From positions 1 to 46,465 of the forward strand of contig CADBFP010000014.1 of assembly GCA_902793995.1 (NCBI GenBank): a stretch of DNA of 46,465 nt, in the 5' to 3' direction. Numbering within the stretch: the stretch's first letter is position 1; each line of letters starts with the position of its first letter. The stretch comes from an uncultured Lachnospiraceae bacterium. GTDB taxonomy: Bacteria; Bacillota; Clostridia; Lachnospirales; Lachnospiraceae. Positions 1-46,465 of the stretch are shown piece after piece. A program made the translations under genes and the position numbers. Below the pieces are notes generated by a model that saw nothing but the letters and a program-made list of their open reading frames with translations, searched no databases and had not been told where the DNA came from.

Positions 1-52
1 CTCCCTGTTGCCTACTGCCTGCTCCCTATGGCCTAATCCCTGATCCTAATCC
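1..52. repeat. Degenerate heptamer tandem repeat
   Basis: Positions 1-42 read as six successive 7-base units of the pattern NTNCCTR (for example CTCCCTG, TTGCCTA, CTGCCTG, CTCCCTA), followed by a decayed unit. The array may continue upstream of the window. A second array of the same heptamer lies at 25154-25188. The form recalls the short tandemly repeated heptanucleotides known from cyanobacteria, but that is an analogy only. It lies upstream of the pckA promoter and shows no coding potential. Confidence 0.75.
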
Positions 53-62
53 CACAAAACCC

Positions 63-91
63 TTGTGTTTCCTGAAAAGTGGTGGTAGAAT
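63..91 (+). promoter_or_regulatory. Candidate pckA promoter
   Basis: A -35 element TTGTGT (63-68) is followed after 17 bases by a -10 element TAGAAT (86-91). The -10 matches 5 of 6 consensus positions and the -35 only 3 of 6. It lies 47 bases ahead of the pckA start codon, with no other gene between. This is pattern matching only. Confidence 0.4.
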
Positions 92-137
92 ACCATAAAG
101 TGTGCGGTTGGACAAATGGCCGCCATAGGAGGAAATC

Positions 138-1721
138 ATGAAAACCATCAGTCTGAAGAGTCTGGGCATTATCAATGCCGCAGCGGTTTACCGCAATTTG
201 ACACCGGCAGAGCTTACGGAAGAAGCTCTGCTGCGGGGAGAAGGTCTGTTAAGCAAAACAGGCGCCTTAGTCGTGGATACCGGCAAATACACGGGCCGCT
301 CCCCGGATGATAAATTCATTGTGGATGTGCCTAAGATTCATGATAAAATTGCCTGGGGCAAGGTGAACCGCCCCATCAGCCTGGAGAAATACCGGGCCAT
401 CCGGGCCAAGATGGTTGCCTATCTGCAGGGCCGGGAACTGTATGTGTTTGACGGCTTTGCCGGTGCGGATCCCCATTGCACCAAGAAGTTCCGCATCGTG
501 AACGAGCTGGCCAGCCAGAACCTGTTTATCCATCAGCTTTTGATCCGTCCCACGGAAGAGGAGTTAAAGAACTTCGGCAAGGCGGATTTTACCATTATCT
601 GCGCCCCGGGCTTCCACTGCGATCCCAAAGCAGACGGAGTCCACAGCGAAGCGGCCATTTTGGTGAACTATGTGGATAAGGAAGTGCTGATTGCCGGCTC
701 CGCCTACGCGGGGGAAATCAAGAAAAGCGTCTTTTCCGTGATGAATTACCTGATGCCCATGGAAGGCGTGCTGCCCATGCACTGCTCCGCCAATATGGAT
801 CCGGAAACCCAGGAAACAGCCATTTTCTTCGGTCTGTCCGGCACCGGCAAGACCACCCTGTCCGCCGATCCGCTGCGGAAGCTGATCGGGGATGATGAGC
901 ACGGCTGGTCCGAACGGGGCGTCTTCAACTTTGAGGGCGGCTGCTATGCCAAGTGCATCAACCTGAAGGAGGAGAATGAGCCGGAAATCTTCCATGCCAT
1001 CCGTTTCGGTTCCCTGGTGGAAAATGTGACCATGGATGAGGAGACCCGGGAATTCGATTTTGACGATGCCTCCAAGACGGAAAACACCCGGGTGGGTTAT
1101 CCTATCGATTATATTGACAACGCTCAGATTCCCGGCGTGGGGGGCATTCCCAAAGTGGTGATTTTCCTCACGGCGGATGCTTTCGGCGTGCTGCCTCCCA
1201 TTTCCCGCCTGGATAAAAATGCGGCCATGTATCATTTTGTAACGGGCTTTACCTCCAAGCTGGCGGGGACGGAACGGGGGGTCAAGGAGCCTCAGCCTAC
1301 CTTCTCCACCCTCTTCGGAGAACCTTTTATGCCGTTGGATCCCCAGGTCTATGCCCAGATGCTGGGAGACAAGCTGGATCAATACGGCACCAAGGTGTAT
1401 CTGGTGAATACCGGCTGGTCCGGCGGTTCCTACGGCGTCGGCTCCCGGATGAAGCTTTCCTACACCCGGGCCATGGTGACGGCAGCCTTAAACGGTGAGC
1501 TGGAAAAGGTCAGCTACAAGCATCATAAAGTATTCAATCTGGATGTGCCCCAGAGCTGCCCCGGTGTGCCGAAGAACATTATGAATCCCCGGGATACCTG
1601 GGCCGATAAAGGGGCCTATGACGAAACGGCCAAAAAGCTGGCCGGCATGTTCCAGGAGAACTTCAGCAAGAAGTATCCTAATATGCCCAAGGAAATCGTG
1701 GAAGCAGGCCCGAAGGCTTAA
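138..1721 (+). CDS. pckA: Phosphoenolpyruvate carboxykinase (ATP)
   Basis: Interconverts oxaloacetate plus ATP with phosphoenolpyruvate, CO2 and ADP in the cytoplasm. It serves gluconeogenesis or, in many anaerobes, CO2 fixation during fermentation. The 527-residue product has the ATP-type family length. The nucleotide-binding P-loop GLSGTGKTT is at residues 232-240, followed by the IGDDEHGW segment that carries the metal-binding aspartates. The start is ATG 138, with a perfect AGGAGG at 127-132 and 5-base spacing. It lies 42 bases upstream of the asp23-nusB group, an unusual neighbour for that cluster. No clear terminator follows it, so read-through is possible. Confidence 0.97.
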   Translation: MKTISLKSLGIINAAAVYRNLTPAELTEEALLRGEGLLSKTGALVVDTGKYTGRSPDDKFIVDVPKIHDKIAWGKVNRPISLEKYRAIRAKMVAYLQGRELYVFDGFAGADPHCTKKFRIVNELASQNLFIHQLLIRPTEEELKNFGKADFTIICAPGFHCDPKADGVHSEAAILVNYVDKEVLIAGSAYAGEIKKSVFSVMNYLMPMEGVLPMHCSANMDPETQETAIFFGLSGTGKTTLSADPLRKLIGDDEHGWSERGVFNFEGGCYAKCINLKEENEPEIFHAIRFGSLVENVTMDEETREFDFDDASKTENTRVGYPIDYIDNAQIPGVGGIPKVVIFLTADAFGVLPPISRLDKNAAMYHFVTGFTSKLAGTERGVKEPQPTFSTLFGEPFMPLDPQVYAQMLGDKLDQYGTKVYLVNTGWSGGSYGVGSRMKLSYTRAMVTAALNGELEKVSYKHHKVFNLDVPQSCPGVPKNIMNPRDTWADKGAYDETAKKLAGMFQENFSKKYPNMPKEIVEAGPKA

Positions 1722-1763
1722 TGCCCCGGGCCTTGGGCCATCTCCGGACAGAAAGGAGTGCAT

Positions 1764-2141
1764 ATGGATAGCGAAACTTTAAAATCCGTGCATTTGATAG
1801 GCGAGTCCTCCTTTGGCGGACAAATATACGCCGCCAACGAGGTCTTTGCCCTGGTGGTGGGTCATAATGCCACCGAAATCAAAGGGGTGATGGGACTTGC
1901 GGATTTAAATACGGGAGAGCTTATCACCAAGATGACAGATAAGAACCTGGGGAAGGCCCTGCGCCTGGATCTGGGCAAGAAAAACATGTCCGTGCTGGTA
2001 GGCATCATCGTCCTGGCGGGCTCCAATCTTCTGGAGGTCAGCAAGGCGGTTCAGAAAAAGGTGGCGGACTCGGTGGAAAACATTATCGGCGTTTCCCTGT
2101 CTGCGGTGAATGTGCAGATCACGGATGTAAGGAGCAGGTAA
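1764..2141 (+). CDS. Asp23/Gls24 family envelope-stress protein
   Basis: Small protein of about 125 residues of the Asp23/Gls24 family (DUF322, YloU-like). Members associate with the membrane or cell envelope, and their biochemical role is not settled. Visible features are the GGQIYAANEVFALVVGHNA opening strand-helix and the C-terminal NIIGVSLSAVNVQITDV segment typical of the family. ATG 1764 is preferred over an in-frame GTG at 1758, because the Shine-Dalgarno AAAGGAG (1752-1758) overlaps that GTG. In many Clostridia a gene of this family sits just upstream of nusB, as here. Confidence 0.85.
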   Translation: MDSETLKSVHLIGESSFGGQIYAANEVFALVVGHNATEIKGVMGLADLNTGELITKMTDKNLGKALRLDLGKKNMSVLVGIIVLAGSNLLEVSKAVQKKVADSVENIIGVSLSAVNVQITDVRSR

Positions 2142-2147
2142 AGAGCA

Positions 2148-2660
2148 ATGGCGGAAAAGGAAGTCAGGCAGGATATTTCCCCGGAGCTGGCCGCCAACAG
2201 ACAGCGGCGCCGTTTTGTATTCGAGCAGCTCTTTATGTGCCAGTTCTACGAGGCGGAGGAGATTCCCCGGCAGCTGGATAATCTGGCGGAGGATACGGAT
2301 CTTCTGGAAACGCTGGAAGATGACAACCTGCCGGAGGAGGAAGTGTCTGCGTTGAAGAAAAAGGCGGAGCAGGTTATGGCCCTCCGCCCGCAGCTGGACG
2401 AGCAGATAGACAGAGTGGTTACCGGCTGGAAGACCAGCCGCATGGGCCGGGCGGAGCTGACCCTGATCCGCCAGGCTTTATATGATATTCTGTATGAGGA
2501 CGCCATCCCTTACCGGGTGGCCATTAACGAGGCAGTGGAACTGGCTAAGATTTACGGCGGACCGGATGCGCCCTCCTTCGTAAACGGCGTGCTGGGCAAG
2601 CTGGTGCGGAGCATGGGACTGGAGATTTCCGAACCCGGGAAATCAACGGAATCGGAATGA
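2148..2660 (+). CDS. nusB: Transcription antitermination factor NusB
   Basis: All-helical RNA-binding protein that joins S10 (NusE) at boxA in rRNA leaders to prevent early termination. The product has 170 residues, slightly longer than usual, with an acidic insertion around residues 35-60. The C-terminal half carries the family segments (VVTGWKTSRMGRAEL, then VAINEAVELAKIYGG and FVNGVLGKL). It begins 6 bases after asp23, and its stop overlaps the dxs start in an ATGA arrangement, so translation is probably coupled. Confidence 0.95.
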   Translation: MAEKEVRQDISPELAANRQRRRFVFEQLFMCQFYEAEEIPRQLDNLAEDTDLLETLEDDNLPEEEVSALKKKAEQVMALRPQLDEQIDRVVTGWKTSRMGRAELTLIRQALYDILYEDAIPYRVAINEAVELAKIYGGPDAPSFVNGVLGKLVRSMGLEISEPGKSTESE

Positions 2661-4528
2661 GTATATTGGATCAAATCTGCCAAACCGGCGATATCAAGAA
2701 AATTCCTCCCGGAGAGTATGAAGCCCTGGCCTCGGAAATCCGAGATTTTTTAATTGAAAAAGTCAGCAGGACCGGAGGGCATCTGGCCTCCAATCTGGGG
2801 GCCGTGGAGCTGACCATGGCCCTTCATCTGGTATTCGATCCTCCGAAGGATAAATTGATTTTTGATGTGGGCCATCAATGCTATACCCACAAATTACTCA
2901 CCGGCCGCAAAGCCGGTTTTGACAGCCTGCGGCAATACGGCGGTATGAGCGGTTTCCCCCGGCGGGGTGAAAGCGAATGCGATCTGTTTGATACGGGCCA
3001 TAGTTCCACCTCTTTATCCATGGGATTGGGGCTGGCTCAGGCCCGGGAACTGGCCGGTGCGGATTATCACGTGGTCAGCATCATCGGAGACGGCTCCATG
3101 ACCGGCGGCCTGGCTTTCGAGGCCTTAAACAACGCCGGCAGCATGGAAGCCCCCTTTATTATCATCCTGAATGATAATGACAAATCCATCGGCGACAATG
3201 TGGGGGGGCTGTCCAATACCTTCCAGAACCTGCGGACGGCACCCCGTTATAACCGTTTTAAACAAAAAATGAAGCGCTCCCTGGACAGGATCCCTACGGT
3301 GGGTGGCGCTATGGTGCGGCATTTGGACAGGGCCAAGGAAGCGGTGAAGCAGATCCTTCTGCCCAATATGCTTTTTGAGTCCATGGGACTGACTTATTTA
3401 GGCCCCATCGACGGCCATGATATCAAGGCCTTGATACATGTGTTAAAGAATGCCCAGCGGCTGGACCGGCCGGTAATCGTGCATGTGGTGACCCAAAAGG
3501 GGAAGGGCTATGCTCCGGCGGAAGCAGATCCGGAGCGTTTTCACGGCATAGACCCGTTTGATATAGCCACGGGCAGGAGCTTGCAGAAAAAGAAAACCAC
3601 CTATACGGAATTGGTAGCGGAGGAAATGCTGCGGCTGGGGCAGAAGGACCCCAAGGTGCTGGCCCTGACAGCGGCCATGGCCAGCGGCACCGGCCTGGTG
3701 CCCTTCCAGAAGGCCTTCCCGGACCGTTTCTTTGATGTGGGGATTGCGGAAGAACATGCCGTATCCTTTGCGGCGGGGCTGGCCAAGGGGGGGTATAAAC
3801 CTTATGTTTGTATTTATTCCACCTTCCTGCAGCGGGCCTATGACCAAATTGTACATGATGTGGCCCTTCAGCAGCTGCCGGTGACCTTCCTGATCGATCG
3901 GGCGGGGCTGGTGGGAGCGGACGGATCCACTCACCATGGCATGCTGGACGGGGGCTATTTGCAAACCGTGCCGGGCCTGACCATTATGGCCCCCCGGGAC
4001 GGAAAGGAATTACGGGCCATGCTGGATTTCAGTCTGTCCTTTGACGGCCCCCTGGCTATCCGTTATCCCCGGGGAGCGGCGCCGGAGGCTTTAGGGGAAG
4101 AGCCGGCACCTCTGGCCTTGGGAAAGGCGGAAGTGCTTAAGGAGGGCAGCGGCGTGCTGCTTTTTGCCCTGGGCTCCATGGTACGGATGGCGCAGGAATC
4201 GCTGCCTCTTTTGGAGGCAGAGGGCCTGCATCCCAGCCTGGTAAACGCCCGCTTTGCCAAGCCTTTTGATGAGGCCTTGCTGCGGAAAATGGCAGCCACC
4301 CACTCTTTGATGGTCGTGCTGGAAGAGAACAACCGCAGCGGCGGTCTGGGAGAACATATATCGGATTTTTGCGAGAGAGAAGCCCTGCCCTGCCGGGTGC
4401 TGAATCTGGCACCGGCGGATGCCTTTTATCCCCAGGGGGGGACGGAGCGCCTGCTGGCGGATATCGGCCTGACGCCGGAACCTATCTGCCAGGCGGTGCT
4501 GGCCTGCCTGAAAGAGGTGCCGGAATGA
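2657..4528 (+). CDS. dxs: 1-deoxy-D-xylulose-5-phosphate synthase
   Basis: Thiamine-diphosphate enzyme that condenses pyruvate and glyceraldehyde 3-phosphate to DXP, the first step of the MEP isoprenoid pathway and a source for thiamine and pyridoxal. The 623-residue protein has the family length. The ThDP/Mg signature GDGSMTGG starts near residue 144, the transketolase pyrimidine-binding domain follows in the middle (VGIAEEHAVSFAAGLA), and the transketolase C-terminal domain ends the chain. ATG 2657 overlaps the nusB stop and its own stop overlaps tlyA. The prenyl transferase gene ispA and the xseAB genes that often precede dxs are missing. Confidence 0.97.
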   Translation: MSILDQICQTGDIKKIPPGEYEALASEIRDFLIEKVSRTGGHLASNLGAVELTMALHLVFDPPKDKLIFDVGHQCYTHKLLTGRKAGFDSLRQYGGMSGFPRRGESECDLFDTGHSSTSLSMGLGLAQARELAGADYHVVSIIGDGSMTGGLAFEALNNAGSMEAPFIIILNDNDKSIGDNVGGLSNTFQNLRTAPRYNRFKQKMKRSLDRIPTVGGAMVRHLDRAKEAVKQILLPNMLFESMGLTYLGPIDGHDIKALIHVLKNAQRLDRPVIVHVVTQKGKGYAPAEADPERFHGIDPFDIATGRSLQKKKTTYTELVAEEMLRLGQKDPKVLALTAAMASGTGLVPFQKAFPDRFFDVGIAEEHAVSFAAGLAKGGYKPYVCIYSTFLQRAYDQIVHDVALQQLPVTFLIDRAGLVGADGSTHHGMLDGGYLQTVPGLTIMAPRDGKELRAMLDFSLSFDGPLAIRYPRGAAPEALGEEPAPLALGKAEVLKEGSGVLLFALGSMVRMAQESLPLLEAEGLHPSLVNARFAKPFDEALLRKMAATHSLMVVLEENNRSGGLGEHISDFCEREALPCRVLNLAPADAFYPQGGTERLLADIGLTPEPICQAVLACLKEVPE

Positions 4529-5340
4529 AGCAGCGCCTGGATATACTGGTAGTGAATAAAGGCCTGGCTTCTTCCCGGGAGCAGGCCAAGGCTTATATTA
4601 TGGCCGGCCAGATTTTTGTGAACGGCAGCCGGGAGGATAAGCCGGGCAGTCTCTTTGAGGAAACGGCGGAAGTGCTGTTTCACGGCAAAACACTGCCTTA
4701 TGTCAGCCGGGGAGGCCTGAAACTGGAAAAAGCCCTGGCGGTATTCCCGCTGGATTTAACGGATAAGGTTTGTCTGGACATCGGCGCTTCCACCGGCGGC
4801 TTTACGGATTGCATGTTGCAAAACGGAGCCCGGAAGGTATATGCCGTGGATGTGGGCTACGGACAGCTGGCTTATAAGCTGCGCACGGATCCCCGGGTGG
4901 TTACTCTGGAAAAGACCAATGTCCGCTATCTGACCCTGGATCAATTGGAGGAGCCGGGGGACTTTGCCTCGGTGGATGTGTCCTTTATTTCCCTGAACCT
5001 GGTGCTGCCCCCCTTGCTGGCCCTTTTGACAGCGCAGGCGGAATTGGTGCTTCTGGTAAAACCTCAGTTTGAGGCCGGCCGGGAAAAGGTGGGAAAAAAG
5101 GGGGTGGTCCGGGACCGGGCCGTGCATCGGGAGGTGCTGGAAAAGGTGTGCGGGAAGGCCCGGGAACTGGGCTGCGGCATCCGTGGCCTTGCCTATTCCC
5201 CCATCAAGGGGCCGGAAGGCAATATCGAATACTTATTGTATCTCAGTAAAGAAGGCGGGGCAGAGGAACCGGCCCCGGAATCTCTTTCCCTAACCATAGA
5301 CAATCTGGTGGAGGAATCCCACCGGGAACTGGATGCGTAA
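4525..5340 (+). CDS. tlyA: TlyA-type rRNA 2'-O-methyltransferase
   Basis: TlyA family protein of 271 residues: an N-terminal S4 RNA-binding domain (about residues 1-60; RLDILVVNKGLASSREQAKA) and a C-terminal FtsJ/RrmJ-type methyltransferase domain with the SAM-binding motif DIGASTGGFTDCML. In mycobacteria TlyA 2'-O-methylates 16S and 23S rRNA; Clostridia homologues are often called hemolysin only by historical transfer. The start is ATG 4525, overlapping the dxs stop in ATGA; an upstream in-frame extension to 4369 lies inside dxs and is rejected. The order dxs-tlyA-nadK-recN is a conserved Bacillota cluster. Confidence 0.93.
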   Translation: MKQRLDILVVNKGLASSREQAKAYIMAGQIFVNGSREDKPGSLFEETAEVLFHGKTLPYVSRGGLKLEKALAVFPLDLTDKVCLDIGASTGGFTDCMLQNGARKVYAVDVGYGQLAYKLRTDPRVVTLEKTNVRYLTLDQLEEPGDFASVDVSFISLNLVLPPLLALLTAQAELVLLVKPQFEAGREKVGKKGVVRDRAVHREVLEKVCGKARELGCGIRGLAYSPIKGPEGNIEYLLYLSKEGGAEEPAPESLSLTIDNLVEESHRELDA

Positions 5341-5355
5341 AATACAGGAGCCGGT

Positions 5356-6183
5356 ATGAAGCATTTTTATGTGGTCAGCAATGCGGCCAAAGATGAGAAC
5401 TTTGTTTTGCGGAACCGGGTGTGCGCCTATCTGACGGAGCGGGGCGCCCTTTGCCAGCTTCAGGAGGAGGAGGGAAAACCCTCGCCGGATACGGAATGCG
5501 TCATCACCCTGGGGGGAGACGGCACGCTGCTGCGCACCATCCGCCGTTTTTCGGATATGAATCTTTCCTTTATCGGCATCAATACGGGTACCATCGGTTA
5601 TTTAACGGAGGGGGATCCGGAGAATATGGGCATCATCCTGGACGCCTTGTTGAAGGACCAGTTCATCCGGGAGAAACGGATGATGATATACGGCCGCATT
5701 CTCCGGGGCGGCAAGCATTTCGGCCGGCACAGAGCCCTGAACGACATAGCCATCAGCCGCACGGAAGCCATGAAAATGGCCCGTCTTCGGGTATCCGTCA
5801 ACGGGCAGTTCCTTAAAGAATACCGCTGCGACGGCCTGATTGCCGTGACCCCCACGGGATCCACGGCTTATAATTTCTCTGCCGGGGGGCCTATTGTGGA
5901 ACCCACTGCCCGGCTGATGCTGCTGACCCCGGTAGCAGCCCATTCTCTGAACAGCCGGACTTTAGTGCTCTCCCCTACGGATCATTTGCAGATTGAAATC
6001 CTGCCGCCCAGCAGCGGCAATGAAGGGCAGGAGAGTTACCAGGTGCTCTTTGACGGGGAAAAACCGGAATTGCTGCAGGTGGGCGATGTGGTGGAAATCA
6101 CCCAGGCCTCAACTTATGTGCACATCATCAAACTCAGCGAACGCAGCTTTGTGGAAATTCTGCGGAATAAGCTGTCGGATTGA
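5356..6183 (+). CDS. nadK: NAD kinase
   Basis: Phosphorylates NAD to NADP, the only route to NADP in most bacteria. The 275-residue product carries the signature LGGDGTLLRTIRRF, the NTGTIGYLTEGDPE segment and the glycine-rich TGSTAYNFSAGGP substrate loop. AGGAG at 5345-5349 precedes the ATG. Its last codons abut recN, whose start lies 5 bases after the stop. argR, often found between nadK and recN, is absent. Confidence 0.96.
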   Translation: MKHFYVVSNAAKDENFVLRNRVCAYLTERGALCQLQEEEGKPSPDTECVITLGGDGTLLRTIRRFSDMNLSFIGINTGTIGYLTEGDPENMGIILDALLKDQFIREKRMMIYGRILRGGKHFGRHRALNDIAISRTEAMKMARLRVSVNGQFLKEYRCDGLIAVTPTGSTAYNFSAGGPIVEPTARLMLLTPVAAHSLNSRTLVLSPTDHLQIEILPPSSGNEGQESYQVLFDGEKPELLQVGDVVEITQASTYVHIIKLSERSFVEILRNKLSD

Positions 6184-6188
6184 TTATT

Positions 6189-7853
6189 ATGTTACTGCAT
6201 TACCACGTCAAAAACTTTGCTCTGATAGAAGATGCCTCGGTGGATTTCGGCCCGGGGCTGAATGTGCTGACCGGAGAAACCGGGGCGGGCAAATCCATTA
6301 TGATTGACGCCCTGAATGCGGCCATGGGAGCCCGCACCGGAACGGATATGATCCGCCGGGGGGCGGAAGAAGCCTTTGTGGAACTTTTGTTCAGCCTGGA
6401 AGATGAGGCATTGGAAGAGGCTTTGCGGGCTTTGGATATTCGCTGCGAGGAGCATACCCTTTTGCTGTCCCGGCGCATCAGCGCCGGCCGGAGCCTGTAT
6501 AAAATCAACGAGGAAGTGGCCAGCCAAGCCCGGGTGCGGGCGGTGACGGCCCTCCTGGTGGATCTGCATGGCCAGCATGAGCATCAATCCCTGCTAAAGC
6601 CGGAGAGGCAGCTGGCGGTGCTGGATGAATTTGCCGGAGCGGCCTGTGAAAAAGCAAAAGAGGAGACTGCCCTGGCTTATCATTCCTATCAGGAAGCGCT
6701 GAAAGCCCTGGGTTCTTTTACCTTGTCCGAGGAAGAGAGGCAGCGGCAAATGGATTTTCTGGCTTTTGAGATCCAGGAAATCCGGCAGGCGGCGGTGCAG
6801 CCCGGGGAACGGGACGCCTTAGCGGCCCGCTTTAAGGAAATGTCCGCCTTTGAAAAGATAGAAGGGGCCTTGCAAAAGAGCCTGGAATACTTGTCCGAAG
6901 GCAGGGAAAATGCCGCCGAGTTCCTGATTAGGGCCCAGCGGGAGCTGGAGGGCGCGGTCCGTTTGTCTCCTTCCCTGGAGGATTTCAGCCAGGAAGTGAT
7001 GACGGCCCAGGATATTCTTTCCTCGGCGGAGCACGGCATGAAGGCATATCTGGCAGATTCTTCCTTTAATCAGGAGGATTTTCAAAGGACAGAAAAACGG
7101 CTGGATGAGCTGCACCGCCTGGAATTAAAATACGGAGATCTCAGCAATCCGTCTAATGAGGCTCTGAAAAAACGGGAGCTGGAATGGGAAAAACTGGAAG
7201 CCTATGAGCAGGAACGCAAGAAAACGGAAGCGGAAATCAGCCGTTCCCGCTTGATTTTGGAAGAGGCTTCGGCCCGTCTCCATGCGCTGCGGCTGGCGGC
7301 GGCACCCAAGCTGGATGCCGCCCTGATTCAGGAGATGAAGGCCCTGAACTTCCTCTCCGTGCAGCTGAAAACCGAAGTGGAGGAACTGGCGGATTTTTCC
7401 GCCGGCGGAAAGGACCGGGCCGTCATTACGGTTTCCTTAAACCCCGGGGAAGCTCCCGGCCCGCTGCAGAAGGTGGCTTCCGGCGGGGAACTTTCCCGCA
7501 TCATGCTGGCCATTAAAACGGTTTTAGCGGACAAGGACCGGATCCCCACGGTAATCTTTGACGAGATTGACAGCGGCATTTCCGGCCAGACGGCCCAGGC
7601 GGTGGGACGGAAGCTGAAGGACATTTCCCGCTATCGGCAGGTGATCCTTATTACCCATTTGCCTCAGATAGCGGCCCCGGCGGACCGGCATTACGGCATC
7701 GAAAAGCAGGTGGAAGGCGCAAGAACCCTGACCCGGATCCGGCTGCTGAATGAAGAGGAATCTTTAGGAGAGCTGGCCAGACTCCTGGGTGGTGATTTAA
7801 GGAGCGAAAGCGTGTACGAAACGGCGAGGGAGCTGAAGCAGGCGGGTCGATGA
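6189..7853 (+). CDS. recN: DNA repair protein RecN
   Basis: SMC-like ATPase involved in recombinational repair of double-strand breaks. N-terminal Walker A GETGAGKS follows the KNFALIEDASVDFGPGLNVL opening. A long central coiled coil spans roughly residues 150-370. The C-terminal head has the ABC signature VASGGELSRIMLAIK and Walker B VIFDEIDSGISG. The product is about 554 residues, the family length. I chose ATG 6189; an in-frame TTG at 6180 overlaps the nadK stop and adds three residues. No strong Shine-Dalgarno is seen, so coupling to nadK is likely. No LexA box precedes it. Confidence 0.95.
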   Translation: MLLHYHVKNFALIEDASVDFGPGLNVLTGETGAGKSIMIDALNAAMGARTGTDMIRRGAEEAFVELLFSLEDEALEEALRALDIRCEEHTLLLSRRISAGRSLYKINEEVASQARVRAVTALLVDLHGQHEHQSLLKPERQLAVLDEFAGAACEKAKEETALAYHSYQEALKALGSFTLSEEERQRQMDFLAFEIQEIRQAAVQPGERDALAARFKEMSAFEKIEGALQKSLEYLSEGRENAAEFLIRAQRELEGAVRLSPSLEDFSQEVMTAQDILSSAEHGMKAYLADSSFNQEDFQRTEKRLDELHRLELKYGDLSNPSNEALKKRELEWEKLEAYEQERKKTEAEISRSRLILEEASARLHALRLAAAPKLDAALIQEMKALNFLSVQLKTEVEELADFSAGGKDRAVITVSLNPGEAPGPLQKVASGGELSRIMLAIKTVLADKDRIPTVIFDEIDSGISGQTAQAVGRKLKDISRYRQVILITHLPQIAAPADRHYGIEKQVEGARTLTRIRLLNEEESLGELARLLGGDLRSESVYETARELKQAGR

Positions 7854-7933
7854 GGGCATCGCCCTCTGCGAAACGACCCTCCCCCTGAAGAGGGGGAGGG
7901 TGTCAGCCCCTGGCTGACGGGAGGGGGCGACTG
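7852..7933. repeat. Hairpin-rich intergenic repeat A1
   Basis: Three hairpins follow recN in series: GAGGGC/GCCCTC (7852-7866), a perfect 11-bp stem (7876-7886 with 7891-7901, GAAG loop), and GTCAGCC/GGCTGAC (7902-7918), ending in GAGGGGGCGACTG. The arrangement and the closing GAGGGCGACT-like end match the elements at 20405-20480 and 30282-30325. None ends in a T-run on the plus strand, so this is a mobile or REP-like palindrome rather than a typical terminator. Confidence 0.65.
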
Positions 7934-7942
7934 ACAGAAAGC

Positions 7943-7972
7943 AAAACAGGACGGCCCTTTCGGACCGTCCTG
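7943..7972 (-). terminator. rpsT terminator
   Basis: On the minus strand an 11-bp GC-rich stem (CAGGACGG core, 7947-7957 with 7962-7972) closes a GAAA tetraloop and is followed by four U residues (7943-7946). It lies 35 bases after the rpsT stop codon. Confidence 0.85.
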
Positions 7973-8007
7973 CTTGTTGATGTATTGGGAACAGAGGGTG
8001 TTGCTCC

Positions 8008-8271
8008 TTAGGCCATCTTGTTAACCATAATGGTCATACGAGAAATTTTGCGGGAAGTGGTGTTCTTGTGATACACGCCCTTGCTGGTGGCCTTGGTCAG
8101 TTCCGCTTCGGCAGCTTTTAAAGCTTCCTGGGCGGCGGCCTTGTCACCAGCTTCCACAGCGGCATACACTTTCTTTACGAAAGTCTTTACCCGGGAACGG
8201 ACGGCTTTGTTGCGCTCCGCATTGCGGGCGGCAACCAGAACTCTCTTCTTAGCAGATTTAATGTTAGCCAA
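8008..8271 (-). CDS. rpsT: 30S ribosomal protein S20
   Basis: Primary 16S-binding protein of the small subunit, basic and helical, 87 residues. The N-terminus MANIKSAKKRVLVAARNAERN is the family signature. The start codon is TTG (8271-8269), with GGAGG seven bases upstream; UUG is also the start in Escherichia coli rpsT, where it takes part in autoregulation. It is monocistronic: it has its own promoter (8357-8385) and terminator (7943-7972). In many spore formers gpr follows rpsT; here it does not. Confidence 0.97.
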   Translation of the reverse strand: MANIKSAKKRVLVAARNAERNKAVRSRVKTFVKKVYAAVEAGDKAAAQEALKAAEAELTKATSKGVYHKNTTSRKISRMTIMVNKMA

Positions 8272-8356
8272 TGTTCTACCTCCACATCAGATTCACGGGG
8301 CAATGGGTCGGTTGCCACGAGTCATATTCCGCAAGACACGATACGGAACGATACAT

Positions 8357-8385
8357 ATATTAGCCATATCAGCCTTTCTTGTCAA
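8357..8385 (-). promoter_or_regulatory. rpsT promoter
   Basis: Minus-strand TTGACA (8385-8380), 17-base spacer, TAATAT (8362-8357). The leader to the TTG start is about 80 bases. It diverges from the glycosyltransferase promoter at 8415-8443. Confidence 0.8.
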
Positions 8386-8414
8386 GGGCAAATTGCGTAA
8401 GATAAGACGAAAAC

Positions 8415-8443
8415 TTGAATTATTCAGCGGGATATCCTATAAT
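8415..8443 (+). promoter_or_regulatory. Promoter of first glycosyltransferase gene
   Basis: TTGAAT (8415-8420), 17-base spacer, perfect TATAAT (8438-8443), 21 bases before the ATG at 8465. The same TTGAAT-17-TATAAT pair drives the minus-strand glycosyltransferase gene (10493-10521). Confidence 0.7.
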
Positions 8444-8464
8444 TCTTTCTGTTGCGGAGGAATT

Positions 8465-9502
8465 ATGCATCAGGATTCTGTAAAAATCAGTTTGATTGTG
8501 CCGGTTTATAACACGCGTTCCTATTTGGAAACCTGTGTGGGAAGCGTGAAGGCCCAGACTTTTCAGGACTGGGAGCTGGTTTTGGTGGACGATGGGTCCA
8601 CTGACGGTTCCGGCGAGCTTTGTGACAGCCTGGCGGCGGAGGATGCACGCATCCGGGCGCTGCATTTTGATAACGGCGGCGTCAGCCGGGCCCGCAACCG
8701 GGGGATGGAATCGGCCCGGGGAGAAGCCATTGTCTTTTTGGACAGCGATGACCGGGTGGATCCGGCTTACCTGGCCAGGCTTTGGGAATTGAGACAGCAG
8801 TACGGGACGGAGCTGGCAGCCGTGGGGTTTTCGGGAGACAATGAATCGGTGAGCACCCTTCATAAAGCCTTGCCGGAAGTATGCATGACATCGGAACGCT
8901 TTTTGCGCTATGCCCTCGGCGATCAGTACGGCATTACCCTGTCCTGCTGCGCTGTGATCTATCCGGCAGCCTGGAAACTGCGCTTTCAGGAGGGCATTGC
9001 CTACGGGGAAGACAGCCTGTTTTTTTGCCAGGCCTTGAAAAGAGCCGGCCGTATTGCATACGATGCCGTCCCTTTGTATGAGTATTACACGGGCCGGGAG
9101 GGCAATACCTTTACCCGCCAGAGCCTGAAAAAGATGGAAGAAAGATTGGGAATCTGGGAACAGATGCAGCAGTTGTTTGGCGGCCATGATTCGGGACTGA
9201 AAGGGGATTTCCTGCGGATTCTCTGCGATGTGCATCTGCAGGCCGCGAGGCAGGCAGAAAAGGAACGGAATCCGGCTGCCCGGAAGCGGCACCGGAAGGA
9301 AGCGGCCGGATATTATAAACCCCTGCTGAGGCAGGGGGATGTTTCCGTCAAACATAAACTGCGGCTGGGTCTTTTGCTGCTTTCTCCGGTGAAGGGCGCC
9401 GACCTGTGGGAAGGCCTTCAGAAGAGTAAGGCAGCCTCATCCCAGGCGGCGTCTAAAGCGGATGGCTCCGCAAAGGAAAGCGAAACGGCCGGAGGCGAAT
9501 AA
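8465..9502 (+). CDS. Family 2 glycosyltransferase (copy 1)
   Basis: GT-A fold, GT2-type transferase of 345 residues, acceptor unknown. It opens with ISLIVPVYNTRSYLETCV and carries the nucleotide-binding VDDGST (residues 41-46) and the metal-binding LDSDD (92-96). No membrane segment is seen, so it is probably cytosolic, building surface polysaccharide or glycoprotein sugars. The start is ATG 8465 with CGGAGG just upstream; an in-frame extension to 8081 lies antisense to rpsT and is rejected. It resembles copy 2 along its length (shared GEDSLF and ...GNT...SLKK segments). The last 21 residues are a Ser/Ala/Glu-rich tail read from the 3' end of the convergent transferase gene. Confidence 0.88.
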   Translation: MHQDSVKISLIVPVYNTRSYLETCVGSVKAQTFQDWELVLVDDGSTDGSGELCDSLAAEDARIRALHFDNGGVSRARNRGMESARGEAIVFLDSDDRVDPAYLARLWELRQQYGTELAAVGFSGDNESVSTLHKALPEVCMTSERFLRYALGDQYGITLSCCAVIYPAAWKLRFQEGIAYGEDSLFFCQALKRAGRIAYDAVPLYEYYTGREGNTFTRQSLKKMEERLGIWEQMQQLFGGHDSGLKGDFLRILCDVHLQAARQAEKERNPAARKRHRKEAAGYYKPLLRQGDVSVKHKLRLGLLLLSPVKGADLWEGLQKSKAASSQAASKADGSAKESETAGGE

Positions 9503-10462
9503 ACGGAAAATCAAACGGTTTTTCCAGCCCAGATACGGGGAGCGGGCCAGCTCCTTCAGTTCGGGGTGCTGCTTTACAAAGCTGCGGGCATAGGCGCTCA
9601 CTTCCTTTTGATCATATCCCTCCTCTAACATGAAATACAGAATGCCATCCAATACGCCCCGGTAGGAAGAGGCTTTCAGCAAGGTTCGGTGTTCTTCGTC
9701 CCACAGACCCCATTGCTTCATATAGGGCTCAAAAAAGTCCCATTTACCCGGGTTCAAGCGCTGGGCCAGCTTGTCTTTGTCAAAGCGGTGCATCACGCTG
9801 TTTTGGCGGATGCGGTAACGGGTAAGCCGCCGGTTCGTATAGAGAATGCGGTTTGCCTGAGTCAGGGGATATAAAGCGTGCAAAGCATCCTCTCCATAGG
9901 GATTGGAGAGGCAAGGCCCGTAATCCGAAGGATCCTCCTGATACAGGCTGCGGCGCACGGCCTTGGCCCAAAGGGCATCCAGACTATTGCCCCGGATATA
10001 CAGTTCAAATAAAGGCTTTTTTTCCTCATCCCCTTCAAACAGGGTTAAATCCGCAAAGAGAGGAGGGCGCAGATCATCCGGCCGCTGATCCTCATAAAAA
10101 GCCGTAAATTCATAAAGAATCATATCCGGATTATTGTATTCTTCCCGGAGCCGGTGCAGACAGGACAGGCTGTCTGCTTCCATTAAATCGTCCGCATCCA
10201 GCCAGAGAATGCAATCGCCCCGGGCTTCCGCCACGGCTTCCCGGCGGGTGGGAATGGTACCCCGGTGGGGACAGTGGATCACCCGGATCCGCTCGGGAAA
10301 GCGGGCGGCCAGGGCATCGCAAAGGGAGGCGCACTCGTCAGGAGAACCGTCCTCCACCAGCAGCAGTTCATAATCATCAAAGGCCTGATCCAGCACGGAC
10401 TGAACGGATTCCTCCAGGGTTTCCGCCGCCATGTAGACCGGCATCAGGATACTGAATTCCAT
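9437..10462 (-). CDS. Family 2 glycosyltransferase (minus-strand copy)
   Basis: GT2-type transferase of 341 residues. It begins EFSILMPVYMAAETLEESVQSVL and carries VEDGSPDE in place of VDDGS and WLDADD as the metal site. It lacks the NGG(V/L)SxARN segment shared by its three neighbours (it has HRGTIPTRR), so it is the most divergent of the four. It has no membrane segment. Its 3' end overlaps the tail of the convergent plus-strand gene by 66 bases, with no terminator visible between them. It has its own promoter at 10493-10521 and is divergent from the next glycosyltransferase gene. Confidence 0.87.
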   Translation of the reverse strand: MEFSILMPVYMAAETLEESVQSVLDQAFDDYELLLVEDGSPDECASLCDALAARFPERIRVIHCPHRGTIPTRREAVAEARGDCILWLDADDLMEADSLSCLHRLREEYNNPDMILYEFTAFYEDQRPDDLRPPLFADLTLFEGDEEKKPLFELYIRGNSLDALWAKAVRRSLYQEDPSDYGPCLSNPYGEDALHALYPLTQANRILYTNRRLTRYRIRQNSVMHRFDKDKLAQRLNPGKWDFFEPYMKQWGLWDEEHRTLLKASSYRGVLDGILYFMLEEGYDQKEVSAYARSFVKQHPELKELARSPYLGWKNRLIFRLFASGRFAFLCGAIRFRRRLG

Positions 10463-10492
10463 TTGTTTGTCCTTTCTGTTTCCGGCAGGCCT

Positions 10493-10521
10493 ATTATATA
10501 TAATCTTGACCCTTTATTCAA
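10493..10521 (-). promoter_or_regulatory. Promoter of minus-strand glycosyltransferase
   Basis: Minus-strand TTGAAT (10521-10516), 17-base spacer, perfect TATAAT (10498-10493), 31 bases before the ATG. It overlaps the divergent plus-strand promoter at 10506-10534, so polymerase binding at one should exclude the other. Confidence 0.75.
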
Positions 10522-10534
10522 GGGGATGTATACT
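10506..10534 (+). promoter_or_regulatory. Promoter of second plus-strand glycosyltransferase
   Basis: TTGACC (10506-10511), 17-base spacer, TATACT (10529-10534), 36 bases before the ATG at 10571. It overlaps the minus-strand promoter at 10493-10521. Confidence 0.7.
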
Positions 10535-10570
10535 AGGAGGCAAAGTCAGCGGCATGCGCAGGAGAACAGA

Positions 10571-11542
10571 ATGGACAGTCCCTTGATCAGCCTGGTTGTC
10601 CCGGTTTACAACACGGAAAAATATGTGGAAAAGGCGGTTCGCAGCGTCCTGGCCCAGGGCTTTGACGACTGGGAGCTTCTTCTGGTGGATGACGGATCCA
10701 CGGACGGCAGCGGCGCTGTCTGCGATGCCCTGGCCGGGGAAGATGAACGCATCCGCGTATTTCATCAGCCAAACGGCGGCGTCAGCAGTGCCCGCAATCT
10801 GGCATTGGATCAGGCGCGAGGCCGCTTTCTCTGTTTTTTAGACAGCGATGATACGCTGGACAGCACCTTCTTCGAAAAAATGCTGGCTATGCAGGCTCAG
10901 GCCGGATCCGTTCCCGTCTGCTGTGGCTTTGACTGGCAGGAGGCGCATGAAACGAATCAGCCTGCTCGCCCGCTTCCAAGCAAAAGGGTTTCTCTGGATG
11001 ACTTCCTCTTTGAGGCCCTGATCGGGCGGCTGGGGCTTCCCCTATGCTGCGTAACCTGGTTGATACCGGCTGAGACCGCCTTACGGCAACGCTTTGATGA
11101 AAGCCTGGGATATGGGGAAGACAGTTTGTTTCTGATGCAAGTGCTGCTTCATTATCGGGAGGTCTGGTATGATCCCCAGCCCCTTTACCGCTACCTGACG
11201 GAGCGGGACGGCAATACGGTCACCGAACGCTCGCTGAAGAAATCCGCAAGCCGTTATCGTTCTCTGGAGAAAACCCTGGCCCTTTGCCGGGGGCAATTGC
11301 CTAAAACAGAGCAGGTGCTGATCAAACATTTGGTGGAGTGCGCTGCCGAAGCGGCCAGGAGGGCCAGGCGGGAAGGGAAGCAAAAGGAATATAAAAGCTA
11401 TAAAAAGCTTTGTCTGGACTGGTGGAAACAACTAAGCCGCTGCAAGGATATTTCCGGGAAGGACCGCCTGCGGCTTTTGGCCTACGGCCTCTCCCCTTGC
11501 CTCAGCGAAAAAATGATGATGAAAATATACGGAAGAGTATAG
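10571..11542 (+). CDS. Family 2 glycosyltransferase (copy 2)
   Basis: GT2-type transferase of 323 residues, acceptor unknown. It has the opening SLVVPVYNTEKYVEKAV, LVDDGSTDGSG, the NGGVSSARN acceptor-side segment and FLDSDD. The middle GYGEDSLFLMQ and DGNTVTERSLKKS blocks parallel copy 1, indicating duplication. The start is ATG 10571, with AGGAG at 10560-10564 and 6-base spacing; the in-frame extension to 10265 crosses its own promoter and is rejected. It is followed after 15 bases by copy 3, probably as one transcript. Confidence 0.88.
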   Translation: MDSPLISLVVPVYNTEKYVEKAVRSVLAQGFDDWELLLVDDGSTDGSGAVCDALAGEDERIRVFHQPNGGVSSARNLALDQARGRFLCFLDSDDTLDSTFFEKMLAMQAQAGSVPVCCGFDWQEAHETNQPARPLPSKRVSLDDFLFEALIGRLGLPLCCVTWLIPAETALRQRFDESLGYGEDSLFLMQVLLHYREVWYDPQPLYRYLTERDGNTVTERSLKKSASRYRSLEKTLALCRGQLPKTEQVLIKHLVECAAEAARRARREGKQKEYKSYKKLCLDWWKQLSRCKDISGKDRLRLLAYGLSPCLSEKMMMKIYGRV

Positions 11543-11557
11543 AACAGGAATGCAATC

Positions 11558-12526
11558 ATGCCGAATAATCGGGATACAATCAGTATTATTGTGCCAGTGT
11601 ACAAGGTGGAAGGCCTTTTAGACCGCTGCGTGGCCTCCGTTACCGCCCAGACATATCAGGATTGGGAATTGATTTTGGTGGATGACGGTTCCCCGGATGG
11701 CTGCGGAAAAATCTGCGACGCTTGGGCGGCCCGGGATTCCAGAATCCGGGTGATACACCAGCCAAACGGAGGGCTTTCCGCAGCCCGCAATGCCGGGATT
11801 GAGCTGGCAGGAGGGAAATGGCTGGCATTTTTGGACAGCGACGACTGGTGGGCGGAAACCTTTCTGGAGGAAATGTCGGAGGCCCTCCGGCAGGCGGAAG
11901 CCGATATGGCCATTTGTGGCTGGGTTTCCGAATTTGAAGACGGCAGCCCCTCTCAGGAGCGTCTGCCGGAAAAAGGCGTCCGGACTTCCTATGAGGCTCT
12001 GAAAATTCTGTCCGGAACAGAGGGTGTGCTGTTTGTAACAGCCTGGAACCGGCTGATTCGCCGCAGTCTGTGGAAGGAATTGCGTTTTCCTCCGGGGAAG
12101 CTTCACGAGGATGAATATACGGCCCATTTGGTGTTGGACCGCATGCCCCGCATAGCGGTTTTAGACAGACCCCTGGTGCATTACTGGCAGCGGAAGGGAA
12201 GTATTACGGCCGTCGCCGGGGATCTCAGGCATTGGGACGGGGCAGAGGCTTTTGCGCAGCGCTACCGTTATTTTGCTGAACAGGGATATAAGGATCTTTT
12301 ACCCCTGACCTTCGAAAAATTCCGATATCAGTATTTCCTTTGTCTGCGGGAATTGGATACGGGCAGCCCGGAGGGCAAAAAGCGTCTGGGGGGAATACGG
12401 CAGGCGGCGGCGCCGCTGCTGGCCCGAAAGGAGTATTTAAGGAGCTGTTCCCCGGGAGAGCGCCTGGGCTTGACCCATCCGCATCTTTGGAAACGGATTT
12501 ATCAACTGCGTCACGGCGCAGAATAA
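11558..12526 (+). CDS. Family 2 glycosyltransferase (copy 3)
   Basis: GT2-type transferase of 322 residues with ISIIVPVYKVEGLLDRCV, LVDDGSPDGCG, NGGLSAARN and FLDSDDWW. The block KLHEDEYTAHLVL, with an ED pair, is of the type seen in EpsJ/WcaA-like transferases of capsule and exopolysaccharide clusters. No membrane segment is seen. It lies 15 bases after copy 2 and 12 bases before the rhomboid-like gene. No flippase, polymerase or sugar-nucleotide gene is nearby, so the pathway cannot be named. Confidence 0.88.
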   Translation: MPNNRDTISIIVPVYKVEGLLDRCVASVTAQTYQDWELILVDDGSPDGCGKICDAWAARDSRIRVIHQPNGGLSAARNAGIELAGGKWLAFLDSDDWWAETFLEEMSEALRQAEADMAICGWVSEFEDGSPSQERLPEKGVRTSYEALKILSGTEGVLFVTAWNRLIRRSLWKELRFPPGKLHEDEYTAHLVLDRMPRIAVLDRPLVHYWQRKGSITAVAGDLRHWDGAEAFAQRYRYFAEQGYKDLLPLTFEKFRYQYFLCLRELDTGSPEGKKRLGGIRQAAAPLLARKEYLRSCSPGERLGLTHPHLWKRIYQLRHGAE

Positions 12527-12538
12527 AAGGAGATACGA

Positions 12539-13372
12539 ATGAAGTTTTTTGATAAAATGGAACAGAAGCTGGGCCGCTTTGCCATTCCCAACCTGACTTT
12601 GTATATCGTTGTTCTTTATGTGGGGGGCTTTATTCTGCAGATGACCAATCCGGGGTTCTACCTGCTGAAGCTTTCCCTGAATATGGAACGGATTTTCGCA
12701 GGGGAAGTCTGGCGTCTTTTTACCTTTGTCATTTTTCCGCCAACTACCCAGATCCTCTGGTTTTTGCTGGAATTGTTTATTATCTATAATCTGGGAAACA
12801 CCCTGGAACGGATGTGGGGCCGGTTTTATTACAACCTCTATATCTTTTTAGGGCTCTTTTCTCTGGTGCTGGCCTCCCTTTTGGCCTATCTCATCGGGGG
12901 CTGGGTTCTGCTGCTGACTCCGGGCAATCTGTATATGACATTGCTTTTGGCCTTTGCCATGACCTTGCCGGATATGCAGTTCCTGCTGTATTTCATTATT
13001 CCGGTAAAGGCTAAGTACCTAGCCATTTTCTATGTGGCCTTGATGGTTTATCAGTTTGTGCGGGGAAGCTGGGGCACCCGGATCGAGATCCTGGCTTCCT
13101 TTGCCAATGCCTTGATTTTCTTTCTGCTGATCCGGAATCCCGCCCGGCGGGTGCAGCAGACTTTTCGGAAGCGGGCCTTTGACCAGCGGGTGCGGGCGGC
13201 TCAGCAGCAGGCGCAGAAAATGCGGCCCTTCGGACGGGGGCATCATGTCTGCGCCGTTTGCGGACGCAGCAGTGAAGATGATCCCAATCTGGAATTCCGC
13301 TATTGCAGCAAATGCGCCGGGGGCCGGGAGTATTGTATGGAGCATTTGTATACGCATGTGCATGTGGAGTAG
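12539..13372 (+). CDS. Rhomboid-fold membrane protein, inactive, zinc-finger tail
   Basis: 277 residues. About six hydrophobic segments lie between residues 19 and 198. The rhomboid L1-loop signature is present (GEVWRLFTF, E56-W58-R59). However, the position expected for the GxSG nucleophile reads GNLYM (129-133), and the last membrane helix has ASFANALIFF (186-195) with no catalytic histidine, so this appears to be a pseudoprotease. A basic linker (201-230) leads to a Cys/His cluster (C238, C241, C256, C259, C266, H269) that probably binds zinc. AAAAGGAG precedes the ATG. It probably shares a transcript with the glycosyltransferases and ends at the terminator at 13422-13451. Function unknown. 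Confidence 0.75.
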   Translation: MKFFDKMEQKLGRFAIPNLTLYIVVLYVGGFILQMTNPGFYLLKLSLNMERIFAGEVWRLFTFVIFPPTTQILWFLLELFIIYNLGNTLERMWGRFYYNLYIFLGLFSLVLASLLAYLIGGWVLLLTPGNLYMTLLLAFAMTLPDMQFLLYFIIPVKAKYLAIFYVALMVYQFVRGSWGTRIEILASFANALIFFLLIRNPARRVQQTFRKRAFDQRVRAAQQQAQKMRPFGRGHHVCAVCGRSSEDDPNLEFRYCSKCAGGREYCMEHLYTHVHVE

Positions 13373-13385
13373 GGTGTAGTTTTTG

Positions 13386-13414
13386 TTGACATAGTTGTTA
13401 ATCTTTGATACATT
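13386..13414 (+). promoter_or_regulatory. Promoter-like pair ahead of a terminator
   Basis: A perfect TTGACA (13386-13391), 17 bases, TACATT (13409-13414). The expected transcription start would fall at the foot of the terminator hairpin at 13422, so any RNA made would be very short. It may be fortuitous. Confidence 0.3.
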
Positions 13415-13421
13415 AAAAACA

Positions 13422-13451
13422 GGGAGATGACGGGGTCATTTTCCTTTTTTT
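13422..13451 (+). terminator. Terminator after rhomboid-like gene
   Basis: A 10-bp stem with two G-U pairs (13422-13431 with 13435-13444), a GGG loop and a seven-T run (13445-13451). It insulates recA from the upstream glycosyltransferase transcript. Confidence 0.8.
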
Positions 13452-13462
13452 GTAAAAAGGGC

Positions 13463-13491
13463 TTGACAGAAGGAAAGAGATAGGATAGGAT
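13463..13491 (+). promoter_or_regulatory. recA promoter
   Basis: TTGACA (13463-13468), 17-base spacer, TAGGAT (13486-13491). The predicted start point near 13498 is immediately followed by the LexA box at 13501-13514. Confidence 0.8.
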
Positions 13492-13500
13492 ATGCATATA

Positions 13501-13514
13501 CGAACAAAAGTTCG
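13501..13514. promoter_or_regulatory. LexA (SOS) operator of recA
   Basis: CGAACAAAAGTTCG is an exact match to the Gram-positive LexA box core GAAC-N4-GTTC with the flanking C and G. It lies about 10 bases downstream of the -10, where bound LexA would block initiation, and just before the recA Shine-Dalgarno (13517-13522). LexA itself is not in this window. Confidence 0.88.
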
Positions 13515-13526
13515 AACGGAGGAATC

Positions 13527-14570
13527 ATGAACAAAGAAGATCGTTTGAAAGCCATTGAAACTTTAGTCGCCAATACGGACAAGGATTTCGGTAAAGGCTC
13601 CATTATGCGCCTGGGTGAAAACCGGGATATGAACATTGAAACCATCCCTACGGGTTCTCTGGCCCTGGATCTGGCCTTGGGCCTGGGAGGACTCCCCCGG
13701 GGCCGTATCGTGGAAATCTACGGGCCGGAGTCCGGCGGCAAAACCACTCTTGCCCTGCATATCATTGCAGAGGCCCAGAAGCGGGAAGGCTTTGCGGGCT
13801 TTGTGGATGCGGAGCATGCCCTGGACCCTCTGTACGCCAAAAAAATCGGCGTGGATATTGACAACCTGTATGTTTCCCAGCCGGATAACGGGGAGCAGGC
13901 CCTGGAGATTGCAGAGGCCATGGTCCGTTCCGGGGCGATGGATGTGGTAGTCATTGACTCTGTGGCTGCCCTGGTGCCCAAGTCCGAAATCGAAGGGGAT
14001 ATGGGGGACTCCCATGTGGGCCAGCAGGCCCGGCTGATGTCCCAGGCCTTGCGGAAACTTACTGCCGCCATCAACCGCTCCAACTGCATTGTGATTTTCA
14101 TTAACCAGCTGCGGGAAAAGATTGGTGTGATGTTCGGCAACCCGGAGACCACCACCGGCGGCCGGGCTCTCAAGTTTTATTCTTCCGTCCGCCTGGATGT
14201 ACGGCGCACGGAAAGCTTAAAGCAAGGGGGAGAAGTCATCGGCAACCATGTGCGGGTGAAGGTGGTGAAAAACAAAGTGGCCCCGCCTTTCAAGGAAGCG
14301 GAGTTTGATATCATGTTCGGCCAGGGTATTTCCAAAGAAGGAGATGTGCTGGATTTGGCAGCCCAGGCGGGCATTGTGGAAAAGAGCGGCGCCTGGTACG
14401 GCTATCAGGGCAACCGTATCGGCCAGGGCCGGGACAATACCAAGAACTACCTGAAGGCGAACCCGGAGATCATGGCGGAAATCGAGGATCTGGTGCGGGC
14501 GCATTTCGGCTTCGGTGCCAAAAAAGAAGCCTCGGAGGCCGCTGCCCAGGCGGAAAAGAAGCCGGAATAA
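13527..14570 (+). CDS. recA: Recombinase RecA
   Basis: ATP-dependent strand-exchange protein and SOS co-protease, 347 residues. Walker [10 protein letters not shown] starts at residue 66, followed by the VDAEHALD and [17 protein letters not shown] segments, loop L1/L2 region ([41 protein letters not shown]) and [12 protein letters not shown]. The C-terminal tail is rich in Ala, Glu and Lys, as is usual. CGGAGG lies four bases before ATG 13527. It is controlled by the LexA box at 13501-13514. It is transcribed alone, with a weak terminator at 14576-14600. Confidence 0.99.
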
Positions 14571-14575
14571 GGCAT

Positions 14576-14600
14576 TTTGCATACTTTTTGCAAAGTTTTT
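14576..14600 (+). terminator. Weak recA terminator candidate
   Basis: A 6-bp stem TTTGCA/TGCAAA (14576-14581 with 14589-14594) with a 7-base loop is followed by GTTTTT. The stem is short and AT-rich, so the call is tentative. Confidence 0.35.
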
Positions 14601-14610
14601 AAAAAAACAC

Positions 14611-14639
14611 TTGCCAGTGCTTGATTTCTGTGCTATGAT
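14611..14639 (+). promoter_or_regulatory. Promoter of rimP-nusA-infB operon
   Basis: TTGCCA (14611-14616), 17-base spacer, TATGAT (14634-14639). Predicted start near 14646, leaving a leader of about 107 bases that contains the hairpin at 14666-14700. Confidence 0.78.
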
Positions 14640-14665
14640 GCCGACGGTTAGTGGATAGTTGCATG

Positions 14666-14705
14666 AGTGAAAGAGTGGATTGGACGTCCGCTCTTTCGCT
14701 TTTGT
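14666..14705 (+). promoter_or_regulatory. rimP leader hairpin (possible attenuator)
   Basis: A 14-bp stem with two G-U pairs (14666-14679 with 14687-14700) and a 7-base loop is followed by TTTTG. It sits in the untranslated leader between the operon promoter and rimP, where structured leaders are common in bacteria. It could act as an attenuator or as an RNA end-stabiliser; the T-run is short. Confidence 0.6.
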
Positions 14706-14752
14706 CAGGAGGTCTGCCGGATGAAAACCGGCGGCACAACAGGAGAACCGCT

Positions 14753-15226
14753 GTGAATAAACGAGAACAGGTGGAAAGCAAAACAGAAAAGCTCCTGGAA
14801 CCCATTTTAAATCCGGGCAATCTGGAATTGGTGGATCTGGAGTATGTGAAGGAAGGCAGTGATCAAATCCTGCGGGTCACCCTGGATAAGGAAGGCGGGC
14901 TCCGTATTGATGATTGCGAACGGGTCAGCCGGGCCCTGAGCGAAGCACTAGACCAGGCGGATTTTATAGACGACGCCTATATGCTGGAGGTCAGTTCCCC
15001 CGGACTCTTAAGGCCTTTAAAAAAAGAGAAAGACTTTCAGAGGAACCGGGGGAAGGAAATCGAGATTCATCTTTATAAAGCTATGGAAGGCAGTAAAGAA
15101 TGGATCGGAGTTCTAAAGGACTATGACCCCAAGTCGGTTACCATTGTAAACGAAGAAGATGAGCGGCAATTTCTTTTGCAGGATATCTCCCTCATCAGGC
15201 CTTATATAGATTTTTCGGACTTATAA
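14753..15226 (+). CDS. rimP: Ribosome maturation factor RimP
   Basis: Assists 30S assembly. The product has 157 residues, with an N-terminal domain (NLELVDLEYVKEGSDQILRVTLD, then RIDDCERVSRALSEALD) and the LEVSSPGLLRPLKKEKDF signature. A C-terminal SH3-like domain follows. The start is GTG 14753, with AGGAG at 14741-14745 and 7-base spacing; the longer in-frame extension to 14651 would translate the leader hairpin and is rejected. First gene of the nusA-infB operon. Confidence 0.95.
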   Translation: MNKREQVESKTEKLLEPILNPGNLELVDLEYVKEGSDQILRVTLDKEGGLRIDDCERVSRALSEALDQADFIDDAYMLEVSSPGLLRPLKKEKDFQRNRGKEIEIHLYKAMEGSKEWIGVLKDYDPKSVTIVNEEDERQFLLQDISLIRPYIDFSDL

Positions 15227-15266
15227 ACACAGAACCGGACACGGACAGCAAGGAGGACAAAAGAAA

Positions 15267-16520
15267 ATGAATAAGGAACTGTTGGATGCCATATCCCTGA
15301 TTGAAAAGGAAAAGAATATAGATCGGGAAATCCTGCTTACGGCGCTGGAAGAATCGCTGACGGCGGCATACAGTAAATCCTTTGAGAAGGCCGATAAATC
15401 CGCGGACCGCAAAGGGGACAGACGGGTGGACAATATCCGGGTGATCCTGGACCGGGATACGGGAGATTACAAAATCTACCGGGAAAAAACCGTGGTGGAA
15501 GAGGTGACGAATCCGGCTTCGGAAATCCTTTGGGAGGAGGCCAAGCTTATCAGCAAGGCCTACCAGATCGGGGATGTGGTGCAGGAAGAATTGCCTCTGG
15601 ACAGCTTCAGCCGGGTCACGGCCCAAAATGCCAAAAACAACTTCCGGACTAAGCTGCTGGAGGAAGAACGCCGCTCCGTCTTTGAGCGCTACAACAGCAA
15701 GCTGGGACAGATCGTGACCGGCCTGGTGCAGCGCCGCATGGAAGAGCGGACCATTATCAACCTGGGTAACACGGATGCTATCCTGCCCAAGTCCGAACAG
15801 ATTGAAACGGAGAGCTACCGCAATAACGAACGCATTAAAGTGATGGTGCTGAAGGTGGAAGCCCGGGCTCCCAAGAAAGAGCCGGTGATTACCGTCAGCC
15901 GTACCCATCCGGATATGGTACGCCGTTTCTTTGAGGCGGAAGTGCCGGAAATCAAGCAGGGACTGGTGGAAATCAAAGCCGTGGCCCGGGAGGCAGGATC
16001 CCGCAGCAAGATGGCTGTGGTGTCTTATGACGAGGCGGTGGATGCCATCGGCGCCTGCGTGGGCTTAAACGGTACCCGGGTGAATGCCGTGGTGGATGAA
16101 CTGGGGGGCGAAAAAATCGATCTGGTGGAATGGCGGGATCATCCGGCGGAGTTTATTGAAAATGCCCTGAAGCCTGCCAAGGTGATTATCGTGCTGGCGG
16201 ACGAAGAAGATAAGACCGCTCAGGTCATCGTGCCGGACTTCCAGCTGTCCCTGGCTATCGGCCGGGCAGGACAGAATGTGCGGCTGGCGGCCCGTCTGAC
16301 AGGGTTTAAGATCGATATCAAGTCCGAATCGGAAGCCAAGGAAAGCGGCCTCTTTGAAGAAATCGGCTATATTGACGATTACGAAGGAGACGAAGAGGAA
16401 TACTATGAGGAAGGCTACGAAGAGGAATATATAGAAGAAGGCTACGAAGAAGAGTATGTCGAAGAAGGCTCCGAGGAAGACTACATAGAGGAGGGTTCCG
16501 AGGAAGCCCAGGAAGGATAA
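15267..16520 (+). CDS. nusA: Transcription factor NusA with acidic repeat tail
   Basis: RNA-polymerase-binding elongation, pausing and termination factor, 417 residues. The domains in order are an N-terminal polymerase-binding domain (about 1-130), an S1 domain (about 135-200) and two KH domains (about 205-345). Family segments visible are RTHPDMVRRFFEAEVPEI, GSRSKMAV and the KH motif IGRAGQNVRLAARLTG. After residue 350 comes an extra acidic tail with four copies of a 9-residue unit EEEYxEEG(Y/S) at residues 376-411. It is preceded by AAGGAGG and followed closely by rnpM. Confidence 0.97.
   Translation: MNKELLDAISLIEKEKNIDREILLTALEESLTAAYSKSFEKADKSADRKGDRRVDNIRVILDRDTGDYKIYREKTVVEEVTNPASEILWEEAKLISKAYQIGDVVQEELPLDSFSRVTAQNAKNNFRTKLLEEERRSVFERYNSKLGQIVTGLVQRRMEERTIINLGNTDAILPKSEQIETESYRNNERIKVMVLKVEARAPKKEPVITVSRTHPDMVRRFFEAEVPEIKQGLVEIKAVAREAGSRSKMAVVSYDEAVDAIGACVGLNGTRVNAVVDELGGEKIDLVEWRDHPAEFIENALKPAKVIIVLADEEDKTAQVIVPDFQLSLAIGRAGQNVRLAARLTGFKIDIKSESEAKESGLFEEIGYIDDYEGDEEEYYEEGYEEEYIEEGYEEEYVEEGSEEDYIEEGSEEAQEG
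16392..16499 (+). repeat. 27-bp tandem repeat encoding NusA acidic tail
   Basis: Four imperfect in-frame 27-base units, each encoding a variant of EEEYxEEG(Y/S). The third and fourth units have Ser in place of the last Tyr, and the fourth has Asp in place of the third Glu. Confidence 0.85.
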
Positions 16521-16526
16521 GCCTGA

Positions 16527-16808
16527 ATGGAAGATCGGAAGAAAGGGCAAAGAAGCTGTGCGGCCTGCCGAAAAAAGCAGGATAAAAGCGAACTGGTGCG
16601 GATTGTCCGCAGTCCGGAGGGAGGCATCCGCCTGGATATCTCCGGCCGGGCCCCGGGACGGGGAGTCTACCTTTGTCCCCGGGAGGCGTGCCTGAACATG
16701 GCCCTGAAAAAAGGAAGCCTGTCCAGGAGTTTGCACAGCGCCCTTTCCGCCGAAGAACAGGAAGCCATCCGAAAGGAGTTTTGCGGCCTTGAAACAAGAG
16801 ACACTTAG
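16527..16808 (+). CDS. rnpM: RNase P modulator RnpM (YlxR)
   Basis: 93-residue YlxR family protein. The product matches RSCAACRKKQDKSELVRIV, then GRAPGRGVYLCPREAC and a C-terminal basic helix. YlxR proteins bind RNA, and the Bacillus subtilis member was reported to bind and modulate RNase P. It is encoded between nusA and ylxQ as in most Bacillota. Its 3' end overlaps the ylxQ start by 20 bases. Confidence 0.92.
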   Translation: MEDRKKGQRSCAACRKKQDKSELVRIVRSPEGGIRLDISGRAPGRGVYLCPREACLNMALKKGSLSRSLHSALSAEEQEAIRKEFCGLETRDT

Positions 16809-17121
16809 ATTGATAGGCCTGGCTAAACGGGCCGGCGCGGTGATGAGCGGCTCCTTCCTGGTGGAGCAGGCGGTGCATAAGCGGAAAGCCCGGCTGATCC
16901 TCCTGGCGGAGGATGCTTCCGGAAATACAAAGAAACAGATTCGGCAAATGGCGCAGTACAGAAAGATTCCCCTGGCGGAGGCCGGCGGAAAAGAGGAGCT
17001 GGGACACGCCATCGGCCAGGGGGAAAGAAGCTGTCTGGCGCTTACGGATGAGAATCTGGCAGGAGCGGTCAAAAAGAAATTGGAAGAAGAAGGAATCCAA
17101 GTGGATTGTCAGGGGGTATAG
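16789..17121 (+). CDS. L7Ae-family RNA-binding protein YlxQ
   Basis: 110-residue L7Ae/L30e/S12e/Gadd45 fold protein, YlxQ-like, a probable K-turn binder of the nusA-infB operon. Typical segments are RLIGLAKRAGAVMSG near the N-terminus and RLILLAEDASGNTKKQI. It starts at TTG 16789, inside the rnpM coding end, with AAAGGAG about ten bases upstream. Confidence 0.88.
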   Translation: MKQETLRLIGLAKRAGAVMSGSFLVEQAVHKRKARLILLAEDASGNTKKQIRQMAQYRKIPLAEAGGKEELGHAIGQGERSCLALTDENLAGAVKKKLEEEGIQVDCQGV

Positions 17122-17123
17122 GA

Positions 17124-19898
17124 ATGGATAACGAAAAGAAAGTAACGAAAGATGAGAACGGGGAAGTTAAAAAGAAAAAGTATAGTGTGGTATTCCGCCC
17201 CGGCAACAGCCAGCAAAACAGTGTAAAAACCAGGCCTGCCGGTACGGCGCCTGCCCGGAAACCGGCTGCGTCCGCCGGGAGCAAGGCGGCTCCGGCCAAA
17301 CCGACGGCTGCCAAGCCTGCGGCCCGTCCTGCGGCAGCCAAAGCAGCGGCGGAGGAAGCGGCGGAAGTGAAAAAACCGGCCGCGCGGAAGACGGCGGCTG
17401 TGAAAGCAGAGCCGGAAACCAAGGCGGAAAAGCCTGTGGCGGAAATTCCCGCAGCAGAAACGGCGCCTGTGCAGGCGGACAGGACCGAAGCCGCGGCGCC
17501 TGCGGAAAAGAAGACGGCGGAGCCGAAGGCCCAGCCCAAAACGGAAGCCAAAGCCCCGGCAGCCGCTTCCGGGACGGAGTCTGCGCCGTCCGCCAAGGAT
17601 GAGAAAAAGGAAACGGTACAGGAAGCGCCTAAACCCGCGGCCCGTTTTGTGGACTTAAGCCAGGTCCGGGCAGCGGAGAAGGAAGCCAAGGAGCGGAGCG
17701 CCCGCCTGGCCAAACAGCAAGCGGAGCGGCGCAATCAGGCCCGTCAGGGCGGCGGCCCCGGCGGAGCACCCCGCAGCGGAGACAGAAGACCCGGTGCGGG
17801 GGGATCTCAGGGAAGAGGCCCTCAGGGTGGATTCCGGGGACCTGTGCCTAATAAGGACGAAGATAACAATACGCGCCGTCCCTCTGCCCCGGCCCGGGGA
17901 CGCTCCGGCGGTCCGGCAGCGGGAGATATGGGACTGGGCCTTAGCAAAGGCGGAAAAGGGGGCAAGCAGTCCCAGCGCCAGTCCGGAGCCGGACGGGACA
18001 ATAACCGTTATAACAAGGGTGATTCCGATGAAATGCGCCGTCCCGGCGGGAAAAACGCCCGGGGCAAGGGCGGCAGCATGAAGGAACTGGAAAAGGTAGC
18101 CAAGAGCGCCAAGACGGAAAAGACCGAGCCTCAGATTAAGGTGATTACCATTCCGGAAACCCTGACCATTCAGGAACTGGCGGCGGCTATGAAAATGCAG
18201 CCGGCGGCCTTGATAAAAAAGCTGTTTTTGGGCGGCAAGGTCTATACCGTCAATCAGGAAGTGGATTATGACACGGCGGCGGATATTGCGCTGGAGTTTG
18301 ATGTCATCGCCGAGCAGGAAGAAAAGATCGACCTGATCGAGGAGCTTTTGAAGGATACCATTGAGGACAAGCCGGAAGATTTGGTGCCCCGTCCGCCCGT
18401 GGTCTGCGTCATGGGTCATGTGGACCATGGTAAGACATCCCTGCTGGATGCTATCCGCAAGACCAATGTGACTTTGGGCGAAGCCGGCGGCATCACCCAG
18501 CATATCGGCGCCTATACCGTGGAAGTAGGTGGGCAGAAGATTACCTTCCTGGATACTCCCGGCCACGAAGCCTTTACCGCTATGCGTATGCGTGGCGCCC
18601 AGGCTACGGATATCGCCATTCTGGTGGTGGCGGCGGACGACGGCGTGATGCCGCAGACCATTGAAGCCATCAACCATGCCAAAGCGGCGGGAGTAGAAAT
18701 CGTGGTGGCCATCAATAAGATCGATAAGCCCGGCGCCAACATTGACAAGGTGAAAAAAGAATTGTCCGAATACGGCCTTATCGGAGAAGAATGGGGCGGC
18801 ACGGACATTTTCGTACCGGTTTCCGCCAAGCGGGGAGACGGCATTGAAGAACTGCTGGAAATGATGCTGCTGGTGGCGGAGATGCATGAATTAAAGGCCA
18901 ACCCCAACCGTTTGGCCCGGGGCCTGGTAATTGAGGCCCAGCTGGATACTACCCGGGGGCCCGTGGCTACGGTGCTGGTGCAGAAAGGTACCCTGCATGT
19001 GGGTGAAACGGTGGCCGCCGGATCCAGCCACGGTAAAATCCGGGCCATGCTCAATGACAAAGGCGAGCGGGTCAGCGAAGCGACACCGGGCACGCCTGTG
19101 GAAATCCTGGGTCTGTCCACCGTGCCTGCAGCCGGAGAAGTCTTTGTGGCAACGGAAAGCGATAAGGATGCCCGCAGCTATGCGGAAACCTTTATTTCCG
19201 AGGAACGGCGCAAGATGGTGGAAGGCTCCAAGCACCGCATGAATCTGGAAGATATCTTCAGCCAGATCCAGAGCGGCAATATGAAGGAACTGAACCTGAT
19301 TGTCAAGGCGGATGTGCAGGGCTCCGTGGAAGCGGTGAAGGCTTCCCTGACCAAGCTGTCCAACGAGGAAGTGGCGGTGAAGGTGATTCACAGCGGCGCC
19401 GGCAATATCACCGAATCGGATGTGACGCTGGCGGCGGCCTCCAATGCCATCGTCATCGGCTTTAATGTGAAGATCGATGCGAAGGTTAAGGCCATTGCGG
19501 ATCAGGAAAAGGTGGATGTGCGGCTCTATGACATCATCTACAATGCCATTGAAGATGTGGAGAATGCCATGCTGGGCATCCTGGAACCTGTTTATGAAGA
19601 GCAGATTACCGGAAACGGTGTCATCCGGCAGGTATTTAAGGCCTCCGGCATCGGCAATATTGCCGGCAGCTATATCCTGGACGGCAAGATCATCCGGGGT
19701 TCCAAGTGCCGCATCAAGCGGGGCGAGGAAGTGATTTTCGACGGCAATCTGGCATCCCTGAAGCGTTTTAAGGATGATGTGAAGGAAGTGGCTGCCGGTT
19801 ACGAGTGCGGCCTGGTATTCGAGAAGTTCAATGATTTCGCCGTGGACGATACCTTCGAGGCCTATACCATGAAGCAGGTGCCCCGGAAGTTAAAGTAA
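17124..19898 (+). CDS. infB: Translation initiation factor IF-2
   Basis: GTPase that recruits fMet-tRNA to the 30S subunit, 924 residues. A long low-complexity N-terminus is first Ala/Lys/Pro-rich (about 35-165), then Gly/Arg-rich with RGG-like clusters (about 205-310). Next comes the IF2_N domain ([20 protein letters not shown]). The G domain starts with GHVDHGKT at residues 431-438, followed by DTPGHEAF and NKIDKP. Domains II, III and the fMet-tRNA-binding C-terminal domain complete it. ATG 17124 is chosen over an in-frame TTG at 17106 because GGGGG precedes it and the family opens like this. Confidence 0.97.
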
Positions 19899-19920
19899 AA
19901 GGACAAGTGCAACATAGACC

Positions 19921-19993
19921 GTAGGGGCGGCTATCAGCCGCCCGGTGTGTTCCGGCAGCGGAAGACCTGCGGGCGAGCCATGCTCGCCCCTAC
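19921..19993. repeat. Palindromic repeat with 9-bp inverted ends
   Basis: The element between infB and rbfA starts GTAGGGGCG (19921-19929) and ends with its reverse complement CGCCCCTAC (19985-19993). Each end is itself a hairpin: GGGGCGGCT/AGCCGCCC (19924-19943) and GGGCGAGC/GCTCGCCC (19971-19990). It resembles a small REP- or MITE-like palindrome and shares its GC-rich end motif with the element at 25108-25156. Confidence 0.65.
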
Positions 19994-20033
19994 GCAGGCG
20001 CCGCCAGGCATATCACGCCCATAATGAGGATAT

Positions 20034-20405
20034 ATGAAAAAAAACAGTATCAAAAACGAAAGAATCAATGCGGAAGTCCAGCGGGCCCTCAGCCAAATCA
20101 TCCGGGAGGATGTGAAGGACCCCCGCATTCCCGTGATGGTCAGTGTGGTGCACTGCCAGGTGGCCCCGGATCTGAAAAGCTGTAAAGCCTATATCAGCGT
20201 TCTGGGGGATGAGCAGGCCCGGGCAGACTGCCAGGCGGCCTTAAAAAGCGCCGGAGGTTTCATCCGCCGGGAACTGGCTCACAGCCTCAATCTGCGCATC
20301 ACGCCGGAGATCAGCTTCATCATGGACAATTCTATCCAATACGGGGTGGAAATGTCCCAAAAAATCGATGAAGTGATGAAAAAGCAGGAAGAATCGCAAA
20401 ACTAA
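20034..20405 (+). CDS. rbfA: 30S ribosome-binding factor RbfA
   Basis: KH-fold factor that helps mature the 16S 5' end, 123 residues. The family pattern is clear: ERINAEVQRALSQIIREDVKDPRI near the N-terminus, then CKAYISVLGDEQ and the LRITPEISFIMDNSIQYG block. GAGG precedes ATG 20034. In relatives a DHH phosphoesterase gene (nrnA) lies next; here a hairpin repeat takes that position. Confidence 0.95.
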   Translation: MKKNSIKNERINAEVQRALSQIIREDVKDPRIPVMVSVVHCQVAPDLKSCKAYISVLGDEQARADCQAALKSAGGFIRRELAHSLNLRITPEISFIMDNSIQYGVEMSQKIDEVMKKQEESQN

Positions 20406-20480
20406 GGGCGACTCCTTGCCCTCTCCCTGACGAGGGAGAGGGTGGCACGGCCGTCAGGCCGTGACGGGTGAGGGCGACTC
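20405..20480. repeat. Hairpin-rich intergenic repeat A2
   Basis: Two hairpins, CCCTCTCCCT/AGGGAGAGGG (20419-20442) and CACGGCC/GGCCGTG (20446-20463), lie between two copies of the decamer AGGGCGACTC (20405-20414 and 20471-20480). The direct decamers could be target-site duplications or element ends. The first copy overlaps the rbfA stop codon. Related to 7852-7933 and 30282-30325. Confidence 0.7.
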
Positions 20481-20511
20481 GAAATCCAACTAACTACAAA
20501 GGAGGTAAAGC

Positions 20512-22338
20512 ATGGACGGACTAATCATTGTCAAGAAGGAAAAGGGCTTTACCTCCTTTGACGTGGTGGCCAAATTAAGAGGCATTTTAGGAGAAAAGAA
20601 AATCGGCCATCTGGGAACCCTGGACCCGGAAGCGGAGGGCGTTCTGCCGGTCCTGGTGGGCCGTGCCACCCGACTGGCCCCGTTGATGGGGGAAAGCGAA
20701 AAGGTGTACCGCTGCACCCTGCTTCTGGGTATCCGTACCGATACCCAGGATACCACCGGCCGGCTCTTGGAAAGGCGCCCCGTCTCCTGCAGGGAAGAGG
20801 AGGTGCGGGCTCTTATCCCCTCTTTTATCGGGGCGCAGGATCAGCTTCCCCCCATGGTATCCGCCAAAAAAGTGGAAGGGCAGCGGCTCTACGATCTGGC
20901 TCGGCAGGGCAAGGAGGTGGAGCGGAAGAGCTGCCGCATTCACATTGAAGATATACAGATTCTTTCCGTAGATTTGCCACGGGTAGAACTGCGGGTTTGC
21001 TGCTCTGCCGGTACCTATATCCGCACCCTTTGTCATGATATAGGGGAAAAGCTGGGCTGCGGCGGCGCCATGGAGACGCTGGTCCGGGAGGCGGCGGGAC
21101 CCTATGAACTGGGAGAAGCCATTTCCCTGGATGAGATTTGTTCTTTGGTCCTTACGGATTCTTTGCATAAAAGAATGCGGTCTTTAAAGGATCTTTTGCG
21201 CCAATATGCCGGCTTTGTCTGCACCGCCCAGGGAGAAAAATATGCTTCCAACGGCAACCCTTTGTCTCTTCATTTGGGGACCCTGGAAAAGCCCGTCTGG
21301 GACGGATTCTGCGTGCATGTCATGAAAGCGGACCGGACCTCCATCGGTTTGTTCCGCTTCAAAGAAAGCCAGAATAAACTGCTTCCCGAGGTGATGATCC
21401 CGCCGGAGGAAAAGAAAGCAAAAGCCGCCCCTCGGCCCAGTGTGGTCTCTCTGGGGAAGTTCGACGGTGTCCATGTAGGCCATCAGGCCATCATACAGGA
21501 AATGCTGCGACAGGCAGAGGCGGAGAAGCTGAAAACCCTGCTCTTTTCCTTTACCAATCCGCCGGAAACCATGACCCAGCACAGAAAAGAGGAACTCTTG
21601 ACCACGGCGGAGGAAAAACGCCTGCTGCTGAAAGAGATGGGAATCCATACCCTGGTGGAGGCCCGTTTTACCCGGGCCATGCGGGATATGCCGGCGGAGC
21701 AGTTCCTGAAGGATATTCTGATTGGCCGCTACGGCATGAAGAAAATCGTGGTGGGGCCGGATTGCAGCTTTGGCAAGGACCGGCAGGGGGATGTGAGTTA
21801 TCTCCGAAAACATGCCTCGGTACTGGGTTATGAAGTAACGGTGGTGGATAAGATCCAAATGGATGGGGATATTGTCAGCAGCAGCCGCATTAAAACCCTG
21901 GTGAAGGAAGGCAAAATGGAGGCGGCTGCCCGCCTTTTGGGCAGACCCTTTGCCCTGCGGGGCCGGGTGGGTTACGGACGGCATCTGGGAGAGACTCTGG
22001 GCTTTCCCACCATCAATGTGAAAATGCCGCCGGAGAAGGTCTTTCCTCCCTTTGGGGTATATGCGTCCTTAACGGAAACGGAGGAAGGAATCCACCCCGG
22101 TATGAGTAATTTCGGCATCAAGCCCACGGTGGAAAGAGAAGGGCTTCCGGCCATTGAGACCCATTTGTTGGATGAGAACCTTAACCGCTACGGCTGCCTT
22201 TGCCGCCAGCAGCTCTTAAGCTATATCCGCCCGGAGCAGACTTTTTCCTCTTTGGATGCCTTAACGGCGCAGTTGAAGCAGGATAAAGAGCAGCTGCTGG
22301 CGTATTTTTCTGCTGCTTCGCCTCAAAGAATTCCATAA
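20512..22338 (+). CDS. TruB-RibF fusion: tRNA Psi55 synthase and FAD synthetase/riboflavin kinase
   Basis: One 608-residue ORF carries two normally separate enzymes. Residues 1 to about 290 are TruB, which makes pseudouridine 55 in the tRNA T-loop. The catalytic Asp38 lies in GHLGTLDPEAEGVL, and SAGTYIRTLCHDIG and a C-terminal PUA-like part (YAGFVCTAQGEKYASNG) are present. After a charged linker (about 293-307) comes RibF, which phosphorylates riboflavin to FMN and adenylates it to FAD. The nucleotidyltransferase domain opens SLGKFDGVHVGH (313-324), and the kinase domain starts near 477 with GRPFALRGRVGYG and GFPTIN. AAAGGAGG precedes the ATG. No internal ribosome-binding site of convincing spacing is seen at the junction. 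Confidence 0.93.
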   Translation: MDGLIIVKKEKGFTSFDVVAKLRGILGEKKIGHLGTLDPEAEGVLPVLVGRATRLAPLMGESEKVYRCTLLLGIRTDTQDTTGRLLERRPVSCREEEVRALIPSFIGAQDQLPPMVSAKKVEGQRLYDLARQGKEVERKSCRIHIEDIQILSVDLPRVELRVCCSAGTYIRTLCHDIGEKLGCGGAMETLVREAAGPYELGEAISLDEICSLVLTDSLHKRMRSLKDLLRQYAGFVCTAQGEKYASNGNPLSLHLGTLEKPVWDGFCVHVMKADRTSIGLFRFKESQNKLLPEVMIPPEEKKAKAAPRPSVVSLGKFDGVHVGHQAIIQEMLRQAEAEKLKTLLFSFTNPPETMTQHRKEELLTTAEEKRLLLKEMGIHTLVEARFTRAMRDMPAEQFLKDILIGRYGMKKIVVGPDCSFGKDRQGDVSYLRKHASVLGYEVTVVDKIQMDGDIVSSSRIKTLVKEGKMEAAARLLGRPFALRGRVGYGRHLGETLGFPTINVKMPPEKVFPPFGVYASLTETEEGIHPGMSNFGIKPTVEREGLPAIETHLLDENLNRYGCLCRQQLLSYIRPEQTFSSLDALTAQLKQDKEQLLAYFSAASPQRIP

Positions 22339-22343
22339 AATGC

Positions 22344-22372
22344 TTTACATTCCCGGGGCTTTGTGCTACAGT
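22344..22372 (+). promoter_or_regulatory. Candidate rpsO promoter
   Basis: TTTACA (22344-22349), 17-base spacer, TACAGT (22367-22372). A leader of roughly 75 bases would separate it from rpsO. The preceding fusion gene ends only 5 bases before it. Confidence 0.5.
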
Positions 22373-22392
22373 ATGCTTTGCGCCTGTGCCGG

Positions 22393-22416
22393 GCTTTTGG
22401 ATTTCCCAACCGAAGC
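22393..22416 (+). promoter_or_regulatory. rpsO leader hairpin
   Basis: GCTT-TTGG pairs with CCAA-AAGC around an ATTTC loop, with a 3-base bulge CCG on the 3' side. S15 autoregulates through leader RNA structures in several bacteria, and those structures differ between lineages. This hairpin is a candidate; it does not match a motif I can name. Confidence 0.35.
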
Positions 22417-22454
22417 GCAGCAGCAGGTAAGAATATTATTCGGGAGGCTGTGAA

Positions 22455-22721
22455 ATGACCAGCAAAGAAAGAAAGGCCCAGATCGTGGCCGAATTTGGCA
22501 AGAACCCCCAGGACACCGGTTCGCCGGAAGTGCAGATTGCTCTTTTGACGGAGCGTATCCGGGAGCTGACGGAGCACCTGAAAGAGCATGGCAAGGATAA
22601 CCACTCCCGCCGTGGTTTGTTTATCCTGGTAGGCCGTCGCCGGGGGTTATTGGATTACATGAAGGCCAATGATATTGAGGCCTATCGTAATTTGATCGAG
22701 CGTTTGGGAATCCGCCGTTGA
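22455..22721 (+). CDS. rpsO: 30S ribosomal protein S15
   Basis: Primary 16S-binding protein, 88 residues, the standard length. The sequence has [22 protein letters not shown], then [14 protein letters not shown] and [13 protein letters not shown], the rRNA-contacting segments. GGGAGG precedes ATG 22455. It is followed by a good terminator (22731-22762) ahead of pnp, the conserved downstream neighbour. Confidence 0.98.
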
Positions 22722-22730
22722 TTCCGCTTG

Positions 22731-22762
22731 TCAGAGGGTGGTGTCGCCACCCTCTGATTCTT
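22731..22762 (+). terminator. rpsO terminator
   Basis: A perfect 11-bp stem (TCAGAGGGTGG 22731-22741 with 22747-22757) with a TGTCG loop is followed by TTCTTTG. The T-run is interrupted once. pnp would then need read-through or its own promoter, which I do not see clearly. Confidence 0.7.
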
Positions 22763-22771
22763 TGTGTATTC

Positions 22772-22924
22772 GGCGGCAGAGGTCTTTCGAGACATCAAAT
22801 AAGGCGGTAAGGTGCGTGTCACCCTGAGCACAGCGAGGGATCCCGTCACATTGTCCGTTCCTTGCCTCTTTATCTGTTGTTTCGAGCTTCTGCCGTCTTA
22901 TAAGGCGATGAATCATCGCCCCTA
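22772..22924. repeat. Non-coding spacer with imperfect inverted repeat
   Basis: The rpsO-pnp spacer holds an imperfect inverted repeat (CGGCAGAGGTCTTTCGAGAC at 22774-22793 against GTTTCGAGCTTCTGCCG at 22879-22895) that encloses about 85 bases. Beyond it lies a separate dyad GGCGATGA-A-TCATCGCC (22904-22920). The inner CACCCTGAGC...GCGAGGGATCC part resembles dispersed repeats seen in many genomes. No ORF is convincing here. Confidence 0.45.
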
Positions 22925-22943
22925 TGAAAGAAAAGGAGAAGCT

Positions 22944-25052
22944 ATGTACAAAACCTATTCAATGGAACTGGCCGGCCGCACCCTGTCTGTGGACATCGGC
23001 CGGGTAGGCGCCCAGGCTAACGGCGCTGCCTTTATGCACTACGGAGATACCATTGTATGCTCCACTATTGCCGCTTCGGAAAAGCCCCGGGACGGCATCG
23101 ATTTCTTCCCTCTGACGGTGGAATACGAAGAGAAGATGTATGCGGTGGGCAAGATCCCCGGCGGCTTTAACAAGCGGGAAGGCCGGGCTTCGGAACACGC
23201 CACCCTGGCCAGCCGGGTGATCGACCGGCCTATGCGTCCCCTCTTTCCCAAGGATTACCGGAATGATGTAACCTTAAGCAATCTGATTATGAGCGTGGAC
23301 CCGGACTGCAATCCGGATGTGGTAGCCATGCTGGGCTGCTCCATTGCCACGGCCATTTCCGATGTTCCCTTTGACGGCCCTATCGCCGCCACTATGGTGG
23401 GCCTGGTAAACGGCCGCCTTTGCTTTAACCCTACGGAAACCGAGCGTATGGTCTCCGATCTGGCCCTGACGGTGGCTTCCACCAAAGACAAGGTGATCAT
23501 GATCGAAGCCGGCGCCAATGAAGTGGAAGAGTCCGTGATGCTGGACGCCATTTTCCAGGCCCACGAGCTGAACAAAGAGATCATTGCCTGGATCCAGACC
23601 ATCGTGGATGAAGTGGGCAAGCCCAAGCACAGTTATGAAGCCCATGAAGTGCCCGCGGATCTGTACGAGGATATGGTTTCCTTTATTACCCCCGAGGCCA
23701 TGGAAGAGGCGGTGTTTACGGACGAGAAGGCAGTGCGGGATGAGAACATCCGCCAGATTACGGCCAAACTGGAAGAGCGCTATGCGGATAAGGAAGAATG
23801 GCTGGCTGCTCTGGGCGAAGCGGTGTATAAGTTCCAGAAGCTGACGGTGCGGAAGATGATCTTAAAGGATCAGAAGCGGCCTGACGGACGCCGGATGGAT
23901 CAGATCCGTCCCCTGCATGCGGAAGTGGATGTGCTGCCCCGGGCCCACGGCTCTGCCATGTTTACCCGCGGCCAGACCCAGATTATCGACGCCTGCACCC
24001 TGGCGCCTTTATCCGAGGCTCAGAAGATCGACGGCCTGGACCGGATGGTTACCAGCAAGCGCTATATGCATCATTATAACTTCCCCAGCTGGTCTGTGGG
24101 AGAAACCAAGCCTTCCCGGGGACCGGGACGGCGGGAAATCGGTCACGGCGCTCTGGCTGAGCGGGCTCTGATTCCTATGCTGCCCAGCGTGGAAGAGTTC
24201 CCTTATACCATCCGCTGCGTATCCGAAACCATGGAATCCAACGGTTCCACCTCCATGGCCTCCACCTGCGCCTCCTGTATGGCCCTGATGGCGGCCGGCG
24301 TGCCCATTAAGGCTATGGTAGGCGGCATTTCCATCGGTCTGGTGACCGGGGATTGTGACGAGGACTTCACCCTGTTGACGGATATCCAGGGGCTGGAAGA
24401 CTTCTTCGGAGATATGGACTTTAAGGTGACGGGGACCCATAAGGGCATTACCGCCATCCAGATGGATATTAAGATTCACGGCTTGACGGATGATATCATC
24501 AAAGGAGCCATTGAACGGGCCCGCCAGGCACGGCTGTACATCATGGACGAAGTCATGAGCAAGGCCATTGCCGAGCCTCGTCCGGAAATCAGCAAGTGGG
24601 CGCCCAAGATTGTTTCCATCACCATCGATCCCACCAAGATCGGGGATGTGATCGGCAAGCAGGGCAAGGTGATCAACAAGATCATTGAAGATACCGGCGT
24701 GCAGATCGATATTGAGGATGATGGTTCCGTGGCGGTTTGCGGTACGGATATGGCCATGATCCAGAAGGCTATTCACATCATTGAAGGCATTGTAAACGAT
24801 GTGGAGCCCGGCCAGGTCTTTAAGGGCCGGGTGGTAAGCATCATTCCCAGCCGGGCCTTCATTGAACTGGTGCCCGGCAAAGAAGGCGGTGTGCATATCT
24901 CCAAGATTGCCCAGCGCCGCATCGAGAAGATCGAAGATGTGCTGAAGATAGGCGATGAGGTCTATGTGAAGGTATTGGAGATCGACAAGATGGGCAGGAT
25001 CAACCTTTCCATCAAGGATGTGACGGACGAGGAAAAAGCGGGGATCCAATAA
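22944..25052 (+). CDS. pnp: Polyribonucleotide nucleotidyltransferase (PNPase)
   Basis: 3'-to-5' phosphorolytic exoribonuclease and 3'-tailing enzyme, 702 residues. It has two RNase PH domains: the first opens MELAGRTLSVDIGRVGAQA, the second PLHAEVDVLPRAHGSAMFTRGQTQ. A helical linker separates them, and KH (IGDVIGKQGKVINKI) and S1 (VFKGRVVSIIPSRAFIEL) domains follow. ATG 22944 is preceded by AAAAGGAG with 5-base spacing; the in-frame stretch back to 22812 is spacer repeat. A clear terminator follows at 25065-25091. Confidence 0.98.
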   Translation: MYKTYSMELAGRTLSVDIGRVGAQANGAAFMHYGDTIVCSTIAASEKPRDGIDFFPLTVEYEEKMYAVGKIPGGFNKREGRASEHATLASRVIDRPMRPLFPKDYRNDVTLSNLIMSVDPDCNPDVVAMLGCSIATAISDVPFDGPIAATMVGLVNGRLCFNPTETERMVSDLALTVASTKDKVIMIEAGANEVEESVMLDAIFQAHELNKEIIAWIQTIVDEVGKPKHSYEAHEVPADLYEDMVSFITPEAMEEAVFTDEKAVRDENIRQITAKLEERYADKEEWLAALGEAVYKFQKLTVRKMILKDQKRPDGRRMDQIRPLHAEVDVLPRAHGSAMFTRGQTQIIDACTLAPLSEAQKIDGLDRMVTSKRYMHHYNFPSWSVGETKPSRGPGRREIGHGALAERALIPMLPSVEEFPYTIRCVSETMESNGSTSMASTCASCMALMAAGVPIKAMVGGISIGLVTGDCDEDFTLLTDIQGLEDFFGDMDFKVTGTHKGITAIQMDIKIHGLTDDIIKGAIERARQARLYIMDEVMSKAIAEPRPEISKWAPKIVSITIDPTKIGDVIGKQGKVINKIIEDTGVQIDIEDDGSVAVCGTDMAMIQKAIHIIEGIVNDVEPGQVFKGRVVSIIPSRAFIELVPGKEGGVHISKIAQRRIEKIEDVLKIGDEVYVKVLEIDKMGRINLSIKDVTDEEKAGIQ

Positions 25053-25064
25053 GAATAATCGAAG

Positions 25065-25091
25065 GGGCGGCCGGAAGGTCGCCCTGTTTTT
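25065..25091 (+). terminator. pnp terminator
   Basis: An 8-bp stem GGGCGGCC/GGTCGCCC (25065-25072 with 25077-25084) closes a GGAA loop and is followed by TGTTTTT. This ends the long rimP-to-pnp region. Confidence 0.8.
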
Positions 25092-25107
25092 ATTTGCCGC
25101 GAAAAAC

Positions 25108-25156
25108 GGGCGGGCCCTAAAGGACTAGGCGCTATGCGCCGTCGCCATGCCCGCCC
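25108..25156. repeat. Palindromic GC repeat
   Basis: GGGCGGGC (25108-25115) pairs with GCCCGCCC (25149-25156), with an inner hairpin GGCGC-TAT-GCGCC (25128-25140). On the minus strand it begins GTAGGGGCGGGC, like the element at 19921-19993. Confidence 0.6.
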
Positions 25157-25188
25157 CTACTCCCTACTCCCTAATCCCTACTGCCTAT
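25154..25188. repeat. Second heptamer repeat array
   Basis: Five 7-base units: CCCCTAC, TCCCTAC, TCCCTAA, TCCCTAC, TGCCTAT. The same family lies at 1-52. The array runs into the 3' end of the minus-strand DUF1846 gene and supplies its stop codon (25180-25178) and last sense codons. Confidence 0.75.
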
Positions 25189-26665
25189 GAAACAGCTTCT
25201 TCGTCTGATGCCGCGGCTCGCAGGTCAAATGCACCCCCAGTTTCTGGAAGGTAGCCATATCCACGGGAGAGAGAATGACGGTGGAGTGAGCTTCGCAGCC
25301 TGCCAGTTTATCCAGCTGGTCCAAGGCTTTTTTCGCCACTTTGCTCCGGGCAGCGCAGATGGACAAAGCAATCAGCACTTCATCCGTATGCAGCCGGGGG
25401 TTATGATTGCCTAAATGCCGGGTTTTAAGAGAGCAGATGGGTTCAATAACATCCGGCTCCATCAAAAGAGTTTTCTTCGGGATGCGGGCCAGCTTTTTCA
25501 AGGCATTTAAAAGCACGGCGGAGGCGGCTCCTAAAAGATCCGAGGTTTTGCCGCTGATAAGCGTTCCGTCATTTAGTTCTATGGCTACCGCAGGGTTCTC
25601 CGTTTTTTCCTGCCGTTCCAGGGCCGCCGCCACCACGGGGCGGTCTTCCGTGGAAATATCCGCCTGCTTCATCAAAAGCAGGATCTTCTGGACTTCCTCT
25701 TCATGTCCCCGACCCAGGCGTTTCTCGCAAAGGGCATGATAATAGCGGCGGATGATTTCCTGCCGGGCCGCCTGCCGCACCGCTTCGTCATCCACAATAC
25801 AATTGCCCACCATATTGACCCCCATATCCGTGGGGGATTTATAAGGGCAGCTGCCGTAAATTTTGGCGAAAATAGCCTCCAGCACCGGGAAGATTTCCAC
25901 ATCCCGGTTGTAATTCACGGTGGTGACCCCGTAGGCTTCCAAATGGAAGGGGTCGATCATATTCACATCATTCAAATCCGCCGTGGCGGCTTCATAAGCC
26001 AGATTGACTGGGTGTTTCAGGGAAAGATTCCAGATGGGGAAGGTTTCGAATTTGGCATAGCCGGCTTTGATGCCCCGTTCGTTTTCGTGATACAGCTGGG
26101 ACAGGCAGGTGGCCATCTTGCCGCTGCCGGGGCCGGGAGCGGTGACCACCACCAGGGGCCGGCTGGTTTCGATATATTCGTTTCTGCCGAAGCCTTCGCT
26201 GCTGACAATGTGCTCTACATCCAGCGGGTATCCTTCGATGGAATAGTGGTGGTAAACCCTGACGCCCAGCTGCTCCAGCCGGGAGCAGAAAGCCTGGGCC
26301 GCCTGCTGGCCGCCGTATTGGGTCAGCACCACGCTGCCCACCAGGAGATCATTGCCCCGGAAGGCGTCGATGAGCCGCAGCACGTCCAGATCATAAGTGA
26401 TGCCCAGATCTCCCCGGACCTTGTTGCTTTCGATATCGTTTGCATTGATGGCTATGACGATTTCCGCCCGGTCTTTCAGCTGTTTCAGCATGGTTATTTT
26501 ACTGTCGGGCTGAAATCCCGGCAGGACCCGGGAAGCATGGTAGTCATCAAAGAGTTTGCCGCCGAATTCCAGATATAGCTTGCCGCCAAAGGATTCGATC
26601 CGCTCCCGGATCATTTGAGATTGCATAGACAGGTAGCGGTCATTGTCAAAGCCGATTTTGAACAT
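25178..26665 (-). CDS. DUF1846 domain-containing protein
   Basis: 495-residue protein of the DUF1846 (UPF0371) family, which is common in Bacillota and lacks a settled function; a Streptococcus pneumoniae structure exists. The family opening [14 protein letters not shown], the segment [21 protein letters not shown] and the C-terminal [26 protein letters not shown] are visible. The GPGSGK stretch suggests phosphate or nucleotide binding, but this is not proven. GGAGG precedes the ATG on the minus strand. The final residues and stop fall in a heptamer repeat. Confidence 0.92.
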
Positions 26666-26686
26666 AGGAAACCTCCATCCTCACAA

Positions 26687-26715
26687 AATGTATCGAAATT
26701 GTAAAGGGATGTCAA
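26687..26715 (-). promoter_or_regulatory. Promoter of DUF1846 gene
   Basis: Minus-strand TTGACA (26715-26710), 17-base spacer, TACATT (26692-26687), 21 bases before the ATG. Confidence 0.72.
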
Positions 26716-26742
26716 GAGGAAAAAGGGAAAAATATACTATAT

Positions 26743-27618
26743 TTAGCAAGAGGTCAGGCCCCGCTCCACTGTATATTGATAAAGGGCCGCAGGAAAGGGA
26801 GTGTCCTGATTTTCAAAGGCTGGCGGTTTTTCTTCCGGCATGCTCTGCAGGGAGTCCCGCAAATAGGCGCTGTTACCTGGAAACAGGCGGACTTCGTGGG
26901 GGCTGGTCAGCAGGAGATAATAATCTGACAGGATATGGTGGATGCGGCTTAAAACCCGGGGATAAAAAATGACAGAAGCCCCATGGCGGATTTTGCGGCT
27001 TGTAAGGATGTAGGTAAGGGAGGCGGAATCCCGGACAGGCCAGCTCCGGGGGCTGTGCAGCTTAAGTTCCCGCAGCCCCTGGGAGGGCATCTGAGCATAG
27101 ATGAGAGGCGGATCCTGACGGATCAGCTTATTCCAAAAGAATTCCCAAAAGAGAGATTCCTCCCGTACATTCTCCGCCACATCCTCCGGCAGTATGCACC
27201 GGTAGGATAGGGCGGGATCCTGTCGCAGACAGGCCTCCAGAATATACCGGTCCCAGCAAAGATAATAGGCGGAATCGGGCAGAAGCGTGACTTCCTCCAT
27301 GGGGCGAATCCTAAGACTCCATTGCCTGGGGGAGGCCGTCTTGGAAAGCGTGTCCGGCAGCGGAAGGCCTGCGTCCCACCGGCGGCAGAAAAAAGCGTAT
27401 TCCAGGGCATCCGCAAGCAGGGAAAGCTCCATGCCGGATACATAATGTTTGTAGGCGCCTGCGCAATCAAAAAAATAGGCATTCCTGTCCCGGGAAGAAG
27501 GATAGTACCATCCGCCCTGGTGCAGGATTGTCCGTAAATCCGTTTCTACCTGCAAATGAAGAGGAAGCCGGGCGGAAACCAAAGAATAAATCTCCCGGCA
27601 AAAGACGGAAAAATCCAT
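26743..27618 (-). CDS. Hypothetical protein, DUF5688-like
   Basis: A 291-residue soluble protein with no signal peptide or membrane segment. Its start MDFSVFCREI and its end region (ASVIFYPRVLSRI, then SDYYLLLTSPHEVRLFP) resemble the DUF5688 family found mainly in Lachnospiraceae; this assignment is from memory of the pattern and needs a profile search. ATG 27618 is chosen over GTG 27627, because GGTGA lies five bases before the ATG. It lies 43 bases downstream of tRNA-Arg on the same strand, with no terminator between, so it may share that promoter. Function unknown. Confidence 0.6.
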   Translation of the reverse strand: MDFSVFCREIYSLVSARLPLHLQVETDLRTILHQGGWYYPSSRDRNAYFFDCAGAYKHYVSGMELSLLADALEYAFFCRRWDAGLPLPDTLSKTASPRQWSLRIRPMEEVTLLPDSAYYLCWDRYILEACLRQDPALSYRCILPEDVAENVREESLFWEFFWNKLIRQDPPLIYAQMPSQGLRELKLHSPRSWPVRDSASLTYILTSRKIRHGASVIFYPRVLSRIHHILSDYYLLLTSPHEVRLFPGNSAYLRDSLQSMPEEKPPAFENQDTPFPAALYQYTVERGLTSC

Positions 27619-27661
27619 ATATGTCACCGTAAATCGGGGGAATCACGGGATAATGAAGTAG

Positions 27662-27733
27662 TACACCTGATAGGAATCGAACCTACGTCTGTGGCTCCGG
27701 AGGCCGCCGCTCTATCCACTGAGCTACAGGTGC
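27662..27733 (-). tRNA. tRNA-Arg (anticodon CCG)
   Basis: The cloverleaf folds on the minus strand: acceptor GCACCTG with CAGGTGT (one G-U at the tip), D-arm GCTC/GAGC, anticodon loop CTCCGGA (anticodon CCG, reading CGG), T-arm GTAGG-TTCGATT-CCTAT, discriminator A. The anticodon stem GCGGC/GCCAC contains one C-A mismatch at pair 28-42. CCA is not encoded. Promoter at 27744-27772. Confidence 0.93.
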
Positions 27734-27743
27734 GCGCAGGGGT

Positions 27744-27772
27744 ATCTTACAACATTTTTTAAAAAGGTGCAA
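27744..27772 (-). promoter_or_regulatory. tRNA-Arg promoter
   Basis: Minus-strand TTGCAC (27772-27767), 17-base spacer, TAAGAT (27749-27744), 11 bases before the mature tRNA 5' end. It is back to back with the promoter at 27792-27820. Confidence 0.75.
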
Positions 27773-27791
27773 GAGTTTATTAAAAAAGTTT

Positions 27792-27820
27792 TTGACAAGT
27801 TTTCCCGCCTTTGCTATGAT
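27792..27820 (+). promoter_or_regulatory. Promoter of SH3-domain membrane protein
   Basis: TTGACA (27792-27797), 17-base spacer, TATGAT (27815-27820). The leader to the ATG at 27880 is about 53 bases. Confidence 0.82.
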
Positions 27821-27879
27821 TGCCTATATGGATAGTGGATGGCAGCATCCCATGTTTGAAACAAAAGGAGTATCTCAAG

Positions 27880-29148
27880 ATGGCCAACGAAAACAAACAG
27901 GATGGTTTATTCCATTGGAACTTTGATTTACAGGAGTCGGATTCAGACTTTACGGATATTGATTATTCCGCCAATGCGATTAACCTTACTCCCAAGGAGG
28001 AAGAGGCGGAAATCAAACCGCTTATCTTTGTGGACGGCAGTTATAAATCCGATGCCTCCGCCGGCCAGGAAACGGATTCCTATGAGAAGGAAGAAGAAGG
28101 CAGTTTCCGGAAGTACAGAAAAGAGGCGGCCCGGAAGGGGGCCTTTGCGGGACGAGGCAAAAAAGAGCCGGATCATCCGGATTATTATGAAGATCAGGAA
28201 CGCTTTTCCGGTGAAGGAAGGAATATTCCCTGGAAACCCATTCTTATCGGCGGGGGAATATTGCTTTTGGCTCTGCTGGGCCTGATTTTGATGCTGGGCG
28301 GACGGGACAAGCGGGAGAAGGTTTGGGCCAGAAACGAAGATAAGACCATTGATCAATTGGTCAGAACCTATTTTCAGGCCAAGACCGAAGCCAATGCCAC
28401 CGCCATGAAGAATGTGCTGGTGGAAGGGGCCGAAGTGGATTCCCTGCAAATGACTCTGGATGCCAAGGCATACGAAGCTTACAACGATATCCGGGTTTAT
28501 GCCTATCCCGGTATGAAAAAAACGGAGACGGGACTGTTTTTGACATACAACAGCAAGTTTAAGAACATTGACACCCAACTGCCCACCATCGCCTGGTTCT
28601 ATGCCAAACCGGACAAGGAAAACAATCTGAAGTTGATGCCCTTAACGGATGATTCTTCTCCGGAATATAAGTATATTTACAGCACTTATGCCGGCAGCCC
28701 CGTGGAAAAACTGGCGGGGGAGGTTTCGGCGGCCAATAAGAAGGCGATTGAGGACGATCCCAACTTGCGGAAATATCTTTCGCAGCTGGCTGCCAAGAAT
28801 TACGAGCCTTTTGTGCCGGAGACCACCACCACGGTGCCGCCCACTACCACGCAGGCACCTACCACTCAGCCTGCCACTACCACGGCGGAACCTGTATCGA
28901 CCGCCTATGTGCCCTCCGGACCGATTTGTTACATTACGGAAGACCAAGTCCGGATGCGTTCTTCCATGGATACCACGGATTTAGGCAATGTGCTGACCGC
29001 TTTTGAGGCCGGCCACGCCCTGGAGATCCTGGAAGAGCTGGATGGCTGGGTTCGTGTGCGGGATATGCTGAGCCAGAACAAGGACGGCGGGGCGCAAACC
29101 CCCACCGGGCAGGAAGGCTATGTTTACGCCAGCTTTATCTCCAAATAA
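27880..29148 (+). CDS. Single-pass membrane protein with SH3-like domain
   Basis: 422 residues. A hydrophilic acidic N-terminal region (1-115) without a signal peptide precedes one hydrophobic segment (about 120-142, ILIGGGILLLALLGLILML). A domain of about 170 residues without a name I recognise follows, then a Thr/Pro-rich stretch (about 313-347) and a C-terminal SH3b-like domain (VRMRSSMDTTDLGNVL, then LDGWVRVR and GYVYASFI). Topology is probably N-in, with the SH3 domain outside binding peptidoglycan. The start is ATG 27880, with AAAAGGAG at 27863-27870; a longer in-frame form would begin at the -10 and is rejected. Confidence 0.82.
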   Translation: MANENKQDGLFHWNFDLQESDSDFTDIDYSANAINLTPKEEEAEIKPLIFVDGSYKSDASAGQETDSYEKEEEGSFRKYRKEAARKGAFAGRGKKEPDHPDYYEDQERFSGEGRNIPWKPILIGGGILLLALLGLILMLGGRDKREKVWARNEDKTIDQLVRTYFQAKTEANATAMKNVLVEGAEVDSLQMTLDAKAYEAYNDIRVYAYPGMKKTETGLFLTYNSKFKNIDTQLPTIAWFYAKPDKENNLKLMPLTDDSSPEYKYIYSTYAGSPVEKLAGEVSAANKKAIEDDPNLRKYLSQLAAKNYEPFVPETTTTVPPTTTQAPTTQPATTTAEPVSTAYVPSGPICYITEDQVRMRSSMDTTDLGNVLTAFEAGHALEILEELDGWVRVRDMLSQNKDGGAQTPTGQEGYVYASFISK

Positions 29149-29180
29149 GCGCAATTGAATCGGAATTGAATTCTAAGTAT

Positions 29181-29219
29181 GCAAAGCTGACCCGGGACTT
29201 GTTCTCGGGTCGCTCTGCA
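29181..29219. repeat. Intergenic hairpin
   Basis: A 9-bp stem with one G-U (29189-29197 with 29203-29211, loop CTTGT), extended by outer GCA/TGC ends. No T-run follows, so it may be a palindromic repeat or a weak terminator of the preceding gene. Confidence 0.5.
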
Positions 29220-29250
29220 CTAAAGAAGCATAAAGGGATCTGTAAACAAA

Positions 29251-30282
29251 ATGCAAGTATCGGATTATGATTATATATTGCCACCGGAGCTGATTGCCCA
29301 GGATCCGCTGGCGGATCGGTCCGCCTCCCGGCTTTTGGTGCTGGATAAGCAAAGCGGCGCAGTATCCCACCGGATCTTCCGGGATATTCCTGCTTTTTTG
29401 GCTCCCGGAGACTGTTTGGTAATTAATAATACCCGGGTGCTGCCGGCCCGCTTGCTAGGGGTACGGAAAGATACGGGGGCCTCCGTGGAATTGCTGCTCT
29501 TAAAGCGTCTGGAGGGGGAATCCCATACCTGGGAAAGCCTGGTTAAACCCGGGAAAAAGTGCCGTACAGGAGCCGTTCTTTCTTTTGGAGATGGCTTGCT
29601 GGAAGCAGAAATTCTGGAAGTGATGGAATCCGGCAACCGCCGGGTGCAGTTCCATTTTCAGGGGATTTTTGAGGAAATTCTGGACCGGCTGGGAGAGATG
29701 CCCCTGCCGCCATACATCACCCATCAGCTAAAGGATAAAGAACGGTATCAAACGGTCTATGCCAAATATGACGGCTCGGCGGCAGCTCCTACGGCGGGCC
29801 TGCATTTTACCAGGCCGCTTTTGGAGGAAATCCGAAACAAAGGGGTATCCGTTGCGGAGATAACCCTCCATGTGGGGCTGGGAACCTTCCGGCCTGTTAA
29901 AGCGGAGGTGGTAGAAGAGCATCAGATGCACAGCGAATACTATGAGGTGAGCCAGGAGGCGGCAGAATTGATCAATGCGGCCAGGAAAAACGGGGGACGG
30001 GTGATTGCCGTGGGTACCACCAGCTGCCGTACCCTGGAATCCGCCGCAGGAGCGGACGGGTTTTTGAAAGCGGGCAGCGGCTGGACGGACATCTTTATTT
30101 ATCCGGGTTATGATTTCAAACTGGTGGATGCTTTGATTACCAACTTCCACCTTCCCAAATCCACATTGGTGATGCTGGTTTCCGCCCTGGCTGGCCGGGA
30201 GCATATCCTGGCGGCTTATGAAGAAGCCATTCGGGAACGCTACCGCTTTTTCAGCTTCGGGGATGCCATGCTGATACTGTAG
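29251..30282 (+). CDS. queA: SAM:tRNA ribosyltransferase-isomerase QueA
   Basis: Transfers and isomerises the ribosyl part of S-adenosylmethionine onto preQ1 in tRNA to give epoxyqueuosine. The 343-residue product has the family length, with the opening [18 protein letters not shown], the central [18 protein letters not shown] and the C-terminal [23 protein letters not shown]. No tgt gene for the preceding base exchange follows, although the two are often adjacent. The Shine-Dalgarno is weak. Confidence 0.97.
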
Positions 30283-30325
30283 GTGAGGGCAACCGCCGCC
30301 GCAGGCGGTGGTGGGTGAGGGCGAC
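30282..30325. repeat. Hairpin-rich intergenic repeat A3
   Basis: Near-identical direct 12-mers GGTGAGGGC(A/G)AC (30282-30293 and 30314-30325) flank a CCGCC-rich hairpin. The first copy overlaps the last base of the queA stop. Shorter relative of the elements at 7852-7933 and 20405-20480. Confidence 0.65.
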
Positions 30326-30337
30326 TGGAGGACTGCT

Positions 30338-31039
30338 ATGATGCGACTGAACAAATATTTAAGCGATGCCGGCTTCTGCTCCCGCCGGCAGGCGGATAAG
30401 CTGATAGAGGAAGGCCGGGTGACGGTGGACGGAATCCGGGCGGGCCTCGGCCAGCAGGTGGGCTCCGGATCTAAAGTGCTGGTGGACGGCAAGCCGGTGA
30501 AAAAGCGCAGCCGCCCCGTGTTGCTGGCAGTGAATAAACCGGTAGGGGTGGTGACTACCACAGCCAAAGACGAACCCGCCAATATTGTGACCTATCTGGG
30601 TTATCCGGAAAGGGTCTATCCCATAGGCCGGCTGGACAAAGATTCGGAAGGCCTGATACTCATGACCAATCAGGGAGAATTGGCAGAGCAAATCGCTCAT
30701 GCCCGGGGCCGCCATGAAAAGGAATATCTGGTGACGGTGGATAAAGCCGTGACAAAGGATTTTGTGGAGAAAATGAGTGCCGGGATACGCATCGGCTCCG
30801 ACAGAACCAGACCCTGCCAGGTAAGCAAAGTGAGCCGGAACCGTTTCCGCATCATTCTGACCCAGGGACTGAACCGGCAAATCCGCCGGATGTGCGAGGC
30901 CTTGGGCTACCGGGTGCTGGAACTGAAGCGGATCCGAATTCTGAATATCACCTTGCAGGATCTGCAATTGGGAGAGTATCGGGAAGTGGCCGGCGAGGAA
31001 TACGAGCTGCTTTTGGAAGCCTTAGGCATGAAGGAGTAA
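30338..31039 (+). CDS. RluF-like 23S rRNA pseudouridine synthase
   Basis: 233 residues of the RsuA/RluB/RluE/RluF family. An N-terminal S4 domain (RLNKYLSDAGFCSRRQADKLI) is followed by the catalytic motif GRLDKDSEGLILM with Asp100. The HEKEYLVTVDK and GLNRQIRRMCEALGY segments resemble Escherichia coli RluF, which modifies 23S U2604; the exact target here is not established. The start is ATG 30338, with GGAGG at 30327-30331. It ends just before ligA. Confidence 0.9.
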   Translation: MMRLNKYLSDAGFCSRRQADKLIEEGRVTVDGIRAGLGQQVGSGSKVLVDGKPVKKRSRPVLLAVNKPVGVVTTTAKDEPANIVTYLGYPERVYPIGRLDKDSEGLILMTNQGELAEQIAHARGRHEKEYLVTVDKAVTKDFVEKMSAGIRIGSDRTRPCQVSKVSRNRFRIILTQGLNRQIRRMCEALGYRVLELKRIRILNITLQDLQLGEYREVAGEEYELLLEALGMKE

Positions 31040-31040
31040 T

Positions 31041-33005
31041 ATGAATAACACAGATTCAATGGCCCGGATCCGGGATTTGGTGGACCGCCTGAACGAAGCA
31101 GGCCGGGCCTATTACCAGGAAAGCAGGGAAATCATCAGCAACCGGGAATATGATGCCCTTTATGACGAACTCCTGTCTTTGGAACAGGAAACGGGCGTGG
31201 TGTTTAGTGATTCCCCTACTCAAAATGTTGGGTATGAAACCGTCACCGTCCTGCCTAAAAAGGCTCATGCCCAGCCTATGCTTTCCCAGAACAAAACCAA
31301 GTCCGTGGAGGAATTGCAGGCCTTTTTGGGAGAGCAGCCTGGCCTCTTGTCCTGGAAAATGGACGGCCTGACCGTGGTGCTTACCTATGAAGAGGGGAGT
31401 CTGGCGGAAGCGGTGACCCGGGGAGACGGCCGGGTGGGGGCCATCGTGACGGCCAATGCCCGGGCCTTTCGGAATATTCCCCTGTGCATTCCCTTCCGGG
31501 GGCGCCTTAGCCTGCGGGGGGAAGCCGTCATCACCTACCCGGATTTCGAGGAAATCAACCGGCTTCTGCCGGAGGGAGAGGCCCGCTTTAAAAACCCCCG
31601 GAATCTGTGCTCCGGCTCCGTGCTTCAATTAAGCAGCGCAGTCACGGCTGAGCGCCGGGTGCGTTTTATGGCCTTTTCCCTGATAGAGGCGGAAAACATG
31701 GCATTTGCCCGTCACAGCGAAGCGCTGCAATGGCTGAAAAATCAGGGCTTCGAGACGGTGGAATATGTGCAAACGAAAGCGGCGGAATTGCCCGCCGCGT
31801 TGGAAAGCTTTAAGAAAAAGATAGGGGCCTATCCCGTTCCTTCCGACGGCCTGGTGCTTTTGATGGATGATATCGCTTACGGAAATAGCCTGGGGACAAC
31901 GGCCAAATTCCCCCGGGATTCCATGGCTTTCAAATGGGAGGATGAAACCGCTAAGACCCGCTTGATCCGGGTGGAATGGAGCCCCTCCCGCACCGGCCTT
32001 ATCAATCCCGTGGCGGTTTTCGAGCCGGTAGAACTGGAGGGGACCACCGTGAGCCGGGCCAGCGTGCACAATCTGTCCATTTTGGAGGAACTGGCCCTGG
32101 GAGAAGGTGATGAAATCAGCGTTTTCAAGGCCAATATGATTATTCCTCAGATCGCGGAAAACCTGACCCGCTCTGCCACGATCCAGCCTCCGGAGCTCTG
32201 CCCCGTATGCGGCGGAAAAACCCGTATCTTTGATTCCGGAGAAGCCAAAACCCTTTATTGCGGCAATGAAAGCTGCCCGGCAAAGCAGGTGAAGCGCTTT
32301 GAGCTCTTTGTCAGCCGGCAGGCTCTGAATATAGAGGGGCTTTCGGAGGCCACCCTGGAACGGCTGGTGGATCAGGGGCTGGTAAAGGAGTATGCGGATC
32401 TGTTCCGCCTGGAAAGCCATCGGGAGACGGTAACGGCCTGGGAAGGCTTCGGAGAAAAAAGCTTTGACAATCTGGTGAAAGCCGCCGCAAAAGCCGCCCG
32501 GACCACCATGCCCCGTCTGCTGACGGCTCTGGGCATTCCTCAGGTGGGGCCGGCTACGGCTCGGCTTTTGGACCGGGTGTTCCGCGGAGATTTGGCTGCT
32601 TTGCGCCGGGCAAGCCTGGAGGAACTGCAGGAGATTCCGGATGTGGGACCGGTGGTGGCAGAGGGCATCCGGCAGTTTTTTGAAACGCCGGAGAAAAACC
32701 GGGAATTGGACGCCTTACTGCCTTATTTGGAATGGGAAGCGCCCCGGGAGGCGCCTGCAGGCGGCGAGCCTCTTCAGGGCCTGAGTTTTGTGATTACCGG
32801 AGCTTTGAGCCATTTCCCTAACCGGGAGGCCTTAAAAGAGAAAATAGAGGCCCTGGGAGGGAAGGTGAGCGGCTCCGTCTCCGGCAAAACAACGGCCTTG
32901 ATCAACAACGATGCCGCTTCCAACTCCACGAAGAACCAGACAGCCAAGAAGCTGGGAATCCGTATTTTGACGGAAGACGCTTTTTTGGAAGAGTACGGGA
33001 TATAA
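31041..33005 (+). CDS. ligA: NAD-dependent DNA ligase, divergent subtype
   Basis: Seals nicks using NAD+. The 654-residue chain has Ia (REYDALYDEL), the adenylation domain with nucleophile Lys106 in KMDG, an OB-fold, a four-Cys zinc site (CPVCGG...CGNESC), HhH repeats and a C-terminal BRCT domain (LSFVITGAL). Several normally invariant stretches differ: TRGDGRVGAIVTAN lacks the GEDVT sequence, RNLCSGSV replaces RNAAAGSL, and motif IV reads DGLVLL (269-274) with Leu in place of Lys. It begins 1 base after the rluF-like stop. Confidence 0.93.
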   Translation: MNNTDSMARIRDLVDRLNEAGRAYYQESREIISNREYDALYDELLSLEQETGVVFSDSPTQNVGYETVTVLPKKAHAQPMLSQNKTKSVEELQAFLGEQPGLLSWKMDGLTVVLTYEEGSLAEAVTRGDGRVGAIVTANARAFRNIPLCIPFRGRLSLRGEAVITYPDFEEINRLLPEGEARFKNPRNLCSGSVLQLSSAVTAERRVRFMAFSLIEAENMAFARHSEALQWLKNQGFETVEYVQTKAAELPAALESFKKKIGAYPVPSDGLVLLMDDIAYGNSLGTTAKFPRDSMAFKWEDETAKTRLIRVEWSPSRTGLINPVAVFEPVELEGTTVSRASVHNLSILEELALGEGDEISVFKANMIIPQIAENLTRSATIQPPELCPVCGGKTRIFDSGEAKTLYCGNESCPAKQVKRFELFVSRQALNIEGLSEATLERLVDQGLVKEYADLFRLESHRETVTAWEGFGEKSFDNLVKAAAKAARTTMPRLLTALGIPQVGPATARLLDRVFRGDLAALRRASLEELQEIPDVGPVVAEGIRQFFETPEKNRELDALLPYLEWEAPREAPAGGEPLQGLSFVITGALSHFPNREALKEKIEALGGKVSGSVSGKTTALINNDAASNSTKNQTAKKLGIRILTEDAFLEEYGI

Positions 33006-33014
33006 GGAGATTAT

Positions 33015-33890
33015 ATGCGTTACGAAGGACAGATTTACCGCCCGCCCAGCGAGGCATACAGTTATATTTTGCAGGTGACCGTGGGCTGCAGCCACAATGC
33101 CTGTAGCTTTTGCAATATGTATCTGGAAAAGGATTTCCATATCCGTCCCCTGAAGGAGGTACTGGAGGATCTGGCCATGGCCCGCCGGGCCTACCGCTAT
33201 GTGCAGCGTATTTTCCTGGCGGACGGGGACGCTTTGATCGTGAAGACGGAGGCGCTTCTGGAAATCCTGGAAACCATCCGCCGGCTCTTCCCGGAATGCG
33301 AACGGATTACCAGTTATGCTTCCGCCCGGGACCTGTTGCTGAAAAGCCCGGAAGAGCTGGAATCCCTGCAAAAAGCCGGCCTGGATATGGTATATCTGGG
33401 TTTGGAATCCGGCAGCGAGCGGATTCTGAAGGCTATTAACAAGGGGGTTACGGTGGAGGAAACGGTGCAGGCATGCCTGAAGGCTAAAGACGCCGGGATC
33501 CGTCTTTCCATTACCCAGATCACCGGCCTGGCCGGCCAGGAGGGGATGGAGGAAAATGCGGTGGAGTCCGCCAGGGCCTTATCCCGCATTCAGGCGGAGT
33601 ATATCGGCCTTATGACCCTGACGCTGCGCCGGGGCACCAAAATGACGGAGGATATGGAAAAAGGCCTTTTCCATCGGCTGACGCCGAAACAGATTGTGGA
33701 AGAGATGCGAATGCTGGTGGCCCATTTAGACAGCGAAGGCAGCGTGCTGCGTTCCAATCATATTTCCAATTATGTGCAGCTGAAGGGAACCATGAACCGG
33801 GATAAGGACCGGATGCTGGCCCAACTGGATAAGGCCCTGGCCAGCGGCAGGCTGGAAAACGAGTATATAGAGTATCTGGAAAACCTCTAA
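33015..33890 (+). CDS. Radical SAM protein
   Basis: 291 residues with a TIM-barrel-like radical SAM core. The cluster-binding cysteines are C25, C30 and C33 (GCSHNACSFCNMY), a CX4CX2C spacing instead of the usual CX3CX2C. The MVYLGLESGSERILKAINKG segment is typical of the COG1032-type and B12-independent radical SAM proteins. Substrate and reaction are unknown. AAGGAG precedes the ATG. It follows ligA by 9 bases and is probably cotranscribed with it. Confidence 0.88.
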   Translation: MRYEGQIYRPPSEAYSYILQVTVGCSHNACSFCNMYLEKDFHIRPLKEVLEDLAMARRAYRYVQRIFLADGDALIVKTEALLEILETIRRLFPECERITSYASARDLLLKSPEELESLQKAGLDMVYLGLESGSERILKAINKGVTVEETVQACLKAKDAGIRLSITQITGLAGQEGMEENAVESARALSRIQAEYIGLMTLTLRRGTKMTEDMEKGLFHRLTPKQIVEEMRMLVAHLDSEGSVLRSNHISNYVQLKGTMNRDKDRMLAQLDKALASGRLENEYIEYLENL

Positions 33891-33907
33891 GCTGCTTCTT
33901 CCTTTTT

Positions 33908-33927
33908 CCATACCGGTATGGTATAAT
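33908..33927. promoter_or_regulatory. uvrA promoter with 14-bp palindrome
   Basis: A perfect TATAAT (33922-33927) is abutted on its upstream side by the perfect palindrome CCATACCGGTATGG (33908-33921), which would fill the -35 to -10 spacer. The -35 candidates (TTCCTT at 33899-33904) are poor. A dyad here is where MerR-type activators or a repressor would bind. It has no LexA-type GAAC/GTTC half-site. Confidence 0.6.
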
Positions 33928-33929
33928 TT

Positions 33930-33972
33930 CCCTGCGTTTCCGGATCAGGGGAGAATCGGCCGGAGCGCAGGG
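33930..33972 (+). promoter_or_regulatory. uvrA leader inverted repeat over Shine-Dalgarno
   Basis: CCCTGCG (33930-33936) pairs with CGCAGGG (33966-33972), and CCGG (33940-33943) with CCGG (33960-33963). The 3' arm includes part of the uvrA Shine-Dalgarno AGGGAG (33969-33974). If transcription starts near 33934, the 5' arm would be shortened. Confidence 0.45.
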
Positions 33973-33986
33973 AGATTTATCGTTAT

Positions 33987-36812
33987 ATGGAGCGTTTGGA
34001 AAAACCCTGCATTCGGGTGCGGGGAGCAGCTGAACACAATTTACAGCATATCAATGTGGATATCCCCCGGAATGAGCTGGTGGTGATCACCGGTCTGTCC
34101 GGTTCCGGGAAATCCTCCTTAGCTTTTGATACCATTTATGCCGAGGGACAGCGCCGTTATATGGAGTCCCTGTCTTCCTATGCCCGGCAGTTTTTGGGCC
34201 AGATGGACAAGCCGGATGTGGAGAGCATAGAGGGGCTTTCCCCCGCCATTTCCATAGATCAGAAATCCACCAACCGGAACCCCCGCTCCACCGTGGGCAC
34301 CGTGACGGAGATTTATGATTATCTGCGCCTTTTGTATGCCCGGGCCGGCATTCCCCATTGTCCGAATTGCGGCCGGGAGATCCGGAAAATGACGGTGGAT
34401 CAGATGGTGGATACCTTAATGGCCTATCCCGAAAGAAGCCGGCTGCAGCTTTTGGCTCCCGTGGTGCGGGGCAAAAAGGGTCGGCACGAAAAGCTGCTGG
34501 CGGAAGCGGTGAAAAAGGGCTTCGTCCGGGCCCGGATTAACGGAGAAGCCGTAGATCTAAGCGAAGAGATTGAGCTGGATAAAAATATCAAGCATAATAT
34601 AGAAATTGTGATTGACCGCATCAGCATCCGGCCGGGGCAGGAAAGCCGCATCACGGATTCCCTGGAAACGGCCCTGGCTCTCACCGGCGGCCTGGTTTGG
34701 GCGGAGGTGGAAGGGGAAATCCTGAGTTTCAGCCAGCATTTTGCCTGTCCGGACTGCGGCATCAGCGTGGAGGAAATCGAACCCCGGAGCTTTTCTTTCA
34801 ATAATCCCTTCGGGGCCTGCCCGGCCTGCACGGGACTGGGTTACACCATGACCTTTGACCGGGATTTGATCATTGACGAGGAAAAGAGTTTTCAGGAGGG
34901 CTGCGTGCAGGCTTTAGGCTGGAAGAGCGTCAGCTCCCGGGACAGCTTCTCCGGCTGCCTCTTAAAAGCCATTCACGACCAATATGGCCTGGAACTGGAT
35001 GTTCCCTTTAAGGACCTGCCTAAAGAACAGCAGGATGCCTTTTTATATACCGGTTACCCGGAGGTGCTGCATGTGCATTATACCAGCCGCCGGGGGCAGG
35101 GCATCTACGACGAGAAGTTCAACGGTCTGATTGATAATCTGAAGCGGCGCTATGACGAAACCCCCGCCAGCTTCCGGGCGGAGTATGAACGATTTATGCG
35201 CATTGCTCCCTGCAGCGCCTGCGGCGGCAAACGCTTAAAACCCACCTCCCTGGCGGTGACGGTGAATAATTGGAATATTATTGATTTATGTGAAAACCCG
35301 GTGGGAAAGCTGAAAAGTCTGATGGAAGACTGGCATTTCAGTCCGGCGGAGCAGATCATTGCCCGGCCCATTTTGAAGGAAGTGATGGCCCGTCTGGGCT
35401 TTTTGGTGGATGTGGGATTAGAATATCTGACCCTGTCCCGGGCGGCGGGGAGCCTTTCCGGCGGGGAGGCCCAGCGGATTCGTCTGGCTACCCAGGTGGG
35501 CTCCGGTCTGGTAGGGGTGTCCTATATTCTGGACGAACCCAGCATCGGTCTGCACCAACGGGATAATGCCAAGCTGCTGGCCACTTTAAAGCAGCTGCGG
35601 GATTTGGGAAACAGCGTGATTGTGGTAGAACACGACGAAGATACCATCTGGGCGGCGGATACCATTATCGATATCGGCCCTGGCCCCGGGGAACAGGGAG
35701 GCCGGGTAGTGGCCGTAGGGACCGCTCAGGATATTATCAATACCCCCGGTTCCATTACCGGGGATTACCTCAGCGGCCGCCGGAAGATTCCGATTCCCGA
35801 AAAGCGGCGCGCCCCCCAGGGATATTTAACCATTCAAGGCGCGGAAGAGAACAATTTAAAGCATATCGATGTGCGGATTCCTCTTCGGGTCTTTAGTTGC
35901 GTTACCGGTGTTTCCGGCTCCGGGAAGAGCTCTTTGATCAATGAGATCCTTTATAAAACGGCGGCCCGCCAGCTATACAGAGCCAAGGAAGAGCCGGGGA
36001 AATCCGAAGGCATAAAGGGGCTGGAACAGATTGACAAGGTGATTGCCATAGACCAAAGTCCCATCGGCCGCACCCCCCGTTCCAATCCCGCTACTTATAC
36101 CGGTGTATTCGATCAGATCCGGGATCTCTTTGCTTCCACCATGGACGCTAAAGAGCGGGGCTATAAAAAGGGCCGCTTCAGTTTCAATGTGAAGGGAGGC
36201 CGCTGCGAAGCCTGCCAGGGAGACGGCATCCTGAAGATCGAGATGCATTTTCTGTCGGATGTGTATGTGCCCTGTGAAGTCTGCGGCGGCAAACGCTACA
36301 ACCGGGAAACTCTGGAAGTGCGGTATAAAGGAAAAAATATTGCGGATGTACTGGACATGACCGTATCAGAAGCGGTACAATTCTTTGATAAGGTGCCCGC
36401 CCTGACTCGGAAGATCAAATGGCTGGACTATGTGGGACTGGGCTATATCCGGCTGGGCCAACCCTCCACGACCCTGTCCGGCGGGGAAGCCCAGCGGGTG
36501 AAGCTGGCCACAGAGCTTTCCAAGCTGGAGACGGGGAACACCTTGTACATCCTGGATGAGCCCACCACCGGCCTGCATTTTGCGGATGTGCATAAACTGA
36601 CGGAGATTCTGCAGCGTCTTACGGAAGGGGGCAATACGGTGGTGGTGATAGAGCATAATCTGGATGTGATCAAGACGGCTGACCATATCATAGATTTGGG
36701 GCCGGAAGGCGGCGAAGGGGGCGGCACCCTGCTGGCAGAGGGAACGCCGGAAGAGGTGGCTGCCAACCCGGCATCTTATACAGGGCAGTTTTTGAAGAAG
36801 ATGTTATCATAA
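33987..36812 (+). CDS. uvrA: Excinuclease ABC subunit A
   Basis: DNA damage-recognition ATPase of nucleotide excision repair, 941 residues. It has two ABC ATPase modules: the first Walker A is GLSGSGKSS at residues 36-44 and the second GVSGSGKSS. Signatures are [11 protein letters not shown] and [11 protein letters not shown], with zinc modules [13 protein letters not shown]...CPACTG and CEACQGDG...CEVCGG. uvrB, the frequent upstream neighbour, is not here; a radical SAM gene is. AGGGAG lies 12 bases before ATG 33987. Confidence 0.98.
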
Positions 36813-36814
36813 GT

Positions 36815-36918
36815 GCGGGGGAACCCCCCAGTCAGCTCCGCTGACAGCCCCCTACGAAGGGGGGCCATGATCTTGCCTCCCCTTCATAAGGGAGGTGCCC
36901 CGAAGGGGCGGAGGGGTT
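36815..36918. repeat. Hairpin-rich intergenic repeat B
   Basis: A run of GC hairpins lies between uvrA and clpX: GGGGG/CCCCC near 36817-36829, GTCAGC/GCTGAC (36831-36845), CCCCCT/AGGGGG, CTCCCCTT/AAGGGAGG and GCCCC/GGGGC. The GTCAGC/GCTGAC unit also appears in the element at 7902-7918. No ORF is supported. Confidence 0.6.
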
Positions 36919-36951
36919 ATAGCTCTGCAAAAATCAAGGAATACGGAAATA

Positions 36952-38370
36952 ATGAACGAATACGAAAACAAAGACGAATTATTGGATAAAGAAGAGGAAG
37001 AAGGTTCTGAAGATTCCCGGGATTCCGGCTCGGATTATGAACAGATTTGTTCCATGTGCCGCAGGCCGGAGAGTAAATGCGGCAAATTGATGAATCTGCC
37101 CGGAGGGCTGAACATCTGCCCGGACTGCATGCAGCGCTCCTTCGACACCTTTAAGCAATCCGGCATCGATATCAACAGCCTGCCCAAAATCCCTTTGGGC
37201 CGTATAGATTTAAGCAATCTGAACCTGGGGGGCATGCAGCCCGGCCAGGGGGTCAAGAAGAAAAAAAAGGAAGAGAAGAAGCCTCAGCCGGAGCTGAAGT
37301 TTTCGGATGTGCCCCGGCCCCATCTCATCAAAGCCATGCTGGATGAATATGTGGTGGGGCAGGAGAAGGCAAAAAAGGTTCTCTCCGTGGCGGTGTACAA
37401 CCATTATAAACGGGTATTTTCCGACGGGCAGGACGGCATAGAAATTGAAAAGTCCAATATTCTGCTCATCGGTCCGACGGGCAGCGGCAAGACCTTCCTG
37501 GTGAAGACCCTGGCGGGGCTTTTGAAAGTACCCCTGGCCATTTCAGATGCTACCGCCTTAACGGAAGCCGGCTATATCGGGGACGATATCGAAAGCGTGC
37601 TTTCCAAGCTGCTGATGGCGGCGGATAACGATGTGGACCGGGCGGAGCACGGCATCGTCTTTATTGACGAGATTGATAAGATTGCCAAGAAACAGAATAT
37701 GAACAGCCGGGATGTGTCCGGGGAATCGGTGCAGCAGGAATTGCTGAAAATGCTGGAGGGCAGCAAAGTGGAGGTGCCGGTAGGCGCCACCAGTAAAAAT
37801 CCTATGGTGCCTACCGCCACCCTGGATACCAAGAATATCCTCTTTATCTGCGGCGGCGCCTTCCCGGACCTGGAGGAGATTATCCGCCAGCGCCTGAAAG
37901 GGGCAAACAGCATCGGATTTTCCTCGAATCTTCAGGAATCCACGGAGGACAAGGACAAAGTCCTTTCCCAAGTGAATATGGAGGATTTGCGGAAGTTCGG
38001 GATGATTCCGGAGTTTATCGGCCGTCTGCCGGTTCTGGCTACTCTGGAAACCCTGAACCGGGAGTATCTGGTTCGGATCTTGAAAGAGCCGAAGAACGCC
38101 ATCCTAAAGCAATATCAGAAGCTGATGGCTATGGATGAAGTGAAGCTGGAATTTGAGGACGGAGCGCTGGAACTTATTGCGGAAAAGGCGCTGGAAAAGG
38201 AAACCGGCGCCCGGGCTCTGCGGTCCATTATCGAGGAATATATGCTGGATATCATGTATGAAATTCCCCGGGACGATTCCATCGGACGGGTGGTGATTAC
38301 CCGGGATTATCTGGAAGGCAAGGGCGGCCCCCGTATTATCCTGCGGGGCATGGAACAGTTGCCGGGTTAG
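36952..38370 (+). CDS. clpX: ATP-dependent Clp protease ATP-binding subunit ClpX
   Basis: AAA+ unfoldase partner of ClpP, 472 residues. An acidic N-terminal extension of about 30 residues precedes the zinc-binding domain (CSMCRRPESKC, then CPDCM). The AAA+ core has Walker A GPTGSGKT (174-181), FIDEIDKI and the GYIGDDIESVLSKLL pore-adjacent segment; the C-terminal domain carries KETGARALRSIIE. clpP and tig, the usual partners upstream, are not in the window. I chose ATG 36952; the in-frame stretch back to 36895 is repeat. Confidence 0.96.
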   Translation: MNEYENKDELLDKEEEEGSEDSRDSGSDYEQICSMCRRPESKCGKLMNLPGGLNICPDCMQRSFDTFKQSGIDINSLPKIPLGRIDLSNLNLGGMQPGQGVKKKKKEEKKPQPELKFSDVPRPHLIKAMLDEYVVGQEKAKKVLSVAVYNHYKRVFSDGQDGIEIEKSNILLIGPTGSGKTFLVKTLAGLLKVPLAISDATALTEAGYIGDDIESVLSKLLMAADNDVDRAEHGIVFIDEIDKIAKKQNMNSRDVSGESVQQELLKMLEGSKVEVPVGATSKNPMVPTATLDTKNILFICGGAFPDLEEIIRQRLKGANSIGFSSNLQESTEDKDKVLSQVNMEDLRKFGMIPEFIGRLPVLATLETLNREYLVRILKEPKNAILKQYQKLMAMDEVKLEFEDGALELIAEKALEKETGARALRSIIEEYMLDIMYEIPRDDSIGRVVITRDYLEGKGGPRIILRGMEQLPG

Positions 38371-38379
38371 GAGGCAAGG

Positions 38380-38784
38380 ATGAAGCGCGCATTACAGGAT
38401 CGCTATAGCTTAGAGGATTTATTGGATATCCTGCAGGACCTCAGGGGGCCGGAGGGATGTCCCTGGGATAAGGTGCAGGATTATGATTCCCTGAAAATCA
38501 CTTTGCGGGACGAGACCCAGGAAGTGCTGGAAGCGGTGGAAAAGCGGGATATGGAAAACCTTCAGGAGGAATTGGGAGACCTGCTCCTGCAGGTGCTTTT
38601 CTATGCGGATCTGGCCAAGGCGGACGGGTATTTTACCCTGGAAGATGTGATGACGGGCCTGGGCCGGAAGCTGGTGCGCCGGCATCCTCATGTGTTTGGC
38701 GATGCGAAGGCAGAAACCCCGGAGGAGGCCCTGGCCCTTTGGCGGGAAGTGAAGCGCCGGGAACGGGAGGAAGGATACCGATAG
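38380..38784 (+). CDS. MazG-family nucleotide pyrophosphohydrolase (single domain)
   Basis: 134 residues, corresponding to one MazG domain, about half the length of Escherichia coli MazG. The opening LLDILQDLRGPEGCPWDKVQ, EEVxE-type metal site (DETQEVLEAVE) and EELGDLLLQVLFYADLA are typical, and it probably hydrolyses NTPs to NMPs. The Bacillus YabN gene in this position is a larger fusion. AGGAGG precedes the ATG by 5 bases; the next gene starts 1 base after the stop. Confidence 0.93.
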   Translation: MKRALQDRYSLEDLLDILQDLRGPEGCPWDKVQDYDSLKITLRDETQEVLEAVEKRDMENLQEELGDLLLQVLFYADLAKADGYFTLEDVMTGLGRKLVRRHPHVFGDAKAETPEEALALWREVKRREREEGYR

Positions 38785-38785
38785 G

Positions 38786-39025
38786 ATGAGAATCGATAAA
38801 TACCTGAAAATCGCCCGGATCATCAAACGCCGCACCGTAGCCAATGAGGCCTGCGATGCAGGCCGGGTCAGCGTGGGCGGCAAGCCGGTGAAGGCCTCCT
38901 ATGAGGTGAAGCCGGGGGACGAAATCGAGATTGGATTCGGAAACCGGAGCGTGAGAATCCGGGTGCTGGCCATCAAGGAAACGGTGAAGAAAGAGGAAGC
39001 GGACAGCTTATTTGAATATCTCTAG
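38786..39025 (+). CDS. rqcP: S4-domain protein RqcP (YabO)
   Basis: 79-residue S4 RNA-binding protein. The opening RIDKYLKIARIIKRRTVANEACDAGRV is the family pattern. In Bacillus subtilis RqcP (YabO) works with RqcH in adding alanine tails to stalled nascent chains. It sits in the conserved mazG-yabO-divIC order. Confidence 0.9.
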   Translation: MRIDKYLKIARIIKRRTVANEACDAGRVSVGGKPVKASYEVKPGDEIEIGFGNRSVRIRVLAIKETVKKEEADSLFEYL

Positions 39026-39034
39026 GAGTATCTG

Positions 39035-39343
39035 ATGAGTATTAAACTGAAAAGCAAAAGCAGGAAAAAGAAGAAAAATAACAGCTGGCTGATACTGCTG
39101 CTCATAACGGTGCTTCTTTTGGGGGGATTGGGTATTGCGATTCATAATCTCTCAAAATCAGCTTCTTCCTATGCAGCCCGGGAGGCACAGCTGCAGGCTT
39201 TGATTGCGGCGGAAGAATCCAAGGCCAGCCGCTTCGAGGAAGAAGCCAAATACAGGCAGACCATGCGTTTTATTGAACAGAAAGCCAGGGAAAGACTGAA
39301 TCTGGTGTTCCCCGGAGAAGTGATTGTGAAACCGATTGAGTAA
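39035..39343 (+). CDS. Septum formation initiator, FtsB/DivIC family
   Basis: 102-residue bitopic membrane protein with a basic cytoplasmic N-terminus, one membrane segment (about 18-38) and an extracytoplasmic coiled coil (about 45-85). The DivIC/FtsB family stabilises the divisome with FtsL and FtsQ homologues. AGGAG precedes ATG 39035. Its last codons overlap the tilS start. Confidence 0.88.
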   Translation: MSIKLKSKSRKKKKNNSWLILLLITVLLLGGLGIAIHNLSKSASSYAAREAQLQALIAAEESKASRFEEEAKYRQTMRFIEQKARERLNLVFPGEVIVKPIE

Positions 39344-40685
39344 GAGGATTCTTCAAAAACTGACGAAGCAGATCCGGCAGGAAGGATGGTTGCAGCCCGG
39401 GGGGCGTTATGTGCTGGCCCTGAGCGGAGGCTGTGACTCTCTGTGCCTGCTTTTTTTGTTGCAGGCCCTGCGGGAATCGGAGGGGATTGAGTTCTGCGCC
39501 CTCCATGTGAATCATGGTTTGCGGGCGGAAGCGGCGGCGGATGAAGCCTTTTGCGTAAGCCGCTGTGCAGCCCTGGGGATCCCTTTAATGGTTTACCGGG
39601 AGCCGGTGGCCCGGGAAGCGGAAAGACGGGGACTGGGCACAGAGGAATGCGGCCGCCTGCTGCGTTATGAGCGTCTCTCCCAGGCGGCCCGGCTGTTCCG
39701 GGCTGATGGGATCCTGACAGCCCACCACCGGGACGATCAGGCGGAGACCCTGCTGTTTCAATTATTCAGGGGCAGCGGCCTGCCGGGCTTAAAGGGCATG
39801 TCCCCTCTTAGCCAAACGCCTCAGGGAGTCCCCCTGATCCGGCCCCTTTTGGGGATATCCCGGGCTGAGCTGGAAAGCTGCCTGAAGGAGCTGGGGGAAA
39901 GCTGGCAGGAGGATATCAGCAATCAGGATATCTCTTATAGCCGCAATTATATCCGGCAGCAGCTGCTGCCCGCCACGGAAGAGCATTTTCCCTGGGCCAG
40001 GGCCCGCATCGCCTCGGCGGCGGCGCATCTGGAAGAGGCTCACCGCTATATGGAGGAGCAGGCGCGGCTTTGGCTGGCAGAGTACCGGCAGGGCCATGTA
40101 CTTCCTCTGCCCGCCTTTCGTAATACTCCTCCGGCCCTGCGTTTTTATATCTGGCGGGGATTCTTAGAGGACAGCGGGTTAAAGGATTTAGGGGAAAGCC
40201 ATTATCAGGCCCTCAAAGCACTGCCGGATGCCGCCAGCGGCACCCGGCTGCAGCTGCCGGGGAAACGCTGTCTGTGGCGGGAGCAGGAGAGCATCCGCCT
40301 TCTGGGGGCGGATTTGACCCAGGAAGGCCCCGATACGCCGCCCGCCTTTACCCTACGCACATTTCCCTGGCAGGAGGGCTTAAAAATTCCCGATACCCCC
40401 TACACGAAATGGATGGATTATGATATAATAAAAGATGGTTTGTGCCTTCGTCACAGACAAGAGGGAGATTATTATTATATAAATCCTGAACAAAAGAAAA
40501 GCCTGGCCCGCTTTATGGTGGATGAAAAAATCCCCCTGGGGCTGCGGGACAGGATATGGGTTCTGGCGCAGGGCGCCCATGTCTTGTGGATTGTGGGACG
40601 GAGGATATCCTACAAGGCCAGAATCGGGGCAGGAACCAAAACCGTGGCAGAAATACAATTGTTTCCGGAAGGAGAAATTGAATGA
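39336..40685 (+). CDS. tilS: tRNA(Ile)-lysidine synthase
   Basis: Adds lysine to C34 of the tRNA-Ile that reads AUA. The PP-loop motif SGGCDS is at residues 30-35, followed by the LHVNHGLR segment, and the C-terminal TilS domain ends in VLWIVGRRISYKARI. Length 449 is normal. The start is TTG 39336, in the last codons of the FtsB-like gene; no in-frame ATG lies upstream. The order tilS-hpt-ftsH is conserved in Bacillota. Confidence 0.95.
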   Translation: MSKRILQKLTKQIRQEGWLQPGGRYVLALSGGCDSLCLLFLLQALRESEGIEFCALHVNHGLRAEAAADEAFCVSRCAALGIPLMVYREPVAREAERRGLGTEECGRLLRYERLSQAARLFRADGILTAHHRDDQAETLLFQLFRGSGLPGLKGMSPLSQTPQGVPLIRPLLGISRAELESCLKELGESWQEDISNQDISYSRNYIRQQLLPATEEHFPWARARIASAAAHLEEAHRYMEEQARLWLAEYRQGHVLPLPAFRNTPPALRFYIWRGFLEDSGLKDLGESHYQALKALPDAASGTRLQLPGKRCLWREQESIRLLGADLTQEGPDTPPAFTLRTFPWQEGLKIPDTPYTKWMDYDIIKDGLCLRHRQEGDYYYINPEQKKSLARFMVDEKIPLGLRDRIWVLAQGAHVLWIVGRRISYKARIGAGTKTVAEIQLFPEGEIE

Positions 40686-41209
40686 AAGAGCATATGGTGA
40701 AACCCTTGTTCACGGAGGAGGAAGTGGATCGGAAAATCCGGGAGCTGGCGGCCCGGATCAGCGAGGACTACGCCGGACGGCAGCTGCATTTGATCGGTGT
40801 ATTAAAAGGCAGCGTGCCCTTTATGGCAGAGCTGGCCAAGCGCCTCACTATCCCCGCCACCATGGATTTTATGAGCTGCTCCAGCTACGGCGGCGGCACC
40901 AGCAGCAGCGGTGTGGTGCGCCTGAATAAGGATCTGGACGAGTCCATAGAGGGCCGGGATGTGCTTCTGGTGGAGGATATTATTGATACGGGCCATACCC
41001 TGTCCTATCTGCTGAATCTGTTGCAGGACAGAAAGCCTGCCAGTCTGAAGCTGGCAGCTTTGCTGGACAAGCCCTCCCGGAGAACCTGCCCGGTGGAGGT
41101 GGATTATACCTGTTTCAAAATCCCGGATGTTTTTGTGGTGGGATACGGGCTGGATTATGATCAGTTGTATCGCAACCTGCCTTATGTAGGCTATGTCGAG
41201 TTTGTATAA
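40682..41209 (+). CDS. hpt: Hypoxanthine phosphoribosyltransferase
   Basis: Purine salvage enzyme that converts hypoxanthine or guanine with PRPP to IMP or GMP. The PRPP-binding loop [10 protein letters not shown] is at residues 97-106, and the family segments [16 protein letters not shown] and [18 protein letters not shown] are present. The product has 175 residues. ATG 40682 overlaps the tilS stop in ATGA, with AAGGAG seven bases upstream. Confidence 0.96.
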
Positions 41210-41226
41210 TTGAAGGAGAAACGCAT

Positions 41227-43086
41227 TTGAATCAGAATCAAGGTCAAAGAAGAGGAAATCTTTTGTTATTGATGGTTATCCTGGTAGTAGGGGTTACCCT
41301 GGTTTACAGTATGATCAGCAATATCGGGAAAGCCGGTCAAAAAGAAACCAATTACAGCGCCTTTCTGGACTCCATGGAGAAAAAGGCGGTGGAAGAAGTG
41401 GAAATCCGGCAGGGGGCAGACATTCCCAGCGGGGCGGTGTATTATCGTCTGAAAGGCGATGCCGCAGTTTACTTTTTCTATACTTCCGATGTGAACACGG
41501 TGCAAAGCGCCATTCTTTCCTATGAACGAATCGGGTATAAAGTGGATTATAAAGTACGGGATATTTCCCGTTCTTTGGATCTTTTAACCATTCTGTCCCT
41601 GGTGATGATGGGCTTTATGCTCATCTTCATATTAATGACATTGTTCCGGGGAATGGGGGGCGGCGGCGCCAATGCCCGGATGATGGACTTCGGCAAGAGC
41701 CGGGCGGTGATGGCCAAGGGAAACAAGGTGAATTTCCGGGATGTGGCCGGACTGGACGAGGAAAAGGAGGACCTGGCGGAAATCGTGGATTTCCTGAAGG
41801 CTCCGGAGAAATATACCAGCCTGGGGGCCCGGATTCCCAAGGGCGTGCTGCTGGTGGGTCCCCCCGGTACGGGGAAAACCCTCCTGGCCAAAGCCATTGC
41901 CGGGGAGGCAGGCGTGCCCTTCTTCACCATTTCCGGTTCGGATTTCGTGGAAATGTTTGTGGGTGTGGGCGCCAGCCGGGTCCGGGATCTGTTCCAGGAT
42001 GCCAAGAAAAACTCTCCTTGCATAGTGTTTATCGATGAAATCGACGCGGTGGCCCGGCACAGGGGCAGCGGCTTAGGCGGCGGCCATGACGAGCGGGAGC
42101 AGACCTTAAATCAGCTGCTGGTGGAAATGGACGGCTTCGGCGTGAATTCCGGCATCATTGTGATGGCGGCCACCAATCGGGCGGATATTCTGGATCCGGC
42201 CATCTTAAGACCCGGGCGTTTCGACCGGAAGATCACCGTGTCCCGGCCGGATGTAAAGGGGCGGGAAGAGATTTTGAAGGTTCACGCCCGGAACAAGCCC
42301 TTAAGCGAGGATGTGGACTTAAACCGGGTAGCCCAGACCACCGCCGGATTTGCCGGAGCGGATCTGGAGAACCTGCTGAACGAGGCGGCCATCATTGCGG
42401 CCAAGGAAAACCGGAAGTATTTGAAGCAGGAAGATGTGGACAAAGCCTTCATTAAGGTGGGCATCGGCGCGGAGAAGAAGAGCCGGATCATCACGGAAAA
42501 GGATAAGCGGATCACCGCGTATCACGAAGCCGGCCATGCCATTTTATTCCATGTGCTGCCGGATGTAGGCCCGGTGCATACCATCTCCGTGATTCCCACA
42601 GGCATGGGGGCCGCGGGTTATACCATGCCCCTGCCGGATCAGGATTATACCCATATGACCAAGAGCCATATGCTGCAGGAAGTGATGGTCTCTTTAGGCG
42701 GCCGGATTGCGGAGGATATCACCTTCGGCGATGTGACCACCGGCGCCAGTCAGGACATTAAGCAGGCTACGGAACTGGTGCGGTCCATGGTGATGAAGTA
42801 CGGCATGAGCGACGAAGCCGGCATGATCCACTACGGCGGCGAAGATGCGGTTTTCATCGGCCGGGATTACGGTCATACCCGGGAGTACGGGGAAGAAACC
42901 GCCTCCCTGCTGGATAAGGAAGTCCGCCGGATCATGCAGGAATGCTATGACAAGGCGAAGGCCATCATTGTGGAGCATCAGGCAGTGCTGGATGCGGTGG
43001 CGGAAGAATTGGTGAAAAAGGAAAAACTGTACCAGCAGGAGTTTGAAGCAATATTCAATACGATAACAAACGGGCAGGAAACGTGA
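41227..43086 (+). CDS. ftsH: ATP-dependent zinc metalloprotease FtsH
   Basis: Membrane-anchored AAA+ protease for membrane protein quality control, 619 residues. Two membrane segments (about 11-29 and 113-140) frame an extracytoplasmic domain. Walker A GPPGTGKT is at 211-218, Walker B is VFIDEIDAV, and the zinc site HEAGH is at 433-437. The start codon is TTG 41227, with AAGGAG 8 bases upstream. It ends overlapping the GH13 start by 4 bases. Confidence 0.98.
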
Positions 43087-45077
43087 TTAATCCTATTCTT
43101 TTCTGTGATGAAACAGCTTTATTCCGCCAGCCGGCCGATCCGGGGCCCGGAGAGCCTTTTACGCTCCGGCTCTGGCTTGGCTGCCCGGAAGCCCAGGCTG
43201 TTTCTTTTTTATGCCGCAGCGACAGCGGCTCCCTGGTCTTAAGCGCCAGGAAAACGGGAAAGCGGGGCAAGTGGGATCTGTATGAAGCCTCCCACCCCGG
43301 GACCCGGGAGGAGCTGTTTTATTTCGCGGCAGTGGAAACGCCGGAAGGCAGCTGCCTTTACGGCCGCAACGGGATGCAGGCGGAGTCGGAACTGATTCCT
43401 TTTTCCGTCAATCCTTTCTTTAGGGTGCCGGAATGGGCCCGGGGGGCTTTGTGGTACCAGATTTTTCCGGACCGCTTTTGCAACGGAGATCCCTCCAATG
43501 ATGTGCATACCGGAGAGATTTTCGATGATGTGGAGCTGGTGAGCCGTAAAATGCGCTGGGAGGACCCGGTGACGGCCCTGGATGTGCATCATTATTACGG
43601 CGGGGATCTGAAGGGGATCCTGGATAAGCTGGATTATCTGAAAACCCTGGGGGTAGAGGTTTTGTACCTGAACCCTGTTTTTGTGGCGCCTTCCAACCAT
43701 GGGTACAATACCCAGGATTACAAGCATGTGGACCCGCATCTGGGCTGCATTTTGGAAGACGGGGCCGGCATGGAGCAATACAAGGTCCGCACCACTTCTT
43801 CCGCTAATTTAGAGGCTTCGGATGCTCTCTTGGCCCAATTGATTGAAAGGGCGCACGAAAAAGGCATGCGGGTGATTCTGGACGGGGTATTTAACCATTG
43901 CAGCAGTTTTCACGCCTGGAACAATGAAGCCGGCATTTACCCGGCTGAGCGTGAAAGACCGACTTATTTCCGCCCGGATGAAGAGGGGGAAAAAGAGTGC
44001 TGGTGGGGCAATAAAAACCTTTTGAAGCTGGATGTGGACGGGAACCCTGCGCTGCGGGAGGAACTGCTTGCAGTGGCAGAGAAATGGCTTCTGCCGCCCT
44101 TTAACGCCGACGGCTGGCGCCTGGATGTGGCGGCGGACGTGGGGCATTCCCCGGAGGGCAATCATGCTTTCTGGCGGGAATTCCGCCGGCGGGTCAGGGA
44201 GGCCAAACCGGATGCGTTGATTATCGCCGAGCACTACGGAGACCCCTCCGACTGGCTGGGAGGCGATGAGTGGGATACGGTCATGAATTATGACGCCTTT
44301 ATGGAACCCGTCAGCTGGTTCTTCACGGGGATGGAAAAGCACAGCGACCGCTATGTGGACTGGATGGAAGGGGCAGGAGAAGCCTACCGGAACAGTATGG
44401 TACAGGCCATGGCCCGCTTTCCCCGGGGCAGCCTGGAGGCGGCTTTAAACCAATTGGATAATCATGATCACTCCCGCTTTTTAACCCGCACCAATCATGT
44501 GGCCGGCCGCCTGGGCGAGCTGGGCTATCGCATGGCAGACGAGGGGGTAGACAAGTCTGTTCTGCGGGCTGCGGCCCTTCTGCAAATGACCTGGCCCGGA
44601 GCGCCGGGGCTGTATTACGGCGATGAGGCAGGGCTGACCGGTTTTACGGATCCGGATAACCGCCGGCCTTATCCCTGGGGGAAAGAGGATTTGCTGATAT
44701 TGGATTATTATACCAATCTGGGGCGTTTGCGGCAGCAGCATCCGGCCCTGCGCCGGGGGGCTTTCCGGCTTTGGCGGGCGGAAAAAGGTTTCCTGGCCTA
44801 CGGGCGAATGGGTATCAGTCAAACCTATTTGATTTTGATTAATCAATGTGCGGAGGAAAAGCAGCTCTCTTTGGATACCTCTGATCTGGACGGCCTGGGG
44901 GGCAGCCGGGCACTGCGTTTGGCCCAGACCTGGGCGGAGGGCTACAATATGGGCCGGCAGGAGACGGAAACGGATCATAAGATGCTGCATCTTTGCCTAA
45001 AACCCCGGGAAGCGGTGGTTTATCAGCTGCTGCAGAACAGCTTGCCGGCTGACATCAGAAAGAAAGCCGTATTGTAA
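43083..45077 (+). CDS. Glycoside hydrolase family 13 (neopullulanase or cyclomaltodextrinase type)
   Basis: 664-residue cytosolic glycosidase with no signal peptide. An N-terminal beta domain (about 1-120) precedes the catalytic barrel. Conserved regions are DGVFNH, the nucleophile Asp348 in [10 protein letters not shown], the acid/base Glu383 in IIAEHYGD, and Asp462 in DNHDHSR. The N-terminal domain and TIM-barrel entry ([15 protein letters not shown]) point to maltodextrin-, cyclodextrin- or pullulan-active enzymes; the exact substrate cannot be read. It starts at GTG 43083, overlapping the ftsH stop, so it is translationally coupled to a protease gene, an odd pairing. Confidence 0.9.
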
Positions 45078-45087
45078 GGAGTATTTC

Positions 45088-46305
45088 ATGGAAGCACTTA
45101 AGCAGGATATTCTTGACTTTGTCCATCAGGACTACGACTATATTGTTTCCCTTCGCCGGGATTTTCACCGCCACCCGGAAATAGGGGGAGAAGAGCACTG
45201 GACCGCAGCCCGGATCGAGCAGGAATTGGAGCAGCTTGGCCTGCCTTACCGCCGGGTGGGAGGCACCGGGTTAGTGGCCTGGCTGGAGGGAGCGGGCAAG
45301 GAGACGCCTGTCTTGACGGAGTCCGGCAAGCCTCGCTCCATGGCTCTCAGGGCGGATATTGATGCCCTGCCTTTGCAGGAGCAGAATCCTTCTCCTTACC
45401 AAAGCGAAATCCCCGGCTTTATGCATGCCTGCGGCCATGATGTGCACACTACCTCCCTGATCGGGGCCGCCCGGGTTTTATCTGCCTTCCGGGAGCGCTT
45501 TGCCGGCCGGGTGATTTTTGTATTTCAGCCCGGTGAAGAAAACGGCTACGGCGGCAAGGTGATGGTGGACGAAGGAGCTGTGGACGGGGCTACCAGCAGC
45601 TTTGGCTTTCATATAGCACCGGAGCTGAAACGAGGAACCCTGGCCCTGGTGCCCGGCCCCAATAATGCCAGCGTGGACTGGTTCCGGATCCGGATCCACG
45701 GAACAGGAGCCCATGTGGCCTATCCCCACCAGGGGGCGGATGCGCTGTATATGGCGGCCCAGATTGTGGTGGCGGCCCAGGCCCTGGTGACCAGGCTCAG
45801 CGATCCCACGGACAGCTTGCTGATCGGCTTCGGCAAATTGGAGGCCGGCGTGGCCTACAATGTGGTGGCCGGGGAAGCCCTTTTGGAAGGCACCATCCGT
45901 TCCCTGGATCCGGAGCGGCGCCGGATCACGGTATCCAAACTGGAGGAGCTGGTTCAGAATACGGCGAAGCTGTACGGCGGCAGCGCGGAAATCGAGTGGG
46001 ATGTAAATGCCAAAATGCTGATCAACGAAGCGGAGGCTGTGCGCCTGGCCCGCAGGACGGCGCTTTCCCTCTTTGGGGAAGAGGTGCTGGCGGAGCGGAA
46101 ACCGGCTTTGATTGGGGACGATATGTCAGAGTTTATAGAAGCGGTGGGAGGCTGCTATGCTTTTATTGGCACCCAGAATCCCAAGCGGCCGGAAACCGCC
46201 CTTCCATTGCATCATGTATGTCTGGATGTGGATGAGGAAGTCTTTAAGATATCGGTTCCCCTTTTGGCCGCCCACACCCTGGCCTATATGCGGGGGGAAG
46301 TGTAG
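45088..46305 (+). CDS. M20-family amidohydrolase
   Basis: 405-residue zinc peptidase-like protein of the M20D group, which deacylates N-acyl amino acids and related amides. The opening VSLRRDFHRHPEIGGEE, the metal-binding ACGHDVHTTSLIGAA with MALRADIDALPLQE, and QPGEENGYGGKVM are visible. The inserted dimerisation domain spans about 190-300. There is no signal peptide. AAGGAG precedes ATG 45088. It follows the GH13 gene by 10 bases. Confidence 0.9.
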   Translation: MEALKQDILDFVHQDYDYIVSLRRDFHRHPEIGGEEHWTAARIEQELEQLGLPYRRVGGTGLVAWLEGAGKETPVLTESGKPRSMALRADIDALPLQEQNPSPYQSEIPGFMHACGHDVHTTSLIGAARVLSAFRERFAGRVIFVFQPGEENGYGGKVMVDEGAVDGATSSFGFHIAPELKRGTLALVPGPNNASVDWFRIRIHGTGAHVAYPHQGADALYMAAQIVVAAQALVTRLSDPTDSLLIGFGKLEAGVAYNVVAGEALLEGTIRSLDPERRRITVSKLEELVQNTAKLYGGSAEIEWDVNAKMLINEAEAVRLARRTALSLFGEEVLAERKPALIGDDMSEFIEAVGGCYAFIGTQNPKRPETALPLHHVCLDVDEEVFKISVPLLAAHTLAYMRGEV

Positions 46306-46368
46306 TTGGTAGAATGGAAATAGCGATTTTTTACGAAGAAAGACTTATAAGATGCAGCTTGATTCGCC

Positions 46369-46397
46369 TTGACAAGCAAGCAGGCATATGATATTAA
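46369..46397 (+). promoter_or_regulatory. Candidate promoter after amidohydrolase
   Basis: A perfect TTGACA (46369-46374), 17-base spacer and weak TATTAA (46392-46397) lie ahead of a possible gene that runs off the window. Confidence 0.4.
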
Positions 46398-46414
46398 AAA
46401 GCTGAGTGAGCGGT

Positions 46415-46465
46415 ATGATTGAATTGGGGAGACTTCCCTCACTGCATGAAGAACTCTTCGGAACT
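46415..46465 (+). CDS. Possible start of a truncated gene
   Basis: An ATG at 46415 opens a frame of 17 residues (MIELGRLPSLHEELFGT) that continues off the window edge. The upstream ribosome-binding site is weak. Too short to identify. Confidence 0.3.
   Translation, partial: MIELGRLPSLHEELFGT

Follow-up and report, generated by a model that had tools for sequence, protein, structure and literature searches.

In the genome of an uncultured Lachnospiraceae bacterium, TruB, responsible for a near-universal tRNA modification, and RibF, the source of the cofactors FMN and FAD, are joined in one open reading frame of 608 codons, as the sequence-only reading had proposed, and both halves score above the cut-off of their family models. 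The frame lies in the window, i.e. the whole stretch of 46,465 nucleotides that was analysed, which is one whole contig of the source genome. Its product would consist of a tRNA Psi55 synthase (TruB), a short flexible linker and a riboflavin kinase/FMN adenylyltransferase (RibF). The proposal made here is that this is a three-activity housekeeping enzyme that arose by loss of a stop and a start codon, with an evolutionary ratchet as the main reason why the two stay joined; as a whole the proposal is given a probability of about 0.85. A widespread RNA modification enzyme is thereby found joined to the cell's flavin cofactor synthase in a conserved architecture. With two housekeeping enzymes that have no metabolite in common in one protein, the case offers a natural test of adaptive versus neutral-ratchet fusion of operon genes.

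Pfam profiles match the 608-residue protein in the order TruB_N (residues 23–170), TruB_C_2 (171–214), FAD_syn (305–459) and Flavokinase (476–598). Among the NCBIfam models, TIGR00431 (TruB) gives 239.2 bits against a cut-off of 151.45 and covers model positions 1–209 of 210, and TIGR00083 (ribF) gives 238 bits against 184.35. NF004162, also a RibF model, scores 252.6 against a cut-off of 241, and narrower RibF models fall below theirs (e.g. NF004160, 265.9 against 295). TruB chains from the PDB align over fusion residues 3–267. The positions that had been named from the letters alone are right, namely D38, SLGKFDGVHVGH of the FAD synthase half at residues 313–324, and a kinase that begins at 476. 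So is the claim that both halves keep their key motifs: D38, GKFDGVHVGH, VSSSRIK, PTIN and E549 are present. We take D38, in the GTLDP motif, to be the TruB catalytic Asp; GxFDGxHxGH and SSxxIR/K are presumably the FMN adenylyltransferase motifs, and PTxN and E549 the riboflavin kinase motif and its catalytic Glu. In an alignment of 16 fused proteins, D38, G315, K316, F317, D318, G319, H321, G323 and H324 are invariant, as are P499, T500, N502 and E549 of the kinase half. Coordinates are collected in Table 1.

Table 1. The truB-ribF fusion gene, its parts and neighbours in the window, and stand-alone RibF-like genes of three f130 genomes
Feature	Position	Strand	Remarks
truB-ribF fusion gene	20512..22338	+	ATG start, 608 aa plus stop, no internal stop
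Shine-Dalgarno AAAGGAGG	20498..20505	+	6 nt 5' of the fusion-gene ATG, read directly; strong
TruB part, residues 1-297	20512..21402	+	catalytic domain (D38) and C-terminal part to the usual TruB C-terminus
Linker, residues 296-309 (PPEEKKAKAAPRP region)	21397..21438	+	16-row alignment; predicted coil
FMN adenylyltransferase (FAD synthase) domain	21424..21888	+	PF06574, 146 bits; GKFDGVHVGH and VSSSRIK motifs
Riboflavin kinase domain	21937..22305	+	PF01687, 117 bits; PTIN (499-502), E549
rbfA, upstream neighbour	20034..20405	+	ORF
rpsO, downstream neighbour	22455..22721	+	ORF
Second, stand-alone RibF-like gene, G1310	L167:1166-2062		
Second, stand-alone RibF-like gene, G1300	L168:1195-2349	-	
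Second, stand-alone RibF-like gene, G1309	L169:1040-2047		

The source genome (2.17 Mb) has one TruB_N match and one FAD_syn match, both in the fusion frame. A second truB or ribF copy could have been missed in this 64-contig, 93%-complete draft, and nearly all genomes compared here are drafts as well. As no other gene for either enzyme was found in the genome, neither half could afford to lose its activity, and we infer that both are catalytically competent. This argument is limited to single-copy genomes, since in family f130 (see below) a fused half can lose the kinase beside a second gene copy. An FMN riboswitch was not found in the window, where the only Rfam match over the gathering score is a tRNA.

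The AlphaFold2 model, computed with a 16-row alignment, has a mean pLDDT of 86.4 and a pTM of 0.83, and consists of two mostly confident halves; low-pLDDT stretches are at 119–127, 351–358, 538–540 and 603–608. By Foldseek, the TruB half resembles 2ab4_A (TMt 0.87) and the RibF half resembles the FAD synthetases 2x0k_A (0.79) and 1mrz_B (0.86). No solved structure that spans both enzymes is among the PDB chains listed as sequence or fold matches. Between the halves the model has coil at residues 296–309, with a block-mean pLDDT of 89 for residues 291–300 and 78 for residues 301–310; the short charged linker noted earlier is thus borne out, its charged stretch being EEKKAKAAPRP. The two halves would probably behave as independent domains on one chain.

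The fusion is a property of the genus. Protein searches find it unbroken, from residue 1 to about 600 and without a stop, in 15 of the 16 genus genomes (own genome included), and the 14 other fused congeners show 47–69% identity to the protein described here. The sixteenth genome, which is 67% complete, has no match to the fusion protein. For 11 species pairs of fused groups, dN/dS is 0.10–0.22 in the TruB part and 0.05–0.25 in the RibF part. Judged by these ratios, the frame is maintained by purifying selection over both halves. The dN/dS of the linker itself says little, because there are only 15 codons and several pairs are saturated there.

Gene neighbourhoods were examined over about 1.5 kb of flank. 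In 11 of the 15 genus loci rbfA was found to precede the fusion. Within these short flanks, rpsO was found downstream in six of the 15 and in two of the three loci of a second Lachnospiraceae genus, g221. The DHH phosphoesterase gene nrnA stands between rbfA and truB in all four unfused Lachnospiraceae loci checked. It stands between rbfA and the fusion gene in only three of the 11 genus loci with rbfA in the flank (L047, L048 and L049); in the other eight (L037, L040, L041, L044, L045, L046, L050 and L051), rbfA is directly 5' of the fusion gene. In the window, the gap between rbfA and truB (20405–20505) contains a strong predicted hairpin (-50.3 kcal/mol, z -4.1), in which the Shine-Dalgarno of the fused gene is predicted to pair with CUCCUU. 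A piece of this hairpin, 74 bases long, has no match in the retrieved loci beyond the own genome. Its stem has a look-alike at 7877–7900 with three mismatches.

The same architecture was looked for in other genomes, and proves to be genus-wide and to recur elsewhere. Among the matches listed for 397 Lachnospiraceae genomes of 334 genera, full-length stop-free matches are found only in G000 and G238, of the own genus, and in G220, of g221, a genus in which all three genomes are fused. As had been stated for relatives, truB and ribF are adjacent separate genes in related genomes. In 71 of the 397, one match runs across separate truB and ribF genes and is interrupted by one or more stops, and 57 of these have a single stop (a hand count of the listed rows). 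In the order (246 genomes) and the class (391), the matches listed contain a full-length fusion only in the own genome. The order search also led to G499 of family f5, which is fused, with inserts, in an open frame of 696 aa. Eight genus mates of G499 were searched: seven carry the genes separately or as pieces, and the eighth is without a match. In the G499 fusion (L118/L144), TruB carries almost 70 extra residues as an insert, the kinase has an insert too, and GKFEG replaces GKFDG in the FAD-synthase motif.

At the phylum level (299 genomes), fusions are also present in G1076 of family f163 and in G1295 and G1148 of family f130. Twenty f130 genomes comprise 14 with the fusion, four with separate genes and two without a match; in one of the fused genomes, G1309, the gene begins at a contig end. 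The idea that the fusion is unique to the own genus is thus rejected, as it is also found in g221, f5, f163 and f130. In total at least 34 of 1317 distinct genomes are fused (15 + 3 + 1 + 1 + 14). The 1317 are a non-random set in which the own genus, g221 and f130 were targeted on purpose. The search tables give the best matches, about 150 rows, so poorly scoring fusions may be missed and the fused counts are lower bounds.

Several other long frames were considered as fusions and rejected. In G388, G225, G318, G101, G169, G152 and G325 (frames of 630–678 aa), truB is separate from nrnA + ribF in 7/7, and in the locus table ribF of G101 is scored as separate too. The frames of G269 (1040 aa) and G331 (537 aa) are not TruB-RibF fusions either. 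In G331:C198 (L024/L059), the FMN adenylyltransferase half of RibF reads, as judged by eye, into an SH3/NlpC-type, cell-wall-like protein. The contig is 4.2 kb, the genome is 68% complete and part of a flavokinase is found on a different contig; C198 is perhaps chimeric.

How often the fusion arose was addressed with 122 TruB + RibF pairs, 34 of them fused. Five of 166 loci do not have both halves (L060, L119, L155, L162 and L166). Partial genes (L007, L024/L055/L059, L097, L138 and L148/L164/L165), L098, which repeats L046, and further loci that duplicate one already taken from a genome were removed. A maximum-likelihood tree from a quick search shows five state changes, and its starred branches force five, but stars of the quick trees that involve long rows are less trustworthy, and the count of origins relies on AU tests. 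These used 53 rows (own genus and g221) or 44 rows (other tests) out of the 122. A single origin of all fused rows is rejected (p-AU 2.4e-5, 44 rows), as is one clade of own genus, g221 and G499 (p-AU 7.7e-41, 44 rows). There are thus at least three independent origins. The own genus and g221 as one clade are not rejected (p-AU 0.736, 53 rows) and may share one origin; the quick trees separate the two, with g221 on a long branch. It should be pointed out that counts of state changes do not separate fusion from later fission in f130.

The likely route to the fusion is the loss of the truB stop and of the ribF start. This had been suggested from the one sequence, and it gains support from the relatives, where the two genes are adjacent and often in the same frame, an adjacency for which no excess over chance is claimed. 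The ancestral state would have been a pair of adjacent, co-directional and often same-frame operon genes. From such a pair the step to a fusion would be easy, and its reversal would be hard, as both parts are needed. To our knowledge, TruB and RibF have no metabolite in common. The joining of two needed domains at little cost, rather than substrate channelling, would be what mainly keeps the fusion in place, and we infer that it acts as an evolutionary ratchet. The joining may be near-neutral, and a neutral ratchet would explain both the recurrence and the patchiness of the fusion.

What can follow a fusion is illustrated by three genomes of f130, G1300, G1309 and G1310 (83–84% complete, 1–3% contamination). 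Their fused proteins, encoded at loci L134, L135 and L136, have FAD_syn matches of 131–142 bits and no match to Flavokinase at an E-value as permissive as 0.5, and the PTxN motif is absent. In the G1300 protein the FAD-synthase motifs are altered as well (GYFDG, VSAS). In each of the three genomes a second RibF-like gene stands alone, and its Flavokinase match scores 108–118 bits. The FAD_syn match of these three genes is partial, covering profile positions 2–83, 7–116 and 7–115 of 158 with 39–61 bits against the Pfam cut-off of 27; there are deletions in FAD_syn, and the SSxxIR motif is missing. The fused and stand-alone copies thus appear to have divided the labour by complementary loss. Agreement among three f130 genomes in two genera argues against contamination. 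From f130 it seems that, once a fusion has formed, the activities of a bifunctional enzyme can be shared out between two genes.

A different explanation of the same pattern is that the fusion was selected for a coupling of tRNA modification with the supply of FAD: TruB would bring a source of flavin to tRNA, or flavin would tune TruB. Flavoenzymes that would act on that tRNA are, for example, TrmFO (FAD) and Dus (FMN). The same pairing did arise repeatedly, and it is present through the genus and in 14 of 20 f130 genomes, but the adjacency of truB and ribF alone makes recurrent fusion likely without any function. In PMC6418473, TrmFO is described as a folate/FAD-dependent enzyme that methylates U54, next to Psi55, and loss of Psi55 alters other tRNA modifications in Thermus. 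A link between flavin and this region of tRNA is thus conceivable; against it, FAD diffuses freely and there is no shared substrate. That the three f130 genomes keep the FAD-synthase half on TruB and the kinase on another gene counts in favour of coupling. Yet only two of 334 family genera are fused among the matches listed, which suggests a benefit that is weak or lineage-specific. Selection for coupling is therefore considered unlikely. Equally doubtful is its stronger form, in which the joining was selected rather than fixed by drift and TruB is a tRNA-bound platform for FAD synthesis that feeds, or senses flavin for, tRNA-modifying flavoenzymes. If that were true, the f130 arrangement, a TruB-FAD synthase beside a separate kinase gene, would represent the highest degree of specialisation.

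A further question is whether the continuous frame might still yield two separate enzymes, either from an internal start before RibF or by cleavage of the linker. The sequence at the junction bears on this. In most of the stand-alone TruB proteins inspected the C-terminus lies close to a KMF motif; in stand-alone RibF, GKFDG usually comes about 20 residues after the start. The TruB part of the fusion reaches the usual TruB end, matched by eye at V294-M295; the charged stretch follows, and then SVVSLGKFDG. The linker thus replaces the approximately 20 N-terminal residues of stand-alone RibF. In the FAD synthetase of Thermotoga (T. maritima, 1mrz), chain residue 2 aligns to fusion residue 311, so that this enzyme has almost no N-terminal stretch. 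As 1mrz begins at the same point as the RibF core of the fusion, the replaced stretch is naturally dispensable.

Met295 is invariant and could appear to be a RibF start, but by eye it corresponds to the Met in the C-terminal KMF motif that most of the inspected stand-alone TruB proteins share. Start signals were defined as an in-frame ATG within 38 codons or fewer before GKFDG, with at least four bases of AAGGAGGTG 4–10 nt upstream; six of the 122 rows have no anchor motif and were left out. Of the 83 ribF genes that stand alone, 53 are preceded by such a signal, against 204 of 1081 background windows. At the junction it is found in none of the 15 genus members (background 46/360); of the 18 fused genes from elsewhere, five have it near the junction (background 38/444). 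With GTG and TTG also allowed, the counts are 64 of 83, four of 15 and 10 of 18, with backgrounds of 0.35, 0.30 and 0.30, respectively. The own genus thus has no internal start signal above background, given the absence of ATG signals and a GTG/TTG rate at background, and the 5' start has a strong Shine-Dalgarno; by eye, 14 of the 15 genus members have GGAG just 5' of where the gene starts. An internal RibF start is possible in some of the other fused lineages.

The linker itself, being short, charged and a predicted coil, is of a kind that might be cut. Taken together, production of separate enzymes from the frame is considered quite improbable, and the preferred reading is that the full-length chain would stay uncut. 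The 1:1 ratio of the two enzymes, which had been predicted, follows from one open reading frame and the lack of an internal start signal in the genus; it is probable rather than certain, as proteolysis or an atypical internal start could alter it. Finally, an assembly or sequencing error that erased a stop, a worry raised because the window is from one draft genome, is refuted by a frame that is unbroken across the junction in 14 diverged congeners and in other genera.

A published description of a TruB-RibF fusion was not found in titles and abstract openings of the open-access literature, and it is likely that an earlier record of this domain architecture exists. The words 'TruB' and 'pseudouridine' are absent from the main text of a study of B-vitamin gene fusions (PMC4921024), whose supplementary fusion tables may list the pair, and TruB is absent from the available part of a paper on riboflavin breakdown in Lachnospiraceae (PMC12934955). 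The finding may also be relevant for annotation, should databases name such proteins after just one of their halves.

Compared with known enzymes, the first half shares with TruB (TIGR00431; PDB 1k8w, 1r3e, 2ab4) the domain order, the GHLGTLDP motif with the catalytic Asp, and the fold; it differs in that there is no stop at the TruB C-terminus and the chain continues into RibF. The second half has both catalytic domains of RibF (TIGR00083; PDB 1mrz, 2x0k), with their motifs and fold, but it is without its own start and the usual N-terminal stretch, and TruB precedes it. A truB-ribF operon pair in Blautia (PMC4630832) has the same genes in the same order and adjacency, but as two separate genes at contig positions 300–1012 and 1193–2032. 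The RibD and RibF fusions in the main text of PMC4921024 are likewise fused genes of cofactor metabolism. RibDd/RibDr and RibFa/RibFk join neighbouring steps of one pathway, whereas TruB and RibF are brought together in one protein while sharing no metabolite.
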